Assembly: GCA_019118245.1 (NCBI GenBank)
Contig: DWZJ01000044.1
Location: 1-57,308 of the forward strand
Direction: 5' to 3'
Length of the DNA: 57,308 bases
Source: Candidatus Oscillibacter excrementigallinarum
GTDB lineage: Bacteria > Bacillota > Clostridia > Oscillospirales > Oscillospiraceae
Shown here piece by piece: positions 1-57,308 of the stretch (position 1 is the stretch's first letter; each line of letters starts with the position of its first letter). The notes beneath the pieces were generated by a model. The model searched no databases. It saw only the letters and a list, made by a program, of their open reading frames with translations, and was not told where the DNA came from. The position numbers and the translations under genes were made by a program.

Positions 1-1208
1 AGCAGCCGCACGGCGGTGGTCTTGTTGTTCACCATGCCGATGGCCGCCTCGTCGGCGATGATGGCGGAAATGGTCTCCGCCGGGGTGTCGCCGGGGACGG
101 CGATCATGTCCAGCCCCACGGAACAGACGCAGGTCATGGCCTCCAGCTTGTCCAGGCAGAGGGTCCCCGTCTCGGCGGCTGCGATCATGCCCTCGTCCTC
201 ACTGACGGGGATGAAGGCGCCGGAGAGGCCGCCCACGGAGGAGGACGCCATGACGCCGCCCTTCTTCACCGCGTCGTTCAGCAATGCCAGAGCCGCCGTG
301 GTGCCGTGGGTGCCGCAGACCTCCAGGCCCATCTCCTCCAGGATCCGGGCCACGCTGTCCCCGATGGCCGGGGTGGGCGCCAGGCTCAGATCCACGATGC
401 CGAAGGGGGTGTCCAGCCGGCGGCTGGCCTCCTGGGCCACCAGCTGGCCCATGCGGGTCACCCGGAAGGCGGTCTTTTTCACCGTCTCCGCCACCACGTC
501 AAAGGGCTGGCCCTTCACCGCTTTCAGGGCCGAACACACCACGCCGGGGCCGGAGACGCCCACGTTGATGACCTTCTCCGCCTCGCCCACGCCGTGGAAG
601 GCGCCGGCCATAAAGGGGTTGTCCTCCACGGCGTTGCAGAACACCACCAGCTTGGCGCAGCCCAGGCCGTCCCGGTCCGCGGTAGCTGCGGCGGTGTCCT
701 TGATGATGCGGCCCATGAGGGCCACCGCGTCCATGTTGATGCCCGCCCGGGTGGAGCCCACGTTGACGGAGGAGCACACCAGCTCCGTCCGGGCCAGCGC
801 CTCGGGAATGGAGCGGATCAGCTTCTCATCGGCCTTGGTCATGCCTTTCTGCACCAGGGCGGAGTAGCCGCCGATGAAGTTGACGCCGCAGGTCCGGGCC
901 GCCCGGTCCATAGCCAGGGCGAAGGGCACATAGTCCTCCGCCTCGCTGGCCCCGGCCACCAGGGCCATGGGGGTCACGGAGATCCGCTTGTTGACGATGG
1001 GAATGCCGAACTCCCGCTCGATATCCTCCCCGGTCTTGACCAGCTTCTCCGCATAGCGGGTGATTTTGTCGTAGATCTTCTCGCAGGCCCGCTTGGGGTC
1101 CGGATCGCAGCAGCTCAACAGGGAGATGCCCATGGTGATGGTGCGGATGTCCAGATGCTGCTGGTCGATCATCTCAATGGTGGATAAAATTTCCTTCTGG
1201 TTCAGCAT
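1..1208 (-). CDS. UPF0210 (PFL/DUF711) family protein, 3' end outside window
   Basis: The reverse strand is open from an ATG at 1208 (GGGAGAG ribosome site just upstream) to the window edge, giving about 402 residues of a family usually near 450, so the C-terminus is missing. The N-terminus reads [20 protein letters not shown], followed by [14 protein letters not shown] and [15 protein letters not shown], which are characteristic of UPF0210. The biochemical role of this family is not established. It is commonly encoded directly after a small UPF0237 ACT-domain protein, as here, and a role in amino-acid-responsive regulation is only an inference from that pairing. Confidence 0.88.
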
Positions 1209-1460
1209 AACGTCTCTCCCAACGTACAAATTCTCTCTCAAAGGAGCCCCAGAAAGCGGAGCCCGGAAAAGGGTCTAGGGGAAAACCTCCGGTTTTCCCC
1301 AGTTCTTCCGCCCGCAGGTGGAAGAAAATGTGAAATCATTTTCGGCAGGACATGCGCCTGCCGAAAATTCCTTGACCCAGCCGCCTTGGGCGGCGTCCCC
1401 AGTGACCGACGTCACTGGGGAGGGGGAATCTAAAGGGGGGACGAAGTCCCCTCTTTAAGT
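1209..1460. other. Hairpin-rich intergenic region inside the UPF0237/UPF0210 pair
   Basis: No gene is seen. There are at least four perfect or near-perfect hairpins: 1278-1300 (GGGGAAAACC arms, 3-base loop), 1339-1367 (TTTTCGGCAGG arms, 7-base loop), 1397-1420 (CCCCAGTGAC arms) and about 1432-1456. None has a clear U-tract on the minus strand, so they may be dispersed palindromes or RNA-processing elements rather than terminators. Confidence 0.6.
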
Positions 1461-1730
1461 TCAGATCCTGTGCATGGCGTCGAAAATCTCCTCCCGCTGG
1501 ATGCGGATGGAGATCTCCATCTTCTGGCCCAGCTGCTCCAGCAGGTCCCGCAGCTCCCCGATGGAGACGCTGGCGGCCCCCACGTCCACGGCCATGACCA
1601 TGGTGAAGGAGCCCTGGAGAATGGTCTGGGAGATGTCCAGGATGTTGACGTTGTGCTCAGCCAGCAGGGCGCAGACAGCGGCGATGATGCCCACCTTGTC
1701 CTGGCCCACGACGGTGACGATGGCGTTCAT
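1461..1730 (-). CDS. UPF0237 ACT-domain protein
   Basis: This 89-residue protein is a single ACT domain: MNAIVTVVGQDKVGIIAAV, then AEHNVNILDISQTI, matching the beta-alpha-beta core of UPF0237/GcvR-like proteins. ACT domains bind small molecules, usually amino acids, and act as sensors; the ligand here is unknown. The start at 1730 is chosen because AGGAGG lies seven bases upstream; a GTG six codons earlier overlaps that site and is less likely. It is followed by the UPF0210 gene on the same strand, a recurrent pair in Firmicutes, though the 252-base gap is unusually long. Confidence 0.9.
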   Translation of the reverse strand: MNAIVTVVGQDKVGIIAAVCALLAEHNVNILDISQTILQGSFTMVMAVDVGAASVSIGELRDLLEQLGQKMEISIRIQREEIFDAMHRI

Positions 1731-1836
1731 GGAAAAATTCCTCCTCACAGCCCCCGCCGGCTGGTCCGGCGGGCGGCGTTCTCTGATGTACAGTGTCCGT
1801 ATTGTACCACGGCTGGGCGGAAAAGTAAATCCTCCC

Positions 1837-2310
1837 TCACCCCAGCGGATCGACGAAAGGTCCCCAGTCCGGCGGGAAAAAGGTCAGCACCGTGTACAGT
1901 CCCGCCAGCAGCAGAGCCAGGGCCCGCCACAGTCCCGGATGCCGTTCGCCGTCCGGGCAGAGGGCCATTCCCGCCGCCAGCAGCGCCGCCCAGATCCCAA
2001 GGCTCACGGCGCCGTATCCGCCGGCGGCCACCAAAGCCCAGCAGGCGAGCGTCATGCCCAGGGGCACCAGCACCGCCGCCGGCAGGTCCCGGACCAGAGC
2101 GCGGCGCTCCTGCCCCAGGCGGCTGGTCAGCCCCCAGGCCGCCAGCACCGGCCAGAAGCCCAGCTTGCTCAGCTCCCAGGGGCTGGGACACTGGGGCGCC
2201 AGCACCGCCAGGGGCCCGCCCCGGACCGCGCTGTGGCACAGCAGCAGCGCCAGGCCGCAGATGACGGCCGCCGGATACCGCAGGGCAAAACGGTCAAAAT
2301 GCTCCCCCAT
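1837..2310 (-). CDS. Small integral membrane protein, unknown function
   Basis: The product is about 157 residues, with four or five hydrophobic stretches (for example AAVICGLALLLC, PVLAAWGLTS, VLVPLGMTLACWALVAAGG, IWAALLAAGMAL and LALLLAGLYTVLTFF), and should be a multi-pass inner-membrane protein. The ATG at 2310 is preferred over a GTG four codons upstream because GTGAGG lies a suitable distance before it. It stands alone between lysC and the ACT gene, on the same strand. I do not recognise the family with certainty and assign no function. Confidence 0.65.
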   Translation of the reverse strand: MGEHFDRFALRYPAAVICGLALLLCHSAVRGGPLAVLAPQCPSPWELSKLGFWPVLAAWGLTSRLGQERRALVRDLPAAVLVPLGMTLACWALVAAGGYGAVSLGIWAALLAAGMALCPDGERHPGLWRALALLLAGLYTVLTFFPPDWGPFVDPLG

Positions 2311-2370
2311 GGTTCGCCTCACCTCATCCCACTGTATGCGGTGAGACGGCGGGGCAGACCGAAAACGGCA

Positions 2371-2420
2371 CAGGGCGCGCCGCCGGACGCGCCCTGACCT
2401 GGCGGGGGAACTCCCCCCGC
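2371..2420 (-). terminator. Two hairpins downstream of lysC
   Basis: CAGGGCGCG at 2371-2379 pairs with CGCGCCCTG at 2388-2396, and GCGGGGG at 2402-2408 pairs with CCCCCGC at 2414-2420. Both lie just past the lysC stop. There is no strong U-tract, so termination is probable but unproven. Confidence 0.45.
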
Positions 2421-2425
2421 TTGGA

Positions 2426-3637
2426 TCACATCTCCCCGAAGAACTTGTCGTGGATGGCCCGGACCGCCCGGTTCACATCCTCCTCGTCCAGCAGGACGGA
2501 GACCCGGATCTCAGAGGTGTTGATCATCTGGATATTGATGCCAGCCTCATACAGGGCCTCGAACATCTTGGCGGCCACGCCGCAGTTGCTCATGAGCCCC
2601 GCGCCCACGATGGAGACCTTGCCGATGTGCTCGTCGGTCTCGATGTGGTCGAACTTCAGGGCCTCCTTGTGCTCCTCCAGGATCTGCTGGGACTCCTCCA
2701 GGTCCTTCTTGTGGACGGTGAAGGTGATGTCCTTGGTGTCCTCCCGGCCGATGGACTGGAGGATGACATCCACGTTGATATTGTGCTTGCTCAGCAGGTC
2801 AAAGACCTGGAAGGCGACGCCGGGATTGTGCTGCAGGCCGATCAGGGCCACCCGGGCAATGCTGGTGTCCTTGGCGACGCCGGCGATGTTGGTTTTCTCC
2901 ACTTTCGTGACCTCCTTGACTTTCGTGCCGGGCTTGCGCTCCAAGCTGGACACGACTTCCAAATTCACTCTGAACTTCTTGGCCAGCTCCACGCTGCGGT
3001 TGTGGAGCACCTGGGCCCCCTGAGACGCCAGCTCCAGCATCTCGTCATAGGTGATCTCCTCCAGCTTCCGGGCGTTGGGAACGATGCGGGGGTCCGTGGT
3101 GTACACGCCGTCCACGTCCGTGTAGATCTGGCACAGGTCCGCCCGGAAGGCCGCCGCCAGCGCCACGGCGCTGGTGTCGGACCCGCCCCGGCCCAAAGTG
3201 GTGACGTCGCCGCTGCGGTCCACCCCCTGGAAGCCGGTGACGAGGACGATCCTGTGCTGGTCCAGCTCCGACTGGATGCGCTCGGCGTCGATCTTCTTGA
3301 TCCGGGCGTCGGAGTGGACGGAGGTGGACTGGATGCCCACCTGCCAGGCCGTCAGGGACACGCAGGGCAGGCCCATGGCCTCCAGGGCCATGGCACACAG
3401 GGCCACGGAGATCTGCTCGCCGGTGGAGAGCAGCATATCCATCTCCCGCTTGGAGGCGTGGGGGTTGATCTCATTGGCCTTTTCGATGAGGTCGTCGGTG
3501 GTGTCCCCCTGGGCGGAGAGGACCACGATCACGTCGTTCCCCGCCAGATAGGTCTCCGCGATGATGCCGGCCACGTTGCGGATGCGCTGGGCATCCTTCA
3601 CGCTGCTGCCGCCGAATTTCTGTACAATCAAGCTCAT
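2426..3637 (-). CDS. lysC: Aspartate kinase
   Basis: Aspartokinase phosphorylates L-aspartate with ATP, the entry to lysine, threonine and methionine synthesis. The 403-residue protein begins MSLIVQKFGGSSVKD, the kinase signature, and carries two C-terminal ACT domains (about residues 265-325, with ALIGLQHNPGVAFQVFDLL, and 340-400, with SIVGAGLMSNCGVAAKMF), the normal layout of monofunctional, feedback-regulated Firmicute enzymes. AGAAGGAAA precedes the ATG. It lies 81 bases after hom on the same strand, so the two are probably cotranscribed from the promoter near 5,430. Which amino acid inhibits it cannot be read from the sequence. Confidence 0.96.
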   Translation of the reverse strand: MSLIVQKFGGSSVKDAQRIRNVAGIIAETYLAGNDVIVVLSAQGDTTDDLIEKANEINPHASKREMDMLLSTGEQISVALCAMALEAMGLPCVSLTAWQVGIQSTSVHSDARIKKIDAERIQSELDQHRIVLVTGFQGVDRSGDVTTLGRGGSDTSAVALAAAFRADLCQIYTDVDGVYTTDPRIVPNARKLEEITYDEMLELASQGAQVLHNRSVELAKKFRVNLEVVSSLERKPGTKVKEVTKVEKTNIAGVAKDTSIARVALIGLQHNPGVAFQVFDLLSKHNINVDVILQSIGREDTKDITFTVHKKDLEESQQILEEHKEALKFDHIETDEHIGKVSIVGAGLMSNCGVAAKMFEALYEAGINIQMINTSEIRVSVLLDEEDVNRAVRAIHDKFFGEM

Positions 3638-3718
3638 GGCGTTTCCTTCTTTAACTCAAAGTCTCACAACAGGCGCTCCTGCCTGTTCCAGTATACACAC
3701 CTTCCCGGGGTTTGGGGC

Positions 3719-4909
3719 TTATCCCAGCACCCGCATGCAGGACAGCACCCGCAGGCCTCTCGCCCGCTCCGCCGCCTCCAGACCGCTGATGGGGTCCGTG
3801 AGGAAGGCGGTCTCGCCGTCCTCGCTGAGGACCTCCACCTTTCCGAAGGCCATGGCCGCGTCGGTGAGGCTGCCGTCGATGCGGTAGTAGTGGCGGCTCT
3901 GGAGCTCCCTGGGATCCAGGAAGCCCGCCGGGTCCGCCTCCCAGCCGATCTCCTCCCGGCGGGGGCTGGCCTGAAGCGCCTCCATCACGTCCGCCACGCA
4001 GGCGGATGCGGTGGGCAGCTCTCCGGCGCCCTGGCCGTAGAACATCACCTCGCCGGTGGCGTTGCCCCGGACCACGATGGCGTTGAACACCCCGTCCACG
4101 CTGGCCAGCGGCCGCTCCTCCGGGATCAGGTGGGGCGCCACATAGGCCGTCCGGCCGCTGCCCAGGCGCACCGCCCGGCCCAGCAGCTTGACCCGGTAGC
4201 CCGCCCGCTGGGCGATCTTCACATCCCGGAGAGACAGCTTGCTGATCCCCTCCATGGGCACGTCCGCCGGATCCATCTGGCGGCCGAAGGCCAGGTCCGC
4301 CAGGATGCAGATCTTCCGCCCGGCGTCGATGCCCTCCACGTCGGCGGTGGGGTCCGCCTCGGCGTAGCCCTTCTGCTGGGCCTCCCGCAGGGCGTCGGAG
4401 AAAAAGGCGCCGGTGCGGACCATCTGGGTGAGGATATAGTTGGTGGTGCCGTTCAAAATGCCGTACACCTCGTCGATGCGGTTGGCGGCCATGCACTGGG
4501 TCAGGGGGTGCAGGATGGGGATGCCGCCGCCCACGCTGGCCTCAAACAGGTAGTTCACGCCCCGCTTTTTGGCCAGGGCCAGCAGCTCCGCGCCCTTTTC
4601 CGCCACCAGCTGCTTGTTGGCGGTGACCACGTGCTTGCCGGCGTTCAGGGCCCGTTTCGTGTACTCGTAGGCCGCCTCCACGCCGCCGATGGTCTCCACC
4701 ACCACCCGGATGGCGTCGTCCTCCTCGATCTTCGTGAAGTCGTCCGTCATCAGCTGGCGGTAGGGCCCGTCCTTGAAATGCCGCACCAGGATGGTCTTTA
4801 CCTGCAGGGGCTCCCCCAGCTTGCGCTCGATCTGCCGGGCGTTCTCCGCCACCACCTTGGCCACGCCGGTGCCCACGGTGCCAAGTCCCATGATCGCGAT
4901 CTGTATCAT
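3719..4909 (-). CDS. hom: Homoserine dehydrogenase
   Basis: The enzyme reduces aspartate semialdehyde to homoserine with NAD(P)H. The Rossmann motif GLGTVGTG is at residues 8-15, VVTANKQLVA and the GILNGTTNYILTQM catalytic-domain signature follow, and the core ends near GAGELPTASA. At 396 residues it is shorter than the roughly 430-residue Firmicute form: the C-terminal segment after SRHYYRI looks like an abbreviated ACT domain lacking the usual ligand loop. It sits between an ACT-domain protein and lysC on the same strand, making a threonine/methionine branch operon. Confidence 0.95.
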   Translation of the reverse strand: MIQIAIMGLGTVGTGVAKVVAENARQIERKLGEPLQVKTILVRHFKDGPYRQLMTDDFTKIEEDDAIRVVVETIGGVEAAYEYTKRALNAGKHVVTANKQLVAEKGAELLALAKKRGVNYLFEASVGGGIPILHPLTQCMAANRIDEVYGILNGTTNYILTQMVRTGAFFSDALREAQQKGYAEADPTADVEGIDAGRKICILADLAFGRQMDPADVPMEGISKLSLRDVKIAQRAGYRVKLLGRAVRLGSGRTAYVAPHLIPEERPLASVDGVFNAIVVRGNATGEVMFYGQGAGELPTASACVADVMEALQASPRREEIGWEADPAGFLDPRELQSRHYYRIDGSLTDAAMAFGKVEVLSEDGETAFLTDPISGLEAAERARGLRVLSCMRVLG

Positions 4910-4931
4910 CTGACAGCTTCCTCTCTCTTCA

Positions 4932-5372
4932 TTATCCGGCCAGGACCTCCACCCGCACCACGCCGTCCAGGGCGGACACGTCCGCCAGCAGCTGCTCCAG
5001 CGTCTCCGCCAGGCCGCTGGTCTCGGCGGAGATGGTCACCGCCGCGCAGCCGTTGGTTGGGATGCTCTGGTTGATGGTGAGGATGTTGGCGCCGGAGGTG
5101 GCAAATACGCTCAGCACACCGGACAGCACGCCGGTGTTGTCCTTGAGCATACAGTAAAAGGTGATGATATGCTCCGACTTCATGTCGTTGAAGGGCTGCA
5201 CCGCATCCTTGTACTTGTAGAACGCGCTGCGGCTGATGCCCACCATCTTCGTGGCGGCGCCCACGGTGTCCGCCTCGCCGGTCTGCATCATCCGCTTGGC
5301 CTCCGCCACCTTCACGAAAATCTCCGGCAGGGCATTCGCGGCCACGATGTAATACTTGATCTCTCTCGCCAT
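4932..5372 (-). CDS. UPF0735 (PheB-like) ACT-domain protein
   Basis: The 146-residue product begins MAREIKYYIVAANALPEIF and has a short helix-turn-helix-like segment (AATKMVGISRSAFYKYKD, about residues 40-57), then a C-terminal ACT domain with TFYCMLKDNTGVLSGVLS and ILTINQSIPTNG. This is the UPF0735 family, historically named PheB. In Firmicutes it is typically the first gene before hom, as here (22 bases apart). A regulatory or amino-acid-sensing role is likely; the ligand is unknown. It is the promoter-proximal gene of the hom-lysC unit. Confidence 0.92.
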   Translation of the reverse strand: MAREIKYYIVAANALPEIFVKVAEAKRMMQTGEADTVGAATKMVGISRSAFYKYKDAVQPFNDMKSEHIITFYCMLKDNTGVLSGVLSVFATSGANILTINQSIPTNGCAAVTISAETSGLAETLEQLLADVSALDGVVRVEVLAG

Positions 5373-5413
5373 TTCGTCCGCCTCCTACGGTCATTTGTCT
5401 TTATATGCAAAGC

Positions 5414-5442
5414 ATCTTACCATATTTCCACCGGCAATTCAA
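5414..5442 (-). promoter_or_regulatory. Sigma-A type promoter for the ACT-hom-lysC unit
   Basis: On the minus strand TTGAAT (5442-5437) and TAAGAT (5419-5414) are separated by 17 bases. Transcription would start near 5407, about 35 bases before the ACT gene. Confidence 0.6.
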
Positions 5443-5530
5443 CCAAATCCGCGGAAATTCTTTTGACGAAATCAGGGAATCTTCCCCCGCTTTTCCACGC
5501 CGGTATGAGCAGAATGCCGGAAACAAAACC

Positions 5531-5558
5531 GGGCGCCCCGGCTTTTGCCGGGGCGCCC
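5531..5558 (-). terminator. Intrinsic terminator of the ddl-to-aminopeptidase unit
   Basis: GGGCGCCCCGGC pairs perfectly with GCCGGGGCGCCC around a 4-base loop. On the minus strand it is followed by GGTTTTGTTT. It lies 20 bases past the aminopeptidase stop. Confidence 0.85.
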
Positions 5559-5577
5559 GTGGGGCGGCAACGTTGGT

Positions 5578-6984
5578 TTAGTCGGCCGCCGCGAAGACGG
5601 CCTTCATGCCCTTGTAGGTCTCATAGCAGTCCAGCTTGGACACGGTCTCGAAGGGGGCGTGCATACTGAGCACCGGCACGCCCGCGTCCAGGGTGGTGAT
5701 GTTCCGGTTGGCCATATACATGGCCACGGTGCCGCCGCCGCCGGCGTCCACCTTGCCCAGCTCCGCGATCTGCCAGATGACCCCCGCCTCGTCAAAGACG
5801 TTGCGGATATAGGCCACGGTCTCTGCGTCCGCGTCGGAGGCGCCGGACTTGCCCCGGGCGCCGGTGTACTTGCACAGGCCGATGCCGTAGTTCAGATAGG
5901 CGGCGTTGCGCTTCTCGTACACGTCGGAGAAATTGGGGTCATAGGCCGCCGTCACATCGGCGCTGAGGCAGAAGGACTTCTCAAAGCACACCCGCACCGG
6001 CACGCCCTGGCTCTCGCACAGGTCCTCCATGAAGGTGTCAAAGGCGGCGGACTGCATGCCCGTCACGCCGTCGGAGCCGATCTCCTCCTTGTCCGCCAGG
6101 ACGCACACCGCCGTCTTGGCGGGCGTTTTGTCCTGGTCCAGCAGGCCCCGCAGGGCGGCGTAGGCGCACACCCGGTCATCGTGGCCGTAGGCGCCGATCA
6201 TGCTGCGGTCCAGGCCGATGTCCGTGGCCTTCACCGCCGGCACCGCCTCCAGCTCCGCGGAGGTGAAGTCGTCCTCGGTGATGCCATACTTCTCGTTCAG
6301 CAGCTTCATCACCGCCAGCTTCACCCGGCCGGACTCCTCCTGGTCCCCGATGGGCTCGCTGCCCAGCAGCAGATTCAGCGTCTCGGCGGGGATGGCCTCC
6401 GCCAGGGTCTTCTTGTTCTGCTCCGCGCCCAGGTGGGGCAGCAGGTCCGTGATCACCAGCCGGGGATCGGCCGGGTCGGCGCCGATGTTTACCTGCACGC
6501 GGGTGCCGTCCCGCAGGGCCACCACGCCGTGGAGCTCCAGGGGGATGGTGACCCACTGGTACTTGCGGATGCCGCCGTAGTAGTGGGTCTTGAAATAGGC
6601 CAGCTCCCCGTCCTCATACAGGGGGTTGGGCTTCAGGTCCAGACGGGGGGAGTCGATGTGGGCGGCGGCGATCTGGGCGCCCTCCGCCAGGGACTTCTCC
6701 CCGATGTGGGCCAGCAGCACGCTCTTGCCCCGGTTGCAGAGATAGACCTTGTCCCCCGGCTTCACCGCCGCGCCCCGGACGTAGGGCCGGTAACCGGCCT
6801 CCTCCGCCAGGCGGATCACCTCCGCCGCGCACAGCCGCTCGGTCTTGCCGGCATCCAGAAAGGCCTTGTAGTCCGCGCAGTACGCCTCCAGAGCGCCCCG
6901 CTCCGCCCCGTCCAGCCGGTCAAAGCCGTTGCGGCGGCGGGAGAACAGCTGCTCCTTCAGCGCCTTGAACTCACTCTTTTCCAT
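5578..6984 (-). CDS. M18 family zinc aminopeptidase
   Basis: The product is a 468-residue cytosolic metalloaminopeptidase related to aspartyl aminopeptidase. Seen motifs are AAAHIDSPRLDLKP (metal-ligand His109), ADKEEIGSDG (catalytic and metal-binding acids) and the C-terminal SMHAPFETVSKLD. Length and motif order fit the bacterial M18 group that keeps the name 'aminopeptidase', since acidic-residue preference is not assured. Its ATG (6984) overlaps the end of the Sua5-CoaE gene by 14 bases, so translation is probably coupled. It is the last gene of a long leftward transcription unit and is followed by a terminator. Confidence 0.93.
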   Translation of the reverse strand: MEKSEFKALKEQLFSRRRNGFDRLDGAERGALEAYCADYKAFLDAGKTERLCAAEVIRLAEEAGYRPYVRGAAVKPGDKVYLCNRGKSVLLAHIGEKSLAEGAQIAAAHIDSPRLDLKPNPLYEDGELAYFKTHYYGGIRKYQWVTIPLELHGVVALRDGTRVQVNIGADPADPRLVITDLLPHLGAEQNKKTLAEAIPAETLNLLLGSEPIGDQEESGRVKLAVMKLLNEKYGITEDDFTSAELEAVPAVKATDIGLDRSMIGAYGHDDRVCAYAALRGLLDQDKTPAKTAVCVLADKEEIGSDGVTGMQSAAFDTFMEDLCESQGVPVRVCFEKSFCLSADVTAAYDPNFSDVYEKRNAAYLNYGIGLCKYTGARGKSGASDADAETVAYIRNVFDEAGVIWQIAELGKVDAGGGGTVAMYMANRNITTLDAGVPVLSMHAPFETVSKLDCYETYKGMKAVFAAAD

Positions 6985-8641
6985 GTGCTTTTTCCTCCTT
7001 GATGGTATCGATCAGCCGCTGGAAGAACGCCCGGGCCTCCTCCTGGAAAGCCTCGGCGGTGTCCGCGGCGTTGTTCAGCTCACAGTCGCACTTGCCCCGG
7101 TAATACTCGTCGGGCTGCTGTGCGGAGATCCGCAGACGGGCGTACTGCTCGGAGATATTGTCCCGGGCCATGATCCGCCGGACCCGCAGCTCCATGGGGG
7201 CGGTGACCGCCACCGTCCGGTCGCACAGCTGGTCCAGCCCGCCCTCCAGCAGGTTGATGGCGTCGATGGCGAAGAGCTTGCTGTCCGACTCCGCCAGCCG
7301 CCGCCGGACCTCCGGCACCAGGTGATGGAAGATGATGCCGTTAAGCTGTTCCAGCCGGTCCTTGTGGGAGAAGACCTCCTGTCCCAGCTTCTTCCGGTCC
7401 AGCTCCCCCTCGGCGTCAAAAGCCCCGGGGAAGGAGAGGCCGATCTCGTCCCGCAGGGGCGCGCAGGTATCCAGCATCTCGTGGTACAGCCGGTCGCAGT
7501 CGATGACCTGGCCGCCCAGGGACTCGATGGCCCGCAGGGCGCTGGACTTGCCGGCGCCGGTGCCGCCGGTGAGGCCCAGCACCACCTGCTCGCTGTCCGC
7601 CTCCACCACGTGGAAGCCGGCGGCCTTTTTCAGCCGGTTGCCGATGGCCAGCCCCAGCCCCCGGTTGTCCGGGCACTGGGCGAAGATCTCCGTCACATCG
7701 CTGGCGTCGAAGGTCCGCAGGGCGTCGAACACCCGCTGGGCCTGGGCCAGCTTGTCCCCGGCGGGGCCCAGGGTGTGGACCTCCTGCCCGTGGAACAGCT
7801 CCGCGAACTCGTCAAAGCAGATGACGCCGGAGGTGGGCCCCACCCGCCGCAGGATCTCCTGGGCGGACTTCTCCGGCGCGCCGGTGATGACAGTCACCGG
7901 CGCCTTGGGGGCGTAGTGGCGGTACTTCATGCCGGGGGCCTTGGGCTTCTCCCCCTCCGCCAGGGCGCTGTTGACGGCCTTGTCCACATCGATCTTGCCG
8001 ATGAGCCGCTCCAGGTCCTCCAGGGGCAGTCCGCCGGGCCGCAGCAGCCGGGGAGGGTCGCAGGTCAGATCCAGGATGGTGGACTCCACCCCCACCGCGC
8101 AGGGGCCGCCGTCCACCACGCCGTTGATGCGGCCGTCCATATCCTCCAGCACGTCCTGGGCCGTGGTGCAGCTGGGCCGGCCGGAGAGGTTGGCACTGGG
8201 CGCCGCGATGGGGATGCCCGCCTCCCGGATGATGGACAGCGTCACCGGGTGGTTGGGGCAGCGCACCGCCACCGTGTCCAGCCCGGCGGTGGTCTCGTCC
8301 GGGATGATGGGCCGCCGCTTCAGGATCATGGTCAGGGGGCCGGGCCAGAATTTTCTCGCCAGCACATAGGCCAGGGGCGGCACGTCGGCGCAGTACCGGG
8401 GCAGCCACTGCTGGCCGGTGACGTGGATGATGAGGGGATTGTCCTGAGGCCGGCCCTTGGCCTCGAAGATCCGCTTCACCGCAGCGCCGTCCAGGGCGTT
8501 GGCCCCCAGGCCGTACACCGTCTCCGTGGGGATCGCCACCAGGCCGCCGTCCCGCAGGATCTTGGCCGCCGCGGCGATCTTGTCCTCGATCTCCTTCTGC
8601 TGGCCCTTGGTGTCCCGCAAGTCAAAATATCGTGTCTGCAT
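6971..8641 (-). CDS. Fusion: threonylcarbamoyl-AMP synthase (Sua5/TsaC) + dephospho-CoA kinase (CoaE)
   Basis: One 556-residue reading frame carries two enzymes. Residues 1-205 are a YrdC/Sua5 domain (AIPTETVYGLG, KGRPQDNPL, SANLSG), which makes threonylcarbamoyl-AMP for tRNA t6A. Residues 236-345 hold the PGMKYRHYAP linker and a Sua5 C-terminal domain. Residues 354-556 are dephospho-CoA kinase, with P-loop GLTGGTGAGKSS (356-367), DCDRLYHEM and a LID-type RRIMARDNIS segment; it performs the last step of CoA synthesis. The two are normally separate genes of about 340 and 200 residues. No internal stop or obvious second start lies at the junction. It lies between prfA and the aminopeptidase. 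Confidence 0.93.
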   Translation of the reverse strand: MQTRYFDLRDTKGQQKEIEDKIAAAAKILRDGGLVAIPTETVYGLGANALDGAAVKRIFEAKGRPQDNPLIIHVTGQQWLPRYCADVPPLAYVLARKFWPGPLTMILKRRPIIPDETTAGLDTVAVRCPNHPVTLSIIREAGIPIAAPSANLSGRPSCTTAQDVLEDMDGRINGVVDGGPCAVGVESTILDLTCDPPRLLRPGGLPLEDLERLIGKIDVDKAVNSALAEGEKPKAPGMKYRHYAPKAPVTVITGAPEKSAQEILRRVGPTSGVICFDEFAELFHGQEVHTLGPAGDKLAQAQRVFDALRTFDASDVTEIFAQCPDNRGLGLAIGNRLKKAAGFHVVEADSEQVVLGLTGGTGAGKSSALRAIESLGGQVIDCDRLYHEMLDTCAPLRDEIGLSFPGAFDAEGELDRKKLGQEVFSHKDRLEQLNGIIFHHLVPEVRRRLAESDSKLFAIDAINLLEGGLDQLCDRTVAVTAPMELRVRRIMARDNISEQYARLRISAQQPDEYYRGKCDCELNNAADTAEAFQEEARAFFQRLIDTIKEEKAHGKE

Positions 8642-8722
8642 ATCTCTTCGCCTCTATCTCTCTTCACCGGAGGTCCTCCGGCGGTGTCTCTCTTGTCCGG
8701 GGCCCGCCTGCCGGGCCGTCTG

Positions 8723-9790
8723 TCATGCCGTCTCTCCGCCGTTTTTCAGCTTCTCCGCCTGGTCGGCGGTCACCAGGGCGTCGATGATCTCATCCAGGTC
8801 GCCATCCAGCACCGCGTCGATCTTATACAGCGTCAGGCCGATCCGGTGGTCCGTCACCCGGCCCTGGGGAAAGTTGTAGGTGCGGATCTTCTCGCTGCGG
8901 TCGCCGCTGCCCACCTGGCTCTTCCTCTGGCTGGCGATATCGGCGTCCTGCTTCTCCCGCTCCAGCTCATACAGCCTGGACGCCAGCAGCCGCATGGCCT
9001 TGTCCCGATTCTGGAACTGGCTGCGCTCCTGCTGGCACTCCACCACCATGCCGGTGGGCCGGTGGATGAGCCGCACGGCGGATGAGGTCTTGTTCACGTG
9101 CTGGCCACCGGCGCCGCTGGCCCGGTAGACCTGCATCTCGATGTCCGCGGGGTCCAGCTTCACGTCCACCGCCTCCGCCTCCGGCAGCACCGCCACCGTG
9201 GCGGCGGAGGTCTGGATGCGGCCGTTGGACTCCGTCACCGGCACCCGCTGGACCCGGTGGACGCCGCTCTCGAACTTCAGCCGGGACCAGGCGCCCGCGC
9301 CCTCGATGAGGACGCTGCACTCCTTCACGCCGCCCAGCTCCGTCTCGTTCAGCGCCATCGTGTCCGTCCTCCAGCCCCGGGCGGCGGCGTACATGGTGTA
9401 CATCCGCAGCAGCGACGCGGCGAACAGCGCCGCCTCCTCGCCGCCGGTGCCCGCCCGGATCTCCAGGATCACGTTCCGCTGGTCATTGGGGTCCCGGGGG
9501 ACCAGCAGCAGCTTCAGCTCCTGCTGCAGCCGGTCCATCTCCTGCCGGGCGGCGGTCAGCTCCTCCTGGGCCAGCTCCCGCAGCTCCGGGTCGGAGAGCA
9601 TCGCCTCCGCGGCGGCGGCGTCTGCCTCCGCCTGTTGGTAGGCCTGGTAGGTCTCCGCCACAGGGGCCAGCTCTTTCAGCTCCCGGTTCACGGTCCGCAG
9701 CCGGTCCGCGTCGCCGTAGACCGACGGGTCCGCCAGCTGGGCCTGCAGACCCTCATACCGCAGGGCCAGCTCCTTTAGTTTTTCCAGCAT
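8723..9790 (-). CDS. prfA: Peptide chain release factor 1
   Basis: RF1 ends translation at UAA and UAG by triggering peptidyl-tRNA hydrolysis. The 355-residue protein has the GGQ motif at residues 228-230 (within GAGGQHVNKTSS) and PVT at 184-186, the codon-reading tripeptide position that distinguishes RF1 (PxT) from RF2 (SPF). Length is typical. It sits in the leftward run between a flavodoxin gene and the Sua5-CoaE fusion; prfA next to sua5 is a familiar Firmicute arrangement. Because it reads UAG, its presence bears on the in-frame amber codon in the subtilisin at 38.15 kb. Confidence 0.96.
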   Translation of the reverse strand: MLEKLKELALRYEGLQAQLADPSVYGDADRLRTVNRELKELAPVAETYQAYQQAEADAAAAEAMLSDPELRELAQEELTAARQEMDRLQQELKLLLVPRDPNDQRNVILEIRAGTGGEEAALFAASLLRMYTMYAAARGWRTDTMALNETELGGVKECSVLIEGAGAWSRLKFESGVHRVQRVPVTESNGRIQTSAATVAVLPEAEAVDVKLDPADIEMQVYRASGAGGQHVNKTSSAVRLIHRPTGMVVECQQERSQFQNRDKAMRLLASRLYELEREKQDADIASQRKSQVGSGDRSEKIRTYNFPQGRVTDHRIGLTLYKIDAVLDGDLDEIIDALVTADQAEKLKNGGETA

Positions 9791-9828
9791 GGGGCATCTC
9801 CTTTCCTGTCGATCTCAGAAAAGGCGGG

Positions 9829-10317
9829 CTACTGCCCCTCCAGGAAGGCCCGGACCTGGCGGAGGAACTCCTCCTGCCAGAAGGCAACGCCCACATCCCC
9901 GCTCCGCAGGGACACCGCCGCCCGGTGTCCGGCGGGCACGCTCAGGTCCATCTGGCGGTAGACCTCCTGGTACTGGGCGCCGCTGCTGCGGGTCAGCACA
10001 TAGGCGGCGTTGGCGATCTCGCCGCCCCGGTCCTTCAAAAAGGACCGCATGACGGAGCTGGTCCGCCCCGCCCACACCGGGGTCCCCAGGATCACCAGCC
10101 GGTACTCCCCCAGGGGCCGGGCCGTCTCCACCGGGGCCACGGGGCGGGTGCTCTTGCGCATGGCGTCCAGCCCGCAGCGGAGCCAGCCCCGCCAGCCGCT
10201 CCGGTCCACGCCGTCCCGCAGCTCCACCAGCTCCGCGTCCAGGGCGGAGGCGATCTCCTCCATGGCCTTCTTGGTGTTCCCCGTCCGGGAGTAATAGATG
10301 CACAAGATATCGCTCAT
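9829..10317 (-). CDS. Flavodoxin-family protein
   Basis: The product is about 162 residues and starts MSDILCIYYSRTGNTKKAME, where SRTGNT is the FMN phosphate-binding loop; VILGTPVWAGRTSSVMRSF is the second flavin loop. It is probably a small cytosolic electron carrier or an FMN-dependent reductase component. The ATG at 10317 is chosen over one nine codons upstream because CGGAGGA lies directly before it. It follows the YdcF-like gene with a 19-base gap inside the same leftward unit. Confidence 0.85.
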   Translation of the reverse strand: MSDILCIYYSRTGNTKKAMEEIASALDAELVELRDGVDRSGWRGWLRCGLDAMRKSTRPVAPVETARPLGEYRLVILGTPVWAGRTSSVMRSFLKDRGGEIANAAYVLTRSSGAQYQEVYRQMDLSVPAGHRAAVSLRSGDVGVAFWQEEFLRQVRAFLEGQ

Positions 10318-10336
10318 TTGCTTCCTCCGTATCCGC

Positions 10337-11158
10337 TCAGTCAAACAGGAACGTCTTTACCAGGGCAAAGGCCTCCCGCAGGTGGTAGTTGATCTCCAGA
10401 TGGACCCAGGGCAGCGGCGCCGGGATGCCAACCACGTCTCCATAGCCCTGCCGGGCGGCGATCAGCTCCGACCGGGCCAGGTGAAAATCATTGGTCACCA
10501 CCGCCACGGTGTCCCGCGCCGGGTCCACGCCTGCCTCGTACAGCAGGGGCTTGGAATAGGCGAAGTTCTCCGCCGTATTGGACGCCTGGTCCTCTAAAAT
10601 CAGCCGGTCCGGCTCCACGCCGTGCTCGGTGAGATAGTCATACATGCACTGGGCCTCGCTGATCTCCTCGCCGTACCCGGTGCCGCCGGTGAGCACCGCC
10701 GGGATGTCCGGCCAATACTCCAGGTATTCCAGCGCTTTATCCAGCCTGGTCCGCAGGGACAGAGACGGCTCGGTGCCGTTGACCCCGGCCCCCAGGACAA
10801 TGACGGCGTCCGCAGGCAGGGGTGTCATGTCGCTGTCTCCGCGGTTCATGATGACAACTTCTAACCCCACCAGCAGGGCCAGGCCCGCGGCCACGCAGCC
10901 GCAAAAGCCCCGGCGGACCAGCCGCCAGCGATCACTCCCATTGGCCAGGCGGTCCAGCAGCCAGGAGGCCGCCAGGAGCGCGGCAGCGCCCAGCAGCAGA
11001 AACCCGGAAAACCGGATGCCCAAACTCCGGACCAGCACCAGGACCAGGCCCAAAACGGCGCAGACCGCCGCCCCGATCAGCCGCACCTGTCCTCTCCGGC
11101 GACCCCGGTAGACGTCGTACCGGTACAGGGGCCGCTGTTTAGCCCTCTGCCTCTTCAC
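10337..11158 (-). CDS. YdcF/SanA-like (DUF218) membrane protein
   Basis: The 273-residue product has two or three N-terminal membrane segments (LIGAAVCAVLGLVLVLV, GFLLLGAAALLAASWLL, CVAAGLALLVGLEVV) and then a DUF218 domain (DAVIVLGAGVNGTEPS, TGGTGYGEEISEA, NTAENFAYSK, TNDFHLARSE). DUF218 proteins such as SanA and ElyC are tied to envelope integrity, though the reaction is not settled. The GTG start overlaps the end of the ABC-F gene by 20 bases. Its place in a run with murF and ddl fits an envelope role. Confidence 0.87.
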   Translation of the reverse strand: MKRQRAKQRPLYRYDVYRGRRRGQVRLIGAAVCAVLGLVLVLVRSLGIRFSGFLLLGAAALLAASWLLDRLANGSDRWRLVRRGFCGCVAAGLALLVGLEVVIMNRGDSDMTPLPADAVIVLGAGVNGTEPSLSLRTRLDKALEYLEYWPDIPAVLTGGTGYGEEISEAQCMYDYLTEHGVEPDRLILEDQASNTAENFAYSKPLLYEAGVDPARDTVAVVTNDFHLARSELIAARQGYGDVVGIPAPLPWVHLEINYHLREAFALVKTFLFD

Positions 11159-13046
11159 TGAGCTGCTCCCACCTTTCGTACAGGGCGTCCAGCTCCGCCT
11201 GGGCGGCGTCCTTCTGCCCCACCAGCTCGTTCAGCTTCTCGTAGTCGCAGGCGGCGGCCTCCATGTCCGCCTCCAGGGCGGCGATGTGCTCCTCCGCCTT
11301 GGCGATGTCCCGCTCGCAGATGGTCAGCTGCCGCCGGGCCGCCTGCTGGGCCTTGTTCCCCCGCTGGGGCCGCTCCACGGCGGGCTTCTCCCGCTCCTTC
11401 TCCGGCTTGGGGGCGGCGGCTTTCTCCGCCGCCTCCTGGGCCTTCATCTGCCGGTACTGGGCAAAGCCGCAGGGGTAGTCGGTGATGGTGCCGTCCGCCA
11501 GCTCCCAGATCCGGGTGGCGAAGCGGTTGATGAAGTACCGGTCGTGGCTGACGAACAGCAATGTCCCATCATAGGCCTCCACCGCCTCCTCGATCCACTC
11601 CCGGGAGTCGATGTCCAGATGGTTGGTGGGCTCGTCCAGGATCAGGAAGTTGATCTCGTCGTCCATCAGCATACATAGCCGCAGGCGGCTCTGCTCCCCG
11701 CCGGAGAGCACCGACACGGGCTTGAACACATCTTCTCCCCGGAAGTCATAGGCCGCCAGCCGGTTCCGGGCGCTCTGGGCCGAGAGGCCCTTCTTGGCGG
11801 CCATCATGTTCTCCACCAGGTTCCAGTCCGGGTGGTCGAAGCGGACGATCTGGGGCAGGTACGCCTCCTTCACCTGGGGGCCGGTCTTGATGCGGCCGTC
11901 GTCCGGGTACAGCTCCCCCACGATCATCTTGATGAGGGTGGACTTGCCGGTGCCGTTGTCGCCGATGAGGGCGATCCGCTCGCCCCCCTCCACCCTCAGG
12001 CTGATGTTCTCAAAGAGCTTCTTGTCCCCGTAGGACTTGGACACGTTCCGGATGCCCAGCACCTCGTCCCCGTGGAACTCCGCGGAGGAGAACCGGGCGT
12101 CCATCTTCCGGGCCTTGGTGGGCTTGGAGGTGGTCCGCATCCGCTCGATGCGCTTTTCCATGGAGATGGCCCGACGGTAGGTCTTGTCCATGCCCATGAA
12201 GGCCCACACCCGCAGCTGCTCCGCCGCCTTCTCCAGCTGCGCGATCTTGGCCTGCTCTTTTTCGTACTGCTTCATCCGCTCCTGGTAGCGGCGCTCCTTT
12301 TCCACGGCGTAGAAGCTGTAGTTCCCGCTGTAGAACTCCGCCCTGCCGTCCTGGATCTCGATGACCCGGGTGACGGTGCGGTCCAGGAAGTACCGGTCGT
12401 GGGAGATGGTGACCACTGTGCCGCGGAATCCCCGGATGTACTCCTCCAGCCACTCGGTGGCGTGGAGGTCCAGGTGGTTGGTGGGCTCGTCCAGCAGCAG
12501 GATGTCCGTGTCCTCCAGGATGAGGCGGCCCAGGTTCACCCGGGTCTTCTCCCCGCCGGAGAGGCTGTCAAAGAGCTGCTGCCGCTGGCTGTCCGGAATG
12601 GACAGGCCGTTGGCGATCTTGTTCACCGCCACGTCGGTGTCGTAGCCGCCGAAGGCCTCGAACCGCTCGCTCAGGGTCCCGTACCGCTTCAAAATGGCGG
12701 GGTCGCTCTCCCCGGCGGCCATCCGGGCCTCCAGGGCACGCATCTCCTCCGCCAGGCTCTGGAGCCGGGCGAAGGCGGAGCGCAGCACGTCCTCCACCGT
12801 ATAGCCGGCGGGATAGACGGGAATCTGGGAGATCAGGCCCACCCGCCGGCCCTGGCCCACCACGACGGTGCCCTCGTCATAGTCCAGCTCGCCGGTCAAT
12901 ATCTTGAACAGGGTGGTCTTGCCGGCGCCGTTGCGGCCCAGCAGACCCACCCGCTCCCCCTGGTCCACCTGAAAGGTGAGGCCGTCCAGGACGTTCTTCC
13001 CCACCTCAAAGGACTTCACCAGGTCATTTACTTGAATCTCGATCAT
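11139..13046 (-). CDS. ABC-F family ATPase (Uup/YdiF-like)
   Basis: The 635-residue soluble protein has two ABC ATPase domains and no membrane segment. Domain 1 has GRNGAGKTTL, LSGGEKTRVNLGRL and LLLDEPTNHLD; domain 2 has GDNGTGKSTL, LSGGEQSRLRL and LILDEPTNHLD. The linker is rich in charged residues, and the C-terminus (about 555-635) is a predicted coiled coil, as in Uup/YdiF-type proteins. ABC-F proteins act on ribosomes or, for Uup, on DNA-linked processes; the exact role here is not known. Its ATG overlaps murF by 23 bases. Resistance function is not implied. Confidence 0.92.
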   Translation of the reverse strand: MIEIQVNDLVKSFEVGKNVLDGLTFQVDQGERVGLLGRNGAGKTTLFKILTGELDYDEGTVVVGQGRRVGLISQIPVYPAGYTVEDVLRSAFARLQSLAEEMRALEARMAAGESDPAILKRYGTLSERFEAFGGYDTDVAVNKIANGLSIPDSQRQQLFDSLSGGEKTRVNLGRLILEDTDILLLDEPTNHLDLHATEWLEEYIRGFRGTVVTISHDRYFLDRTVTRVIEIQDGRAEFYSGNYSFYAVEKERRYQERMKQYEKEQAKIAQLEKAAEQLRVWAFMGMDKTYRRAISMEKRIERMRTTSKPTKARKMDARFSSAEFHGDEVLGIRNVSKSYGDKKLFENISLRVEGGERIALIGDNGTGKSTLIKMIVGELYPDDGRIKTGPQVKEAYLPQIVRFDHPDWNLVENMMAAKKGLSAQSARNRLAAYDFRGEDVFKPVSVLSGGEQSRLRLCMLMDDEINFLILDEPTNHLDIDSREWIEEAVEAYDGTLLFVSHDRYFINRFATRIWELADGTITDYPCGFAQYRQMKAQEAAEKAAAPKPEKEREKPAVERPQRGNKAQQAARRQLTICERDIAKAEEHIAALEADMEAAACDYEKLNELVGQKDAAQAELDALYERWEQLSEEAEG

Positions 13047-14412
13047 ACGTTTGCCGCAGCTGCTCCACGATCCAGCCGAAGTGCATGGCGTGGGACGCCT
13101 TCACCAGCATGGCGGTGTCGGGTCCCAGCTGGCCGGTGAGCGTGCGGACAGCCTCCTCCTTGGTGGCAAAATGTGTGACGGAGCCGCCGCTCTGGGCGGC
13201 GCCGTCGGCGATCTTCTCCGCCTTGTGGCCGATGGCGACCACCTCGTCGATGCCCAGCATGGCCGCCAGGGCGCCCATGTTGTAGTGGGCCTGGTCCGTC
13301 AGGCCCCCCAGCTCCCACATGTCGCCCAGCACGGCCACCTTCCGGCCGCACTCGGTCTTGGCCAGGATCTCCAGGGCCGCGGTAACGGACTGGGGGTTGG
13401 CGTTGTAGCAGTCGTCCAGCACCAGCCGGCCATCCCGTAGATGCAGCACCCGCATCCGGGACCCGGCGGGCTCATAGGACGCCGCACCCCGGACGATGGA
13501 ATCCCGGTCCAGCCCCAGCTCCTCCCCCACCGCCACGGCGATGGCCGCGCAGTAGGCCATGTGCTCCCCCGGCGCGGGGATGGTCAGGTGATAGGTGTCC
13601 CGGGGGGATACGATGGTGCAGGTGATGCCGGCCACGCCGTGGTCGGTCATATCCGTCACCCGGACGGCGCAGTGCTCCGACCTTCCGCACCTGACGGTGC
13701 GGAAGGGCAGGTCCAGGGTGTTCAGCAGGGCGTCGTCCCCGTTGAGGACCGCCAGCCCCTCCGGCTTCAGGTTCTCAAAGATCTCGCTCTTGGCCTTCAG
13801 GATGCCCTCCCGGCTGCCCAAATGCTCGATGTGGGCGTCGCCGATGTTGGAGATGACGGCGATGTCCGGCCGCACCATCTCCCCCAGGTATCGGATCTCC
13901 CCAAAGTGGTTCATGCCGGTCTCGATCACCGCCGCCTGGTGCTCCGGCCCCAGGCCCAGCAGCGTCAGAGGGGTGCCGATGTCGTTGTTGAAGTTCTCCG
14001 GCGTCTTCAGCACCCGGAGCTTTGCCCCCAGCACCGCCGCCAGCATCTCCTTCGTGGTGGTCTTGCCCACGCTGCCGGTGACCTGGACAAAGGGGATGTG
14101 GAATCGGTCCCGATAGGCGGACGCCAGGTCCCGCAGGGCCAGCCGGGTATCCGCCACCTGGATGTAGAACTTGCCGGGCCGCAGCGTCTCCGGCGCGCGG
14201 GCGCAGAGGCACCCGGCGGCGCCGGCGTCCAGGGCTTTGCCGATGAAGTCGTGTCCGTCGAACCTCTCCCCCACGATGGGCAGGAAGAGACAGCCCGGGG
14301 CGATCTTCCGGCTGTCGGTGCATACAGCAGTGACGGGGGCGGGCTCCGCCCCGGCGTCCAGCCGGATGCCGCCCACGGCGGACACGATCTCCGGTATGGT
14401 CATGGGCTGCAT
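13024..14412 (-). CDS. murF: UDP-N-acetylmuramoyl-tripeptide--D-alanyl-D-alanine ligase
   Basis: MurF joins D-Ala-D-Ala to the UDP-MurNAc-tripeptide, completing the peptidoglycan stem peptide. The protein is about 462 residues with the Mur ligase ATP loop VTGSVGKTTTKEML, NFNNDIGTPL, the MNHFGEIRYL segment and the C-terminal LDDCYNANPQS. The ATG at 14412 is used because GGAGGGGGTGAG-like purine-rich sequence precedes it; the frame is open 21 codons further up without a better site. Its substrate is supplied by ddl, whose stop lies four bases upstream, so the two are surely cotranscribed. Confidence 0.96.
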   Translation of the reverse strand: MQPMTIPEIVSAVGGIRLDAGAEPAPVTAVCTDSRKIAPGCLFLPIVGERFDGHDFIGKALDAGAAGCLCARAPETLRPGKFYIQVADTRLALRDLASAYRDRFHIPFVQVTGSVGKTTTKEMLAAVLGAKLRVLKTPENFNNDIGTPLTLLGLGPEHQAAVIETGMNHFGEIRYLGEMVRPDIAVISNIGDAHIEHLGSREGILKAKSEIFENLKPEGLAVLNGDDALLNTLDLPFRTVRCGRSEHCAVRVTDMTDHGVAGITCTIVSPRDTYHLTIPAPGEHMAYCAAIAVAVGEELGLDRDSIVRGAASYEPAGSRMRVLHLRDGRLVLDDCYNANPQSVTAALEILAKTECGRKVAVLGDMWELGGLTDQAHYNMGALAAMLGIDEVVAIGHKAEKIADGAAQSGGSVTHFATKEEAVRTLTGQLGPDTAMLVKASHAMHFGWIVEQLRQTYDRDSSK

Positions 14413-14416
14413 CGGC

Positions 14417-15472
14417 TCACCCCCTTCTCTTGACCTGGCAGGAGAGCCGCACGATCTCCTCGCAGAGTTCCTCATAGCTCATGCCGACGGCGGCGGCCTC
14501 CTTGGGCACGAAGCTGTTGGGGGTCATGCCCGGCAGGGAGTTGGCCTCCAGCACCCACAGCTTCCCGTCCTGGTCCAGGATCATGTCCGTGCGGGAGTAG
14601 ACCTCCAGCCCCAAAGCCCGATGGACCCGCAGGGCCAGCTCGCCGGCGGCGGTCATCACCTCCGGCGGGACCTGGGCGGGGCAGGTCTCCGTGGCCGCGC
14701 CGATCTGGTACTTGGCCACGTAGTCGAACTCCTTCCCGGCGGGCACGGTCTCCACCGCCGGCAGCCACCGGTCCCCCAGGACCGCCACCGTCAGCTCCCG
14801 GCCGTAGATCCGCTCCTCCGCCAGGACCTTGGCGCCGTAGCGCAGCACCTCTTCCAAGGCCGCCTTCAGCGCGGTCCGGTCCTCCGGTAAGTACACCCCC
14901 AGGGACGACCCGCCCCCGATGGTCTTGATGACACAGGGCATGGGCAGCGTCCGGGACAGCTCCTCCGCCTCCTCCGGACCGTAGGACAGCAGCCGCCACC
15001 TGGGGGTGGGGATGCCGCAGGCGTCCAGGATCTGCTTGGAGACCGCCTTATCCATGGCGATGGCGGAGGCCAGATGACCCGCGCCGGTGTAGGGCACGCC
15101 CAGCAGGTCCAGGGCGGCCTGAATGCGGCCGTCCTCCCCGTCCATGCCGTGGAGGCCCAGGAACACCAGGTCCGCCCGCTGGCAGATGTCCAGCACGTGG
15201 GGGCCGATGTGGCTGGAGCTCCGGTCCTTCCGGCTGCGCTTCACCGCCTCCAGGTCCGGCGCGGTCACCTCGATCCTCGCGTCGGGGCACAGGCCGTCCG
15301 GTGCGTCGAACAGCGTCTCCAGATCCGCCGGGACCTCCTCCAGCCCCAGGAACAGGTCCACCAGGATGGCCCGGTGGCCGTTTTTGCGCAGGGCCCGGCA
15401 CACGCCGGTGCCCGTCACCAGGGACACCGCCCGCTCCGTGGAGATGCCGCCTGCCAATACAACGATTTTCAT
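14417..15472 (-). CDS. ddl: D-alanine--D-alanine ligase
   Basis: The enzyme makes the D-Ala-D-Ala dipeptide for cell-wall synthesis. The 351-residue ATP-grasp protein begins MKIVVLAGGISTERAVSLVT, with GLHGMDGEDGRIQAAL, YTGAGHLASAIAMDK, VIKTIGGGSSLGVY and the C-terminal VLEANSLPGMTPNS. It is the first gene of the leftward unit running through murF, ABC-F, ydcF-like, flavodoxin, prfA, sua5-coaE and the aminopeptidase. The active-site details that separate D-Ala from D-Lac or D-Ser ligases cannot be settled by eye; general context suggests the housekeeping enzyme. Confidence 0.95.
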   Translation of the reverse strand: MKIVVLAGGISTERAVSLVTGTGVCRALRKNGHRAILVDLFLGLEEVPADLETLFDAPDGLCPDARIEVTAPDLEAVKRSRKDRSSSHIGPHVLDICQRADLVFLGLHGMDGEDGRIQAALDLLGVPYTGAGHLASAIAMDKAVSKQILDACGIPTPRWRLLSYGPEEAEELSRTLPMPCVIKTIGGGSSLGVYLPEDRTALKAALEEVLRYGAKVLAEERIYGRELTVAVLGDRWLPAVETVPAGKEFDYVAKYQIGAATETCPAQVPPEVMTAAGELALRVHRALGLEVYSRTDMILDQDGKLWVLEANSLPGMTPNSFVPKEAAAVGMSYEELCEEIVRLSCQVKRRG

Positions 15473-15588
15473 GTCAGCTTCCAGTCCCTTCTCTTTTGAC
15501 TGTTCTCTGAGTAGTCATAATCATCCTATTTTAATCTTCCATAGTTTAGCACAATCCGCCTGGGAATACAACTCCCAAAACGGGGATG

Positions 15589-15625
15589 GCCCCCCGAAAA
15601 AGGCGCCGGAGCGCCCTCGGGGGGC
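15589..15625 (-). terminator. Hairpin after the S-layer-type gene
   Basis: GCCCCCCGA at 15589-15597 pairs with TCGGGGGGC at 15617-15625, with an inner GGCGC/GCGCC stem. There is no good U-tract on the minus strand. Confidence 0.5.
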
Positions 15626-15650
15626 TGTTGCTTTTGCCGGAGTTCCGCCG

Positions 15651-16631
15651 TCAGAAGAGCCGGTCCAGCAGGCCCTCCGGCTCCCCCTCCAGCAGCGTCG
15701 CCGCGGCGGAGAGCATCTGGGCCGCGTCCGCCCGGGTGACGGTCTCTCCCATAGCGGCGCTGCCGAAGCTGCCCGCGGCGAGGACGCTGACCGCCTCCAT
15801 GTTCCCCACGGCCTGGGCCGCCCAGGAGGGCGCGGCCTCCCGGTCCGCGTACCAGGCGGCCAGGTCCACGTCCTCCACCGCCAGCAGGCGGTTCAGGATG
15901 GCGGCGGCCTGGTTGAAGGTGATGGGCTCCTCCCCCTGGAAGGCCGCGCCCTCCTCCGTGGAGACGCCGCCAACCAGGCCCTCCGCCACGCCGGCGGCGG
16001 CATAGGCCTTGGCCCAGGTGGGGATGGCCTCGTCATCGCAGAAGCCGGTCATGGTGACGGCGGTGGGCGTCTCCCCTGCGGTCTCCAGCACCATGGCCAG
16101 GAACTCGCTGCGGGAGACGGTCTTGTCCGGCTCGAAGTAATACTGGTCCCCGATCTTGGCGCCGGTGAAGATGCCCGCCTCCGCCAGGTCCTGGGCGGCC
16201 ACCGCGGCGGCGGAGTCCCCGATGTCCGCGTAGGTGACGCCGGACTTGGCCTTTTCAATGGTGACCGTCACCTCCGCGGGCTGGGACACCCGGCCGGAGG
16301 CGTCGGTGGCGGTGTAGGTGAAACGGTCCGTGCCGGAGGCGTTCTCCTCCGGCGTGTAGGTGAAGTGGTCTCCCTCGATCTGGACGGTGCCCTTCTCCGG
16401 CGCCTCCTCCACAGCGTAAGTCAGGGCGTCTCCCGCGCTGCTTGCTGCCAGGAACTGGGCCCGGTAGGGGATGCCCCGGTAGGTGCGGATCTCCAGCGCC
16501 TGGGCCGTGGGCGCTCCGGCCCCCGGCTGGGCCTTCTCCACGCTGCCGAACAGGGCGGCGGCATTGACGGACAGGGCCAGAGCGGCTGCCAGGCACAGGG
16601 CGGCGGTGCGTTTTGTCAGTTGGGTCTTCAA
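15651..16631 (-). CDS. Secreted protein with tandem Ig/cadherin-like repeat and S-layer homology region
   Basis: The protein is about 326 residues with a signal peptide, MKTQLTKRTAALCLAAALALS. Residues 50-150 form a bacterial Ig/tandem-95-like repeat (YTPEENASGTDRFTYTATDAS), and residues 155-326 contain S-layer homology-like units (VSRSEFLAMVLE, FNQAAAILNRLL, VTRADAAQMLSA). SLH domains anchor proteins to cell-wall polysaccharide. A TTG at 16631 is chosen because AGGAGG lies ten bases upstream and the signal peptide then begins MKT; a TTG three codons earlier abuts the ribosome site. It lies alone between rodA and ddl; the ligand or partner is unknown. Confidence 0.8.
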   Translation of the reverse strand: MKTQLTKRTAALCLAAALALSVNAAALFGSVEKAQPGAGAPTAQALEIRTYRGIPYRAQFLAASSAGDALTYAVEEAPEKGTVQIEGDHFTYTPEENASGTDRFTYTATDASGRVSQPAEVTVTIEKAKSGVTYADIGDSAAAVAAQDLAEAGIFTGAKIGDQYYFEPDKTVSRSEFLAMVLETAGETPTAVTMTGFCDDEAIPTWAKAYAAAGVAEGLVGGVSTEEGAAFQGEEPITFNQAAAILNRLLAVEDVDLAAWYADREAAPSWAAQAVGNMEAVSVLAAGSFGSAAMGETVTRADAAQMLSAAATLLEGEPEGLLDRLF

Positions 16632-16704
16632 GGCGATCAAACCTCCTGTAATGGATTGGGTGCACCGCTAGTTTCTTCCCGCCCGCCGGAAATATACCAA
16701 AAAA

Positions 16705-16732
16705 ACACGGCTGGAGTGCCATCCAGCCGTGT
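16705..16732 (-). terminator. Intrinsic terminator of rodA
   Basis: ACACGGCTGGA and TCCAGCCGTGT form an 11-bp stem with a 6-base loop. On the minus strand it is followed by seven T residues. It lies 20 bases past the rodA stop. Confidence 0.88.
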
Positions 16733-16751
16733 CGATGGAAACGCGCCGCCC

Positions 16752-17945
16752 TCACACCAGGGGCCTGCCCGGCCTGCGGCCGGTCATGGGAGACCGCTTC
16801 TTGATGCCGGACACCACACCCATGGCCGCGAACAGCGTCAGAAGCGAGGACCCGCCGTAGCTGAAGAAGGGCAGGGTCACGCCAATGGTGGGCATGACAA
16901 ACAGGCACATCCCGATGTTGATGACGGTCTGGTAGATCAGCATGGCCGCCATCCCCACGCAGATGTAGCAGTGGAGCGGCGTCTGGGCGTTCCGGGCCAC
17001 CAGCAGCACCCGGACGATGATGGCCGTCAGCAGGGCGATCACCAGCAGGCAGCCGATGAGTCCCAGCTCCTCCCCGCAGACGGAGAAGATGAAGTCTGTC
17101 CAGCGGTTGGGCAGGGACGGGGGATAGCTGCTCTGTGTCTGGGTCCCCTGCATATACCCCTGGCCGAAGATGCCGCCGGACCCGATGGCCATCAGGCTTC
17201 GGGTCTGCTGCCAGCCGGTGTCCAACGCGTCGTAGGAGTGGTCGAACAGCACCCGGAAGCGGTCCATCATGTAGCCGGGGATCAGCTCCAGTGCCCAGGC
17301 CGCCGCAAAGGCGGCCCCGCCGCCGGCGAACAGCAGGGCGAACCACCGCAGGGCGAACCCGGCGGCAAAGGACATGCACAGGAAGATGAAGAAGAAGGTC
17401 AGGGCGTTGCCCATGTCTCCGGAGATGACCACGTAATACCCCATCAGCAGCAGGGTGTGGCCTGCCACCATGGCGGCGGAGGGGAAGGACCGCAGGTCCC
17501 GCTTCTCCTCCCGCAGCCACTCCAGCTGCTTGGCCAGCAGCAGGGTGAAAGTGATCTTCACGATCTCCGCCGGGCCGATCTGAAAGGGGATGCCGGGGAT
17601 CTTCAGCCAGGCCTGGTTGCCGGTGGTGTCGCTGCCAACGCCCAGGGGCGTCACCAGCAGGCCGATGAAGACGATGTTAAACGCCACCACCCATTTCCAC
17701 TTTTTCAGCACGATCTCCACGTCGATCATGGACATGAACACGTAGGCGCACAGGCCCAGCAGCAGCGCCACCCCCTGGACGCCCACATACCGCATCATGC
17801 CGCTCATGCCGCTGGTGTCCATGTAATGGGTGGCGCTGGCGATCAGGACCATGCCGTACAGCGTGGCGGCGCAGCAGAGTCCCAGCAGCACCAGATCGGC
17901 CTGCTGGATGAAGTCCGCCAGGATGGCTTTCAGTCGGTTCCACAT
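16752..17945 (-). CDS. rodA: FtsW/RodA/SpoVE family glycosyltransferase, probably RodA
   Basis: SEDS proteins polymerise lipid II glycan. The 397-residue product has about ten membrane spans and the signatures GNQAWLKIPGIPFQIGPAE, SGDMGNALTFFFIFL, IGSGGIFGQGYMQG, FIFSVCGEELGLIG and TIGVTLPFFSYGGSS. A RodA assignment over FtsW or SpoVE rests on overall sequence feel and the absence of neighbouring division or sporulation genes. CCGGAGGA precedes the ATG. It is transcribed leftward from a promoter at 17983-18011, divergent from tsaE. Confidence 0.9.
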   Translation of the reverse strand: MWNRLKAILADFIQQADLVLLGLCCAATLYGMVLIASATHYMDTSGMSGMMRYVGVQGVALLLGLCAYVFMSMIDVEIVLKKWKWVVAFNIVFIGLLVTPLGVGSDTTGNQAWLKIPGIPFQIGPAEIVKITFTLLLAKQLEWLREEKRDLRSFPSAAMVAGHTLLLMGYYVVISGDMGNALTFFFIFLCMSFAAGFALRWFALLFAGGGAAFAAAWALELIPGYMMDRFRVLFDHSYDALDTGWQQTRSLMAIGSGGIFGQGYMQGTQTQSSYPPSLPNRWTDFIFSVCGEELGLIGCLLVIALLTAIIVRVLLVARNAQTPLHCYICVGMAAMLIYQTVINIGMCLFVMPTIGVTLPFFSYGGSSLLTLFAAMGVVSGIKKRSPMTGRRPGRPLV

Positions 17946-17982
17946 GGGTGCTCGTTCCTCCGGGGCAAAATTTGACAGATGC

Positions 17983-18011
17983 AGTATACCACAAAGAAAA
18001 AGGGGTGTAAA
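17983..18011 (-). promoter_or_regulatory. Promoter for rodA
   Basis: On the minus strand TTTACA (18011-18006) and TATACT (17988-17983) are separated by 17 bases. It is divergent from the tsaE promoter, which has identical hexamers and spacing. Confidence 0.7.
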
Positions 18012-18026
18012 CGCCGGAAATTTGTT

Positions 18027-18055
18027 TTTACAGACTGTTCAAAATGTGATATACT
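18027..18055 (+). promoter_or_regulatory. Promoter for tsaE-tsaB
   Basis: TTTACA (18027-18032), a 17-base spacer and TATACT (18050-18055) lie about 40 bases before the tsaE start. Confidence 0.7.
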
Positions 18056-18096
18056 GAATCGAATTTGGATACAACACAGGAAAGGAGCGCTGCTTC

Positions 18097-18525
18097 TTGG
18101 AGTACATCTCCCACAGCGAGGCGGAGACCGAGGCCATCGGAGAGCGGCTGGCCGCCGCCCTCTCCCCCGGTTCCGTGGTGGCCTACCGGGGCGGCCTGGG
18201 CATGGGCAAGACCGCCTTCACCCGGGGACTGGCCCGGGGCCTGGGGTGCCGGGGGCGGGTCACCAGTCCCACCTTCACCATCGTCAACGAGTATGAGGGG
18301 ACCATCCCCCTGTTCCATTTTGATATGTACCGTCTGGCAAACTCAGACGACCTGTTTGACATCGGGTGGGAGGACTACCTGACCCGTGGCGGCGTCTGCG
18401 CCGTGGAGTGGAGCGAGCAGGTGGCGGACGCCCTGCCGGAGGACGCCGTCACCGTCACCCTGGCCCGCCACCCGGACCACGACGGCTGGCGGATCATCAC
18501 TGTGGAGGGAGGGACCGTTCAATGA
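18097..18525 (+). CDS. tsaE: tRNA t6A biosynthesis ATPase TsaE
   Basis: TsaE is the ATPase that supports TsaB-TsaD in adding threonylcarbamoyl to A37 of ANN-decoding tRNAs. The 142-residue protein has the P-loop RGGLGMGKTAFTRGLARGL, SPTFTIVNEYEG and FHFDMYRL, with a late VEWSEQVADALPED motif. The start is TTG at 18097, with GGAAAGGAG nine bases upstream. Its stop overlaps the tsaB start (ATGA), so the pair is translationally coupled. The third pathway enzyme (Sua5) is the fusion at 7.0-8.6 kb; TsaD is not in the window. Confidence 0.95.
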   Translation: MEYISHSEAETEAIGERLAAALSPGSVVAYRGGLGMGKTAFTRGLARGLGCRGRVTSPTFTIVNEYEGTIPLFHFDMYRLANSDDLFDIGWEDYLTRGGVCAVEWSEQVADALPEDAVTVTLARHPDHDGWRIITVEGGTVQ

Positions 18526-19220
18526 GGATCCTGGCTCTGGAGACCTCCGCCAAGGCGGTCTCCGCCGCCGTGACGGAGAATGGAAAGGTCCTCTGCTCCG
18601 GCTATCAGGACACCGGCCTGACCCACAGCCGCACGCTGATGCCCATCGTGGAGGCCATGCTGAAAAACACCGGTCTGACGGTCCAGGACTGCGACGCCAT
18701 CGCCGTGGCGGCGGGCCCCGGGTCCTTCACCGGCATCCGCATCGGCGTCTCCGCCGCCAAGGGGCTGGCCTTCGCCGCGGAAAAGCCCTGCGCCGCCGTC
18801 TCCACCCTGGAGGCCATGGCCCGGAACGTGGCCCATATGGACGCCCTGGTGGTCTGCGCCATGGACGCCCGGCGGAATCAAATTTACAACGCCCTGTTCA
18901 CTGCCGAGGGGGGCCGTCTGACCCGGCGGACGCCGGACCGGGCCATCGGCCTGGCGGAGCTGGCGGAGGAGCTGCGGGGCGAACCGCTGCCCCTGGTGAT
19001 CGTGGGGGACGGCGCCGTCCTCTGCGAGAAGGCGCTGACAGAGGCGGGTCTCCCCTGCCGTCTGGCGCCGCCCCATCTGGTGATGCAGAGCGCCGTGTCC
19101 GTGGCCCTGTGCGGCGAGGACCTGGCCCGGACGGGGAAACTGGTCTCCGCCCAGGAGCTGCTGCCGGTCTATCTCCGGCCGCCCCAGGCCCAGCGCCTGC
19201 GGGACCGGTTGCAGACCTGA
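18522..19220 (+). CDS. tsaB: tRNA t6A biosynthesis protein TsaB
   Basis: TsaB is the structural partner of the TsaD transferase. The 232-residue ASKHA-fold protein begins MRILALETSAKAVSAAV, with GPGSFTGIRIGVSAAKGLA and CAMDARRNQIYNALF, all typical. The ATG at 18522 overlaps the tsaE stop. The C-terminal QELLPVYLRPPQAQR is also a family feature. There is no rimI or tsaD directly downstream, unlike many genomes: upp follows after 45 bases. Confidence 0.95.
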   Translation: MRILALETSAKAVSAAVTENGKVLCSGYQDTGLTHSRTLMPIVEAMLKNTGLTVQDCDAIAVAAGPGSFTGIRIGVSAAKGLAFAAEKPCAAVSTLEAMARNVAHMDALVVCAMDARRNQIYNALFTAEGGRLTRRTPDRAIGLAELAEELRGEPLPLVIVGDGAVLCEKALTEAGLPCRLAPPHLVMQSAVSVALCGEDLARTGKLVSAQELLPVYLRPPQAQRLRDRLQT

Positions 19221-19265
19221 CAGATCTTCACCTGTGATGATATATGATCAAAAAGGAGTTATGGA

Positions 19266-19901
19266 ATGATGAGCGGTAAAGTACACGTCATGGACCACCC
19301 CCTGGTGGCCCACAAGCTGACCATCCTGCGGGACAAGAACACCAGCGTCAAGGATTTCCGGGAGATCGTCTCCGAGATCGGGATGCTGATCACCTACGAG
19401 GCCACCCGGGACCTGCCCCTGACCACCAAGGAGGTGGAGACCCCCATCTGCAAGACCATCGCCCCCACGTTGAAGGGCAAGAAGTTCGCCGTGGTACCCA
19501 TCCTCCGGGCGGGCCTGGGTCTGGTGGACGGCGTGCTGCGGATGGTTCCCTCCGCCCGGGTGGGCCACATCGGCATGTTCCGGGATGAGGAGACGCTGGA
19601 GCCCCACGTCTACTTCTGCAAGATGCCCAAGGACATTGCGGAGCGGGACATCATGATCGTGGACCCCATGCTGGCCACCGGCGGCAGCGCGGAAGCCGCC
19701 ATCACCGAGATGAAGAAGCGGGGCTGCAGGAACATCAAGCTGATGGTGCTGCTGGCCGCGCCGGAGGGCGTGGAGCGCATCCAGAAGACCCACCCGGACG
19801 TGGACATCTACTGCGGTGCCGTGGACGACCACCTGAACGAGCACGGCTACATCGTCCCCGGCCTGGGCGACGCCGGCGACCGGATCTTCGGCACGAAATA
19901 A
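19266..19901 (+). CDS. upp: Uracil phosphoribosyltransferase
   Basis: The enzyme converts uracil and PRPP to UMP in pyrimidine salvage. The 211-residue protein has [18 protein letters not shown] at the N-terminus, [14 protein letters not shown], the PRPP loop [17 protein letters not shown] and [13 protein letters not shown] at the C-terminus, all diagnostic. AAAAAGGAG lies just upstream. It may be read from the tsaE promoter, since no terminator separates it from tsaB, and it is followed by a strong terminator. Confidence 0.97.
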
Positions 19902-19904
19902 CAG

Positions 19905-19937
19905 CAGCGGGGAGGCGTAACGCCTCCCCGCTGTTTT
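19905..19937. terminator. Intrinsic terminator between upp and the convergent hlyIII gene
   Basis: CAGCGGGGAGGCG and CGCCTCCCCGCTG form a 13-bp stem with a TAA loop, followed by TTTT on the plus strand. It lies only three bases past the upp stop. Confidence 0.9.
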
Positions 19938-19946
19938 CACGCGTTC

Positions 19947-20606
19947 TCACAGCACATACAGGTACACCGCCAGGTAGTGGAAGAAGGACCCCGCCAGGAT
20001 CAGCAGATGGAACAGCTCGTGGAAGGTCCACTCCGCCGAGAGGTTGGGCTTTTTGACGGCGTAGAACACCGCCCCCACGGAGTAGCAGATGCCGCCGATG
20101 GCCACCAGGGTCAGGCAGGGCTGGCCCAGGGCGGCGAAGTCCTTTGCCACGAACACCACGGACCAGCCCATGATGAGGTACACCGCCGTGGACAGCATCC
20201 GGGGCGCGTTGATCCACAGCATCTTGGCCAGCACCCCCGCCAGGGCCACGCCCCAGAGGATCAGGCAGAACCGGGTCCCCTTGGGCTGGGGCAGCAGCAC
20301 CACACAGAAGGGCGTGTAGCTGCCGGCGATCAGCACGTAGATCATGCTGTGGTCCATCTTCCGCAGCATCCGCTTCACCCCGCCGCTGGCGGCGGTGCCG
20401 GGATAGTAGTGGTAGATGGCGCTGGCGGCGTACAGCGCCACCATGGACAGGCAGAAGCACATGGCCGCCGCCACCGCCGGCGCGGCCGCATCCGTCCACA
20501 TCCCCCGGAACAGATACACCAGCGCGCCGCACAGAGCGGCTGCCGCGCCGAAAACGTGGGTCTCACAGCTGATCCGGTCCTGGGCCTTTGCAAACAGCTT
20601 GCGCAT
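19947..20606 (-). CDS. Hemolysin III / PAQR family membrane protein
   Basis: The protein is about 219 residues with seven membrane segments. Family signatures are SCETHVFGAAAA near the N-terminus, SAIYHYYP, RKMDHSMIYVLIAGSYTPFC and the C-terminal FHELFHLLILAGSFFHY, whose His and Asp residues form the metal site of the CREST/PAQR superfamily. Bacterial members (YqfA/HlyIII) have no agreed function, so the haemolysin name should not be taken literally. The ATG at 20606 has AAGGAGAG upstream. A perfect inverted repeat lies in its promoter region. Confidence 0.9.
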   Translation of the reverse strand: MRKLFAKAQDRISCETHVFGAAAALCGALVYLFRGMWTDAAAPAVAAAMCFCLSMVALYAASAIYHYYPGTAASGGVKRMLRKMDHSMIYVLIAGSYTPFCVVLLPQPKGTRFCLILWGVALAGVLAKMLWINAPRMLSTAVYLIMGWSVVFVAKDFAALGQPCLTLVAIGGICYSVGAVFYAVKKPNLSAEWTFHELFHLLILAGSFFHYLAVYLYVL

Positions 20607-20653
20607 AGAATGGTCTCTCCTTCTTGAAATCCAGCCAAAAGTTTCTTGCATTA

Positions 20654-20682
20654 TATAATATAGTTTTCAATACTATATTATA
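20654..20682. promoter_or_regulatory. Perfect 10-bp inverted repeat upstream of hlyIII
   Basis: TATAATATAG (20654-20663) and CTATATTATA (20673-20682) are separated by nine bases, in an AT-rich patch 50-75 bases upstream of the hlyIII start. It could be an operator for a dimeric regulator overlapping a -10 element; no regulator gene is adjacent. Confidence 0.45.
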
Positions 20683-20686
20683 CGCT

Positions 20687-20954
20687 TCGCAAATTCATTT
20701 CAAGTAGTATATGTAAATTTTCTGTGACGATTCCATTCTATGCAGAAAAATTCCTGCGGCCGCAGGAATCCAAATTTCATCCGTCCTTTCCGGCGACATG
20801 CCCGTCGGAAATCTGAAGATCCGTTTTCGGCCGCGACCTGTGCGTGGCCGAAAACACCGCTCAGTCCCCAAGTGTGAGGAGCGTCCGCCGTTGGCGGACG
20901 CTCCTTGCGCGCAGGGGGCTGCATCTCTCGAAAAAGGCCCCGCCTTTTTCGATG
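20687..20954. other. Gene-free, hairpin-rich region between the AGCS and hlyIII genes
   Basis: No gene is supported. Hairpins are at 20787-20811, 20824-20854 (both with 7-base loops, related to the one at 1339), about 20880-20908 (GAGCGTCCGCC arms) and 20927-20951 (TCGAAAAAGGC arms). The last is immediately past the AGCS symporter stop and is a plausible terminator for it. Confidence 0.6.
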
Positions 20955-22361
20955 TTAATTCCAGTAGTCAGTCTTTTCCTTCAGACCGATGTCCGCTGCC
21001 CGGAAGACGGGGTTCTTCCCCTCCTTCCGCTGCCGGGTGTAGTTCCGCAGGGCGGCAGCCGCCGGACGTGAGAGGACGGCGATCACCGGGATGTTGATGA
21101 TGACCATGATACCCATCAACACGTCGGACAGGTTCCACACCAGATCCAGGGTCAGCCCGGCGCCCAGGAAGATCAGGCCCATGGCCACCAGCCGGAACAC
21201 CACCATGAAGGTCTTGGAGGGCACGTGGCCCAGCAGATAGGCCAGAGCATTGTCCACGTAGTACAGATTGCCGATCAGGGTGGTGAAGGCAAACAGCACC
21301 ATGGCCACGGTGATGAAGATGGGGCCCAGGGTGCCGAAGGAGGCGGACAGGGCCTCCTGCACATAGGGGGCGCCCTGCAGCTCCGCGGTGGGCTCCACGC
21401 CGGAGCACAGCAGCATGAAGGCGGTGGCGGAGCAGATCACCAGGGTGTCCAGGAACACGGAGAGCATCTGTACCAGTCCCTGCTTCACCGGGTGGGAGAC
21501 GTTGGCGGAGGCTGCGGCGTTGGGGGCGGAGCCCACGCCAGCCTCGTTGGAGAAGAGGCCCCGCTTCACGCCCTGCATCACAGCAGAGCCAGTGAAGCCG
21601 GCGAAGATGGCCTGGAAGTCAAAGGCCCCGGCGAAGATCCGGCCGAACACCTGGGGAATCAGTCCCAGATTCATGATGATGACCACCAGGGCCACCAGCA
21701 CGTACAGGCCGCCCATAATGGGAACCAGGGTGGAGGCGAAGGCGATGATCCGCTTGCCGCCGCCCATGACGCAGTACCCGGTCAGCAGGGCCACGATGCC
21801 GCCGATGATCCAGGGGGTGAGTTCCGGATTGTAAAAGCCATAGCTGGAGAAGGTGGACTGGAGGTTATAGGAGCAGAGCATATTGAAGCCGCCGGCATAG
21901 GTGGCGATGAGGCTCAGGGCGAACAGCACCGCCAGGGGCCGGCTGTGGAGGGCTGCCTCGATATAGTAGGCAGGGCCGCCGTAGCTCTCGCCGGTCGTCG
22001 GATTCCGGCGCTTGTAGATCTGGGCCAGCGTGGACTCAGTAAACGCCGTGGCGCCGCCCAGCAGGGCAATGAGCCACATCCAGAACACAGCGCCGTAGCC
22101 GCCCACGCAGATGGCCACGGACACACCGATGATGTTGCCCGTGCCCACCCGGGACGCGGTGGACACCATCAGCGCCTGGAAGGAAGACACGCTCCCCTCC
22201 TTCTCCGGCCGCTCCACCACCACGCGGATGGATTCTTTCAGCAGCCGCAGCTGCGGAAAGCGGTTCCGGACAGTGAAGAACACGCCGGCGGCCACCAGCA
22301 GGATCACCAGCAGGTATGTGTACATCCAGTTGCTCAGGGCAGCGATCATTTCTCCCACCAT
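20955..22361 (-). CDS. AGCS family sodium:alanine/glycine symporter
   Basis: The product is about 468 residues with ten or eleven membrane spans that imports small amino acids with sodium. Family marks include SSFQALMVSTASRVGTGNIIGVSVAI, the FWMWLIALLGGATAF segment, YGGPAYYIE, and KRGLFSNEAGVGSAPNAAAS. The start is either ATG 22361 or TTG 22367; both lie within reach of AAGGAGAGG. It stands alone between a hairpin-rich region and a lipoprotein gene. No glycine riboswitch is visible upstream. Confidence 0.94.
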   Translation of the reverse strand: MVGEMIAALSNWMYTYLLVILLVAAGVFFTVRNRFPQLRLLKESIRVVVERPEKEGSVSSFQALMVSTASRVGTGNIIGVSVAICVGGYGAVFWMWLIALLGGATAFTESTLAQIYKRRNPTTGESYGGPAYYIEAALHSRPLAVLFALSLIATYAGGFNMLCSYNLQSTFSSYGFYNPELTPWIIGGIVALLTGYCVMGGGKRIIAFASTLVPIMGGLYVLVALVVIIMNLGLIPQVFGRIFAGAFDFQAIFAGFTGSAVMQGVKRGLFSNEAGVGSAPNAAASANVSHPVKQGLVQMLSVFLDTLVICSATAFMLLCSGVEPTAELQGAPYVQEALSASFGTLGPIFITVAMVLFAFTTLIGNLYYVDNALAYLLGHVPSKTFMVVFRLVAMGLIFLGAGLTLDLVWNLSDVLMGIMVIINIPVIAVLSRPAAAALRNYTRQRKEGKNPVFRAADIGLKEKTDYWN

Positions 22362-22367
22362 GTACAA

Positions 22368-22709
22368 TTTCCTCTCCTTCTGTCATTGTTTGGGATACGC
22401 AGTCTCTCTGCGCTTGTCAGCTTGACTAGGATATCAGAACCTTTGCGGCCTTGTCAATGGCAAAATCCAAGTTTTTGCAGCAAAATCAGAGACGAAGGGG
22501 CAAAAATTCCCCTCCATCTCAGCTTGTCGTAAAGTTTTTTCGACAAGCTGTCTGCGTTTTGTGCGCTTCGAAAAGTTCTGAAAACAGTTGATTGGAAACG
22601 AAAGGCGTCTTTTCCGGGGCTCTTTCGTAGCTATTTTCCTTCCCATTTCCCCGGACTCTCAGATTTATCGGCAGACTGAGACGGAGAGGCATATATGCCC
22701 CTCCGTCTC
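22368..22709. other. AT-richer intergenic region with hairpins
   Basis: No gene is convincing. CAGCTTGTCG (22520-22529) pairs with CGACAAGCTG (22541-22550). A second hairpin, GAGACGGAG with CTCCGTCTC (about 22678-22710), lies at the stop of the lipoprotein gene and probably terminates it. Short minus-strand frames here have biased, lysine/arginine-rich composition and no ribosome site. Confidence 0.5.
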
Positions 22710-23927
22710 TCAATTCGCCGTCGGATAGCCGCAGAGAGCCTCTGTCAGGTCCTCAGTCTCCGGGTCAAAATCAAAGGTCCGGGCGCCGCCCCCCGCCGTC
22801 CCGCAGGTCAGGCGCAGCGTCCCGTCCGCCTGCCAGGAAATGCCCTTGATCGACAGCGCGTCGTCGTACCAGCTCCGGATGCTGTGCAGGCTGCCGCCGG
22901 ACCCCTCTCCGGGCTTCTCCCATCCCACGCTGAACTCCGCGGCGTTTCCGGTCAGGGCGGCATCCCAGACGCCGTCGGCGGACCAGATGCGGTAGCGCGT
23001 GATGTTCCCCGCCGTCTGGTCCTCCATCATCTCCTGGGCCTTGGGCACCAGGGCACTGCCGGAGCCGGAGGGCAGCAGGAACGCCTTGTCGCTGTCATAC
23101 CGCTCCGTGCTGTCCCAGTCGGCGCCGTTGGAGAGGTACACGTCCGTCCCGTCGGTGACGACATAGGAGAACCGCTTCTCCGTGATCTCCCCGCCGGTGC
23201 GCATCCGCCAGAAGAAGCTGCTGCCGTCATAGATGACGTCGATCAGCATGGGCCAGCTCTCGTAGTAGTTCTGGAGCGTCCGCAGCTGGCAGGGGATGCC
23301 CAGGGACACCTTTTCTAGGAAGGTCTCCGCCGCATCCGCGTTCTCCACGCCCGCCTCGGTGAACACCACCGCGCCGGTGGTGGCCAGCTCCGCAGGGTCG
23401 CCATACTCCGGCACGTCCTCCATGGGGCCGAAGCCGTAGGGGGCCTCCGCCGAGATGGCCGCGCCTTCTCTCAGGGTGAACTCTGCTGTCAGGGTCTGGT
23501 CTCCCACGACCTTGATGACCCGAAACGTGCCTCCCCCGGAAAAATCATAGTCGAATTGGGAGAACGAACAGGTCCCGGCGTGCTTCTCGCCGGGCTGAAG
23601 GATGTAGGCAATTGTGTTCACTGCCGCGTTTTCCCGCCAGGGCACATCGTACCATGCACCGTCCTCGCCCAGCATCTCCAGATGGTAATCCTCTCCGAAC
23701 TCCACGGTCTCCGTACCAGTGTTCTCCACAACGTACCACACCTGTTCTACGGAGGGGGCGTACGTCTCCCACTCCAGCTCCAGGGTCACTGGCCCTTCCG
23801 TCGGGACCGTCGTGCTCGCCTCAGGGGACAGCTCGCCATCCGGCGCCTGATCCGCTGGTTCTTCCGCCCCGCATCCCGCCAGCAGCAACAGTGCCAGCAG
23901 GCAGATCCAAAATTGTTTCATCTCCAT
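22710..23927 (-). CDS. Lipoprotein with Ig-like domain, unknown function
   Basis: The 405-residue product has a lipoprotein signal, MEMKQFWICLLALLLLAGCGAE in effect, with lipobox LAGC and Cys near residue 19, so it should be anchored to the outer face of the membrane. After an acidic, low-complexity linker (about 20-45), residues 50-155 look like a bacterial Ig-like beta domain (LELEWETYAPSVEQVWYVVEN). Residues 200-400 hold a further beta-rich region with TRYRIWSADGVWDAAL, resembling lipoprotein substrate-interaction domains. It stands alone. I assign no function. Confidence 0.8.
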   Translation of the reverse strand: MEMKQFWICLLALLLLAGCGAEEPADQAPDGELSPEASTTVPTEGPVTLELEWETYAPSVEQVWYVVENTGTETVEFGEDYHLEMLGEDGAWYDVPWRENAAVNTIAYILQPGEKHAGTCSFSQFDYDFSGGGTFRVIKVVGDQTLTAEFTLREGAAISAEAPYGFGPMEDVPEYGDPAELATTGAVVFTEAGVENADAAETFLEKVSLGIPCQLRTLQNYYESWPMLIDVIYDGSSFFWRMRTGGEITEKRFSYVVTDGTDVYLSNGADWDSTERYDSDKAFLLPSGSGSALVPKAQEMMEDQTAGNITRYRIWSADGVWDAALTGNAAEFSVGWEKPGEGSGGSLHSIRSWYDDALSIKGISWQADGTLRLTCGTAGGGARTFDFDPETEDLTEALCGYPTAN

Positions 23928-24047
23928 GCCTCTCTTTCTTCCAGAAACGCCCGCTCTATCAAAAAAGACGGCTCCCAGCGGGAATAAGTTCCGCCGCCTT
24001 CAGGCAAACTACACAAAATCCACCTGAAAATTTTTGAGCTTCCCTGC

Positions 24048-24076
24048 TTGCATTTTAGCTGCTTGTCCGGTAAAAT
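24048..24076 (+). promoter_or_regulatory. Promoter of the ssnA leader
   Basis: TTGCAT (24048-24053), a 17-base spacer and TAAAAT (24071-24076) predict a transcript start near 24083, nine bases before the hairpin at 24092. Confidence 0.75.
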
Positions 24077-24091
24077 ACAAGTACAAGGGAA

Positions 24092-24197
24092 GAATGATAG
24101 CTGTAACGGAGTGCCGCGCGCACGGGCTGACACCTATCATTCCGGTCTTTTGATAGGTGTTTCAAGCCAAGGTCGGTTTGAAGCGCCTTTTCTTTTT
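24092..24197 (+). ncRNA. Candidate riboswitch (aptamer, antiterminator, terminator) in the ssnA leader
   Basis: Three helices can be read directly. P1 pairs GAATGATAG (24092-24100) with CTATCATTC (24134-24142), nine perfect pairs, enclosing TGT/ACA pairs, a 6x6 internal loop (AACGGA opposite GGGCTG) and P2 (GTGC 24111-24114 with GCAC 24120-24123). An antiterminator pairs ACACCTATC (24130-24138) with GATAGGTGT (24152-24160). A terminator pairs 24156-24168 with 24175-24187 (13 pairs including wobbles, 6-base loop), followed by TTTTCTTTTT. P1 and the antiterminator share CTATC; the antiterminator and terminator share GGTGT. A stabilised P1 would therefore favour termination. The aptamer class is not identified; size and shape recall small purine-sensing hairpins such as NMT1, unverified. 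Confidence 0.75.
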
Positions 24198-24234
24198 ACC
24201 GAACCATCAACAGGGACGAAAAGGAGGTCTTTTT

Positions 24235-25578
24235 ATGATTTTACTGGCAAACGGCAAGGTCATCACCCGGGACCCGGAGGGCGTGGGCTATCTGCCTGAC
24301 GGCGGCGTGGTCACCGACGGCGGCAAGATCGTGGAGGTGGGCGCCACCGCCGATCTGAAGGCCAAATACCCCCAGGCCGAGTTCGTGGACGCCCGGGGCG
24401 GCGTCATCATGCCGGGGCTCATCAACGCCCATACCCACATCTACTCCGCCCTGGCCCGGGGCCTCTCCATCGACGGGTACAACCCCACCAGCTTCTACGA
24501 GGTCCTGGACGGCCAGTGGTGGTACATCGACCGGAACCTGGATCTGGAGGCCACCAAGGCCAGCGCCCAGGCACTGGTGATCGACTCCATCAAGCAGGGC
24601 GTCACCACCATCTTCGACCACCACGCCAGCTTCTGCGAGATCCCCGGCTCCCTGATGAAGATTGCCGAGGTGACGAAGGAGTTCGGCATGCGGGCGTGCC
24701 TGTGCTATGAGGTCAGCGACCGGGACGGGGCGGAGAAGAGCCTCCAGTCCGTGCAGGAGAACAAGGACTTCATCGACTACTGCGAGCAGAACCCCAGCGA
24801 CATGCTGAAGGCCATGTTCGGCGGCCACGCCCTGTTCACCATCTCCGACAAGACCTTTGACCGGATGGTGGAGGCCAACAACGGCCGGGTGGGCTATCAC
24901 ATCCACGTGTCCGAGGGCATGAACGACGTGTACGACTCCCTCCAGAACTACGGCCGCCGGCCGGTCCAGCGGCTTCAGGACCACGGCATCCTGGGCTCCA
25001 AGACCATCCTGGGCCACTGCATCCATGTGAACACCGCCGAAATGGACATCATCAAGGCCACGGACACCATGTGCGTCAACAACCCCGAATCCAACATGGG
25101 CAACGCCGTGGGCATCTCCCCGGTGCTGCAGCTCTATCAGAAGGGCATCCTCATCGGCATGGGCACCGACGCCTACACCAACGATATGCTGGAGTCCATC
25201 AAGGTGGCTCTGTGCTCCCAGCGGCACAACGCCTGCATGCCCAACGTGGGCTGGTGTGAGGTGACGGATATGCTGTTCCGCAACAATGCCAAGATGGCGG
25301 AGCGCACCGGCTTCCCCACCCTGGGCGTGCTGAAGCCCGGCGCGGCGGCGGACGTGATCGTCATGGACTACAAGCCCTTCACCCCCTTCTCTGACGCCAA
25401 CATCGACGGACATATGCTCTTCGGCATGACCGGCCGTCAGTGCCAGACCACCATGATCAACGGCAGGATTTTGATGCGTGACCGCGTTCTCACGGAGATC
25501 GACGAGGAGGCCGTGAATGCCCACATTCTGGAGAGCAGCAAGCGGCTGTGGGGACGGTTGAACCATAAAGAGTATTGA
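24235..25578 (+). CDS. ssnA: Putative aminohydrolase SsnA
   Basis: The 447-residue amidohydrolase-superfamily protein is related to guanine deaminase/chlorohydrolase enzymes. Metal-site motifs are NAHTHIYSALARG, GHCIHVNTAEMD and GMGTDAYTNDM. SsnA is encoded in several bacteria beside ygfK and xanthine-dehydrogenase-like genes and has been linked to selenium-dependent hydroxylases and, in gut anaerobes, to purine breakdown; its substrate is not firmly known. The ATG at 24235 has AAGGAGGT eight bases upstream. A candidate riboswitch precedes it. ygfK follows on the same strand after 861 bases. Confidence 0.88.
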   Translation: MILLANGKVITRDPEGVGYLPDGGVVTDGGKIVEVGATADLKAKYPQAEFVDARGGVIMPGLINAHTHIYSALARGLSIDGYNPTSFYEVLDGQWWYIDRNLDLEATKASAQALVIDSIKQGVTTIFDHHASFCEIPGSLMKIAEVTKEFGMRACLCYEVSDRDGAEKSLQSVQENKDFIDYCEQNPSDMLKAMFGGHALFTISDKTFDRMVEANNGRVGYHIHVSEGMNDVYDSLQNYGRRPVQRLQDHGILGSKTILGHCIHVNTAEMDIIKATDTMCVNNPESNMGNAVGISPVLQLYQKGILIGMGTDAYTNDMLESIKVALCSQRHNACMPNVGWCEVTDMLFRNNAKMAERTGFPTLGVLKPGAAADVIVMDYKPFTPFSDANIDGHMLFGMTGRQCQTTMINGRILMRDRVLTEIDEEAVNAHILESSKRLWGRLNHKEY

Positions 25579-25635
25579 TACGGTCAGCCCTGTGACGCCG
25601 CCCGCCGGTTTGGAGCGGCCTCTCCGGCGGAGGGT

Positions 25636-25662
25636 GTAGGGGCCGGCGCCCTCGCCGGCCCG
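25636..25662. repeat. REP-like palindrome, family A, copy 1
   Basis: The 27-base unit begins GTAGGGGCC and ends GGCCCG. GGGCCGGCG (25640-25648) pairs with CGCCGGCCC (25653-25661) around a CCCT loop. Copy 2 at 26013 differs only by paired, compensating changes. Confidence 0.75.
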
Positions 25663-25722
25663 CAGAGTGCCAGCCGTTTGGCTGGCGGATGACAGCTATG
25701 TTGATAGCTGGGCAATGCACCC

Positions 25723-25759
25723 CCCATTTTCTTTTCGGTCTTGCCGAAAAGAAAACGGG
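25723..25759. repeat. A/T-rich palindrome, family B, copy 1
   Basis: A 16-position stem with one mismatch: CCCATTTTCTTTTCGG (25723-25738) opposite the segment 25744-25759, with a 5-base loop. A related palindrome with the same TTTTCTTTT core is at 26254. Confidence 0.7.
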
Positions 25760-26012
25760 CCGTGCACGGTCCAAAAGAAAAGAACGCTTTTTGTCGCGCT
25801 CCGGCACGTACGTGCCTCCGCGCTGTACGGGGGTCGACGTGAGATGGTGCCTGCGGGTTTGCGAGGACCGACCGACGGGCGCGGCGGGGTACGGCGCGGA
25901 CTTGACGGCGGATTCCCGCGGCGCGGGTGCGGAGGGTATCGGGGTGCAAGGACGCATTTGACCAGCTCCTCTTTCCGCGCGTTCCGCTTCGCTACGCGCT
26001 GCCCTGGCGCTC

Positions 26013-26039
26013 GTAGGGGCCGATGCCCTCATCGGCCCG
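26013..26039. repeat. REP-like palindrome, family A, copy 2
   Basis: Same 27-base unit as 25636-25662, in the same orientation. GGGCCGATG pairs with CATCGGCCC around CCCT. The GGCG/CGCC of copy 1 is GATG/CATC here, keeping the stem intact. Confidence 0.75.
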
Positions 26040-26253
26040 TTGGGAAGCTTTCATCAACTACCAGGGGAGCGGCAGCGGGGAAAGAGGGACCAGGTATCTG
26101 GGACTTCCCCGGGCCAAAGGTTTCCCCAAGGGCAGCGCGTTTCCGTCCCTGACTGCCGCGCGGGATTGCCAACCATCCCCCGCCGGCGGCAGGAGGTCTG
26201 CGCTTGCGCAGACCGACCCGCCGAACATTTTTTCTTTTCCACCGGGCGCGGCG

Positions 26254-26285
26254 CATTTTCTTTTTGATGTCTCAAAAAGAAAATG
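26254..26285. repeat. A/T-rich palindrome, family B, copy 2
   Basis: CATTTTCTTTTTGA (26254-26267) pairs perfectly with TCAAAAAGAAAATG (26272-26285) around a TGTC loop. Confidence 0.7.
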
Positions 26286-26439
26286 GGGGGGCGCATCCCG
26301 CATGGACAATGCCCCTGCGGGAGCAGAAGTCCCGTGGCCGCCGCCCGGCGGCCCAACACCCCCTCTGGGAGCGTGCTGTGCCAACCATGTCAGAAGCACC
26401 CCCAGAGCTTACAAGGAGTTCTTTTGAGGAGGAAATATC

Positions 26440-29391
26440 ATGTCTGAGTTAATGACCCCCATCCCCTTCCGGGAATTGATGACCTGGATCACCACCGAAT
26501 ACCAGCGGGACGGCACCGTGTTCGGTGTCCACCGCCCCTACAAGGCCGGCGTGAAGAAGCTCCCCATCTTCGGGGAGGCCATCGAGACGCCCTTCGGCCC
26601 CGCCGCCGGTCCCAACACCCAGCTGGCCCAGAACATCATCGCCAGCTACTTCGCCGGCGCCCGGTTCTTTGAGCTGAAAACCGTCCAGAAGGTGGACGGC
26701 GCCGACCTGGCTGCCTGCATCAACCGCCCCTGCATCCTGGCGGAGGACGAGTGCTACAACTGCGAGTGGTCCACAGAGCTGTATGTCCAGCAGGCCTTTG
26801 ATGAGTACGTGAAGGCCTGGTGCGCCCTGAAGCTCATGTCCAAGGTCTACGGCCTGGGCGACCCCAACGGGTTCGTGTTCAATATGTCCGTGGGCTATGA
26901 CCTGGCGGGCATCCAGGGAGAAAAGATCGACACCTTCCTGAACGGCATGGTGGACGCCTCCAAGACCCCCATCTTCCAGGAGTGCATCGCCGTTTTGAAG
27001 GAGTTCTTCCCCGGCGAGGCCGCCTATATCGACACCATCACCCCCCACGTCTCCGGGTCCGTCACGGTATCCACCCTCCACGGCTGCCCGCCGGACGAGA
27101 TCGAGCGGATCGCCAGCTACCTGCTGGAGAAGAAGCACCTGCACACCTTCGTCAAGTGCAATCCCACCATCCTGGGGTACGAGACCGCCCGGTCCATTCT
27201 GGACTCCATGGGCTACGACTATATCGCCTTTGACGACCACCACTTCCAGGAGGACCTGCAGTATGCCGACGCGGTGCCCATGTTCCACCGGCTCCAGGCC
27301 CTGGCGGACAAGGAGGGCCTGGAATTCGGCCTGAAGCTCTCCAACACCTTCCCGGTGGACGTGAAGGCCGGGGAGCTGCCCAGCGCCGAGATGTACATGG
27401 CGGGCAAGTCCCTGTTCCCCCTGACCACCACCATGGCCGCCATGATCTCCAAGGAGTTCGGCGGCAGGATGCGCCTCTCTTACGCCGGCGGCGCCGACGC
27501 CTTCAATGTGGACAAGCTGTTCTCCTGCGGCATCTGGCCCATCACCATGGCCACCACGGAGCTGAAGCCCGGCGGCTACCAGCGGTTCACTCAGATCGGC
27601 GACAAGCTGGATGCTCTGGACTTCAAGCCCTTCCAGGGCGTGGATGTCACCGCCATCGAGGCGCTGGCCCAGGCGGCCCGGTCCGACAAGTACCATGTGA
27701 AGGCCATCAAGCCCCTGCCCCGGCGCAAGCTCTATGAGAAGGTCCCCCTGGTGGACTGCTTCACCGCCCCCTGCAAGGACGGCTGCCCCATCCATCAGGA
27801 CATCCCGGAGTATATCGAGCTGTGCCGGAAGGGCGCGTACGCCTCCGCTCTGCGGCTCATCACCGAGAAGAACCCCCTGCCCTTCATCACCGGCACCATC
27901 TGCGCCCACAACTGCATGACAAAGTGCATGCGCAACTACTACGACGAGCCGGTGAACATCCGGGCCACCAAGCTGGTGGCGGCGGAGCGGGGCTATGACG
28001 CTTACATGGCCAAGCTCACGCCTCCCGTGCCGGTGACCGACGGCCGGAAGGTGGCCGTCATCGGCGGCGGCCCCACCGGTATGGCCGCGGCCTACTTCGT
28101 GGGCCGGGCGGGCATCCCCGTCACCATCTTCGAGCGGTCCGGCGTCCTGGGCGGCGTGGTCCGGCAGGTGATCCCCGCCTTCCGCATCAGCGACGACGCC
28201 ATCGACCACGACGTGGCACTGCTGTTCAAGATGGGCGTGGACGTGAAGCTGAACACCGAGGCCCCCTCCGTGGAGGAGCTGAAGGCCCAGGGCTACACCC
28301 ACATCTTCTTTGCCGTGGGCGCCTGGAAGGCCGGGAAGCTGGACATCCCCGGCAACGTGGTGCCGGTCATCGGCTGGCTGAAGGACATGAAGGCGGGCAA
28401 GGACGTGTCCCTGGGCCACGTGGCCGTGGTGGGCGGCGGCAACACCGCCATGGACGCCGCCCGGGCCGCCCTGCGGGCTGGAGCGCAGTCCAGCACCCTG
28501 GTGTACCGCCGGACCAAGAAGTATATGCCCGCCGACGCGGAGGAGCTGGAGATGGCCATCGCCGACGGTGTTCAGTTCCTGGAGCTGGTGGCTCCCGTGG
28601 AGCAGAAGGACGGCAAGCTGGTCTGTGAGAGGATGAAGCTGGGCGACCCGGACGAGAAGGGCCGCCGGAAGCCCGTCCCCACCGGCGAGATGGTGGAGAT
28701 CCCCTGTGACACCGTGGTCTCCGCCGTGGGCGAGCGGGTGGAGAGCGAGGTCTTTACCCGCAACGGCATCACCGTGGACGAGAAGGGCATTCCGGACTTC
28801 AAGACCAACCTGGAGGGCGTCTACGCCGGCGGCGACGCCATGCGGGGCCCCGCCACCGTGGTGGAGGGCATCGCCGACGCCCAGTATTTCGCCAATGCCG
28901 TCATCGGTGAGGCCCACACCTTCGCCATCCCCGGCAAGGCCATGGCCACCCGGGAGGAGGCCATCGCCAAGAAGGGCATCCTCTGCGAGAGCGCCAAGTG
29001 CGAGGGCGACCGCTGCCTGACCTGCAACGTGGTGTGCCAGGTCTGCGCCGACGTGTGCCCCAACCGGGCCAATGTGGTGGTCCTGCTGCCGGACGGCCGT
29101 CCCCAGATCCTCCATGTGGACCGGATGTGCAACGAGTGCGGCAACTGCGCCGTGTTCTGTCCCTATGACTCCGCCCCCTACCGGGATAAGTTCACCCTGT
29201 TCCAGACCCGCGAGGGCTTTGACGAGAGCGTGAACAACCAGGGCTTCCTGCCCCTGGGCGGCAAGAAGGTCCTGGTGCGCCTGAACGGCAAGGTGTTCGA
29301 GGCGGACCTGGAAGGCAAGAACGACCTGCCCGCAGATGTGGAGGTGTTCATCTGGACGGTGCTGACCAAGTACGCCTATCTGATGGGATAA
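26440..29391 (+). CDS. ygfK: YgfK, putative selenate reductase / NADPH-dependent iron-sulfur flavoprotein subunit
   Basis: The 983-residue protein has an N-terminal dihydroorotate-dehydrogenase-like barrel (about 1-400), a cysteine motif near 441 (CTAPCKDGCPIHQDIP) of the glutamate-synthase small-subunit type, an FAD site at about 538-560 (VAVIGGGPTGMAAAYF), an NAD(P) site near 661 (VAVVGGGNTAMDAARA), and C-terminal ferredoxin clusters at about 852-915 (CLTCNVVCQVCADVCPN and CNECGNCAVFCP). It probably passes electrons between NAD(P)H and a molybdenum hydroxylase. It is known to neighbour ssnA; no molybdenum hydroxylase gene is in the window. The ATG has GAGGAGG upstream. Confidence 0.93.
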   Translation: MSELMTPIPFRELMTWITTEYQRDGTVFGVHRPYKAGVKKLPIFGEAIETPFGPAAGPNTQLAQNIIASYFAGARFFELKTVQKVDGADLAACINRPCILAEDECYNCEWSTELYVQQAFDEYVKAWCALKLMSKVYGLGDPNGFVFNMSVGYDLAGIQGEKIDTFLNGMVDASKTPIFQECIAVLKEFFPGEAAYIDTITPHVSGSVTVSTLHGCPPDEIERIASYLLEKKHLHTFVKCNPTILGYETARSILDSMGYDYIAFDDHHFQEDLQYADAVPMFHRLQALADKEGLEFGLKLSNTFPVDVKAGELPSAEMYMAGKSLFPLTTTMAAMISKEFGGRMRLSYAGGADAFNVDKLFSCGIWPITMATTELKPGGYQRFTQIGDKLDALDFKPFQGVDVTAIEALAQAARSDKYHVKAIKPLPRRKLYEKVPLVDCFTAPCKDGCPIHQDIPEYIELCRKGAYASALRLITEKNPLPFITGTICAHNCMTKCMRNYYDEPVNIRATKLVAAERGYDAYMAKLTPPVPVTDGRKVAVIGGGPTGMAAAYFVGRAGIPVTIFERSGVLGGVVRQVIPAFRISDDAIDHDVALLFKMGVDVKLNTEAPSVEELKAQGYTHIFFAVGAWKAGKLDIPGNVVPVIGWLKDMKAGKDVSLGHVAVVGGGNTAMDAARAALRAGAQSSTLVYRRTKKYMPADAEELEMAIADGVQFLELVAPVEQKDGKLVCERMKLGDPDEKGRRKPVPTGEMVEIPCDTVVSAVGERVESEVFTRNGITVDEKGIPDFKTNLEGVYAGGDAMRGPATVVEGIADAQYFANAVIGEAHTFAIPGKAMATREEAIAKKGILCESAKCEGDRCLTCNVVCQVCADVCPNRANVVVLLPDGRPQILHVDRMCNECGNCAVFCPYDSAPYRDKFTLFQTREGFDESVNNQGFLPLGGKKVLVRLNGKVFEADLEGKNDLPADVEVFIWTVLTKYAYLMG

Positions 29392-29407
29392 CTGGAACAA
29401 ACGCAAA

Positions 29408-29437
29408 ATCAGGAGGCCGGAAAACCGGCCTCCTGAT
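29408..29437. terminator. Bidirectional terminator between ygfK and a convergent regulator gene
   Basis: ATCAGGAGGCCGG and CCGGCCTCCTGAT form a 13-bp stem around AAAA; CTTTCTGTT follows on plus and TTTTGCGTTT on minus. Confidence 0.88.
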
Positions 29438-29445
29438 CTTTCTGT

Positions 29446-30327
29446 TCACTTCTTCCGCCTGCCGGGCCGCCATCCGGTCATCACGCTCACACAGAGGAAA
29501 TACACCCCAATGTGGAGCACCAGCGCCACCAGGCCAAGGCCCGCCTCTGCCGTCAGCAGGAGGATGACCCCCTGGGCGGCGGTGTAGAGCAAGGTGAGGA
29601 TCCGCTCCCGCCGCCGGCAGGCCTCGTCCGGTCCTTTGTCCAGCCGCCAAAACTGCCGCACCGTGCACCAGACCGCCGCCAGGAAGAGTGCCAGCAGGGG
29701 CAGGTCCCGCACCCTGCCCTGCTGGACGTACCAGGCGGTCTGCCCGACGCCGTACAGGGCCACCGCCGCACCGGCGGCGTACCAGGGGGAGAACCGGGAA
29801 TCTTTCTGACCCTCCTTCCGGACAGACGGCTGGGCCAGCAGCCAAAGCCCCGCCAATGCAACCGCCGCCCACAGGGCAAACAGCCACTCCACGTTGTGCA
29901 GCCTCAAAAAGCCGGCCAGGCCGTCATACACCCGGACCCAATCCACCCCCAAAGGGGTCTCGGAGACCACAGCGGGATAGACGGCGCTCAAGATCCCCAT
30001 GGCCACCAGGCCCAGGGCCCCGGCGCCGGTGACGATGCCGCCGGCGATGTACCAGCGCCGGTTTCCATGGGCGGCAGGTGTCTCTGTTCCCCGGGCCGAT
30101 TCCGCGGATCGGGTCTGGTCCTCCCAGCCCCGGGCATCGTCCAGCAGCCATTCCACGTCCACCCCAAACAGCCGGGCACAGGGCAGCAGCTTCGCCGCGT
30201 CCGGCAGGGCCGTGTCCTGCTCCCAGCGGCTCACCGCCTGGCGGGAGACCCCCAGTTTCTCTGCCAGTAATTCCTGGCTCATGCCCTCCCGCTTCCGCAG
30301 GCGGGTCAGCTTCTCTCCAAAGGTCAT
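29446..30327 (-). CDS. XRE-family DNA-binding protein with C-terminal membrane domain
   Basis: Of about 293 residues, 4-58 form a helix-turn-helix (KLTRLRKREGMSQELLAEKL, VSRQAVSRWEQD) and residues 85-290 hold five or six hydrophobic segments with basic connecting loops. Such XRE-membrane proteins are common in Firmicutes and may sense envelope or membrane state; no ligand is known. The ATG at 30327 has a GGGGGGAGAG ribosome site, better than the first ATG twelve codons upstream. It stands alone, convergent with ygfK. Confidence 0.85.
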   Translation of the reverse strand: MTFGEKLTRLRKREGMSQELLAEKLGVSRQAVSRWEQDTALPDAAKLLPCARLFGVDVEWLLDDARGWEDQTRSAESARGTETPAAHGNRRWYIAGGIVTGAGALGLVAMGILSAVYPAVVSETPLGVDWVRVYDGLAGFLRLHNVEWLFALWAAVALAGLWLLAQPSVRKEGQKDSRFSPWYAAGAAVALYGVGQTAWYVQQGRVRDLPLLALFLAAVWCTVRQFWRLDKGPDEACRRRERILTLLYTAAQGVILLLTAEAGLGLVALVLHIGVYFLCVSVMTGWRPGRRKK

Positions 30328-30442
30328 GGGCTCTCCCCCCTTCCGCTTCGATGGCCCCATCATACCAACTCCCGGCCGGAAAGTCCACCACCCCCGCCGG
30401 ACACCGCCGCAACCAAACGCAACATTGTCGCAAAAGCCCGTG

Positions 30443-31324
30443 TCACCGGGCCGCGATCTCCTCCCGGACCACCTGGAGCGCCCGCTGCATCCCGTCAGTC
30501 AGGTACTTGCTCCGGTGCCGCACCAGGAAGTAGGTCCGGCGGAAGGCACCGTCCGCCACCGCCAGTTCCCGCAGCCTGCCGGCGGACAGGTCCGCCTCCA
30601 CCAGGGACCGGGGCAGCAGGGTGATCCCCAGCCCCGCCCGGGTGCAGGACAGCAGCGCCCCGGTGCTGACGCTCTCCAGCACCGGCCGCACCGGGATCCC
30701 CGCCGCCTGGAACACCCCGTCCACGCTGTTCCGGGTGCCGCTGCCCCGCTCCCGCAGCAGCAGCCGCTCCCCCGCCAGCTCCGCCAGGGTCAGCGTGTCC
30801 CGGCCTGACAGGTACTCCGGCGCGCACACCGCCGCCAGGGCCTCCTCCCGCAGGGGCTCCACCAGATAGTGGGGGGACACCGTGACATTGTCCACCACCG
30901 CGAAGTCCAGCTCGTTCTGCAGGATCATCCGCTCCGTCTCCCGGGAGTTCTGGACGCAGGCCCGGACCTGCATCTCCGGCAGCTCCGCCGCCAGCCGGGC
31001 CAGGATGCCCGCCAGGCAGGTCTCCCCCAGGGTCACATGGACGCCGAAGCTGCAAGATCCCCCGGCCCCGCTCTCCCGCAGGACCTCCACCGACTCCCGG
31101 AACTGGGACAGCACCGTGTCCGCGTACTGCCGCAGGTTCCGTCCCGCCTCCGTGAGATACACCCGGCGGTTCATCCGCTCGAACAGCCGCACGGCGTAAA
31201 AGGTCTCCAGCTCCCGGATGGCCAGGCTCACCGCCGGCTGGGCCATATTCAGCTTCTCCGCCGCCCGGGTGAAGCTCCCCTGGGTGCAGACAGCGGCGAA
31301 GATCTCCAGATGCCGCAGCGTCAT
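30443..31324 (-). CDS. LysR-family transcriptional regulator
   Basis: The 293-residue protein has an N-terminal winged helix (MTLRHLEIFAAVCTQGSFTR, AAEKLNMAQPAVSLAIRELE) and a periplasmic-binding-like effector domain with SVSTGALLSCTRAGLGITLLP near the C-terminus. It is divergent from the chromate-transporter pair, with an inverted repeat between them at 31350-31378, so it most likely controls those genes and itself. The ATG at 31324 is supported by AAAGGAGGG; the frame is open much further upstream but runs into the operator region. The inducer is unknown. Confidence 0.92.
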   Translation of the reverse strand: MTLRHLEIFAAVCTQGSFTRAAEKLNMAQPAVSLAIRELETFYAVRLFERMNRRVYLTEAGRNLRQYADTVLSQFRESVEVLRESGAGGSCSFGVHVTLGETCLAGILARLAAELPEMQVRACVQNSRETERMILQNELDFAVVDNVTVSPHYLVEPLREEALAAVCAPEYLSGRDTLTLAELAGERLLLRERGSGTRNSVDGVFQAAGIPVRPVLESVSTGALLSCTRAGLGITLLPRSLVEADLSAGRLRELAVADGAFRRTYFLVRHRSKYLTDGMQRALQVVREEIAAR

Positions 31325-31349
31325 GCTCCGCCCTCCTTTCATAATATTT

Positions 31350-31378
31350 TTCTTATGGATTTTATTATAACATAAGAA
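31350..31378. promoter_or_regulatory. Probable LysR operator
   Basis: TTCTTATG (31350-31357) and CATAAGAA (31371-31378) are perfect inverted arms 13 bases apart, in the divergent gap between the LysR and chromate transporter genes. Confidence 0.6.
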
Positions 31379-31439
31379 TTGATGGGTGTCACGAAAAAGC
31401 ATACACTGAGGGCATCCAAACGAGAGAGGAGCGGTCAAA

Positions 31440-31997
31440 ATGCGCACAGATCTGGGCAAAGCCCGCCTGTTGTTTTGGACCTTTTTCAAAATCGGCGCCT
31501 TCACCTTCGGCGGGGGCTATGCCATGATCCCCCTGATCCAGCGGGAGGTGGCGGAGCACCACCACTGGCTGACGGAGCAGGATATTCTGGACATCGTGGC
31601 CATTGCGGAGTCCACGCCGGGCCCCATCGCCATCAACTCCGCCACCTTTGTGGGCTATCAGGTGTGCGGCACCTTCGGGGCCTTCTGCGCCACGGTGGGG
31701 GTGGTGCTGCCCTCCTTCGCGGTGATCTACGCCATCTCCTTCGTGCTGCGCCAGTTCTCGGAGCTGACGGTGGTGCAGTACGCCTTCAACGGCATCCGGG
31801 CCGGCGTCCTGGCCCTGCTGCTGAAAGCCCTGCTGTCCATGTACCGGCAGAGCCCCAAGGGGGCCGCGGCCTACGCCGTCATGGCGGGGGCCTTTGTGCT
31901 GACGGCCTTCTGCGGCGTGGACGCCGTGCTGGTGATCCTCCTCAGCGCCGCCGTGGGCCTGGTCTCCTCTTATCTGATGAAACGGAGGGCCACGTGA
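31440..31997 (+). CDS. Chromate transporter, first half-size subunit
   Basis: The 185-residue membrane protein of the CHR family has FFKIGAFTFGGGYAMIPLIQREV and AESTPGPIAINSATFVGYQ, the conserved motifs of a single CHR domain. Short CHR proteins occur as adjacent pairs that together equal one full-length ChrA; the second half follows with a one-base overlap (TGATG). The natural substrate of these pairs in gut Firmicutes may not be chromate. GAGAGGAG precedes the ATG. Confidence 0.93.
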   Translation: MRTDLGKARLLFWTFFKIGAFTFGGGYAMIPLIQREVAEHHHWLTEQDILDIVAIAESTPGPIAINSATFVGYQVCGTFGAFCATVGVVLPSFAVIYAISFVLRQFSELTVVQYAFNGIRAGVLALLLKALLSMYRQSPKGAAAYAVMAGAFVLTAFCGVDAVLVILLSAAVGLVSSYLMKRRAT

Positions 31998-32557
31998 TGG
32001 TATATCTGGAACTGTTCGGGACCTTCTTCAAAATTGGTCTCTTCACCATCGGCGGCGGCTATGCCATGCTGCCCATGATCCAGGCGGATGTGCTGGCCAA
32101 GGGCTGGATGACGGCGGAGGAGCTGGTGAACTTCATCGCCGTCAGCGAGAGCACGCCGGGCCCCTTTGCGGTGAACGTCTCCACCTACATCGGCGCGGAG
32201 CTGGCCGGCCTGCCCGGCGCCTTCTGCGCCACGCTGGGCGTGGTGCTGCCCTCCTTCCTCATCATCCTGCTGGTGGCCCACTTCTATCTGGCCTTCCGCT
32301 CCAGCCGGGTGGTGAACGGCGTCATGACCGGCCTGCGCCCCGCGGTGATCGGTATGATCGGCGCGGCAGTGGTCTCCGTGGGGCAGACAGTGTTTCTGCC
32401 GGACGGGCTGGCGGCGGTGACCGCCTATCCCCTGCTCTGCTCCCTGGTCATCTTCGCCCTGATGGCCTTCCTGACCCATCAAAAGCTCCACCCCATCGCC
32501 ATCATCCTGCTTTCCGCCCTGCTGGGCGTGGTCACCGGCTATCTCCAGCCGGTGTGA
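31997..32557 (+). CDS. Chromate transporter, second half-size subunit
   Basis: The 186-residue CHR-domain membrane protein has LFGTFFKIGLFTIGGGYAM and SESTPGPFAVNVSTYIG, clearly paralogous to its upstream neighbour. The start at 31997 overlaps the stop of the first subunit, so the two are translated together and presumably form a heterodimer. Both are likely under control of the divergent LysR protein. Confidence 0.93.
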   Translation: MVYLELFGTFFKIGLFTIGGGYAMLPMIQADVLAKGWMTAEELVNFIAVSESTPGPFAVNVSTYIGAELAGLPGAFCATLGVVLPSFLIILLVAHFYLAFRSSRVVNGVMTGLRPAVIGMIGAAVVSVGQTVFLPDGLAAVTAYPLLCSLVIFALMAFLTHQKLHPIAIILLSALLGVVTGYLQPV

Positions 32558-32613
32558 CCCCCACCCCCGTCCGGTCCTCCGCCGGCGGGGGTAAAATTTT
32601 CACAGATTCACTC

Positions 32614-32644
32614 TTGACTTGGAGCACACTTCAAGTGTTATGCT
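32614..32644 (+). promoter_or_regulatory. MerR-type promoter of the aldo/keto reductase gene
   Basis: TTGACT (32614-32619) and TATGCT (32639-32644) are 19 bases apart, the long spacing used by MerR-family activators. The spacer contains the near-palindrome CTTGGAGCACACTTCAAG (32618-32635). Confidence 0.7.
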
Positions 32645-32768
32645 GTCTTCAGGATCATCCGCCATGGGCGGAACGGGGCCTGCCAACACGGCAAGGGCGG
32701 CACAGGGGCCGCCATTCCCCGGAAGCCGCAGCCCCGGGCTGCGGAAATCGAAAAAAGGAGACATTGCT

Positions 32769-33896
32769 ATGATCTACAAGGAGTTTCAGGACCTGAAGCT
32801 GTCCGCTCTGGGCATGGGCTGTATGCGCCTGCCGGTCCTCAACGGCGACGACGCCCAGGTGGACGAGGCCGCCACCGCCGCCATGGTGGACGAGGCCATG
32901 GCCAGCGGCGTCAACTACTACGACACCGCCTGGGGCTATCACAACGGCAATTCGGAGCTCGCCCTGGGCAGGGCCCTGGCCAAGCATCCCCGGGACAACT
33001 TCTATCTGGCCGACAAATTCCCCGGCTATGATCTTGCCAATATGCCCAAGGTGAAAGAGATTTTTGAGGAACAGCTGAAGAAGTGCCAGGTGGACCACTT
33101 CGACTTCTATCTCTTCCACAACGTGTGCGAGATGAACATCGACGCCTATCTGGACCCCAAATACGGCATCTACGACTATCTGATGGAGCAGAAGCGGAAC
33201 GGCCGCATCCGCCATCTGGGCTTCTCCTGCCACGGCGCCCTGCCGGTGCTGAAGCGGTTCCTGGAGGCCTACGGCAAGGACATGGAGTTCTGCCAGCTGC
33301 AGCTGAACTACATCGACTGGACCTTCCAGGGCGGCCGCGAAAAGGTGGAGCTGCTGGACCGCTACCACATCCCCGTCTGGGTGATGGAGCCCCTGCGGGG
33401 CGGCCGGCTGGCCCGGCTGTCCGACGAGGAGGCCGCGCCCCTCAAGGCCATGCGCCCTGATGAGACCATCCCCGCCTGGGGCTTCCGGTTCCTCCAGTCC
33501 ATTCCCAGCGTCACCATGATCCTCTCCGGCATGTCCGATCTGGAGCAGATGAAGGCCAACATCGCCACCTTCCAGACAGACGCGCCCCTCAGCGAGGCGG
33601 AGATGCAGGGCCTTCTCTCCCACGCCCAGGGCATGATCCGCAAGACGGCTCTGCCCTGCACCGCCTGCCACTACTGCGTCAGCCACTGCCCCCAGGGTCT
33701 GAACATTCCGGAGCTGCTGGCGCTGTACAACGAGCACGCCTTCACCGGCGGCGGCTTCATCGCCCCCATGGCTCTGTCCGCCCTGCCCCAGGACAAGTGG
33801 CCCAGCGCCTGCGTCGGCTGCCGCAGCTGCGAGGCAGTCTGCCCCCAGCAGCTGAAGATCTCCGAGGCCATGGCGGACTTCGCCTCCCGCCTGTGA
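32769..33896 (+). CDS. Aldo/keto reductase with C-terminal 4Fe-4S domain
   Basis: The 375-residue protein has a TIM-barrel reductase with LSALGMGCMRLP, YYDTAWGYH (catalytic Asp/Tyr), LADKFPGY (Lys) and a LFHNV histidine. Residues about 295-375 carry two clusters, CTACHYCVSHCPQGLNIP and CVGCRSCEAVCPQQLKI. This iron-sulfur AKR subclass is frequent in anaerobes and probably reduces aldehydes or quinones using ferredoxin-type electrons; the substrate is unknown. The ATG at 32769 has AAAAAAGGAG upstream. It stands alone behind a MerR-type promoter, suggesting induction by an electrophile, metal or oxidant. Confidence 0.92.
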   Translation: MIYKEFQDLKLSALGMGCMRLPVLNGDDAQVDEAATAAMVDEAMASGVNYYDTAWGYHNGNSELALGRALAKHPRDNFYLADKFPGYDLANMPKVKEIFEEQLKKCQVDHFDFYLFHNVCEMNIDAYLDPKYGIYDYLMEQKRNGRIRHLGFSCHGALPVLKRFLEAYGKDMEFCQLQLNYIDWTFQGGREKVELLDRYHIPVWVMEPLRGGRLARLSDEEAAPLKAMRPDETIPAWGFRFLQSIPSVTMILSGMSDLEQMKANIATFQTDAPLSEAEMQGLLSHAQGMIRKTALPCTACHYCVSHCPQGLNIPELLALYNEHAFTGGGFIAPMALSALPQDKWPSACVGCRSCEAVCPQQLKISEAMADFASRL

Positions 33897-33901
33897 TCCC
33901 G

Positions 33902-33936
33902 CAGAACGCCCCGCCGGAATCCGGCGGGGCGTTCTG
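33902..33936 (+). terminator. Terminator of the aldo/keto reductase gene
   Basis: A 16-bp perfect stem, CAGAACGCCCCGCCGG with its complement, around an AAT loop just past the stop. There is little U-tract; it also lies just beyond the stop of the convergent gene at 33939. Confidence 0.7.
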
Positions 33937-33938
33937 GC

Positions 33939-34415
33939 TCATGTCAGCTGTTCCAGTTTCGGAAGTGCGGCACGGAGCACCTCCGGCAGGTGTTCCGGGT
34001 CTGTCTGCTCCCGGGTGCATTGCGCGGCAAGCCGGCGGACCAGCTCCTGGTCCGAAGAGAGGTTTGGCACAACTGTGAACGACGTTGCACAGCCGGCCAC
34101 GATCTCCCGGACCGCCAGTCCGTACAGGATGGGTTTTTGCGGACGGATGCTGTGGATGCGCACTGGCTCGTACAAATACATGGCTCTCTCCTTTGGGCTC
34201 GGAAGCTGGGCGAGCTCATAGAGATCGCACTGATAGACCCGGGACATCTGGACCGCGCGGTCAAAGGGCGGCATGGTGTCTCCGGATTCGTACGCCTGCA
34301 GGCTCCGCAGGGAGAACTCCAGCTGCTCCACCGCTTTTTCCTGTGTAAGGCTGGCGCGCTGCCTGGCCCTCCGAAATGGATTTTGCAGCTTCTTCATGTC
34401 GTTCTCAATATGCAC
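33939..34415 (-). CDS. Small XRE-family helix-turn-helix protein
   Basis: The product is up to 158 residues, with a helix-turn-helix at about 13-65 (RRARQRASLTQEKAVEQLEF, RSLQAYESGDTMPPFDRAVQ) and a C-terminal region without recognised motifs. The start is uncertain: GTG at 34415 lies inside the GAGGAGG ribosome site, an ATT codon sits at ideal distance, and the first ATG is six codons further in. It stands alone, with no clear target. Confidence 0.7.
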   Translation of the reverse strand: MHIENDMKKLQNPFRRARQRASLTQEKAVEQLEFSLRSLQAYESGDTMPPFDRAVQMSRVYQCDLYELAQLPSPKERAMYLYEPVRIHSIRPQKPILYGLAVREIVAGCATSFTVVPNLSSDQELVRRLAAQCTREQTDPEHLPEVLRAALPKLEQLT

Positions 34416-34550
34416 ACCTCCTCTCTATATATAAAGAGTTTACTATAAATCCTCAGAAATGTCCCCGCAGGAATCTGCGGATTTGGAAAAAAATGTTGAA
34501 AAATGTCGTTTTTTGTCTCCGGTCTCCCAAGCCTGCCCCTCAAACGGCGC

Positions 34551-34576
34551 CGGCTCCGCGCAGAGGCGCGGAGCCG
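34551..34576 (-). terminator. Hairpin after the amidase gene
   Basis: CGGCTCCGCGC and GCGCGGAGCCG form an 11-bp stem with an AGAG loop, seven bases past the amidase stop. No U-tract is evident. Confidence 0.5.
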
Positions 34577-34582
34577 ATGTTC

Positions 34583-35335
34583 TCAAGCGAAACCTTCCAG
34601 CTTGGCAAGCCGGTACTCCAGCACGGCAAACTGCCGCCGGGTCAGAGGCTGATCCAGCATCAGATCCCCCTGTCCGTTGCCCCGCAGGATGCCGTTTTCC
34701 GTCAGCCAGGCCACGGCGGCGCGGACCTCCTTCTGGTAGTCCGTCTCCTCTCCGTCGTCTGTCCAGGGGATGCCCAGATACTCCAGGATCCCCCTGGTCT
34801 CCGCCTCCGCCAATTTCTGGCGGTACGCGGCCTGCCCCAGCAGGGCGGCTTCTTCCCGGTTGGTGTGGAAGCCATTCTCCAGCAGGACGGCCGGGGCCTT
34901 TGTGTGCTTCAGCACATAGAGCTCCGGGTCGTACACGATGGGAGTGGACCGCACGGCGATGCCGGCCGCCCGCACCTGCTCCAGGATGTCCTGGGCGGCC
35001 CGCTCCCGGTCACCGCCGGGGCCGTAGACATAGACGCTCCACCCTTTGGCGGAGGACCAGCCGGCCCCGGCGGCGGCATTGCTGTGGAGACTGACGAACA
35101 GGTCCAGGTCCGGGATGCTGTTGGCGATCTCGCACCGCCTGGCCAGGCTCACCGCCTCCCCGCCAGTACGGGTCATGGTGACGGAGACTCCCCTGGCGGT
35201 GAGCATCTGCTCCAGCCGCTTTCCCAGGTCCAGGGTGAATTCGTGCTCGTAGTAGGTCCCGTCCGGGCTCTTGTTGGCCAGATTGCCCGCGTCATGCCCC
35301 GGATCCAGGCAGACGCGCTTGAGTCGCTCGCTCAA
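34583..35335 (-). CDS. N-acetylmuramoyl-L-alanine amidase (Amidase_3), phage-lysin-like
   Basis: The 250-residue zinc amidase cleaves the MurNAc-L-Ala bond of peptidoglycan. Motifs are VCLDPGHDAGN (zinc His), YYEHEFTLDLG (zinc Glu), FVSLHSNAA (zinc His) and AVLLENGFHTN (catalytic Glu). The C-terminal 55 residues (AVAWLTENGILRG, LTRRQFAVLEYRLAK) resemble the end of the prophage endolysin at 52.2 kb. The absence of a signal peptide fits a lysin needing a holin. The start is TTG at 35335, with GGGAGGAG upstream. A holin-like small membrane protein is encoded divergently next door. Confidence 0.88.
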   Translation of the reverse strand: MSERLKRVCLDPGHDAGNLANKSPDGTYYEHEFTLDLGKRLEQMLTARGVSVTMTRTGGEAVSLARRCEIANSIPDLDLFVSLHSNAAAGAGWSSAKGWSVYVYGPGGDRERAAQDILEQVRAAGIAVRSTPIVYDPELYVLKHTKAPAVLLENGFHTNREEAALLGQAAYRQKLAEAETRGILEYLGIPWTDDGEETDYQKEVRAAVAWLTENGILRGNGQGDLMLDQPLTRRQFAVLEYRLAKLEGFA

Positions 35336-35500
35336 AGACGCTCCTCCCTCTCTGTATCAATTCCGCTGTTCAGCGCGGAGGAGCCGCGGCCCCTCCACTC
35401 CAGTTTAGGCGGGAGCAGCCTGTCCGGTGACCGCCGGAGGGGCCTCACAGAGCAGCCGCGCATATGCTGGGATGACTTCACATCAAACGGAGGCATCCCC

Positions 35501-35719
35501 ATGTATTCCGATCTCATCCGACGATTGAGCAACCTGCTGTGCGTCAAGAGCATCGTGACGCTGATCCTCACCTCGGTCTTTGCCTATCTGGCCGCAACGG
35601 GGCGGGTGTCCAGCCATGACTTTCTCACCGTCTTCTCTGTGGTCATCGCCTTTTACTTTGGGACCCAGAGCGAGCGGCTCAACCAGCAGAGCGAACAAAA
35701 CGCTTCCCAAAAGCCATGA
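35501..35719 (+). CDS. 72-residue membrane protein, phage-associated type (holin-like)
   Basis: MYSDLIRRLSNLLCVKSIVT is followed by a hydrophobic segment (LILTSVFAYLAATG), a second one (FLTVFSVVIAFYFGTQS) and a polar tail. The VKSIVT...FYFGTQ pattern recurs in small proteins near lysis genes of Firmicute prophages. AACGGAGG lies seven bases before the ATG. It is divergent from the amidase, 166 bases away. A holin or accessory lysis role is inferred, not shown. Confidence 0.7.
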   Translation: MYSDLIRRLSNLLCVKSIVTLILTSVFAYLAATGRVSSHDFLTVFSVVIAFYFGTQSERLNQQSEQNASQKP

Positions 35720-35725
35720 CCGGAC

Positions 35726-36502
35726 TCAGCCCAGCGCCACGTCCAGAATCATCATCACGCTGAAACCGGCCGCAAAGGCCAGTACGCCGATGTTGGAGTG
35801 GTTTCCCTGGGACATCTCCGGGATCAGCTCCTCCACCACCACGTAGATCATGGCGCCGGCGGCGAAGCTCAGCAGATACGGCAGCGCCGGCAGGATCACC
35901 CCTGCCGCCAGGATCGTCAGCAGGGCGCCGATGGGCTCCACGATGCCGGAGGCCACGCCTCCGGCAAAGGCCCGGAGCTTTCCGACGCCCTCAGCCCGCA
36001 GGGGCATGGAGAGGATGGCCCCCTCCGGGAAGTTCTGGATGGCGATGCCCAGGGACATGGCCAGCGCCCCCATGGCGGTGATCTCGCCGTCCCCGGCCAG
36101 ATACCCGGCGTAGACCACGCCCACCGCCATCCCCTCCGGGATGTTGTGGAGGGTCACCGCCAGCACCAGCATGGTGGACCGGCTCAGCCGGCTGGCGGGA
36201 CCCTCCGGCTGGCTGCTGCCCTGGTGGAGATGGGGGATGATGTGGTCCAGCGCCAGCAGGAACAGGATGCCCAGCCAGAACCCCACCGCCGCGGGCACGA
36301 AGGACCAGGTCCCCAGGTCCGCCGACCGGTCGATGGCCGGGATCAGCAGGCTCCAGACGGACGCCGCCGTCATCACGCCCGCCGCAAACCCGGTCAGCCC
36401 CCGCTGGACCCCGTCGGACAGGCCCTGCCGCATCCCGAACACGCAGGCCGCCCCCAGGGCCGTGCCCGCGAACGGGATCAGTACTCCGTATAATGCCTCC
36501 AT
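35726..36502 (-). CDS. ZIP family divalent metal transporter
   Basis: The 258-residue protein has eight predicted spans. Transmembrane helix 4 carries the metal-site motif TLHNIPEGMAVGVV and helix 5 IAIQNFPEGA, both typical; a His-containing loop (HIIPHLHQGSS) precedes them. ZIP proteins import zinc, iron or manganese into the cytosol. The ATG at 36502 has GAGAGGAG upstream. A DtxR-like palindrome lies 30 bases upstream of the start, suggesting metal-dependent repression. Confidence 0.92.
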   Translation of the reverse strand: MEALYGVLIPFAGTALGAACVFGMRQGLSDGVQRGLTGFAAGVMTAASVWSLLIPAIDRSADLGTWSFVPAAVGFWLGILFLLALDHIIPHLHQGSSQPEGPASRLSRSTMLVLAVTLHNIPEGMAVGVVYAGYLAGDGEITAMGALAMSLGIAIQNFPEGAILSMPLRAEGVGKLRAFAGGVASGIVEPIGALLTILAAGVILPALPYLLSFAAGAMIYVVVEELIPEMSQGNHSNIGVLAFAAGFSVMMILDVALG

Positions 36503-36531
36503 ATGCACTCCTCTCTGTGGTCCCTTTTTCA

Positions 36532-36547
36532 ATTAGTTGGATCTAAT
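36532..36547. promoter_or_regulatory. DtxR/MntR-like operator candidate
   Basis: ATTAG-N6-CTAAT is a perfect palindrome just upstream of the ZIP gene, close to the form of operators used by DtxR-family metal regulators. No regulator gene is adjacent. Confidence 0.45.
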
Positions 36548-36717
36548 CTCAAAACCAGCATACCGCAAACCGCTGCCGACGTCAATTTTCTTTTTGGGGA
36601 ATCGACCGTCCGCCCCGGGCCGCCGGTCAGATCCCCGCCGTGATTTCAGCCTCATTTTAGATTTTGGCGTTATGATCAAATTTGAATCAAACCAAGTCTT
36701 GGGATCGGAGGTCTGCT

Positions 36718-38454
36718 ATGAAACGCTTTTACCGTGTCAGGGGCCCGCTGTGCCTGGTCCTGTCCCTGCTCATCCTGGTCCAGACCGGGAGCCTGACGGC
36801 CTCCGCCGCGGACGCGGAGGACGGTCTCGAGGCCGCCCAGTCCGTGCTGGACCCGGCCGCCTATGACAGCGGCGAGATCCTGGTGCTGTATCAGGACGGC
36901 AGCTGTGAGACCGTGGCCTGCCAGGACGATGCCGCGCTGGCGGAGACCCTGGCCCAGCTCTCCGCCCGGGAGGACGTGGCCCTGGTCCAGCCCAACTACA
37001 CCTACGAGAGCACGGCCCTCTCCACCTCGGACCCCCTGCTGGGGGAGCAGTGGGCCCTGGACAACGACGGCTCCTTCCAGCTGGAGGAGCAGGAGAACCG
37101 CTACCCGGTCTTTGACGATCCCTTTGAAATGCCCTCCGCCCCCTGGCAGTGGATCGCCCCCTGGTGGATGTGGTCCGCCGGCGGCTCCACCGCCGGCAGC
37201 ATCCAGGTGCAGGCGGTCCCCGGCATCGACATCGGCCTGGCGGAGGCCTGGGGGCTGTATGACGGCGGCAGCCGGGACGTGGTGGTGGCCCTGGTGGACA
37301 CCGGCATCGACTACACCCACGAGGACCTGGCCGGCCGCATCTGGACCAATGTGGACGAGATCCCCGGCAACGGTATCGACGACGACGGCAACGGCTATGT
37401 GGATGACGTGTACGGCTGGAATTTCTACTCCGACACCAACGACGTCTATGTGGGCACCGAGGACGCCCACGGCACCCACGGGGCGGGCACCATCGCCGCC
37501 AATGCCGACAACGGCACGGGCATCGCCGGCATCGTCCAGAGCGACCGTGTCAAGGTCATGGCGGTGAAGGCTCTGGGCGGCTCGGACGGCAGCGGCACCA
37601 CCGCCTCCATCATCCAGGCCATCCAGTATGCGGAGGCCAACGGGGCCCAGATCTGCAACCTGAGCCTGGGCTCCTCCCAGAACGACCCGGCCCTGTACCG
37701 CACCATGGCATCGTCGGATATGCTGTTCGTAGTGGCGGCGGGAAACGACGGTACGGACCTGGAGACCTCTCCCAGCTACCCGGCCAGCTATGACCTGGAC
37801 AACGTGATCTCCGTGGCCAACATCCGGTACGACGGGGAACTGGACCCCACCTCCAGCTACGGCGCCGCCTCCGTGGACCTGGCGGCCCCGGGCAGCTACA
37901 TCCTCAGCACCACCCCCGGCGGCACCTACAGCTACATGACCGGCACCTCCATGGCCGCGCCCATGGTCAGCGCCGCGGCGGCCATGGTATACTCCGCGTT
38001 TCCGAACGCCACCCTGGCGGATGTGAAGGACATCCTCCTGGCCTCCGTCCAGAAGCTGGACAGCCTCTCCGACTGCACCGCCACCGGCGGGATGCTGGAT
38101 CTGGGAGCCGCCATGGCCTACGCCGCCACTGCCTCCACCGGCAGGACCTAGGCGGAGCCGGATCTCACCGCCTACGCAGACAATCCGCCGGTGATCTCCC
38201 TGTCCCTCTCCCAGTGGCTGGGGCGGCGGTATCTCACCGTCCAGGTCCTGGACGCCGACGGTGACCTGCTGAAGGCCGCCTACGCCTCCGGGACCCGCAC
38301 AGCGGCGGACTTCCAGGGCGGCGACGCCGGGAATCCCATCTCCCTTGACTCCTGGGGCACCGCCACCTTCCGGGTCCGCACCGGCGGGACGTACACCTTC
38401 TACGCGGTGGACCAGGCGGGCAACGAGACCGTCCGCACCGTGGAGCTGCCGTAA
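36718..38454 (+). pseudogene. Secreted S8 subtilisin-type protease interrupted by an in-frame TAG codon
   Basis: The frame opens at ATG 36718 (GGAGG upstream) with signal peptide MKRFYRVRGPLCLVLSLLIL and an ASA cleavage site. A propeptide-like region is followed by a complete catalytic domain with Asp194 (VDTGID), His251 (HGTHGAG), Asn343 (AAGNDG) and Ser411 (GTSMAAP). TAG at 38149-38151 ends the frame after 477 codons. The same frame then continues for 100 codons, in effect AEPDLTAYADNPP then a beta-sandwich/Ig-like domain ending VRTVELP, to TAA at 38452. CAG to TAG is the simplest origin. The truncated product keeps all catalytic residues and may still be active. Confidence 0.85.
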
Positions 38455-38463
38455 GGCCAGGCC

Positions 38464-40959
38464 TTACAGATAGCGGCCGGTGACGCTGTCCGGGTTCGCC
38501 GCCACCTGGGCCGGTGTCCCGGCGGCCACGATCCGGCCGCCGGCGTCTCCGCCGCCGGGCCCCATGTCGATGAGATAGTCGGCGCTGCGGATCACGTCCA
38601 GGTCGTGCTCGATCACCACCACCGTGGCGCCGTTGTCGATCAGCGTCTGGAACACCCCCAGCAGCGTCCGCACATCCAGGGGGTGGAGGCCGATGGTGGG
38701 CTCGTCAAAGACGAACACCGTGTCCGCCTGGCCCCGGCCCATCTCGCTGGCCAGCTTCAGCCGCTGGGCCTCTCCGCCGGAGAGGCTGGGGGTATCCTCC
38801 CCCAGGGTCAGGTAGCCCAGGCCCAGGTCCTCCAGCACCTGGAGCCGCTGATGGACCACCTTCCAGTCCGCGCAGGCGTCCAGGGCCGTGTGGATGTCCA
38901 TGGCCATCAGCTCCGGCAGGGTGAAGGCCGCCCCGGACCGGGTCACCACCCGCACCCGGCCCGCGTCCCGGCTGTACCGGGAGCCCCGGCACTCCGGACA
39001 GGGGATGTCCACATCCGGCAGGAACTGCACGTCCAGGCTGATGGACCCGGTGCCGTCGCACACCGGGCAGCGGAGCTTCCCGGTGTTGTAGGAGAAGTCC
39101 CCGGCCTTGCAGCCCAGGGCCTTGGCCTCCGGGCTCCGGGCGTAGATCTTCCGCAGCTCGTCGTGGACGTTGGCATAGGTGGCCACGGTGGAGCGGACGT
39201 TGATGCCGATGGGCGTGGCGTCGATGAGCTTCACCCGCTCAATGCCGTCCGCCGTCACCTGATGGACATGGGGCGGCAGGGGCTTTCCGGCGATGTGGGC
39301 CTCCAGCCCCGGCACCAGGCTCTCCAAGATCAGGGTGGTCTTTCCGGAGCCGGAGACCCCCGTCACCACCGTCAGCCGCCCCCGGGGGATATCCACCTCC
39401 AGGGGCTTTACCGTGTGGATGGCCCCGGTGGACAGGCGGATGGCCCCCTCCCGGAACACCGCCTCCGGCGCCGCCGCCTGCCGCGCCGGCGGCTGGGGCC
39501 TTCCGGACAGGAAGGGGCCGATGCGGGAATCCCCATTCTCCGCCAGGTCCCCCACCGTGCCCTGGGCCACCACCTGGCCGCCCCGGGCGCCGGCCTCCGG
39601 CCCCATCTCGATGATCCAGTCCGCGTGGGACAGGATCTGGGCATCGTGGTCCACCAGCAGCACGGAGTTGCCGTCTGCCACCAGGTCGTCCATCACCGCC
39701 GTCAGCCCCACGATGTTGGCCGGATGGAGCCCGATGGAGGGCTCGTCCAGCACGTACAGCACCCCGGTGGTGCGGTTGCGCACCGCCCGGGCCAGCTGCA
39801 TCCGCTGCCGCTCTCCGGTGGAGAGGGTGGACGACGCCCGGTCCAGGGTCAGATAGCCCAGCCCCAGCTCCATCAGCCGCCGGGCCACGGCCTGGAAGGA
39901 CTGGCAGATGCTCTCCCCCATGGGGCGCATCTCCTCCGGCAGGGACGCGGGCACCTCCGCCACCCAGTCCACCAGCTCCGCCAGGGACATCCGGCAGGCC
40001 TGGTCCAGGCCGATGCCCCGGAGCTTCGGGGCCCGGGCCGCCGCGGACAGGCGGGTGCCGCCGCAGTCGGGGCAGACATCCTCCTTCAGGAACTTCTCCA
40101 CCCGCTTCATGCCCTTCTCGTCCTTCACCTTGGCAAGGGCGTTCTCCACCGTGTGGACGGCGCTGTAGTAGGTGAAGTCCAGCTCCGCCACATCGTTGGA
40201 GTTTTTGGCGTGGTACAGGATGTGCTTCTTCACCGCCGGGCCGTCGTAGACGATCTCCTTCTCCTCCGGCGTCAGGTCCCGGAAGGGCACGTCCGTCCGG
40301 ACCCCCATGGCCCGGCACACGTCAGTCATCAGGGCCCACATCAGGGTGTTCCAGGGGGCCACGGCGCCCTGGTCGATGGTCAGGGAGTCGTCCGGCACCA
40401 GGGTGGACCGGTCCACCGCCCGCACCACGCCGGTGCCGCCGCAGGTGCGGCAGGCCCCCTGGCTGTTGAAGGCCAGCTCCTCCGCCCCGGGGGCGTAGAA
40501 CCGGGCGCCGCAGTCCGGGCACACCAGCTCCTGTCCCGCCGCCACCGCCAGGGTGGGCGGCACGGAGTGCCCGTTGGGGCAGCGGTGGCTGGCCAGGCGG
40601 GACCACATCAGCCGCAGGCTGTTGAGGAGCTCCGTCCCGGTGCCGAAGGTGCTGCGGATGCCGGGCACGCCGGGCCGCTGGTGCAGGGCCAGGGCCGCCG
40701 GGACGTACAGCACCTCGTCCACGTCCGCCTTGGCCGCCTGGGTCATCCGCCGGCGGGTATAGGTGGACAGGGACTCCAGATACCGCCGGGAGCCCTCGGC
40801 GTACAGCACCCCCAGGGCCAGGGAGGACTTCCCGGACCCGGAGACCCCGGCCACTCCCACGATCTGGTGGAGGGGCACGTCCACATCCACATTTTTCAGA
40901 TTGTGCACTCTGGCGCCCCGGACCCGGATGCTCGCTGGCGCGCTTTCCCGCTTCTCCAT
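38464..40959 (-). CDS. UvrA-like ABC ATPase (class II UvrA paralogue)
   Basis: The 831-residue protein has two UvrA-type ATPase halves: GVSGSGKSSLALGVLYAEGSR in part and LSTGERQRMQLARAV in the first; VTGVSGSGKTTLILESL and LSGGEAQRLKLASEM in the second. Zinc-finger cysteines CPDCG/CRTCGG and CPVCDGTG/CPECRG are present. It is about 110 residues shorter than housekeeping UvrA and lacks much of the UvrB-binding region, as in class II UvrA or DrrC-like proteins associated with drug tolerance. A true uvrA is expected elsewhere. It stands alone, its start lying near the divergent P-type ATPase. Confidence 0.9.
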   Translation of the reverse strand: MEKRESAPASIRVRGARVHNLKNVDVDVPLHQIVGVAGVSGSGKSSLALGVLYAEGSRRYLESLSTYTRRRMTQAAKADVDEVLYVPAALALHQRPGVPGIRSTFGTGTELLNSLRLMWSRLASHRCPNGHSVPPTLAVAAGQELVCPDCGARFYAPGAEELAFNSQGACRTCGGTGVVRAVDRSTLVPDDSLTIDQGAVAPWNTLMWALMTDVCRAMGVRTDVPFRDLTPEEKEIVYDGPAVKKHILYHAKNSNDVAELDFTYYSAVHTVENALAKVKDEKGMKRVEKFLKEDVCPDCGGTRLSAAARAPKLRGIGLDQACRMSLAELVDWVAEVPASLPEEMRPMGESICQSFQAVARRLMELGLGYLTLDRASSTLSTGERQRMQLARAVRNRTTGVLYVLDEPSIGLHPANIVGLTAVMDDLVADGNSVLLVDHDAQILSHADWIIEMGPEAGARGGQVVAQGTVGDLAENGDSRIGPFLSGRPQPPARQAAAPEAVFREGAIRLSTGAIHTVKPLEVDIPRGRLTVVTGVSGSGKTTLILESLVPGLEAHIAGKPLPPHVHQVTADGIERVKLIDATPIGINVRSTVATYANVHDELRKIYARSPEAKALGCKAGDFSYNTGKLRCPVCDGTGSISLDVQFLPDVDIPCPECRGSRYSRDAGRVRVVTRSGAAFTLPELMAMDIHTALDACADWKVVHQRLQVLEDLGLGYLTLGEDTPSLSGGEAQRLKLASEMGRGQADTVFVFDEPTIGLHPLDVRTLLGVFQTLIDNGATVVVIEHDLDVIRSADYLIDMGPGGGDAGGRIVAAGTPAQVAANPDSVTGRYL

Positions 40960-41174
40960 ACCGCTTCTCCTCTTTTTCAGCTTCGGACAGGCTGTCCCTC
41001 CGCTCTGATTTTGTGAAATTCAAAACGATTATACCATACTGCCGCCTGTTGGAAAAGCCCCTTCCGCGCCCCGGCGCGGACCCGCGATTTTCAGGAATTG
41101 TTATGCGCCGTTTAAGAACTGTTTAACGTGGCTCGGTATGCTGTTCCTGTAGATCCATCAGGAGGCGAACCAAT

Positions 41175-43530
41175 ATGGAATTCCGATCTTCCGCCCGCCG
41201 GCTGACCAGCGCCGAGGCCGCCCGGCTCCGGTACATGGGGCAGGGCAACGTCCCGCCGCCGCCCATCACCAGATCCACGGGGCAGATCATCCGGGAAAAT
41301 GTCTGCACCCTGTTCAATCTGTTCAATGTTCTCATCGCCCTGGCGCTGGCCTGGGTGGGGGCCTGGTCCAACCTGCTGTTCATCCTGATCATCGCCCTGA
41401 ACACCGTCATCGGGATCGTCCAGGAGCTCCGCGCCAAGCGGCAGGTGGAGCAGATCGCCGTCCTCACCGCCCCCAGGGCCCGGGTGCTGCGGGACGGTGC
41501 CCTGCGGGAGCTCCCCGTGGAGGAACTGGTGCTGGGGGACGTGATCTCCTTGGAGAGCGGGCGGCAGATCCCGGCGGACGCCAAACTTCTCTCCGGCCAG
41601 GTGGAGGTGGACGAGTCCCTGCTCACCGGCGAGTCCGACGCGGTGCGGAAGGCGGCGGGGGCGGACCTGCTCTCCGGCAGCGTGGTGGTCTCCGGCGCCT
41701 GCACCGCCCGGGTGGAGCGGGTGGGGGCGGACGGCTACGCCGCCCGCCTTACCCAGGAGGCCAGGGCCGCCGCGCCGGTGCGCTCCGAGCTGCTGTCCTC
41801 CATGCGGCGGGTGACCCGCTTCACCGGCTTTCTGATCCCGCCCCTGGGGGTGCTCCTCTTCTTACAGGCTTACGCCTGCGGGGAGAACCGCTGTTCCAGG
41901 CGGTGACCACCACCGCCGCCGGCCTGCTGGGGATGCTCCCCAAGGGGCTGGTGCTGCTGATCACCGTCAGCCTGGCGGTGGGCGTGGCAAAACTGGCCAA
42001 GTCCCGGGTGCTGGTGCAGGATCTGTTTTCCCTGGAGAGCCTGGCCCACGTGGATGTGCTGTGCCTGGACAAGACCGGCACCCTGACCGAGGGAAATATG
42101 CGGGTGGAGCGGCTGGTGCCGCTGACAGGGGATCCGCCCATCCCTCTGGAGACATGGATGGGGGCCTTCCTGGCCCACAGCGACGACAGCAACGCCACCT
42201 TCCGGGCCATGCGGGCCTATTTCCCCGACGGCGGCGGCGAACTGGCCCCTATCGCCAAGATCCCCTTTTCCTCCCAGCGGAAGTGGAGCGCCATGACCTT
42301 CCCGGAGCTGGGGACGCTGGTGGTGGGCGCTCCGGAGCGCATGACCGGGACGGAGATCCCGGAGACGCTTCAAAACGAGCTCCGGCAGGGGAAGCGGGTG
42401 CTGTTTCTCGCCTGTACGCAGGAGACTGTCCAGCCGGACACCCCGCTGCCACCCATGACTGCTCTGGCCGCCCTGGTGCTCTCCGCCCCTGTCCGGACCG
42501 GGGCGGCGGAGACGCTGGCCTACCTCCAGCGGGAGGGCGTGGCGGTAAAAGTCCTCTCCGGCGACCATCCGGCGGCGGCCGCCGCCGTGGCGGCCCGGGC
42601 AGGCCTGCCGGGGGCCTCCGCCTGGGTGGATATGAGCCGGGTGGGCACCGGGGAGGAGCTGGCCCGTGCCGCCGCCCGATACACGGTCTTCGGCCGGGTC
42701 TCCCCGGAGCAGAAGCGGGAGCTGGTCCGGGCCTTTCAGGCCCAGGGCCATCGGGTGGCCATGACGGGAGACGGCGTCAACGACATCCTGGCCATGCGGA
42801 AGGCCGACTGCTCCATCGCCATGGCCCACGGCAGCGAGGCCGCCCGGCAGGCCGCTCAGGTGGTGCTGCTGGACGATGACTTCACCGTCCTCCCCCAGAT
42901 CCTGATGGAGGGCCGCCGGGTGGTTAACAACATGACCCGGGTGGCGGGAGTGTTCTTCGTCAAGACCATCTACTCCATCCTGCTGTCCCTGTTCTGTGTG
43001 CTGGCCAACCTTCCCTTCCCGCTGATCCCCATCCAGGTGACGCTTATCGACCTGTTCATCGAGGGGTATCCGGCATTCTTCCAGTCCTTTGTGGCCGACG
43101 GGCGAAAAATCCAGGGGCGGTTCCTGCCGTCGGTGCTCCGCCGGGCGCTGCCCAATGCCGCGGCGATCCTGCTAGCGGCCGCCGGGCTTCTGCTGGGCGG
43201 CGGGACGCTGGGACTTCCTGCCGGGCAGGTTCCGATGGCGCTCTATCTGGTGATCGGCGTGGTGGAGGCGGAAGCCCTGCTGAAATCCTGCCTCCCCATG
43301 GACCGCCTGCGGGGCTTCCTCTTCCTTACCGCCTCCGCCGGATTCTTCTGCGCGGTCCTGCTGTCCATTCGCTCTTGGCGCTGCCGCCGCTCCTCCCGGC
43401 CACGGTCCCGGTGGTCCTGCTGGTGTCCGCTGTCTCCATCCTGGCGGAATGGCTGTGCGCCCTGGGGCTGGACCTCATCCGCCGCCCGGGGCCCATGGAT
43501 GTTCAGTCCCTGGGATCCACCTGTCCCTGA
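41175..43530 (+). pseudogene. Cation-translocating P-type ATPase with two frameshifts
   Basis: Three frames join into one ATPase of about 785 residues. Frame 1 (41175 to about 41870) has the actuator LTGESDAV. Frame 2 (to about 43370) has the phosphorylation motif DKTGTLTEG and MTGDGVNDILAMRKADCS. Frame 3 (to TGA 43528) holds the last membrane helices (LLPATVPVVLLVSAVSILAEW). Each junction is consistent with loss of one base: the first within GCCTGCGGGGAG near 41870, the second near 43375 where a hydrophobic helix turns into an Arg/Trp-rich shadow. Related Firmicute ATPases (Exp7/YoaB type) are continuous through both places. The ribosome site AGGAGG precedes the ATG. Confidence 0.82.
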
Positions 43531-43542
43531 GTAAAAACAGCT

Positions 43543-43584
43543 GCCGGCCCGGGGCCTTCTTGAAAGGCTCCGGGCCGGCTTTTT
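43543..43584 (+). terminator. Intrinsic terminator of the P-type ATPase gene
   Basis: GCCGGCCCGG and CCGGGCCGGC form the base of an imperfect 16-bp stem, followed by TTTTT. Confidence 0.88.
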
Positions 43585-43637
43585 GCGCTTTGTAAAGATA
43601 TGACTGCGGCGGGGACGCATCCCCGCCGCCGAAATGA

Positions 43638-44507
43638 TCAAAGCAGCATGGCCAGGGTTCCCGCCACGATGAGGAGCAGGCCGGCTCCGGACCGGGCGGT
43701 GAGCCTCTCATGAAAGACCAGGCTGGAAAAGGCCACCGTCACCAGGATGCTCAGCTTGTCGATGGGGACCACCACGCTGGCGAGTCCGTCCTGCAGGGCG
43801 CGGTAATAGCACAGCCAGGACGCGCCGGTGGCGATGCCGGACAGGCAGATGAAGCCCAGCTCCCGCCGGGGCACCTGCCGCACCGCCGCCGTCTTTCCGG
43901 TCACCAGAACCATGAACCAGGCCATCACCAGCACCACCCCCGTGCGGATGGCGGTGCCCAGATTGGACTCGACGTTCTGGATGCCGATCTTGCCCAGGAT
44001 CGCCGTGAGGCTGGCGAACACCGCCGAGCCGAAGGCATAGAGCATCCAGCCCTTTCCCTGGGGCGCGCTTCCGGCCGTCTGGGGCTTCTTTTCGATCATC
44101 AGAAAGGTGCCGACGCCGATCAAAATGACCCCGATGCCCTGGAACGGCCCGATGGGCTCCCTCAAAAGCAGGAATGCCAGCAGGATCGTGAGCACCGTGC
44201 TGGACTTGTCGATGGGCACCACCTTGTTGATGTCCCCCAGCTGGAGCGCCTTGAAGTAACACAGCCAGGAGGCCCCGGTGGCAAGTCCCGAGAGGATCAG
44301 AAACAAAAGCGTCATCCCGCCCAGGTCACGGATCTGCCCCTGGGAGCCGGCCACGAACACCATGACCCAGGCGAATGCCAGGACGACGATGGTCCGGATC
44401 GCCGTGGCCACCGTGGAGTTTGTCCTTCGGATGCCGCACTTGGTCAGGATCGCCGTCACACCGGCAAAAAATGCGGAACCCACCGCAAACAAAAGCCACA
44501 TACGCAT
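43638..44507 (-). CDS. EamA (DMT superfamily) transporter
   Basis: The 289-residue protein has ten spans in two clearly duplicated halves: FAVGSAFFAGVTAILTKCGI in the first and YAFGSAVFASLTAILGKIGI in the second, each followed by a TAIRT segment, a GASWLCY(F/Y)(K/R)AL segment and a VVPIDK motif. EamA proteins export or exchange metabolites; the substrate is unknown. The ATG at 44507 has AGGAGGGGGA directly upstream; an upstream extension of the frame has no ribosome site. Confidence 0.9.
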   Translation of the reverse strand: MRMWLLFAVGSAFFAGVTAILTKCGIRRTNSTVATAIRTIVVLAFAWVMVFVAGSQGQIRDLGGMTLLFLILSGLATGASWLCYFKALQLGDINKVVPIDKSSTVLTILLAFLLLREPIGPFQGIGVILIGVGTFLMIEKKPQTAGSAPQGKGWMLYAFGSAVFASLTAILGKIGIQNVESNLGTAIRTGVVLVMAWFMVLVTGKTAAVRQVPRRELGFICLSGIATGASWLCYYRALQDGLASVVVPIDKLSILVTVAFSSLVFHERLTARSGAGLLLIVAGTLAMLL

Positions 44508-44724
44508 TCCCCCTCCTGCGCACCGGTCCTTGGATAGCCTGCGCTCCATGCCGTCTGAATCTATCGGGGATGGGGCGTCTTTCCCTCCCCCTGCGGACCG
44601 TCCTCTTGCATCATAGCACATTTGACGGAAAATGTATAAACTCCAGATAAACTATGCCGGCCTGTCAGCGGCTGGCGGTGTTGTACGGCACGCTGTCCGT
44701 CTCCATGGTCTGGGACACGCGGGA

Positions 44725-45096
44725 ATAGGCGGAGCCGCGCTGCCGGCCCTTGGCATGACGCGGATCTCGGCCGCCTGCGGTGCGCCGGGCGGCGATGCTC
44801 TGTCCAGCACCTCGCCGGACACACTGCCTGCTCAAGAGACGGGGTCCCAGGCGCCCGCAGCTCCGGAGACCGGAGACGGCCCCGAGAGCGGCAGGGGCCA
44901 GTGCAGCATCCTGATCGCCTTCGGCGTTTCGGAGACCGGCGGCACCGACACGGCGGAAGTTCGCCAGCCGGGTGTCCACGGAGTACGGCGTGGTGGGCAG
45001 CACCCAGTTTATCGACCAGGCCATCGGCAGGCGGCGCGCAATGCCCCGGACGATGTCTCGCCGTGGTTGGAAACGCTGGGTGCGGCGGCTTCATAA
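44725..45096 (+). pseudogene. Probable remnant of a flavodoxin-domain lipoprotein gene
   Basis: A lipoprotein-like start (ALPALGMTRISAACGAP, then a Ser/Pro/Glu linker), the beginning of a flavodoxin (CSILIAFGVSETGGTDT) and an end (DDVSPWLETLGAAAS) lie in one frame, while RVSTEYGVVGSTQFIDQAI, a plausible internal piece, lies in another. The central flavodoxin fold is missing. This pattern suggests deletion plus frameshift. The assignment rests on pattern resemblance only. It sits between an EamA gene and a TetR gene, close to an intact flavodoxin at 46.0 kb. Confidence 0.4.
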
Positions 45097-45258
45097 AAAG
45101 GCGGTGTACAGGCTATGACAGGCACATCTGGCACGGTCCCACGTGTGCCGACCGAGTCTGTCCTGTCGCAACCGGATCAAAGCCCTCTATCCCGGGAACG
45201 TGCAGTTTCAAAATCGTTAACCTTTCGTTTATCTCCTGTTTAACAGTGGGCGGTAAAC

Positions 45259-45828
45259 TCAATATTTGACGACGCTGGACATCCCCTCGCAGATCAGCCT
45301 GGTGGACAGCTCGATGACCGCTTCCAGCGAGAGCTGCTTGCCGTCCGCCACCCACTGTCGGTAGAGAATGGCCGTGATGCTGCCGTAGTAGGCGAAGATG
45401 ATGTTTTCGGACGCCTCGTCCATCCCGAAGGCCCCCCGGTTCATCAGCTTCCGGTACCCCATCACCTGCTGGTTGATGCGGTCGTAGAGGAACTGATAGC
45501 TCCCGCTGCACAGCAGCCGGTCATGGAGCGGGGACTGGGTGGCCATATACTCAAAGAACACCCGGATCATCCGGCGGATGTCCGCCATCTTTGTGTAGGA
45601 GACCTGCTTTTCGATGAATTCCCCGGCGATCTCATCCTGGAGCTCCCGGAGCAGGGCGTCCAGGGAGTCGTAGTGCAGGTAAAAGGTGTTTCGGTTGATC
45701 ATGGCCCGCTGGGTCAGTTCCTTGATGGTGATGTCCTGATAGTCCATCTCCATGATCATGGCGCAGAAGGCGTCCCGGATCGCCTTCCGAGTGCGGATCA
45801 CCCGCAGATCAGTCTTTTTTGGTTCCAT
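45259..45828 (-). CDS. TetR-family transcriptional regulator
   Basis: The 189-residue protein has an N-terminal helix-turn-helix (RTRKAIRDAFCAMIMEMDYQ, ITIKELTQRAMINRNTFYLHYDSL in part) of the TetR/AcrR type and a helical C-terminal domain without a recognised ligand class. The ATG at 45828 has GGGAGG upstream; the frame is open to 45969 but that part overlaps the intergenic promoter. It is divergent from the flavodoxin-EFR1-alcohol dehydrogenase cluster, which it probably represses. Confidence 0.9.
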   Translation of the reverse strand: MEPKKTDLRVIRTRKAIRDAFCAMIMEMDYQDITIKELTQRAMINRNTFYLHYDSLDALLRELQDEIAGEFIEKQVSYTKMADIRRMIRVFFEYMATQSPLHDRLLCSGSYQFLYDRINQQVMGYRKLMNRGAFGMDEASENIIFAYYGSITAILYRQWVADGKQLSLEAVIELSTRLICEGMSSVVKY

Positions 45829-45915
45829 CAGAGCAGCCTCCCTGAATTTTTTGTGACTTCCTGGGCATTTTGTGAAGAAATGCCGTATATCGGGCAAAGC
45901 GGGCCCAGCTTCCCA

Positions 45916-45945
45916 TTGCGCTGCCCGCCAGCCGCGCACTATAAT
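45916..45945 (+). promoter_or_regulatory. Promoter candidate for the flavodoxin cluster
   Basis: TTGCGC (45916-45921), an 18-base spacer and TATAAT (45940-45945). GCGC-flanked and ATATG/CATAT-like symmetric sequences follow up to 46000 and could be TetR sites, but no clean operator stands out. Confidence 0.5.
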
Positions 45946-46023
45946 ATGCACGCGCCTAATAAATAGCACAGGGCGATTATATGGTACATATGGAGGGATG
46001 TCAAGTGCGGAGCGTGAAGGACT

Positions 46024-46515
46024 GTGGGTAAGTGCATCATCGTCTATTATTCCATGGACGGCAACACCAGACAGATCGCGGAGCGTATCCGGTCAGAGAC
46101 CGGCTTTCCCCTGATCCAGCTGGAGACCGTGGTCCCCTATACGGGGACCGATGAGGAGATCATCGCCCAGGGACAGGAGGAGGTCAACCGGGGCTATCGG
46201 CCTGCATTAAAGCCCCTGGGCGTGGACCTGGATGCCTGCGACACCATCCTGGTGGGGACGCCTACCTGGTGGTACACCATGGCCTCTCCCGTCCTCAGCT
46301 TTCTCCACCTGGTGGATTGGCGGGGAAAGACCCTGGTCCCGTTCCAGACCCACGCGGGCTGGCCGGGGCACTGTCTGGAGGACATGGAGCGGGCCTGTCC
46401 CGGCGCCAGGGTCCTCTATCCCAAGGCCATTCGTTTCAGCCCCCAGCAGTTTGGGAAGCTGGAGACTCCCCAGCGGGAATTGGAGTCGTGGCTCGCGGAG
46501 CTCAAAACATTATAA
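46024..46515 (+). CDS. Flavodoxin
   Basis: The 163-residue protein has IIVYYSMDGNTRQIAERI (FMN phosphate loop), VGTPTWWYTMASPVLSFL and a C-terminal FSPQQFGKLETPQRELESWL, close to the flavodoxin-4 type. The likely start is GTG at 46024; GAAGGA is only a few bases upstream, so initiation may be weak or the original start may be lost. It is the first gene of a cluster with an EFR1 flavoprotein and an iron alcohol dehydrogenase, facing a TetR gene. Confidence 0.83.
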   Translation: MGKCIIVYYSMDGNTRQIAERIRSETGFPLIQLETVVPYTGTDEEIIAQGQEEVNRGYRPALKPLGVDLDACDTILVGTPTWWYTMASPVLSFLHLVDWRGKTLVPFQTHAGWPGHCLEDMERACPGARVLYPKAIRFSPQQFGKLETPQRELESWLAELKTL

Positions 46516-46528
46516 GAGGCGAACGAAT

Positions 46529-47296
46529 ATGCTGTTTTATTTTACAGGAACGGGCAACAGCCTGTACGCGACAAAGCACCTGGATGCGGAGCGGTCCAGC
46601 ATCCCCCAGGTGATGCGCGGTCCCCAGCTGGAATTCACAGCCGACGCTATCGGGATCGTCTGCCCGGTCTACGGCCATGAGGTCCCGCCCATGGTGCGGG
46701 ACTTCCTCCACAGGGCCAAATTCCACACCGGCTACTTCTACATGGTCCTGACCTAAGGCAACCGCCACGGCGGCGCGGCGGAGCTGGCCCAAAAGCTTTG
46801 TCAGGACTGCGGCATCCAGCCCGCCTACATCAATGTCCTGCTGGTGGCGGACAACTGGCTGCCCAGCTTCGATATGGACGAGCAGAAGCAGCTGGACAAG
46901 GGCGTGGACGCCCACCTGGCGCAGATTGCGGCGGACATCGCGGCCCGGAAGCACTGGATCGCGCCGGTGACAGATGCGGACCGGGCGGCCCACCGGGAGT
47001 TTTTGGCCGGCATCATCCGGATGCCGGCGGACGCCTGGCAGCACCTGATCCGGGTGACGGACCGCTGCGTGGGCTGCGGCATCTGTGAGCGGGTCTGCCC
47101 CTCCGCCTCCATCCGGGTGGTGGACGGAACGGCGGTCCACATCCCCGGCAGCTGCCAGACCTGCCTGTCCTGTGTCCACAACTGCCCGGAGAAGGCCATC
47201 GGCCTGACCATTCCGGAGAAGAATCCGGAGGCCCGGTACCGCAACGAGCACATCCGTCTGTCTGAGATCGTTGACGCCAATTGTCAGGCATTGTAA
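46529..47296 (+). pseudogene. EFR1-type flavodoxin/ferredoxin protein with a nonsense codon
   Basis: ATG 46529 begins MLFYFTGTGNSLYATKHL, the EFR1 flavodoxin start; GIVCPVYGHEVPPMVRDFL and FYMVLT follow, then TAA at 46754-46756. The frame continues without shift as GNRHGGAAELAQKLC and reaches TAA at 47296, with ferredoxin motifs CVGCGICERVCPSA and CQTCLSCVHNCPEKA. Relatives read LTYGN here, so TAT or TAC to TAA is the likely change. Full length would be 255 residues, normal for the family. The distal part lacks the flavodoxin FMN loop and has no evident ribosome site of its own. Confidence 0.85.
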
Positions 47297-47314
47297 AAGG
47301 AGGAGAGATTTTCT

Positions 47315-48460
47315 ATGAATGAATTTGTATATACCTATCCCACCGCCGTCTACTTTGGCGAGGGCGCGGCGAAAAAGCACCTGAAAAACCTGGTGGCCCC
47401 CTACGGCAAAACGGTCCTGCTGGCCTACGGCGGCGGGTCCGTCAAGAAGAACGGCATCTATGATGAGCTGAAAGGCCTGCTCACCGAGGCCGGCAAGGAT
47501 GTGGTGGACTTCTCCGGCATCATGCCCAATCCCACTTACGCCAAGGTGCAGGAGGGCGCGAGGCTGGTGCGGGAGCATCATGTGGACTTCATCCTGGCGG
47601 TGGGCGGCGGCAGCGTGGTGGACTGCTGCAAGGTGATCTCCGCCCAGGCGGTCCTGGACGAGGACATCTGGTCCATCGAGTACCAGTCCGGCAAGTTCCC
47701 CACCGACGGCATCCCCATGGGTGCGGTGGTCACCGCCTCCGGCACTGGGGCTGAGATGAACTCCGGCGCCGTCATCACCTGCGAGGACAAGAACTGGAAG
47801 GGCCCCATCGCGGGCATCGCCGCCAGGTTTGCCATCCTGGACCCGGCCTACACCGCCTCCGTGCCTGCCATGCAGGTCCTCTCCGGGGCCTTCGATACCC
47901 TCAGCCACGCCATGGAGACCTATCTGGGCCAGTCCGACCGGGACAACGTGTCCGACGATGTGGCCCTGGCCGTCATGCGCAACACGGTGGTGAATATGCG
48001 CCGCCTGCTGGTGGACATCAACGACCTGCAGGCCCGGGGCAACCTCATGTGGGACTCCGCCATGGCGGAGAACGGCATTTTGAAGGTAGGCCGTCTCACC
48101 GACTTCCAGGGCCACCAGATCGAGCACCAGCTGGGAGCCTACACCGACTGCAACCACGGCCAGGGGCTGGCGGTCATCCATCCGGCCTACTACCGCCGCA
48201 TCGTCAAGGACGCCCCGGAGAAGTTCGCCCGGATGGGCCGCGAAGTCTTTGGTGTGGACGGCGCCGAGGCTGCCGTGGAGGCCCTGGCCGGCTTTATCCA
48301 GGAATGCGGCCTGCCCACGAGGCTCAGCCAGCTGCGCTCCAAGGTGGAGATCACCCCCGAGGTGCTGCGGAAGGTGGCGGACACCTGCAACCTGATCCCC
48401 AGCGGCCCCCGGCAGCTGAGCCGGGATGAGATCTACGACCTGCTGGTGGAGTGCCTGTAA
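47315..48460 (+). CDS. Iron-containing alcohol dehydrogenase (YqhD/BDH type)
   Basis: The 381-residue group III dehydrogenase has MNEFVYTYPTAVYFGEGA, the NAD(P) segment GGGSVVDCCKVIS, SGTGAEMNSGAVI, and metal ligands in AFDTLSHAMETYLG and HQIEHQLGAYTDCNHGQGLA. It reduces short aldehydes or oxidises alcohols with NAD(P)H. AAAGGAGGAG precedes the ATG, 18 bases after the EFR1 frame, so the genes form one unit with the flavodoxin. The cluster suggests detoxification of aldehydes under TetR control. Confidence 0.94.
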   Translation: MNEFVYTYPTAVYFGEGAAKKHLKNLVAPYGKTVLLAYGGGSVKKNGIYDELKGLLTEAGKDVVDFSGIMPNPTYAKVQEGARLVREHHVDFILAVGGGSVVDCCKVISAQAVLDEDIWSIEYQSGKFPTDGIPMGAVVTASGTGAEMNSGAVITCEDKNWKGPIAGIAARFAILDPAYTASVPAMQVLSGAFDTLSHAMETYLGQSDRDNVSDDVALAVMRNTVVNMRRLLVDINDLQARGNLMWDSAMAENGILKVGRLTDFQGHQIEHQLGAYTDCNHGQGLAVIHPAYYRRIVKDAPEKFARMGREVFGVDGAEAAVEALAGFIQECGLPTRLSQLRSKVEITPEVLRKVADTCNLIPSGPRQLSRDEIYDLLVECL

Positions 48461-48585
48461 GGCCATCTCCCCTGTTTGAGTGTGCGCAAAAACGCGGCAC
48501 AGAGCGGTCCGTTCCCCACGGGCCGTTCTGCGCCGTCCTCGGATCCCGCCCCATGCTGGAGCACCATCCGGAAAGAGGAGGCCCC

Positions 48586-49968
48586 ATGAATCCCTATCGA
48601 AACCTGATCTCCAATACGGCGCTGTTTGGGCTGAGCACCTTTGGGGCCCGGTTCCTGACCTTCCTGCTGACGCCCTTTTATACCCGGGTCCTCTCCAGCG
48701 CGGAGTACGGCGTCACGGACCTGCTGCTCCAGACCGGCAACCTCATCATCCCCATTGCCTCTGTGGGCATCGCCAATGCCGTCATCCGGTATGGATTGGA
48801 GCAGACCAGCGACAAGCGCAGCGTGTTCACCACCGGCCTTCTGGTCACGCTGGCGGGCTTTTTCCTGCTGCTTCTGGCTGCGCCGCTGCTGGATCGGATT
48901 GCGTTCCTCTCCGGTTATCTGTGGCTGGTGCTGCTCTATGTGCTGGCGGCCAACATCCACTCCGTCTGCAACCAGTTCGCCCGGACCATGGGCCACGTGC
49001 GGCTCTTCGCCCTGGACGGCGTCCTGCGGACGGTGCTGACCATCGTGTTCAACATCCTGCTGCTGGCGGTGTTTCCCATGGGGGTCACCGGCTATGTGCT
49101 GGCCAACGTGCTGGCGGACGGGATCACCACAGTGTTCGTGTTCCTGCGGGCAAAGCAGTGGCGGCATCTCCGCCTGTCGGCAGTGAACCGGCGGGACACG
49201 GCCCGGATGCTCCGGTACAGCGCGCCCCTGGTCCCCAACAACCTGTGCGGCTGGATCATCAACATCTCGGACCGCTATCTCATCGCCCTGCTGGTGGGGA
49301 ACGCCGCCACCGGCATCTACGCCGTGGCCAACAAGATCCCCACCATCCTGCTGACGGTGGCCAACACCTTCTCCTCCGCCTGGCAGCTCTCCGCCCTGGC
49401 GGAGCGGCCGAAGGCGGAAAAAGAGCGGTTCTTCTCCAATGTCTTCACCGTCTACTCCGCCATCGCCTTCGTGGTGGCCTCCGGCGTCATTCTCACCGCC
49501 CAGATCTCCACGCGGCTGCTGGCGGCGCCGGACTACTACGAGGCGTGGCGGTATGTGCCGGTGCTGACGCTGGCGACGACCTTTGCCTGCCTGGGCTCGT
49601 TCCTCTCCTCCATCTACATGGTGGAGCTGCGCAGCACCGCCACCCTGGTCACCACGCTGCTGGGGGCGGTCTGCAATCTGGCGGGGAATTCTTTCCTGAT
49701 CCAGTGGTGGGGCTCCATGGGAGCGGCCATCTCCACCCTGGCCAGCTATCTTCTGATTTTCGCCGTGCGGGCCGTCCACACCCGGACGATGCTCCGCATC
49801 CGATGGGATCTCCCCAAATTTCTGCTCTGCTTCCTGCTGCTGGGCGCCCAGTGCATCATGATGGAGGCCGGAGCCCCTCTGTGGCCGCTGTGGTCCAGCC
49901 TCTGCTTCCTCCTGGTGGCGGCGTCCAATTTCAAGCCCCTGCGGCGGGCCGTGAAGCAGACGGTGTGA
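48586..49968 (+). CDS. Polysaccharide/oligosaccharide flippase (MOP superfamily)
   Basis: The 460-residue protein has 12-14 hydrophobic segments. The N-terminal NLISNTALFGLSTFGARFLTF, FYTRVLSSAEYGVTDLL and SVGIANAVIRYGL, and the later RYSAPLVPNNLCGWIINISDRYLI, are typical of Wzx-like and lipopolysaccharide-biosynthesis flippases. It would move lipid-linked glycans across the membrane. The ATG at 48586 has GAAAGAGGAG upstream. No glycosyltransferases are adjacent, so the glycan is unknown. Confidence 0.9.
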   Translation: MNPYRNLISNTALFGLSTFGARFLTFLLTPFYTRVLSSAEYGVTDLLLQTGNLIIPIASVGIANAVIRYGLEQTSDKRSVFTTGLLVTLAGFFLLLLAAPLLDRIAFLSGYLWLVLLYVLAANIHSVCNQFARTMGHVRLFALDGVLRTVLTIVFNILLLAVFPMGVTGYVLANVLADGITTVFVFLRAKQWRHLRLSAVNRRDTARMLRYSAPLVPNNLCGWIINISDRYLIALLVGNAATGIYAVANKIPTILLTVANTFSSAWQLSALAERPKAEKERFFSNVFTVYSAIAFVVASGVILTAQISTRLLAAPDYYEAWRYVPVLTLATTFACLGSFLSSIYMVELRSTATLVTTLLGAVCNLAGNSFLIQWWGSMGAAISTLASYLLIFAVRAVHTRTMLRIRWDLPKFLLCFLLLGAQCIMMEAGAPLWPLWSSLCFLLVAASNFKPLRRAVKQTV

Positions 49969-50047
49969 GCTCCCGCGCCCTGGGATCACGCAAAAAACGC
50001 GGCAGGGTCGGGCGCTCCGACCGGCCGCGAGCAAGATATCTGGCAGA

Positions 50048-50120
50048 CGTCCTCCGCCCTTTGGCGGAGGACCATTTTGCCTCTCCGCCGCTATGTACCG
50101 CCGCCCGGACGGGCGGCGGG
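50048..50120 (-). terminator. Hairpins downstream of the VWA gene
   Basis: GTCCTCCGCC/GGCGGAGGAC (about 50050-50073, 4-base loop) and CCGCCGCCCG/CGGGCGGCGG (about 50098-50120). The second is close behind the VWA stop on the minus strand. Confidence 0.5.
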
Positions 50121-50128
50121 CAGAGGGC

Positions 50129-51511
50129 TCAAAGCGTGACGGCGGCTCCGCAGCAGCGGAAGTCCGTATCGATGGTGTGTGCAATGAAACGGACCCTGAA
50201 ATTGCGCGGATCGCACATCACGCCCACCGGACCGCCGGAGACATCCAGGTCCTCGGGGACGACGAACTTGATGCATTTGACCAGCACATCCCGGCAGGAG
50301 GGCTCACTGTGGGCGGGGATGGTCAGCGTCTTCATGCCCCGCTGGCATTCCAGGCCGTTTTCATCCACCTCGGTCAGGATGACCGCCAGCGCGACCCGCT
50401 TGTTGGGGCAGACGTTTTTGATGGTGACATCCAGCTGGAGGATCCGCCCCTGGGACGCCAGCTCGGTCTCCCCCGCATCGACCACGACGGCGTCGGAGCA
50501 CCCCTCCACTGCCACCTCCACCGGGACGGGGCACTCCTCGGGGTATACGACGACGCCGCACGCCACCACGACCGTGGGCTCGGGGAAGGCGACCACGTTC
50601 CCCTCCGTGTCGGAATAGGTGACGGACGCGTTGACCAGCTTCGTGCCGGAGGTCTGGGCCACATGGCGGATCTCGAACTCCAGAGTGGCGCTCTCGCTGG
50701 CGGTCACGCCCAGCTGGGGGATCGTCCACCGCAGCGACTGGGCGTCCAGCATGGAGGCGGTGCCCTTGGCCGGCGGCGTGATGCTGACGATCTCGAAATC
50801 AGGCATGACGATCTCGTCGATGACCAGATCGGTGGCGCCCGGTTTGGAGATGTTGGCCGCCAGCTGGGCAAACAGCGCCTCCAGGTCCGCCGCGTCCGGG
50901 GTGACCGCCACATGGGTCGCGTCGGGGTCGGTTGCCCACTCGTTCAGCGTATTCACGTCCACGCCGTCCGTGCCCACCAGGCCGATGCAGTAGATGATGA
51001 TCCCCTGGGCCCGGGCCGCGGCGGCCACCGGAGCGGGCGGCGCGCCTGTGGTGGTGTTTCCGTCAGTGAACATCACCATCACCCTGGCATTGCCGGAGGG
51101 CGGGGTGAACAGCTCCGTGGCCTTGGTGAATGCATCCGCGTGGTTGGTGCTCCCACCGGCGGACAGGCTGTCCACGGCGTCCTTCAGGGTGTCCACAGAA
51201 GTGATGAGCTGCGCATCCACCGCGGCGGTCTCGGCAAAGCTGACGATCCCGATGCGGCTGCCGGAGCCGATCTGTCCGTCCGCCACGCCGTCCGTGGCCT
51301 CCTCAATGATGTCGATGAAGGTCTTGGCGCCTTCCTTCATGCTCTCCAGCGGCATCCCGGCCATGCTGCCGGAGCGGTCCAGCACCAGCACGATGTCGGT
51401 GGGGTTGGAGATGATATCCGGCGCGGCTGTCAGGGCCAGTATCACACGCAGGGACCCGTCACAGCCGATGCTGTCCAGATCGATCACTTTATTTGAATTC
51501 GTAATACCCAT
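50129..51511 (-). CDS. VWA-domain protein with cysteine-rich C-terminal region, unknown function
   Basis: The 460-residue protein starts MGITNSNKVIDLDSIGCDGS and has no signal peptide. Residues 30-215 form a von Willebrand A domain with an intact MIDAS (DRSGSMAG, STNHADAF, FTDGNTTTG). Residues 220-330 look like a beta-rich DUF11-type repeat, and 330-460 contain at least ten cysteines (ACGVVVYPEEC, KNVCPNKR, EPSCRDVLVKC, VMCDPRN, DFRCCGA). AAAGGAGG precedes the ATG at 51511. The mix of no export signal and many cysteines recalls spore-surface or intracellular assemblies, but this is only a suggestion. Confidence 0.8.
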   Translation of the reverse strand: MGITNSNKVIDLDSIGCDGSLRVILALTAAPDIISNPTDIVLVLDRSGSMAGMPLESMKEGAKTFIDIIEEATDGVADGQIGSGSRIGIVSFAETAAVDAQLITSVDTLKDAVDSLSAGGSTNHADAFTKATELFTPPSGNARVMVMFTDGNTTTGAPPAPVAAAARAQGIIIYCIGLVGTDGVDVNTLNEWATDPDATHVAVTPDAADLEALFAQLAANISKPGATDLVIDEIVMPDFEIVSITPPAKGTASMLDAQSLRWTIPQLGVTASESATLEFEIRHVAQTSGTKLVNASVTYSDTEGNVVAFPEPTVVVACGVVVYPEECPVPVEVAVEGCSDAVVVDAGETELASQGRILQLDVTIKNVCPNKRVALAVILTEVDENGLECQRGMKTLTIPAHSEPSCRDVLVKCIKFVVPEDLDVSGGPVGVMCDPRNFRVRFIAHTIDTDFRCCGAAVTL

Positions 51512-51736
51512 TCGTATGGCCTCCTTTTGGGGGAACATCCCCCGGCATTCTATGCTGAGGCCCTGCCCCATGACAGTCCGATCCAGGTCCCGGGCCGAGG
51601 TGGCCGGAGTTGAAAAAATACCGCACACCGTCCGTGCCGGGCGGTCCTTTCAACTGGCATCATTTTCCTCTCTTCTTTGGTTCCGCATAGATTTCCCACC
51701 CTCTCTATGGTATGGTGGAAAAAGGAATATTCCTGT

Positions 51737-51967
51737 ATGGAGATCCGTGTGCTGAAATACTTTCTCATGGCCGCCTGGGAAGAGAATATCGCCAGGGCGG
51801 CCGATCTGCTGCATCTGATCCAATCCACCCTGTCCAGGCAGCTGATCCAGTTGGAAGAGGAGCCGGGCGTCATACTGTTCGGCCGCAGCAAACATCGCAT
51901 CACCCTGACAGAGGATGGGATCAGACGCGCATCGAGCGGGGCTTTTGTCGAAACGGCTGAGAGATGA
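51737..51967 (+). pseudogene. Truncated LysR-type regulator (DNA-binding domain only)
   Basis: MEIRVLKYFLMAAWEENIAR and AADLLHLIQSTLSRQLIQLE are a LysR winged helix; ILFGRSKHRITLTEDG follows, then the frame degrades and stops after 76 residues. No effector domain remains downstream. The break lies 130 bases before the prophage boundary, so loss of the rest may be linked to mobile-element traffic. Confidence 0.75.
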
Positions 51968-52062
51968 AAGCGCCGAAGAATACAAGCCTACATTGACAGC
52001 GTTCGCCACGCCTGATTCGCATTGTGACACAATAAGGGAAAACTTTTGGAAAACAGAAAAAA

Positions 52063-52092
52063 GAGCCTTGAATCCATTGGGATTCAAGGCTC
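52063..52092 (-). terminator. Intrinsic terminator of the host tRNA locus
   Basis: GAGCCTTGAATCC and GGATTCAAGGCTC form a 13-bp stem with a 4-base loop; on the minus strand TTTTTT follows. It lies five bases beyond the tRNA 3' end at 52098. Confidence 0.85.
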
Positions 52093-52097
52093 CTGAT

Positions 52098-52121
52098 TGG
52101 CAGCGGGTGAAGGATTCGAAC
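52098..52121 (-). other. Prophage attachment site: 3' end of a tRNA
   Basis: On the minus strand 52121-52098 reads GTTCGAATCC, CTTCACCCGCTG in overlap, and CCA: a T-loop, T-stem 3' arm, acceptor 3' strand (ACCCGCT), discriminator G and encoded CCA. The sequence to its right cannot supply the 5' part of a tRNA, so this is a duplicated 3' end, as left by integrase-mediated insertion. The host terminator directly beyond it marks this as the distal attachment site. Confidence 0.7.
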
Positions 52122-52143
52122 ACCCGGAAAAATCTGTTAAACC

Positions 52144-52190
52144 ATTGTAGTGCAACGGCAATTCACAACCGTTAGCAAATTTGTTAGCAT
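52144..52190. promoter_or_regulatory. Possible recombinase arm-binding repeats
   Basis: GTTAGC occurs twice, at 52171 and 52183, 12 bases apart around AAATTT, and AACGG/CCGTT arms lie just left of them, immediately inside the prophage end. Confidence 0.35.
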
Positions 52191-52214
52191 TCCCAACATT
52201 ACTAAGGTGTCCGC

Positions 52215-53681
52215 TTATTGCGTCACATACTTCCCCATCTTGATCAGCAGCAACCGGACCGTGTTGGCTGTGTAGTCCAGCGCCTTCCACCGGTAGGGGC
52301 TGTTGATGACCCCCGCGGCCGCCAGCGCGTCCACAGCGGCCTCCAGCTCCGGGTCCGAGTCCTGGGACACCTGACCACCGCAGAGGGCCAGGAAGGTCTC
52401 CCAGGCGCCCGCTGTGGCCCGAATGGTCTTGGGACAGTCCTTGCCGTTCCAGCGGTTGTGCTGGACCACGTTGGCCAGCGGAATGCCGTGCCGCTCCATC
52501 AGCAGCCGCACTAGCGCCGCTGCGTTGGCCTTGGCCTGCTCAAAATTCCCGCCGGCGTCCACGCAGATCTCGATGCCAATGGAAGTGGCGTTGCCCGGGC
52601 CGCTGCCGCCGTCTCCGGCGTGGTAGGCCCGCTCGCCATCCGGCAGGTGCTGGTAGATGCTGTGGTCGTCCACCGTGTAGTGCCAGCTCACGGGAGCCGC
52701 CTGGGCGGAGCTGCCCCGCAGATATGCCGCGTGGGCCGCCGCGTCGGCGCCCTTGGCAAAGTTGCCGGTCTCGTGGATGGTGATATAGGTTTCCGGATTG
52801 CTGCCACCCGGCCGGTTTTTGGCTCCGGCGGGCAGGATGTCCTGGATGATCCGCAGCCCGGTGTCGGTCACCAGGCCCTCGTCGGCGGCCTCCACAGGCC
52901 GCAGGTAGTCCATAGACACCCAGCCCCGGTCCGTCTGCCCCCAGCCGTCCCGGGTGGCCTGGATGGCCACCACGGTGCCGTAGGCGTAGCCTCCCAGCTT
53001 GTCAAAGGATGTGCCCGGCCCCTTGCGGATATTGAGGCCGCTCTGAGCTGTCACCACATACTGCCCGCCGGTGGTGTCAGATTCGGACATATCCGCCGCC
53101 AGGTGGACCACGATATAGTAAGGGATCACTCGGTCCGCGTCACAAACAAAGCCATTGCCCGCCCGGTCCTGGTAGCACACGGACCCGCCGCCGTCCAGCA
53201 TCACCGCGCTGTCCCAGCCGGCGGCCGCCAGCACGTCTCGCATCTCTTCCGGGGTGTAAGCCGTCTGGGTGACGATGTAGGCAAACCGGCCCTCCTTGGC
53301 CCCGATGGCCTGCCGCGGCCGTCTGCCGCCCATGTCCGGCTGGTAGTTTGGTGCTCCCACCGGCTCACCGTCTACGATCAGCGCCACACACTCCACATAG
53401 TTGTCTGTTTCGCAGGGCAGCCGCTCCATGGCGTAGTCCTGGACATCTTGGCTCCATGCCATGCCCCAAACGGTATAGTCCGGGGCTCCATAAACTATGC
53501 CGTCCCCCTTCAGATGGCAGGGGGCAGACAGGTCACTGAGGAAAATCGGTCCGCCGAACACAAAGCTGCCGCCCGTCTCCTGCAGGATCTTGTCCAGCTC
53601 CGTCTCCCGGTACCGCTTGATGTTGTTGTAGATCTGCACCCGCCGGAGCTGTGCCAGCGAGTAGGTTGCCGCAAACTGCAT
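52215..53681 (-). CDS. Prophage endolysin: phosphodiester-glycosidase-like, SH3b and amidase_2 domains
   Basis: The product is about 488 residues. Residues 30-195 resemble the NAGPA/phosphodiester glycosidase fold (VMLDGGGSVCYQD, VYGAPDYTVWG). Residues 205-265 are an SH3b domain (LNIRKGPGTSFDKLGGY). Residues 275-430 are a peptidoglycan-recognition amidase (TYITIHETGNF, SWHYTVDDHSIYQHLPDGE, NATSIGIEICVDAGG, VVQHNRWNGKDCPK), with zinc His and Cys positions intact. The last 45 residues are a wall-binding-like helical segment similar to the amidase at 34.6 kb. The ATG at 53681 has AAGGAGGA upstream. It is the last gene before the attachment site, following the holin. Confidence 0.88.
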   Translation of the reverse strand: MQFAATYSLAQLRRVQIYNNIKRYRETELDKILQETGGSFVFGGPIFLSDLSAPCHLKGDGIVYGAPDYTVWGMAWSQDVQDYAMERLPCETDNYVECVALIVDGEPVGAPNYQPDMGGRRPRQAIGAKEGRFAYIVTQTAYTPEEMRDVLAAAGWDSAVMLDGGGSVCYQDRAGNGFVCDADRVIPYYIVVHLAADMSESDTTGGQYVVTAQSGLNIRKGPGTSFDKLGGYAYGTVVAIQATRDGWGQTDRGWVSMDYLRPVEAADEGLVTDTGLRIIQDILPAGAKNRPGGSNPETYITIHETGNFAKGADAAAHAAYLRGSSAQAAPVSWHYTVDDHSIYQHLPDGERAYHAGDGGSGPGNATSIGIEICVDAGGNFEQAKANAAALVRLLMERHGIPLANVVQHNRWNGKDCPKTIRATAGAWETFLALCGGQVSQDSDPELEAAVDALAAAGVINSPYRWKALDYTANTVRLLLIKMGKYVTQ

Positions 53682-53737
53682 AAATGTCCTCCTTATCAAA
53701 GGGCGGCAGGCGGGGTTCCCCTGCCTGCCGCTCAGCA

Positions 53738-54073
53738 TTACTCCATTTCCGTCAGCGCATCGCCCCGCAGGCGGTAGCACTTGCCCCCGATGTAGACGAA
53801 GGCGATCTCCTCGCCCATGTCCACGTCCGGCGTCCGGCCGTCCACCACCCGGACCTTTTCCAGGCAGCCCACACCATGGTCCATCAGGCCGTAGCCGTTG
53901 GCCTCGTCCGGCGTCTTGCCCACGCGGGTCTCCGCCAGCTCTTCCGGGGTAATCACATTCCGGTCGGGATCCAGGCGCAGGGGGGAGTCCAGATCCTTCA
54001 GTGCGTCATTGGTCTCTTCCTTGCTGGCCTCGCCCAGGGTGTACTTCCGCAGCACTTCTTCCATAGTTTTCAT
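53738..54073 (-). CDS. Small prophage protein, unknown function
   Basis: The product is 111 residues from ATG 54073 (AAAGGAG upstream; a TTG two codons earlier is possible). It begins MKTMEEVLRKYTLGEASKEE and ends FVYIGGKCYRLRGDALTEME. It is acidic and soluble. It lies between the holin and endolysin genes and is likely a lysis-module accessory. I do not recognise a family. Confidence 0.75.
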   Translation of the reverse strand: MKTMEEVLRKYTLGEASKEETNDALKDLDSPLRLDPDRNVITPEELAETRVGKTPDEANGYGLMDHGVGCLEKVRVVDGRTPDVDMGEEIAFVYIGGKCYRLRGDALTEME

Positions 54074-54120
54074 GTTCAAAAATCTCCTTTTTTAGAATTG
54101 ATTGCAGCCGAACGGCTGTT

Positions 54121-54642
54121 TCAAACTGATTCGTTCCCGTTTTTTTCGCTGTCCTTTGGATCATCTTTACCGCTCTCGCCGGCGATGCTCTCCCCGGCGG
54201 CGTCCACGGCGTTTTTGCCGATCTCCAAAATGTTCCGCAGCCAGGAGGGGACCGGGGCCCCGAAGGTGACGGCGTGCTCTGCCAGAGAGCCCAGCTCCCC
54301 GATGATGTACCAGACGATCACCAGCGGCGCCAGCAGGACGGAGTAGTCAAACGGCAGGGACACCGCCGGGATATGCCCCAGGACGGAGCCGATCAGCCAG
54401 TCTGCCACCAGGGCGATGCACACCACCAGGATCATGCCGCCCTTGTGCCAGGCGCCCTCCCGCATCTTGGCGCTGGACCAGCGCCCCTCCTTGGCAGCCG
54501 CCGCACTGCCGATCAGCCAGTCTGCCAGCATCAGCAGCACCCAGGCGATCACCAGCCACCCGAACCAGCCCCACAGGGCCGTCATGGTGGCCACCGCCGC
54601 CGCGATGGCGGCCTTTACCGTGGTCACAGTCGTTTCATTCAT
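54121..54642 (-). CDS. Phage holin (toxin secretion/phage lysis type)
   Basis: The 173-residue protein has three or four membrane segments (LWGWFGWLVIAWVLLMLADWL, GGMILVVCIALVADWLIG, FDYSVLLAPLVIVWYIIGELG), WSSAKMREGAWHKGG between the first two, and a charged C-terminal tail ending KNGNESV. This is the phage_holin_4 arrangement. Holins permeabilise the membrane to release the endolysin. AAAGGAGC precedes the ATG at 54642. Its start overlaps the end of the recombinase gene. Confidence 0.88.
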   Translation of the reverse strand: MNETTVTTVKAAIAAAVATMTALWGWFGWLVIAWVLLMLADWLIGSAAAAKEGRWSSAKMREGAWHKGGMILVVCIALVADWLIGSVLGHIPAVSLPFDYSVLLAPLVIVWYIIGELGSLAEHAVTFGAPVPSWLRNILEIGKNAVDAAGESIAGESGKDDPKDSEKNGNESV

Positions 54643-55612
54643 GGTCTTGCTCCTTTCGGTCGAATATTTTTGTATATGCACGCCGCGCTGCTTCTGGCAG
54701 AATCGCGGCGTAGATCATGGTGGTCTTGGGATCCTCGTGCCCCAGGAGTTGTTGGATCACCGGCAGTGCCATCCCGCCCTTGAGCGCCTGTGTGGCAAAG
54801 GTATGCCGCAGGATGTGGGGGTGGACCCGCCGTGCCAGCCCGGCCCGTTGCCCGATCTCCCGGATGATCCGCTGGATGGACCGAGGAGACAGCGGCCTGT
54901 GCTCCGGCCGCGCCGTGGCAAAAAGCGATGCCCCGCCGCCCCGGCTCCCGGTGTAGGCCTCCAGCAGTTTCCCCGCCTCCGCAGAGAAGAACACGGTCCG
55001 CTCCTTGTGTCCCTTGCCCAGGACCCGCACGCTCCGCCGCTGCCAGTCTATCTGCTCCAGCCGGATGCCCGCCGCCTCGCTCAGCCGGCAGCCGCTGGTC
55101 GCCAGGAACTCTACCAGAGCCCGCTCCCGGCAGTCCCGGCAGTGCTCCCGCAGCCGCGTCAGCTCCTCGTCTGTGAGCGGATGCCGGGTGGCTGTCCGGT
55201 CGAGCTTCCGTGTCCGAATCCGACACATAGGACTTTTCCCGATGGTGTCCTCGGCAGCCAGCCAGGAGAAGAAGCTCCGCAGCGTGCTCACATGGGTCTG
55301 GATGCTGCTCTCCCGCAGCCCCCGCCGGGCGAGTCCGCCGATGTAGAGGCGGATGTCATCCGCCGTGATTTGGCCCGCAGGCTTGTCCGTGCAGGCCGAG
55401 AATGCCCGCAGCACGCCCCCGTAGTCCCGGAGGGTTTTCTGTGACAGGCCGTCCAGCCTCTTGGCCGTCAGAAACGCCTCTACGCAGCGATCCAGCTCCC
55501 CCCGCTCAGAGGTCCGTGTGATCTCATACTCCTCCAGAATGGTCACGATGCGATCCGCCTGCTCCGGGACGATCTTCCAAAGCCTCATGGTCAATTCCTT
55601 TTTTGCGTCCAT
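54635..55612 (-). CDS. Tyrosine recombinase (XerC/D-like)
   Basis: The 325-residue protein has an N-terminal SAM-like domain (RCVEAFLTAKRLDGLSQKTL, GLRESSIQTHVSTLRSFFSW) and a catalytic domain with SGCRLSEAAGI (Arg I), HPHILRHTFATQ (His-x-x-Arg), LLGHEDPKTTMIYA (His and nucleophile Tyr). It could be the prophage integrase or a DNA invertase. Its position between the holin and the fibre cassettes, away from an obvious repressor region, and the inverted fibre cassettes beside it, favour inversion. GGAGG lies before the ATG. Confidence 0.92.
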   Translation of the reverse strand: MDAKKELTMRLWKIVPEQADRIVTILEEYEITRTSERGELDRCVEAFLTAKRLDGLSQKTLRDYGGVLRAFSACTDKPAGQITADDIRLYIGGLARRGLRESSIQTHVSTLRSFFSWLAAEDTIGKSPMCRIRTRKLDRTATRHPLTDEELTRLREHCRDCRERALVEFLATSGCRLSEAAGIRLEQIDWQRRSVRVLGKGHKERTVFFSAEAGKLLEAYTGSRGGGASLFATARPEHRPLSPRSIQRIIREIGQRAGLARRVHPHILRHTFATQALKGGMALPVIQQLLGHEDPKTTMIYAAILPEAARRAYTKIFDRKEQDHE

Positions 55613-55624
55613 AGCGCACCTCCT

Positions 55625-55643
55625 CCAGTCCAGTATAGACTGG
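55625..55643. other. Candidate recombinase crossover site
   Basis: CCAGTC (55625-55630) and GACTGG (55638-55643) are inverted arms around a 7-base spacer, the usual shape of a tyrosine-recombinase core. It lies between the recombinase start and the fibre cassette. Confidence 0.45.
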
Positions 55644-55651
55644 GGCGGTGA

Positions 55652-56242
55652 ACTGCGGCTTTGAACAATAAGGCGCCGGCGGGGTATGGGCTGGGGGCCA
55701 ACGGAAGCGCCATCCCTGGGAACGATCTCAACAACGCCATATTAGGTGGATTCTATGTGTTCTCGTCATCAGTGCAGAATATCCCCAGGTTTCAGAGCGG
55801 AAAAGTTCTGGTCATGCCGTATTCAAACCTGCAATATTACACGCAAATCGCATTTTCGGCCCTTACATCTGAAATTGCGTTCCGCTTTTGCAATAACGGA
55901 GTCTGGGGCCCATGGGAATACTTGAATCCATTACTGTCTCCCGGAGTAGAGTACCGCACTGCTGAGCGATACAACGGCAAGCCGGTGTATGCCCAACTTG
56001 TTAACGCTGGAGTATTCCCGGAAAACGGACCAAAAGCAGTATCACACGGGATCTCTGATATCGACAAAATTGTATCTGCTAATGGCAACCTTGATACTGT
56101 TTCCTCTCTTCCCTATGTATACGGCAGTGCACGACAGGACTTTATGGTAACTACAACAGAGATTTATCTAACATCTATCTCACCAGCTTATACTAGTGTA
56201 AATGCATATATCACAATTAAATATACAAAAACTACTGACTAA
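55652..56242 (+). CDS. Tail-fibre tip cassette lacking its N-terminal part (probably silent orientation)
   Basis: The frame is open directly after a TGA at 55649 and reads TAALNNKAPAGYGLGANGSA, then CNNGVWGPWEYLNPLLSPGV, EYRTAERYNGKPVYAQLVN and a short variable tip, ending at TAA 56240. These are the conserved C-terminal blocks of Firmicute phage tail fibres, but there is no trimeric shaft, start codon or ribosome site. The distal 300 bases are much more A/T-rich than their surroundings. It runs opposite to the other prophage genes, so it should be expressed only after inversion joins it to the constant part. Confidence 0.75.
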   Translation, partial: TAALNNKAPAGYGLGANGSAIPGNDLNNAILGGFYVFSSSVQNIPRFQSGKVLVMPYSNLQYYTQIAFSALTSEIAFRFCNNGVWGPWEYLNPLLSPGVEYRTAERYNGKPVYAQLVNAGVFPENGPKAVSHGISDIDKIVSANGNLDTVSSLPYVYGSARQDFMVTTTEIYLTSISPAYTSVNAYITIKYTKTTD

Positions 56243-56255
56243 GAGGAGGCTCCTT

Positions 56256-56507
56256 ATGCAGATCATCAAGTATCAGCTTGCAACAGAGATCAACCGTGGC
56301 ACACCAGAGGAGCCGAATATCGAAACGGTGCTCTCTAATGTGTCCATGCCCTATACAGAGGGCAACTACGCCATTGCCCAGGCGGAGGCGTACCAAGGGC
56401 AGATTACCGTGGAGGACGATGGACGGCCGGAGCCCGCACCAAGTCCTCAGGAACAACTGCGGGCCGATGTGGACTTCCTGGCGGCCATGCAGGGGGTGAC
56501 GTTATGA
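56256..56507 (+). CDS. Small tail-fibre-associated protein
   Basis: The 83-residue protein starts MQIIKYQLATEINRGTPEEP and ends SPQEQLRADVDFLAAMQGVTL in two joined blocks, the latter common in proteins encoded after phage tail fibres. AAGAGGAGG lies upstream. Its stop overlaps the next start (TTATGA). It is part of the plus-strand cassette. Confidence 0.7.
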   Translation: MQIIKYQLATEINRGTPEEPNIETVLSNVSMPYTEGNYAIAQAEAYQGQITVEDDGRPEPAPSPQEQLRADVDFLAAMQGVTL

Positions 56508-56653
56508 CAGTGTATGAAATGGCCCGGCAGTATTACCCCCGCCTCTGGGACGATAGCCGTCTTGACCAACTGGTGGACGCGGGACGGCTTTCTGCGGAGG
56601 AGGCTGCGCAAATCAGATCTGATTCGCAGTCGCAGGCATCTCCGGCCAAGTGA
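56504..56653 (+). CDS. XkdX-like small phage protein
   Basis: MTVYEMARQYYPRLWDDSRL then DQLVDAGRLSAEEAAQI, 49 residues in all, matches the short XkdX family found just after tail-fibre genes in PBSX-like phages. The start overlaps the previous gene by four bases. Its last 41 bases overlap the convergent gene at 56613. Confidence 0.75.
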   Translation: MTVYEMARQYYPRLWDDSRLDQLVDAGRLSAEEAAQIRSDSQSQASPAK

Positions 56654-57077
56654 TCGTCCCGGGGAAGTCCACCTGTTGGGGCACGTCCCGGAGTGCCTGG
56701 CGGTAGGCTTTCATGGCCGTCTGGGACGGTTCGTCCAGAGGGGAGTCCGGGAGCACCGCCCAGTCCGTGGCAGCCAGCAGCTTGCCTCGCTGGGCCCGGG
56801 CGGCGCTTGCCCGGAGAGGCACACGGTCCGCCGCGATCTCCTCCTCCGTGCGCTCCACCGGCTGGCCGTCCACCAGCTTGTACCGGGGGATGCCGTCGGA
56901 TGTGTAGAGGCCGCCCTCGAAGTAGTGGCTCTGACATAGGTTGTACTTGTCCCCTGTGCCCTCGTCAATCTGTACCCACCCGGTCAGGTCCACCGGGGTG
57001 GTGTAGCCACCCTCACAGCGGAGGATGCGGGATTGATCGTCTGTCAGGACGTAGACCTTGGATTTTTGTTCGATCAT
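56613..57077 (-). CDS. Tail-fibre assembly/chaperone-like protein
   Basis: The 154-residue protein starts MIEQKSKVYVLTDDQSRIL. The C-terminal half (RGKLLAATDWAVLPDSPLDE, MKAYRQALRDVPQQVDFPG, TITWPEMP) matches phage tail-assembly-chaperone-like proteins encoded after fibres. AAGGAGG precedes the ATG at 57077. It follows the minus-strand fibre end at 57088 and forms the expressed-orientation cassette. Confidence 0.82.
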   Translation of the reverse strand: MIEQKSKVYVLTDDQSRILRCEGGYTTPVDLTGWVQIDEGTGDKYNLCQSHYFEGGLYTSDGIPRYKLVDGQPVERTEEEIAADRVPLRASAARAQRGKLLAATDWAVLPDSPLDEPSQTAMKAYRQALRDVPQQVDFPGTITWPEMPATANQI

Positions 57078-57087
57078 GGCAGCCTCC

Positions 57088-57308
57088 TTATAATTCGGCA
57101 GTTGCATAAAACGCAAGTAAATCAGTTGTTACGACTTCTCCGGGCGCGATGCCGCTGAAGTCCCCTACAACATTTATACAAATCGTCGTATCGGCATTTG
57201 ACGTAACATTTATAGTAATATCACTGATGGTAGTGCTCCCTTTGGATGTCCACACATCGCCAAGCGGAGATTGTTTTATAATAGCTGGCACTGCTCTCAT
57301 CGGTACAC
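57088..57308 (-). CDS. Tail-fibre C-terminal end, continues beyond the window
   Basis: The minus-strand frame is open from the right edge to TAA at 57088-57090, reading VPMRAVPAIIKQSPLGDVWT, then a beta-strand-like tip with ITINVTSNADTTICINVVGD. It is in the same direction as the recombinase, holin and endolysin, so it is likely the currently expressed fibre tip. The internal ATG is not a convincing start. The sequence is A/T-richer than the adjacent gene. Confidence 0.65.
   Translation of the reverse strand, partial: VPMRAVPAIIKQSPLGDVWTSKGSTTISDITINVTSNADTTICINVVGDFSGIAPGEVVTTDLLAFYATAEL

Follow-up and report, generated by a model that had tools for sequence, protein, structure and literature searches.

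Purine riboswitches of the guanine, adenine and xanthine-variant types lie before purine-related genes and use attenuator platforms, and their aptamer is a three-way junction with loop-loop contacts. The ssnA RNA was reportedly described by Weinberg and colleagues in 2017. In Rfam it is family RF03031, a cis-regulatory element without a ligand name, that is, an orphan. NMT1 (xanthine-I) RNAs are reported to bind xanthine and, less tightly, urate, and share with the ssnA RNA a small hairpin, a conserved internal junction and a context of purine oxidation (PMC7373994, PMC8266621). The reported NMT1 aptamer has two internal junctions and a long-range J1-J2 pair (PMC8266621), whereas in the ssnA consensus, judged on secondary structure alone, a lone G faces one joining strand of 8 nt. 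NMT1 RNAs are also reported from proteobacteria, as likely translational OFF switches, and the ssnA RNA differs in this too.

In a 2025 report, SsnA and YgfK convert yanthine (2,8-dioxopurine) to ureidomethyl-hydantoin, which supersedes the view of an earlier, sequence-only reading of our locus that the substrate of ssnA was uncertain; yanthine is made from urate by XdhD, and HyuA opens ureidomethyl-hydantoin (PMC12507026). Both ssnA and ygfK are reported among the urate-induced genes common to gut bacteria (PMC12990295). An orphan riboswitch candidate is thus tied to a defined pathway with chemistry reported in 2025, and the list of ligands therefore shrinks to a handful of compounds. If confirmed, the switch would explain how gut bacteria sense purines of the urate pathway, which bears on gout and urate-lowering microbes, and among purine switches it would be one that activates degradation instead of shutting it down. 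Our literature search returned nothing on the ssnA motif, RNA or riboswitch (one term match concerns single-stranded nucleic acids by title), and a search for a urate or uric acid riboswitch by name found none.

The window, the whole stretch of DNA that was analysed, is 57,308 nt long and comes from Candidatus Oscillibacter excrementigallinarum (GCA_019118245.1, contig DWZJ01000044.1, forward strand). The sequence-only reading had compared the hairpin before ssnA to NMT1, held that the aptamer may be new, and proposed a covariance search against Rfam. That search, which covered 4227 models, returned RF03031 at 24091-24138 with E 6.3e-15, the sole family above its gathering score in the whole window (62.2 against 37.3 bits); the aptamer thus belongs to a known orphan family. 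We take the NMT1 model to be among those searched. Between 24000 and 24260, at E up to 10, the only match besides RF03031 was to one mir-208 model, at the chance level of E 2.3. Membership of NMT1/xanthine-I was rejected on this ground, and the purine riboswitches (guanine, adenine and xanthine variant) likewise gave no match there. The features of the locus are as follows.

24048 to 24076, + strand: promoter, with -35 TTGCAT at 24048-24053, a 17-nt spacer and -10 TAAAAT at 24071-24076 (sequence and relatives).
24091 to 24138, + strand: ssnA RNA (RF03031), candidate aptamer, 48 nt (Rfam match and alignment).
24092 to 24142, + strand: outer hairpin, 24092-24100 with 24134-24142, called P1 in the sequence-only reading (sequence, folding and relatives).
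24098 to 24102, + strand: 5' strand of aptamer P1, holding the invariant U of a U-G wobble (pair counts in 151 distinct sequences).
24103 to 24110, + strand: joining strand between P1 and P2 (151 distinct sequences).
24111 to 24123, + strand: aptamer P2, 24111-24114 with 24120-24123, loop 24115-24119 (151 distinct sequences).
24125 to 24129, + strand: 3' strand of aptamer P1, pairing with 24098-24102 (pair counts in 151 distinct sequences).
24130 to 24160, + strand: antiterminator, 24130-24139 with 24151-24160, 10 bp (sequence and folding).
24155 to 24197, + strand: intrinsic terminator, 24155-24168 with 24175-24188, U-tract 24188-24197 (sequence and scan).
24222 to 24227, + strand: ribosome-binding site AGGAGG (sequence).
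24235 to 25578, + strand: ssnA, encoding an aminohydrolase in the reductive degradation of urate (yanthine) (618 bits to NCBIfam NF005540 and 544 bits to TIGR03314, each above its cut-off).
26440 to 29391, + strand: ygfK, encoding the reductase partner of SsnA (1304 bits to NCBIfam TIGR03315, above its cut-off).

The element matches RF03031 in sequence, in its P1/P2 architecture and in its place before ssnA, where the family is expected, and we found no difference in the core; all consensus P1 and P2 pairs form in the window leader. Beyond the core, what may be added here is the outer alternative hairpin of this leader type, the likely ON polarity, and hyuA and nfnAB as targets.

The ssnA leader resembles a riboswitch of the attenuation type, in which alternative helices and a terminator follow a credible promoter. 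Much of the earlier anatomy was borne out, including its attenuation type, and loop bases and pairs are kept in relatives. The outer hairpin was confirmed base by base as GAAUGAUAG/CUAUCAUUC, 9 bp. The antiterminator does have nine perfect pairs (24130-24138 with 24152-24160), to which 24139-24151 adds a tenth. The terminator (24156-24168 with 24175-24187) has 13 pairs, three of them G-U, plus A24155-U24188, and is followed by TTTTCTTTTT (24188-24197); a consensus terminator scan also detected it. The bases shared between the hairpin and the antiterminator, and between the antiterminator and the terminator, are those that had been named. Such a design had been called hard to get by chance, and the numbers agree: the leader (24083-24200) folds at -45.9 kcal/mol (z -3.81; 0 of 200 dinucleotide shuffles were as good), beside the E 6.3e-15 of the Rfam match.

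The promoter had been described as good. A promoter consensus scan found no + strand site because the -35 hexamer, TTGCAT, is weak. The pattern TTGNNN-15..19-TANNNT, with at least 7 of 12 positions matching, is present in 79 of 81 distinct upstreams of window-type leaders, and the -10 ends at exactly the window's distance from the aptamer in 49 of the 81; any such site appeared in 168 of 1620 mononucleotide shuffles. The promoter, and a transcription start expected near 24083, are therefore credible from these comparisons. The transcript's 5' end (24083-24090) carries, by eye, an ACAAUC-like stretch that is frequent in window-type leaders and adjoins the outer hairpin.

To define the core, 85 first loci (the window's included) gave 79 that were parsed; five were left out as weak (L018, L045, L046, L083, L085) and one as partial (L084). 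A core-pattern scan of contigs gave at least 120 more, 113 of which were kept; the seven dropped (L139, L188, L191, L202, L226, L232, L235) belong by title to other phyla and are without ssnA, and some chance matches are expected. The resulting 192 loci comprise 151 distinct sequences, which are distinct rows rather than independent events; many pattern-scan records are the same genomes as the profile-search loci. Model positions 13, 15, 16, 18 and 20 of the joining strand are G, A, A, G and A in 151/151, and G24124 (position 34), just 3' of P2, is equally invariant. P1 pairs 9-12/35-38 show one mismatch in 604 cells. Pair 9-38 is A-U in 104 sequences, G-U in 34, G-C in 11, U-A in one and mismatched in one; pair 10-37 is G-C in 150 and A-U in one; pair 11-36 is C-G in 150 and U-G in one. 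The pair that closes the P2 loop (24-30) is C-G in 137, U-A in 11 and U-G in three. Pair 8-39 is a standard pair in just 113 of 151. Because the pairs are kept with compensatory changes, 24098-24102/24125-24129 is, by comparison, the aptamer P1, a role that the sequence-only reading had given to the outer hairpin. That reading had expected homologous leaders to keep conserved loop bases and covarying pairs, and the relatives keep both. Pair 12-35 (U24102-G24125 in the window) is a U-G wobble in all 151; this is unusual for a plain helix, and the wobble is possibly part of the pocket.

The outer hairpin is present in 78 of the 151 distinct sequences, which make up the window's type. Beyond the three pairs shared with P1, 399 of 468 cells are paired, against a shuffle mean of 379.2 (sd 2.2, maximum 388). 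In the right register 0.90 of the cells are paired, versus 0.24-0.55 when the strands are slid, and at position 4 the pair forms in 30 of 78 only. By these counts the outer hairpin is real and covaries modestly. Both it and P1 need 24098-24100, so the two are mutually exclusive alternatives, and we read the outer hairpin as the ligand-free state that excludes aptamer P1. Aptamer and platform exclude each other, as in metabolite riboswitches, in the window and its leader type; among leaders of the other type, such exclusion is strong in 28 of 66 and absent in 15 of 66.

Forty-four window-type leaders, one per locus and not all distinct, were folded free, with P1 and P2 held, or with the outer hairpin held; for L007, L017, L043, L048 and L066 the terminator was chosen manually. 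In the transcript that ends before the 3' arm of the terminator, the mean antiterminator probability was 0.89 with P1 and P2 held, 0.32 with the outer hairpin held and 0.73 free. It was numerically higher with P1 in 44/44, the values being equal to two decimals in L004 (0.99) and L021 (0.00); for L004 and L033 the script had picked an antiterminator without overlap to the outer hairpin. At full length, the terminator base had a mean probability of 0.84 free, 0.61 with P1 held and 0.90 with the outer hairpin held. With P1 as against the outer hairpin, it was lower in 39 of the 44 leaders, equal within 0.01 in five and higher in none. In the window these full-length values were 0.97, 0.89 and 0.97, respectively, the terminator still dominating with P1 held.

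The growing window chain was followed by minimum-energy folds, begun at 24087 and extended in steps of 4. P1 forms with chain ends at 24130-24134 and the outer hairpin at 24138-24158. P1 and the antiterminator stand together at 24162-24166 and at 24182, the antiterminator stands without P1 at 24170-24178, and from 24186 on the outer hairpin is combined with the terminator. Folding thus predicts two main global states, one that combines P1 and the antiterminator and one that combines the outer hairpin and the terminator. P1 being part of the aptamer, ligand binding should favour read-through.

In the early window transcript, holding P1 costs 8.9 kcal/mol over the free ensemble and holding the outer hairpin 0.2, which leaves much of the work to ligand energy or kinetics. 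In the window's free ensemble before the terminator's 3' arm, the antiterminator already has a probability of 0.96; this modelled preference alone would suit a default-ON, ligand-OFF switch. Given this and the cost of P1, the folding calculation alone leaves the window's polarity unsettled. The sequence-only reading had the ligand stop transcription of ssnA; comparative and folding evidence together point, short of proof, to the reverse.

Leaders lacking the outer hairpin also bear on polarity. These number 75 among 156 distinct leaders, a set drawn by a separate criterion from the 151, and their terminators were picked automatically, with some doubtful picks (e.g., L016, L067). The script found a terminator in 66 of the 75 and none in nine, three of which (L057, L066, L158) have a U-rich hairpin by eye. 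On adding the terminator's 3' arm, the cost of P1 and P2 rose by at least 5 kcal/mol in 28 of 66 leaders and by 0.5-5 in 23, changed by at most 0.5 in 8 and dropped by more than 0.5 in 7. The terminator is built from the aptamer's 3' strand in L014, L056, L058, L072 and L076 and from its 5' strand in L015 and L077; in L011, L206 and L212 pairings other than the terminator arms account for the strong rise. Leaders with a terminator of aptamer strands should be ON switches, provided that the aptamer binds a ligand.

In the G638 group, which we call Intestinimonas, the cost of the aptamer with the complete terminator rises by 13-15 kcal/mol in three hyuA leaders and three nfnAB-like leaders; four nfnAB-like leaders had been submitted, and L317 went unscored as the script found no terminator. 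In L077, an nfnAB-like leader, the cost goes from 2.5 to 14.5 kcal/mol. In four ssnA leaders of the group the change is -0.4, -0.5, -1.1 and -2.5 kcal/mol, and in L062, L316, L318, L323 and L325, all ssnA leaders, the terminator abuts the aptamer without overlap, so ligand coupling there is unexplained. A minority of leaders does not fit a simple ON mechanism.

Some further arrangements were seen around these leaders. Tandem ssnA RNAs about 165-170 nt apart occur in three genomes of one genus (L015/L019 in G311, and in G1068 and G1169), and in G311 a terminator-like hairpin of its own stands after each RNA. A regulator-like gene (cluster c3, 19 of 85 loci), whose protein has no NCBIfam match, lies upstream of leaders without the outer hairpin (e.g., L010, L068), and an upstream permease, NCS2-type by eye, forms cluster c6 (6 of 85 loci).

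With E values up to 0.001, RF03031 was found in 18 of the 394 genomes searched from the order, 16 of them over cut-off. For the family the figures are 78 of 300 (71 of them over cut-off), for the phylum sample 4 of 398, the window's own genome among them (2 over cut-off), for the family of G311 8 of 148 (7 over cut-off), and for the genus of G638 8 of 11; searches over 40 genomes used stricter filters, with weak matches lost. The at least 120 core-pattern loci are mostly Oscillospiraceae by title, and the matches listed include Flavonifractor plautii ATCC 29863, Oscillibacter valericigenes An860 and Intestinimonas bins; one core-pattern scan of viral contigs gave 0 matches. The ssnA gene itself is over its curated cut-off in 19 of 295 genomes of the order sample. 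Nine of these are in the window's family, all with RF03031. The ten without it come from family f13 (nine) and f23 (one), and their ssnA loci gave a single Rfam match at E up to 1, to a snoRNA model below its gathering score.

Among the matches listed, ssnA lies at most 700 nt downstream in 105 of 120 pattern loci. The remaining 15 are seven from other phyla, five in which the end is too close, and L145, L170 and L221. L145 precedes hyuA and L170 an nfnAB-like operon, neither being independent of L319 and L077, and the target of L221 is by eye a fragment of a short-chain dehydrogenase and probably a relic. In the G638 group, which also has the RNA before ssnA-ygfK, it precedes hyuA in 3 of 11 genomes (G1043, G1046 and G1048; L315, L319 and L321) and an nfnAB-like operon in 5 of 11 (G1043, G1046, G1048, G1045 and G638; L317, L320, L322, L324 and L077), L320 scoring 36.8 bits, just under the gathering score. 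With 160 bits to D-hydantoinase TIGR02033, the hyuA fragment stays below a cut-off that is meant for a whole protein. In the other operon, the name that NCBIfam gives to the first protein is sulfide/dihydroorotate dehydrogenase-like FAD/NAD-binding protein; that it is NfnAB and supplies electrons is our assumption.

Sequence and comparison show the motif, the target genes, and two helix sets that exclude each other; from these we infer that a small molecule would bind the aptamer, that binding would hold P1, and what the polarity and the ligand would be. On balance the leader is probably, if only just, a transcription-terminating ON riboswitch of the orphan ssnA RNA class whose ligand is most likely urate or yanthine. 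With no ligand, 24092-24100 would pair with 24134-24142 and make the antiterminator's 5' arm inaccessible; the terminator at 24155-24188 would form, and ssnA (and ygfK) would stay off. With ligand bound, P1 and P2 (24098-24129) would be held, 24098-24100 would be occupied and the outer hairpin blocked. The strand 24130-24139 would then be free to pair with 24151-24160, the terminator would be blocked and the genes read. Urate or yanthine, when present, would in this way switch on its own reductive pathway.

The sequence-only scheme has the outer hairpin, with its large internal loop, bind the ligand and sequester 24134-24138, so that the terminator forms and ssnA is OFF. In the window the outer hairpin is indeed the most stable early fold, costing 0.2 kcal/mol where P1 costs 8.9. 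Its covariation is modest (399 of 468 cells against a shuffle maximum of 388), and the antiterminator preference of the free pre-terminator ensemble (0.96) makes a default-ON state plausible. However, P2, P1 pairs 9-12/35-38 and the joining bases are kept throughout, and the outer hairpin only in 78 of 151 sequences. Many leaders without it build their terminator from aptamer strands, a design hardly usable for a ligand-OFF switch, and shutting off by substrate makes little sense for a catabolic pathway reported as urate-induced (PMC12990295). We judge the OFF scheme improbable. A still smaller chance goes to an attenuator of another kind, in which a protein or other regulator recognises the conserved hairpin and no metabolite is bound. 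The lack of a known ligand, the small size of the motif (48 nt) and the ACAAUC-like stretch often found at the 5' end of window-type transcripts would suit it, but joining bases invariant in 151/151 sequences and the use, within one group, of a different platform before each of three operons resemble metabolite aptamers.

The ON switch could also answer to another ligand: xanthine, guanine, 8-oxopurines, ureidomethyl-hydantoin, diureidopropionate or a molybdenum-cofactor species. NMT1 RNA is reported to bind xanthine tighter than urate (PMC8266621), and at L145 a MocA-like gene (partial sequence; TIGR03310 at 107.7 bits, cut-off 186) comes after hyuA. Against this, extra copies in the sampled genomes, save the relic-like L221, precede ssnA, hyuA or nfnAB-like genes, whose enzymes act from the yanthine step onward or plausibly feed that step, and we regard another ligand as doubtful. 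With recurrent targets at or after the yanthine step or in its likely electron supply, urate or yanthine is the most economical ligand for the ON switch, and gene context would make one of them the most likely. A narrower proposal, which we offer tentatively and likewise regard as doubtful, is that the ssnA RNA is an ON riboswitch for yanthine, with the U-G wobble in its pocket, whose regulon of ssnA-ygfK, hyuA and nfnAB dearomatises urate in gut Oscillospiraceae. We know of no riboswitch that senses yanthine. The wobble U24102-G24125 is likened here to the G-U pair that NMT1 is reported to open around xanthine (PMC8266621).

Other contigs of the window's genome carry a D-hydantoinase and ygeW, both over cut-off, xanthine-dehydrogenase-family genes below the TIGR03313 cut-off, and a gene 87% identical to the L014 gene, by eye a diaminopropionate ammonia-lyase. 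Beyond ygfK, at 30443-31336, lies a LysR regulator (147.7 bits to 'selenium metabolism-associated LysR', cut-off 250). In the gap between ssnA and ygfK (25640-26380) lies a mosaic, dispersed repeat that reaches about 740 nt and contains inverted CCCCCCATTTTCTTTT segments; 136 pieces matching it lie on many contigs of the same genome, and this repeat may uncouple ygfK from the switch.
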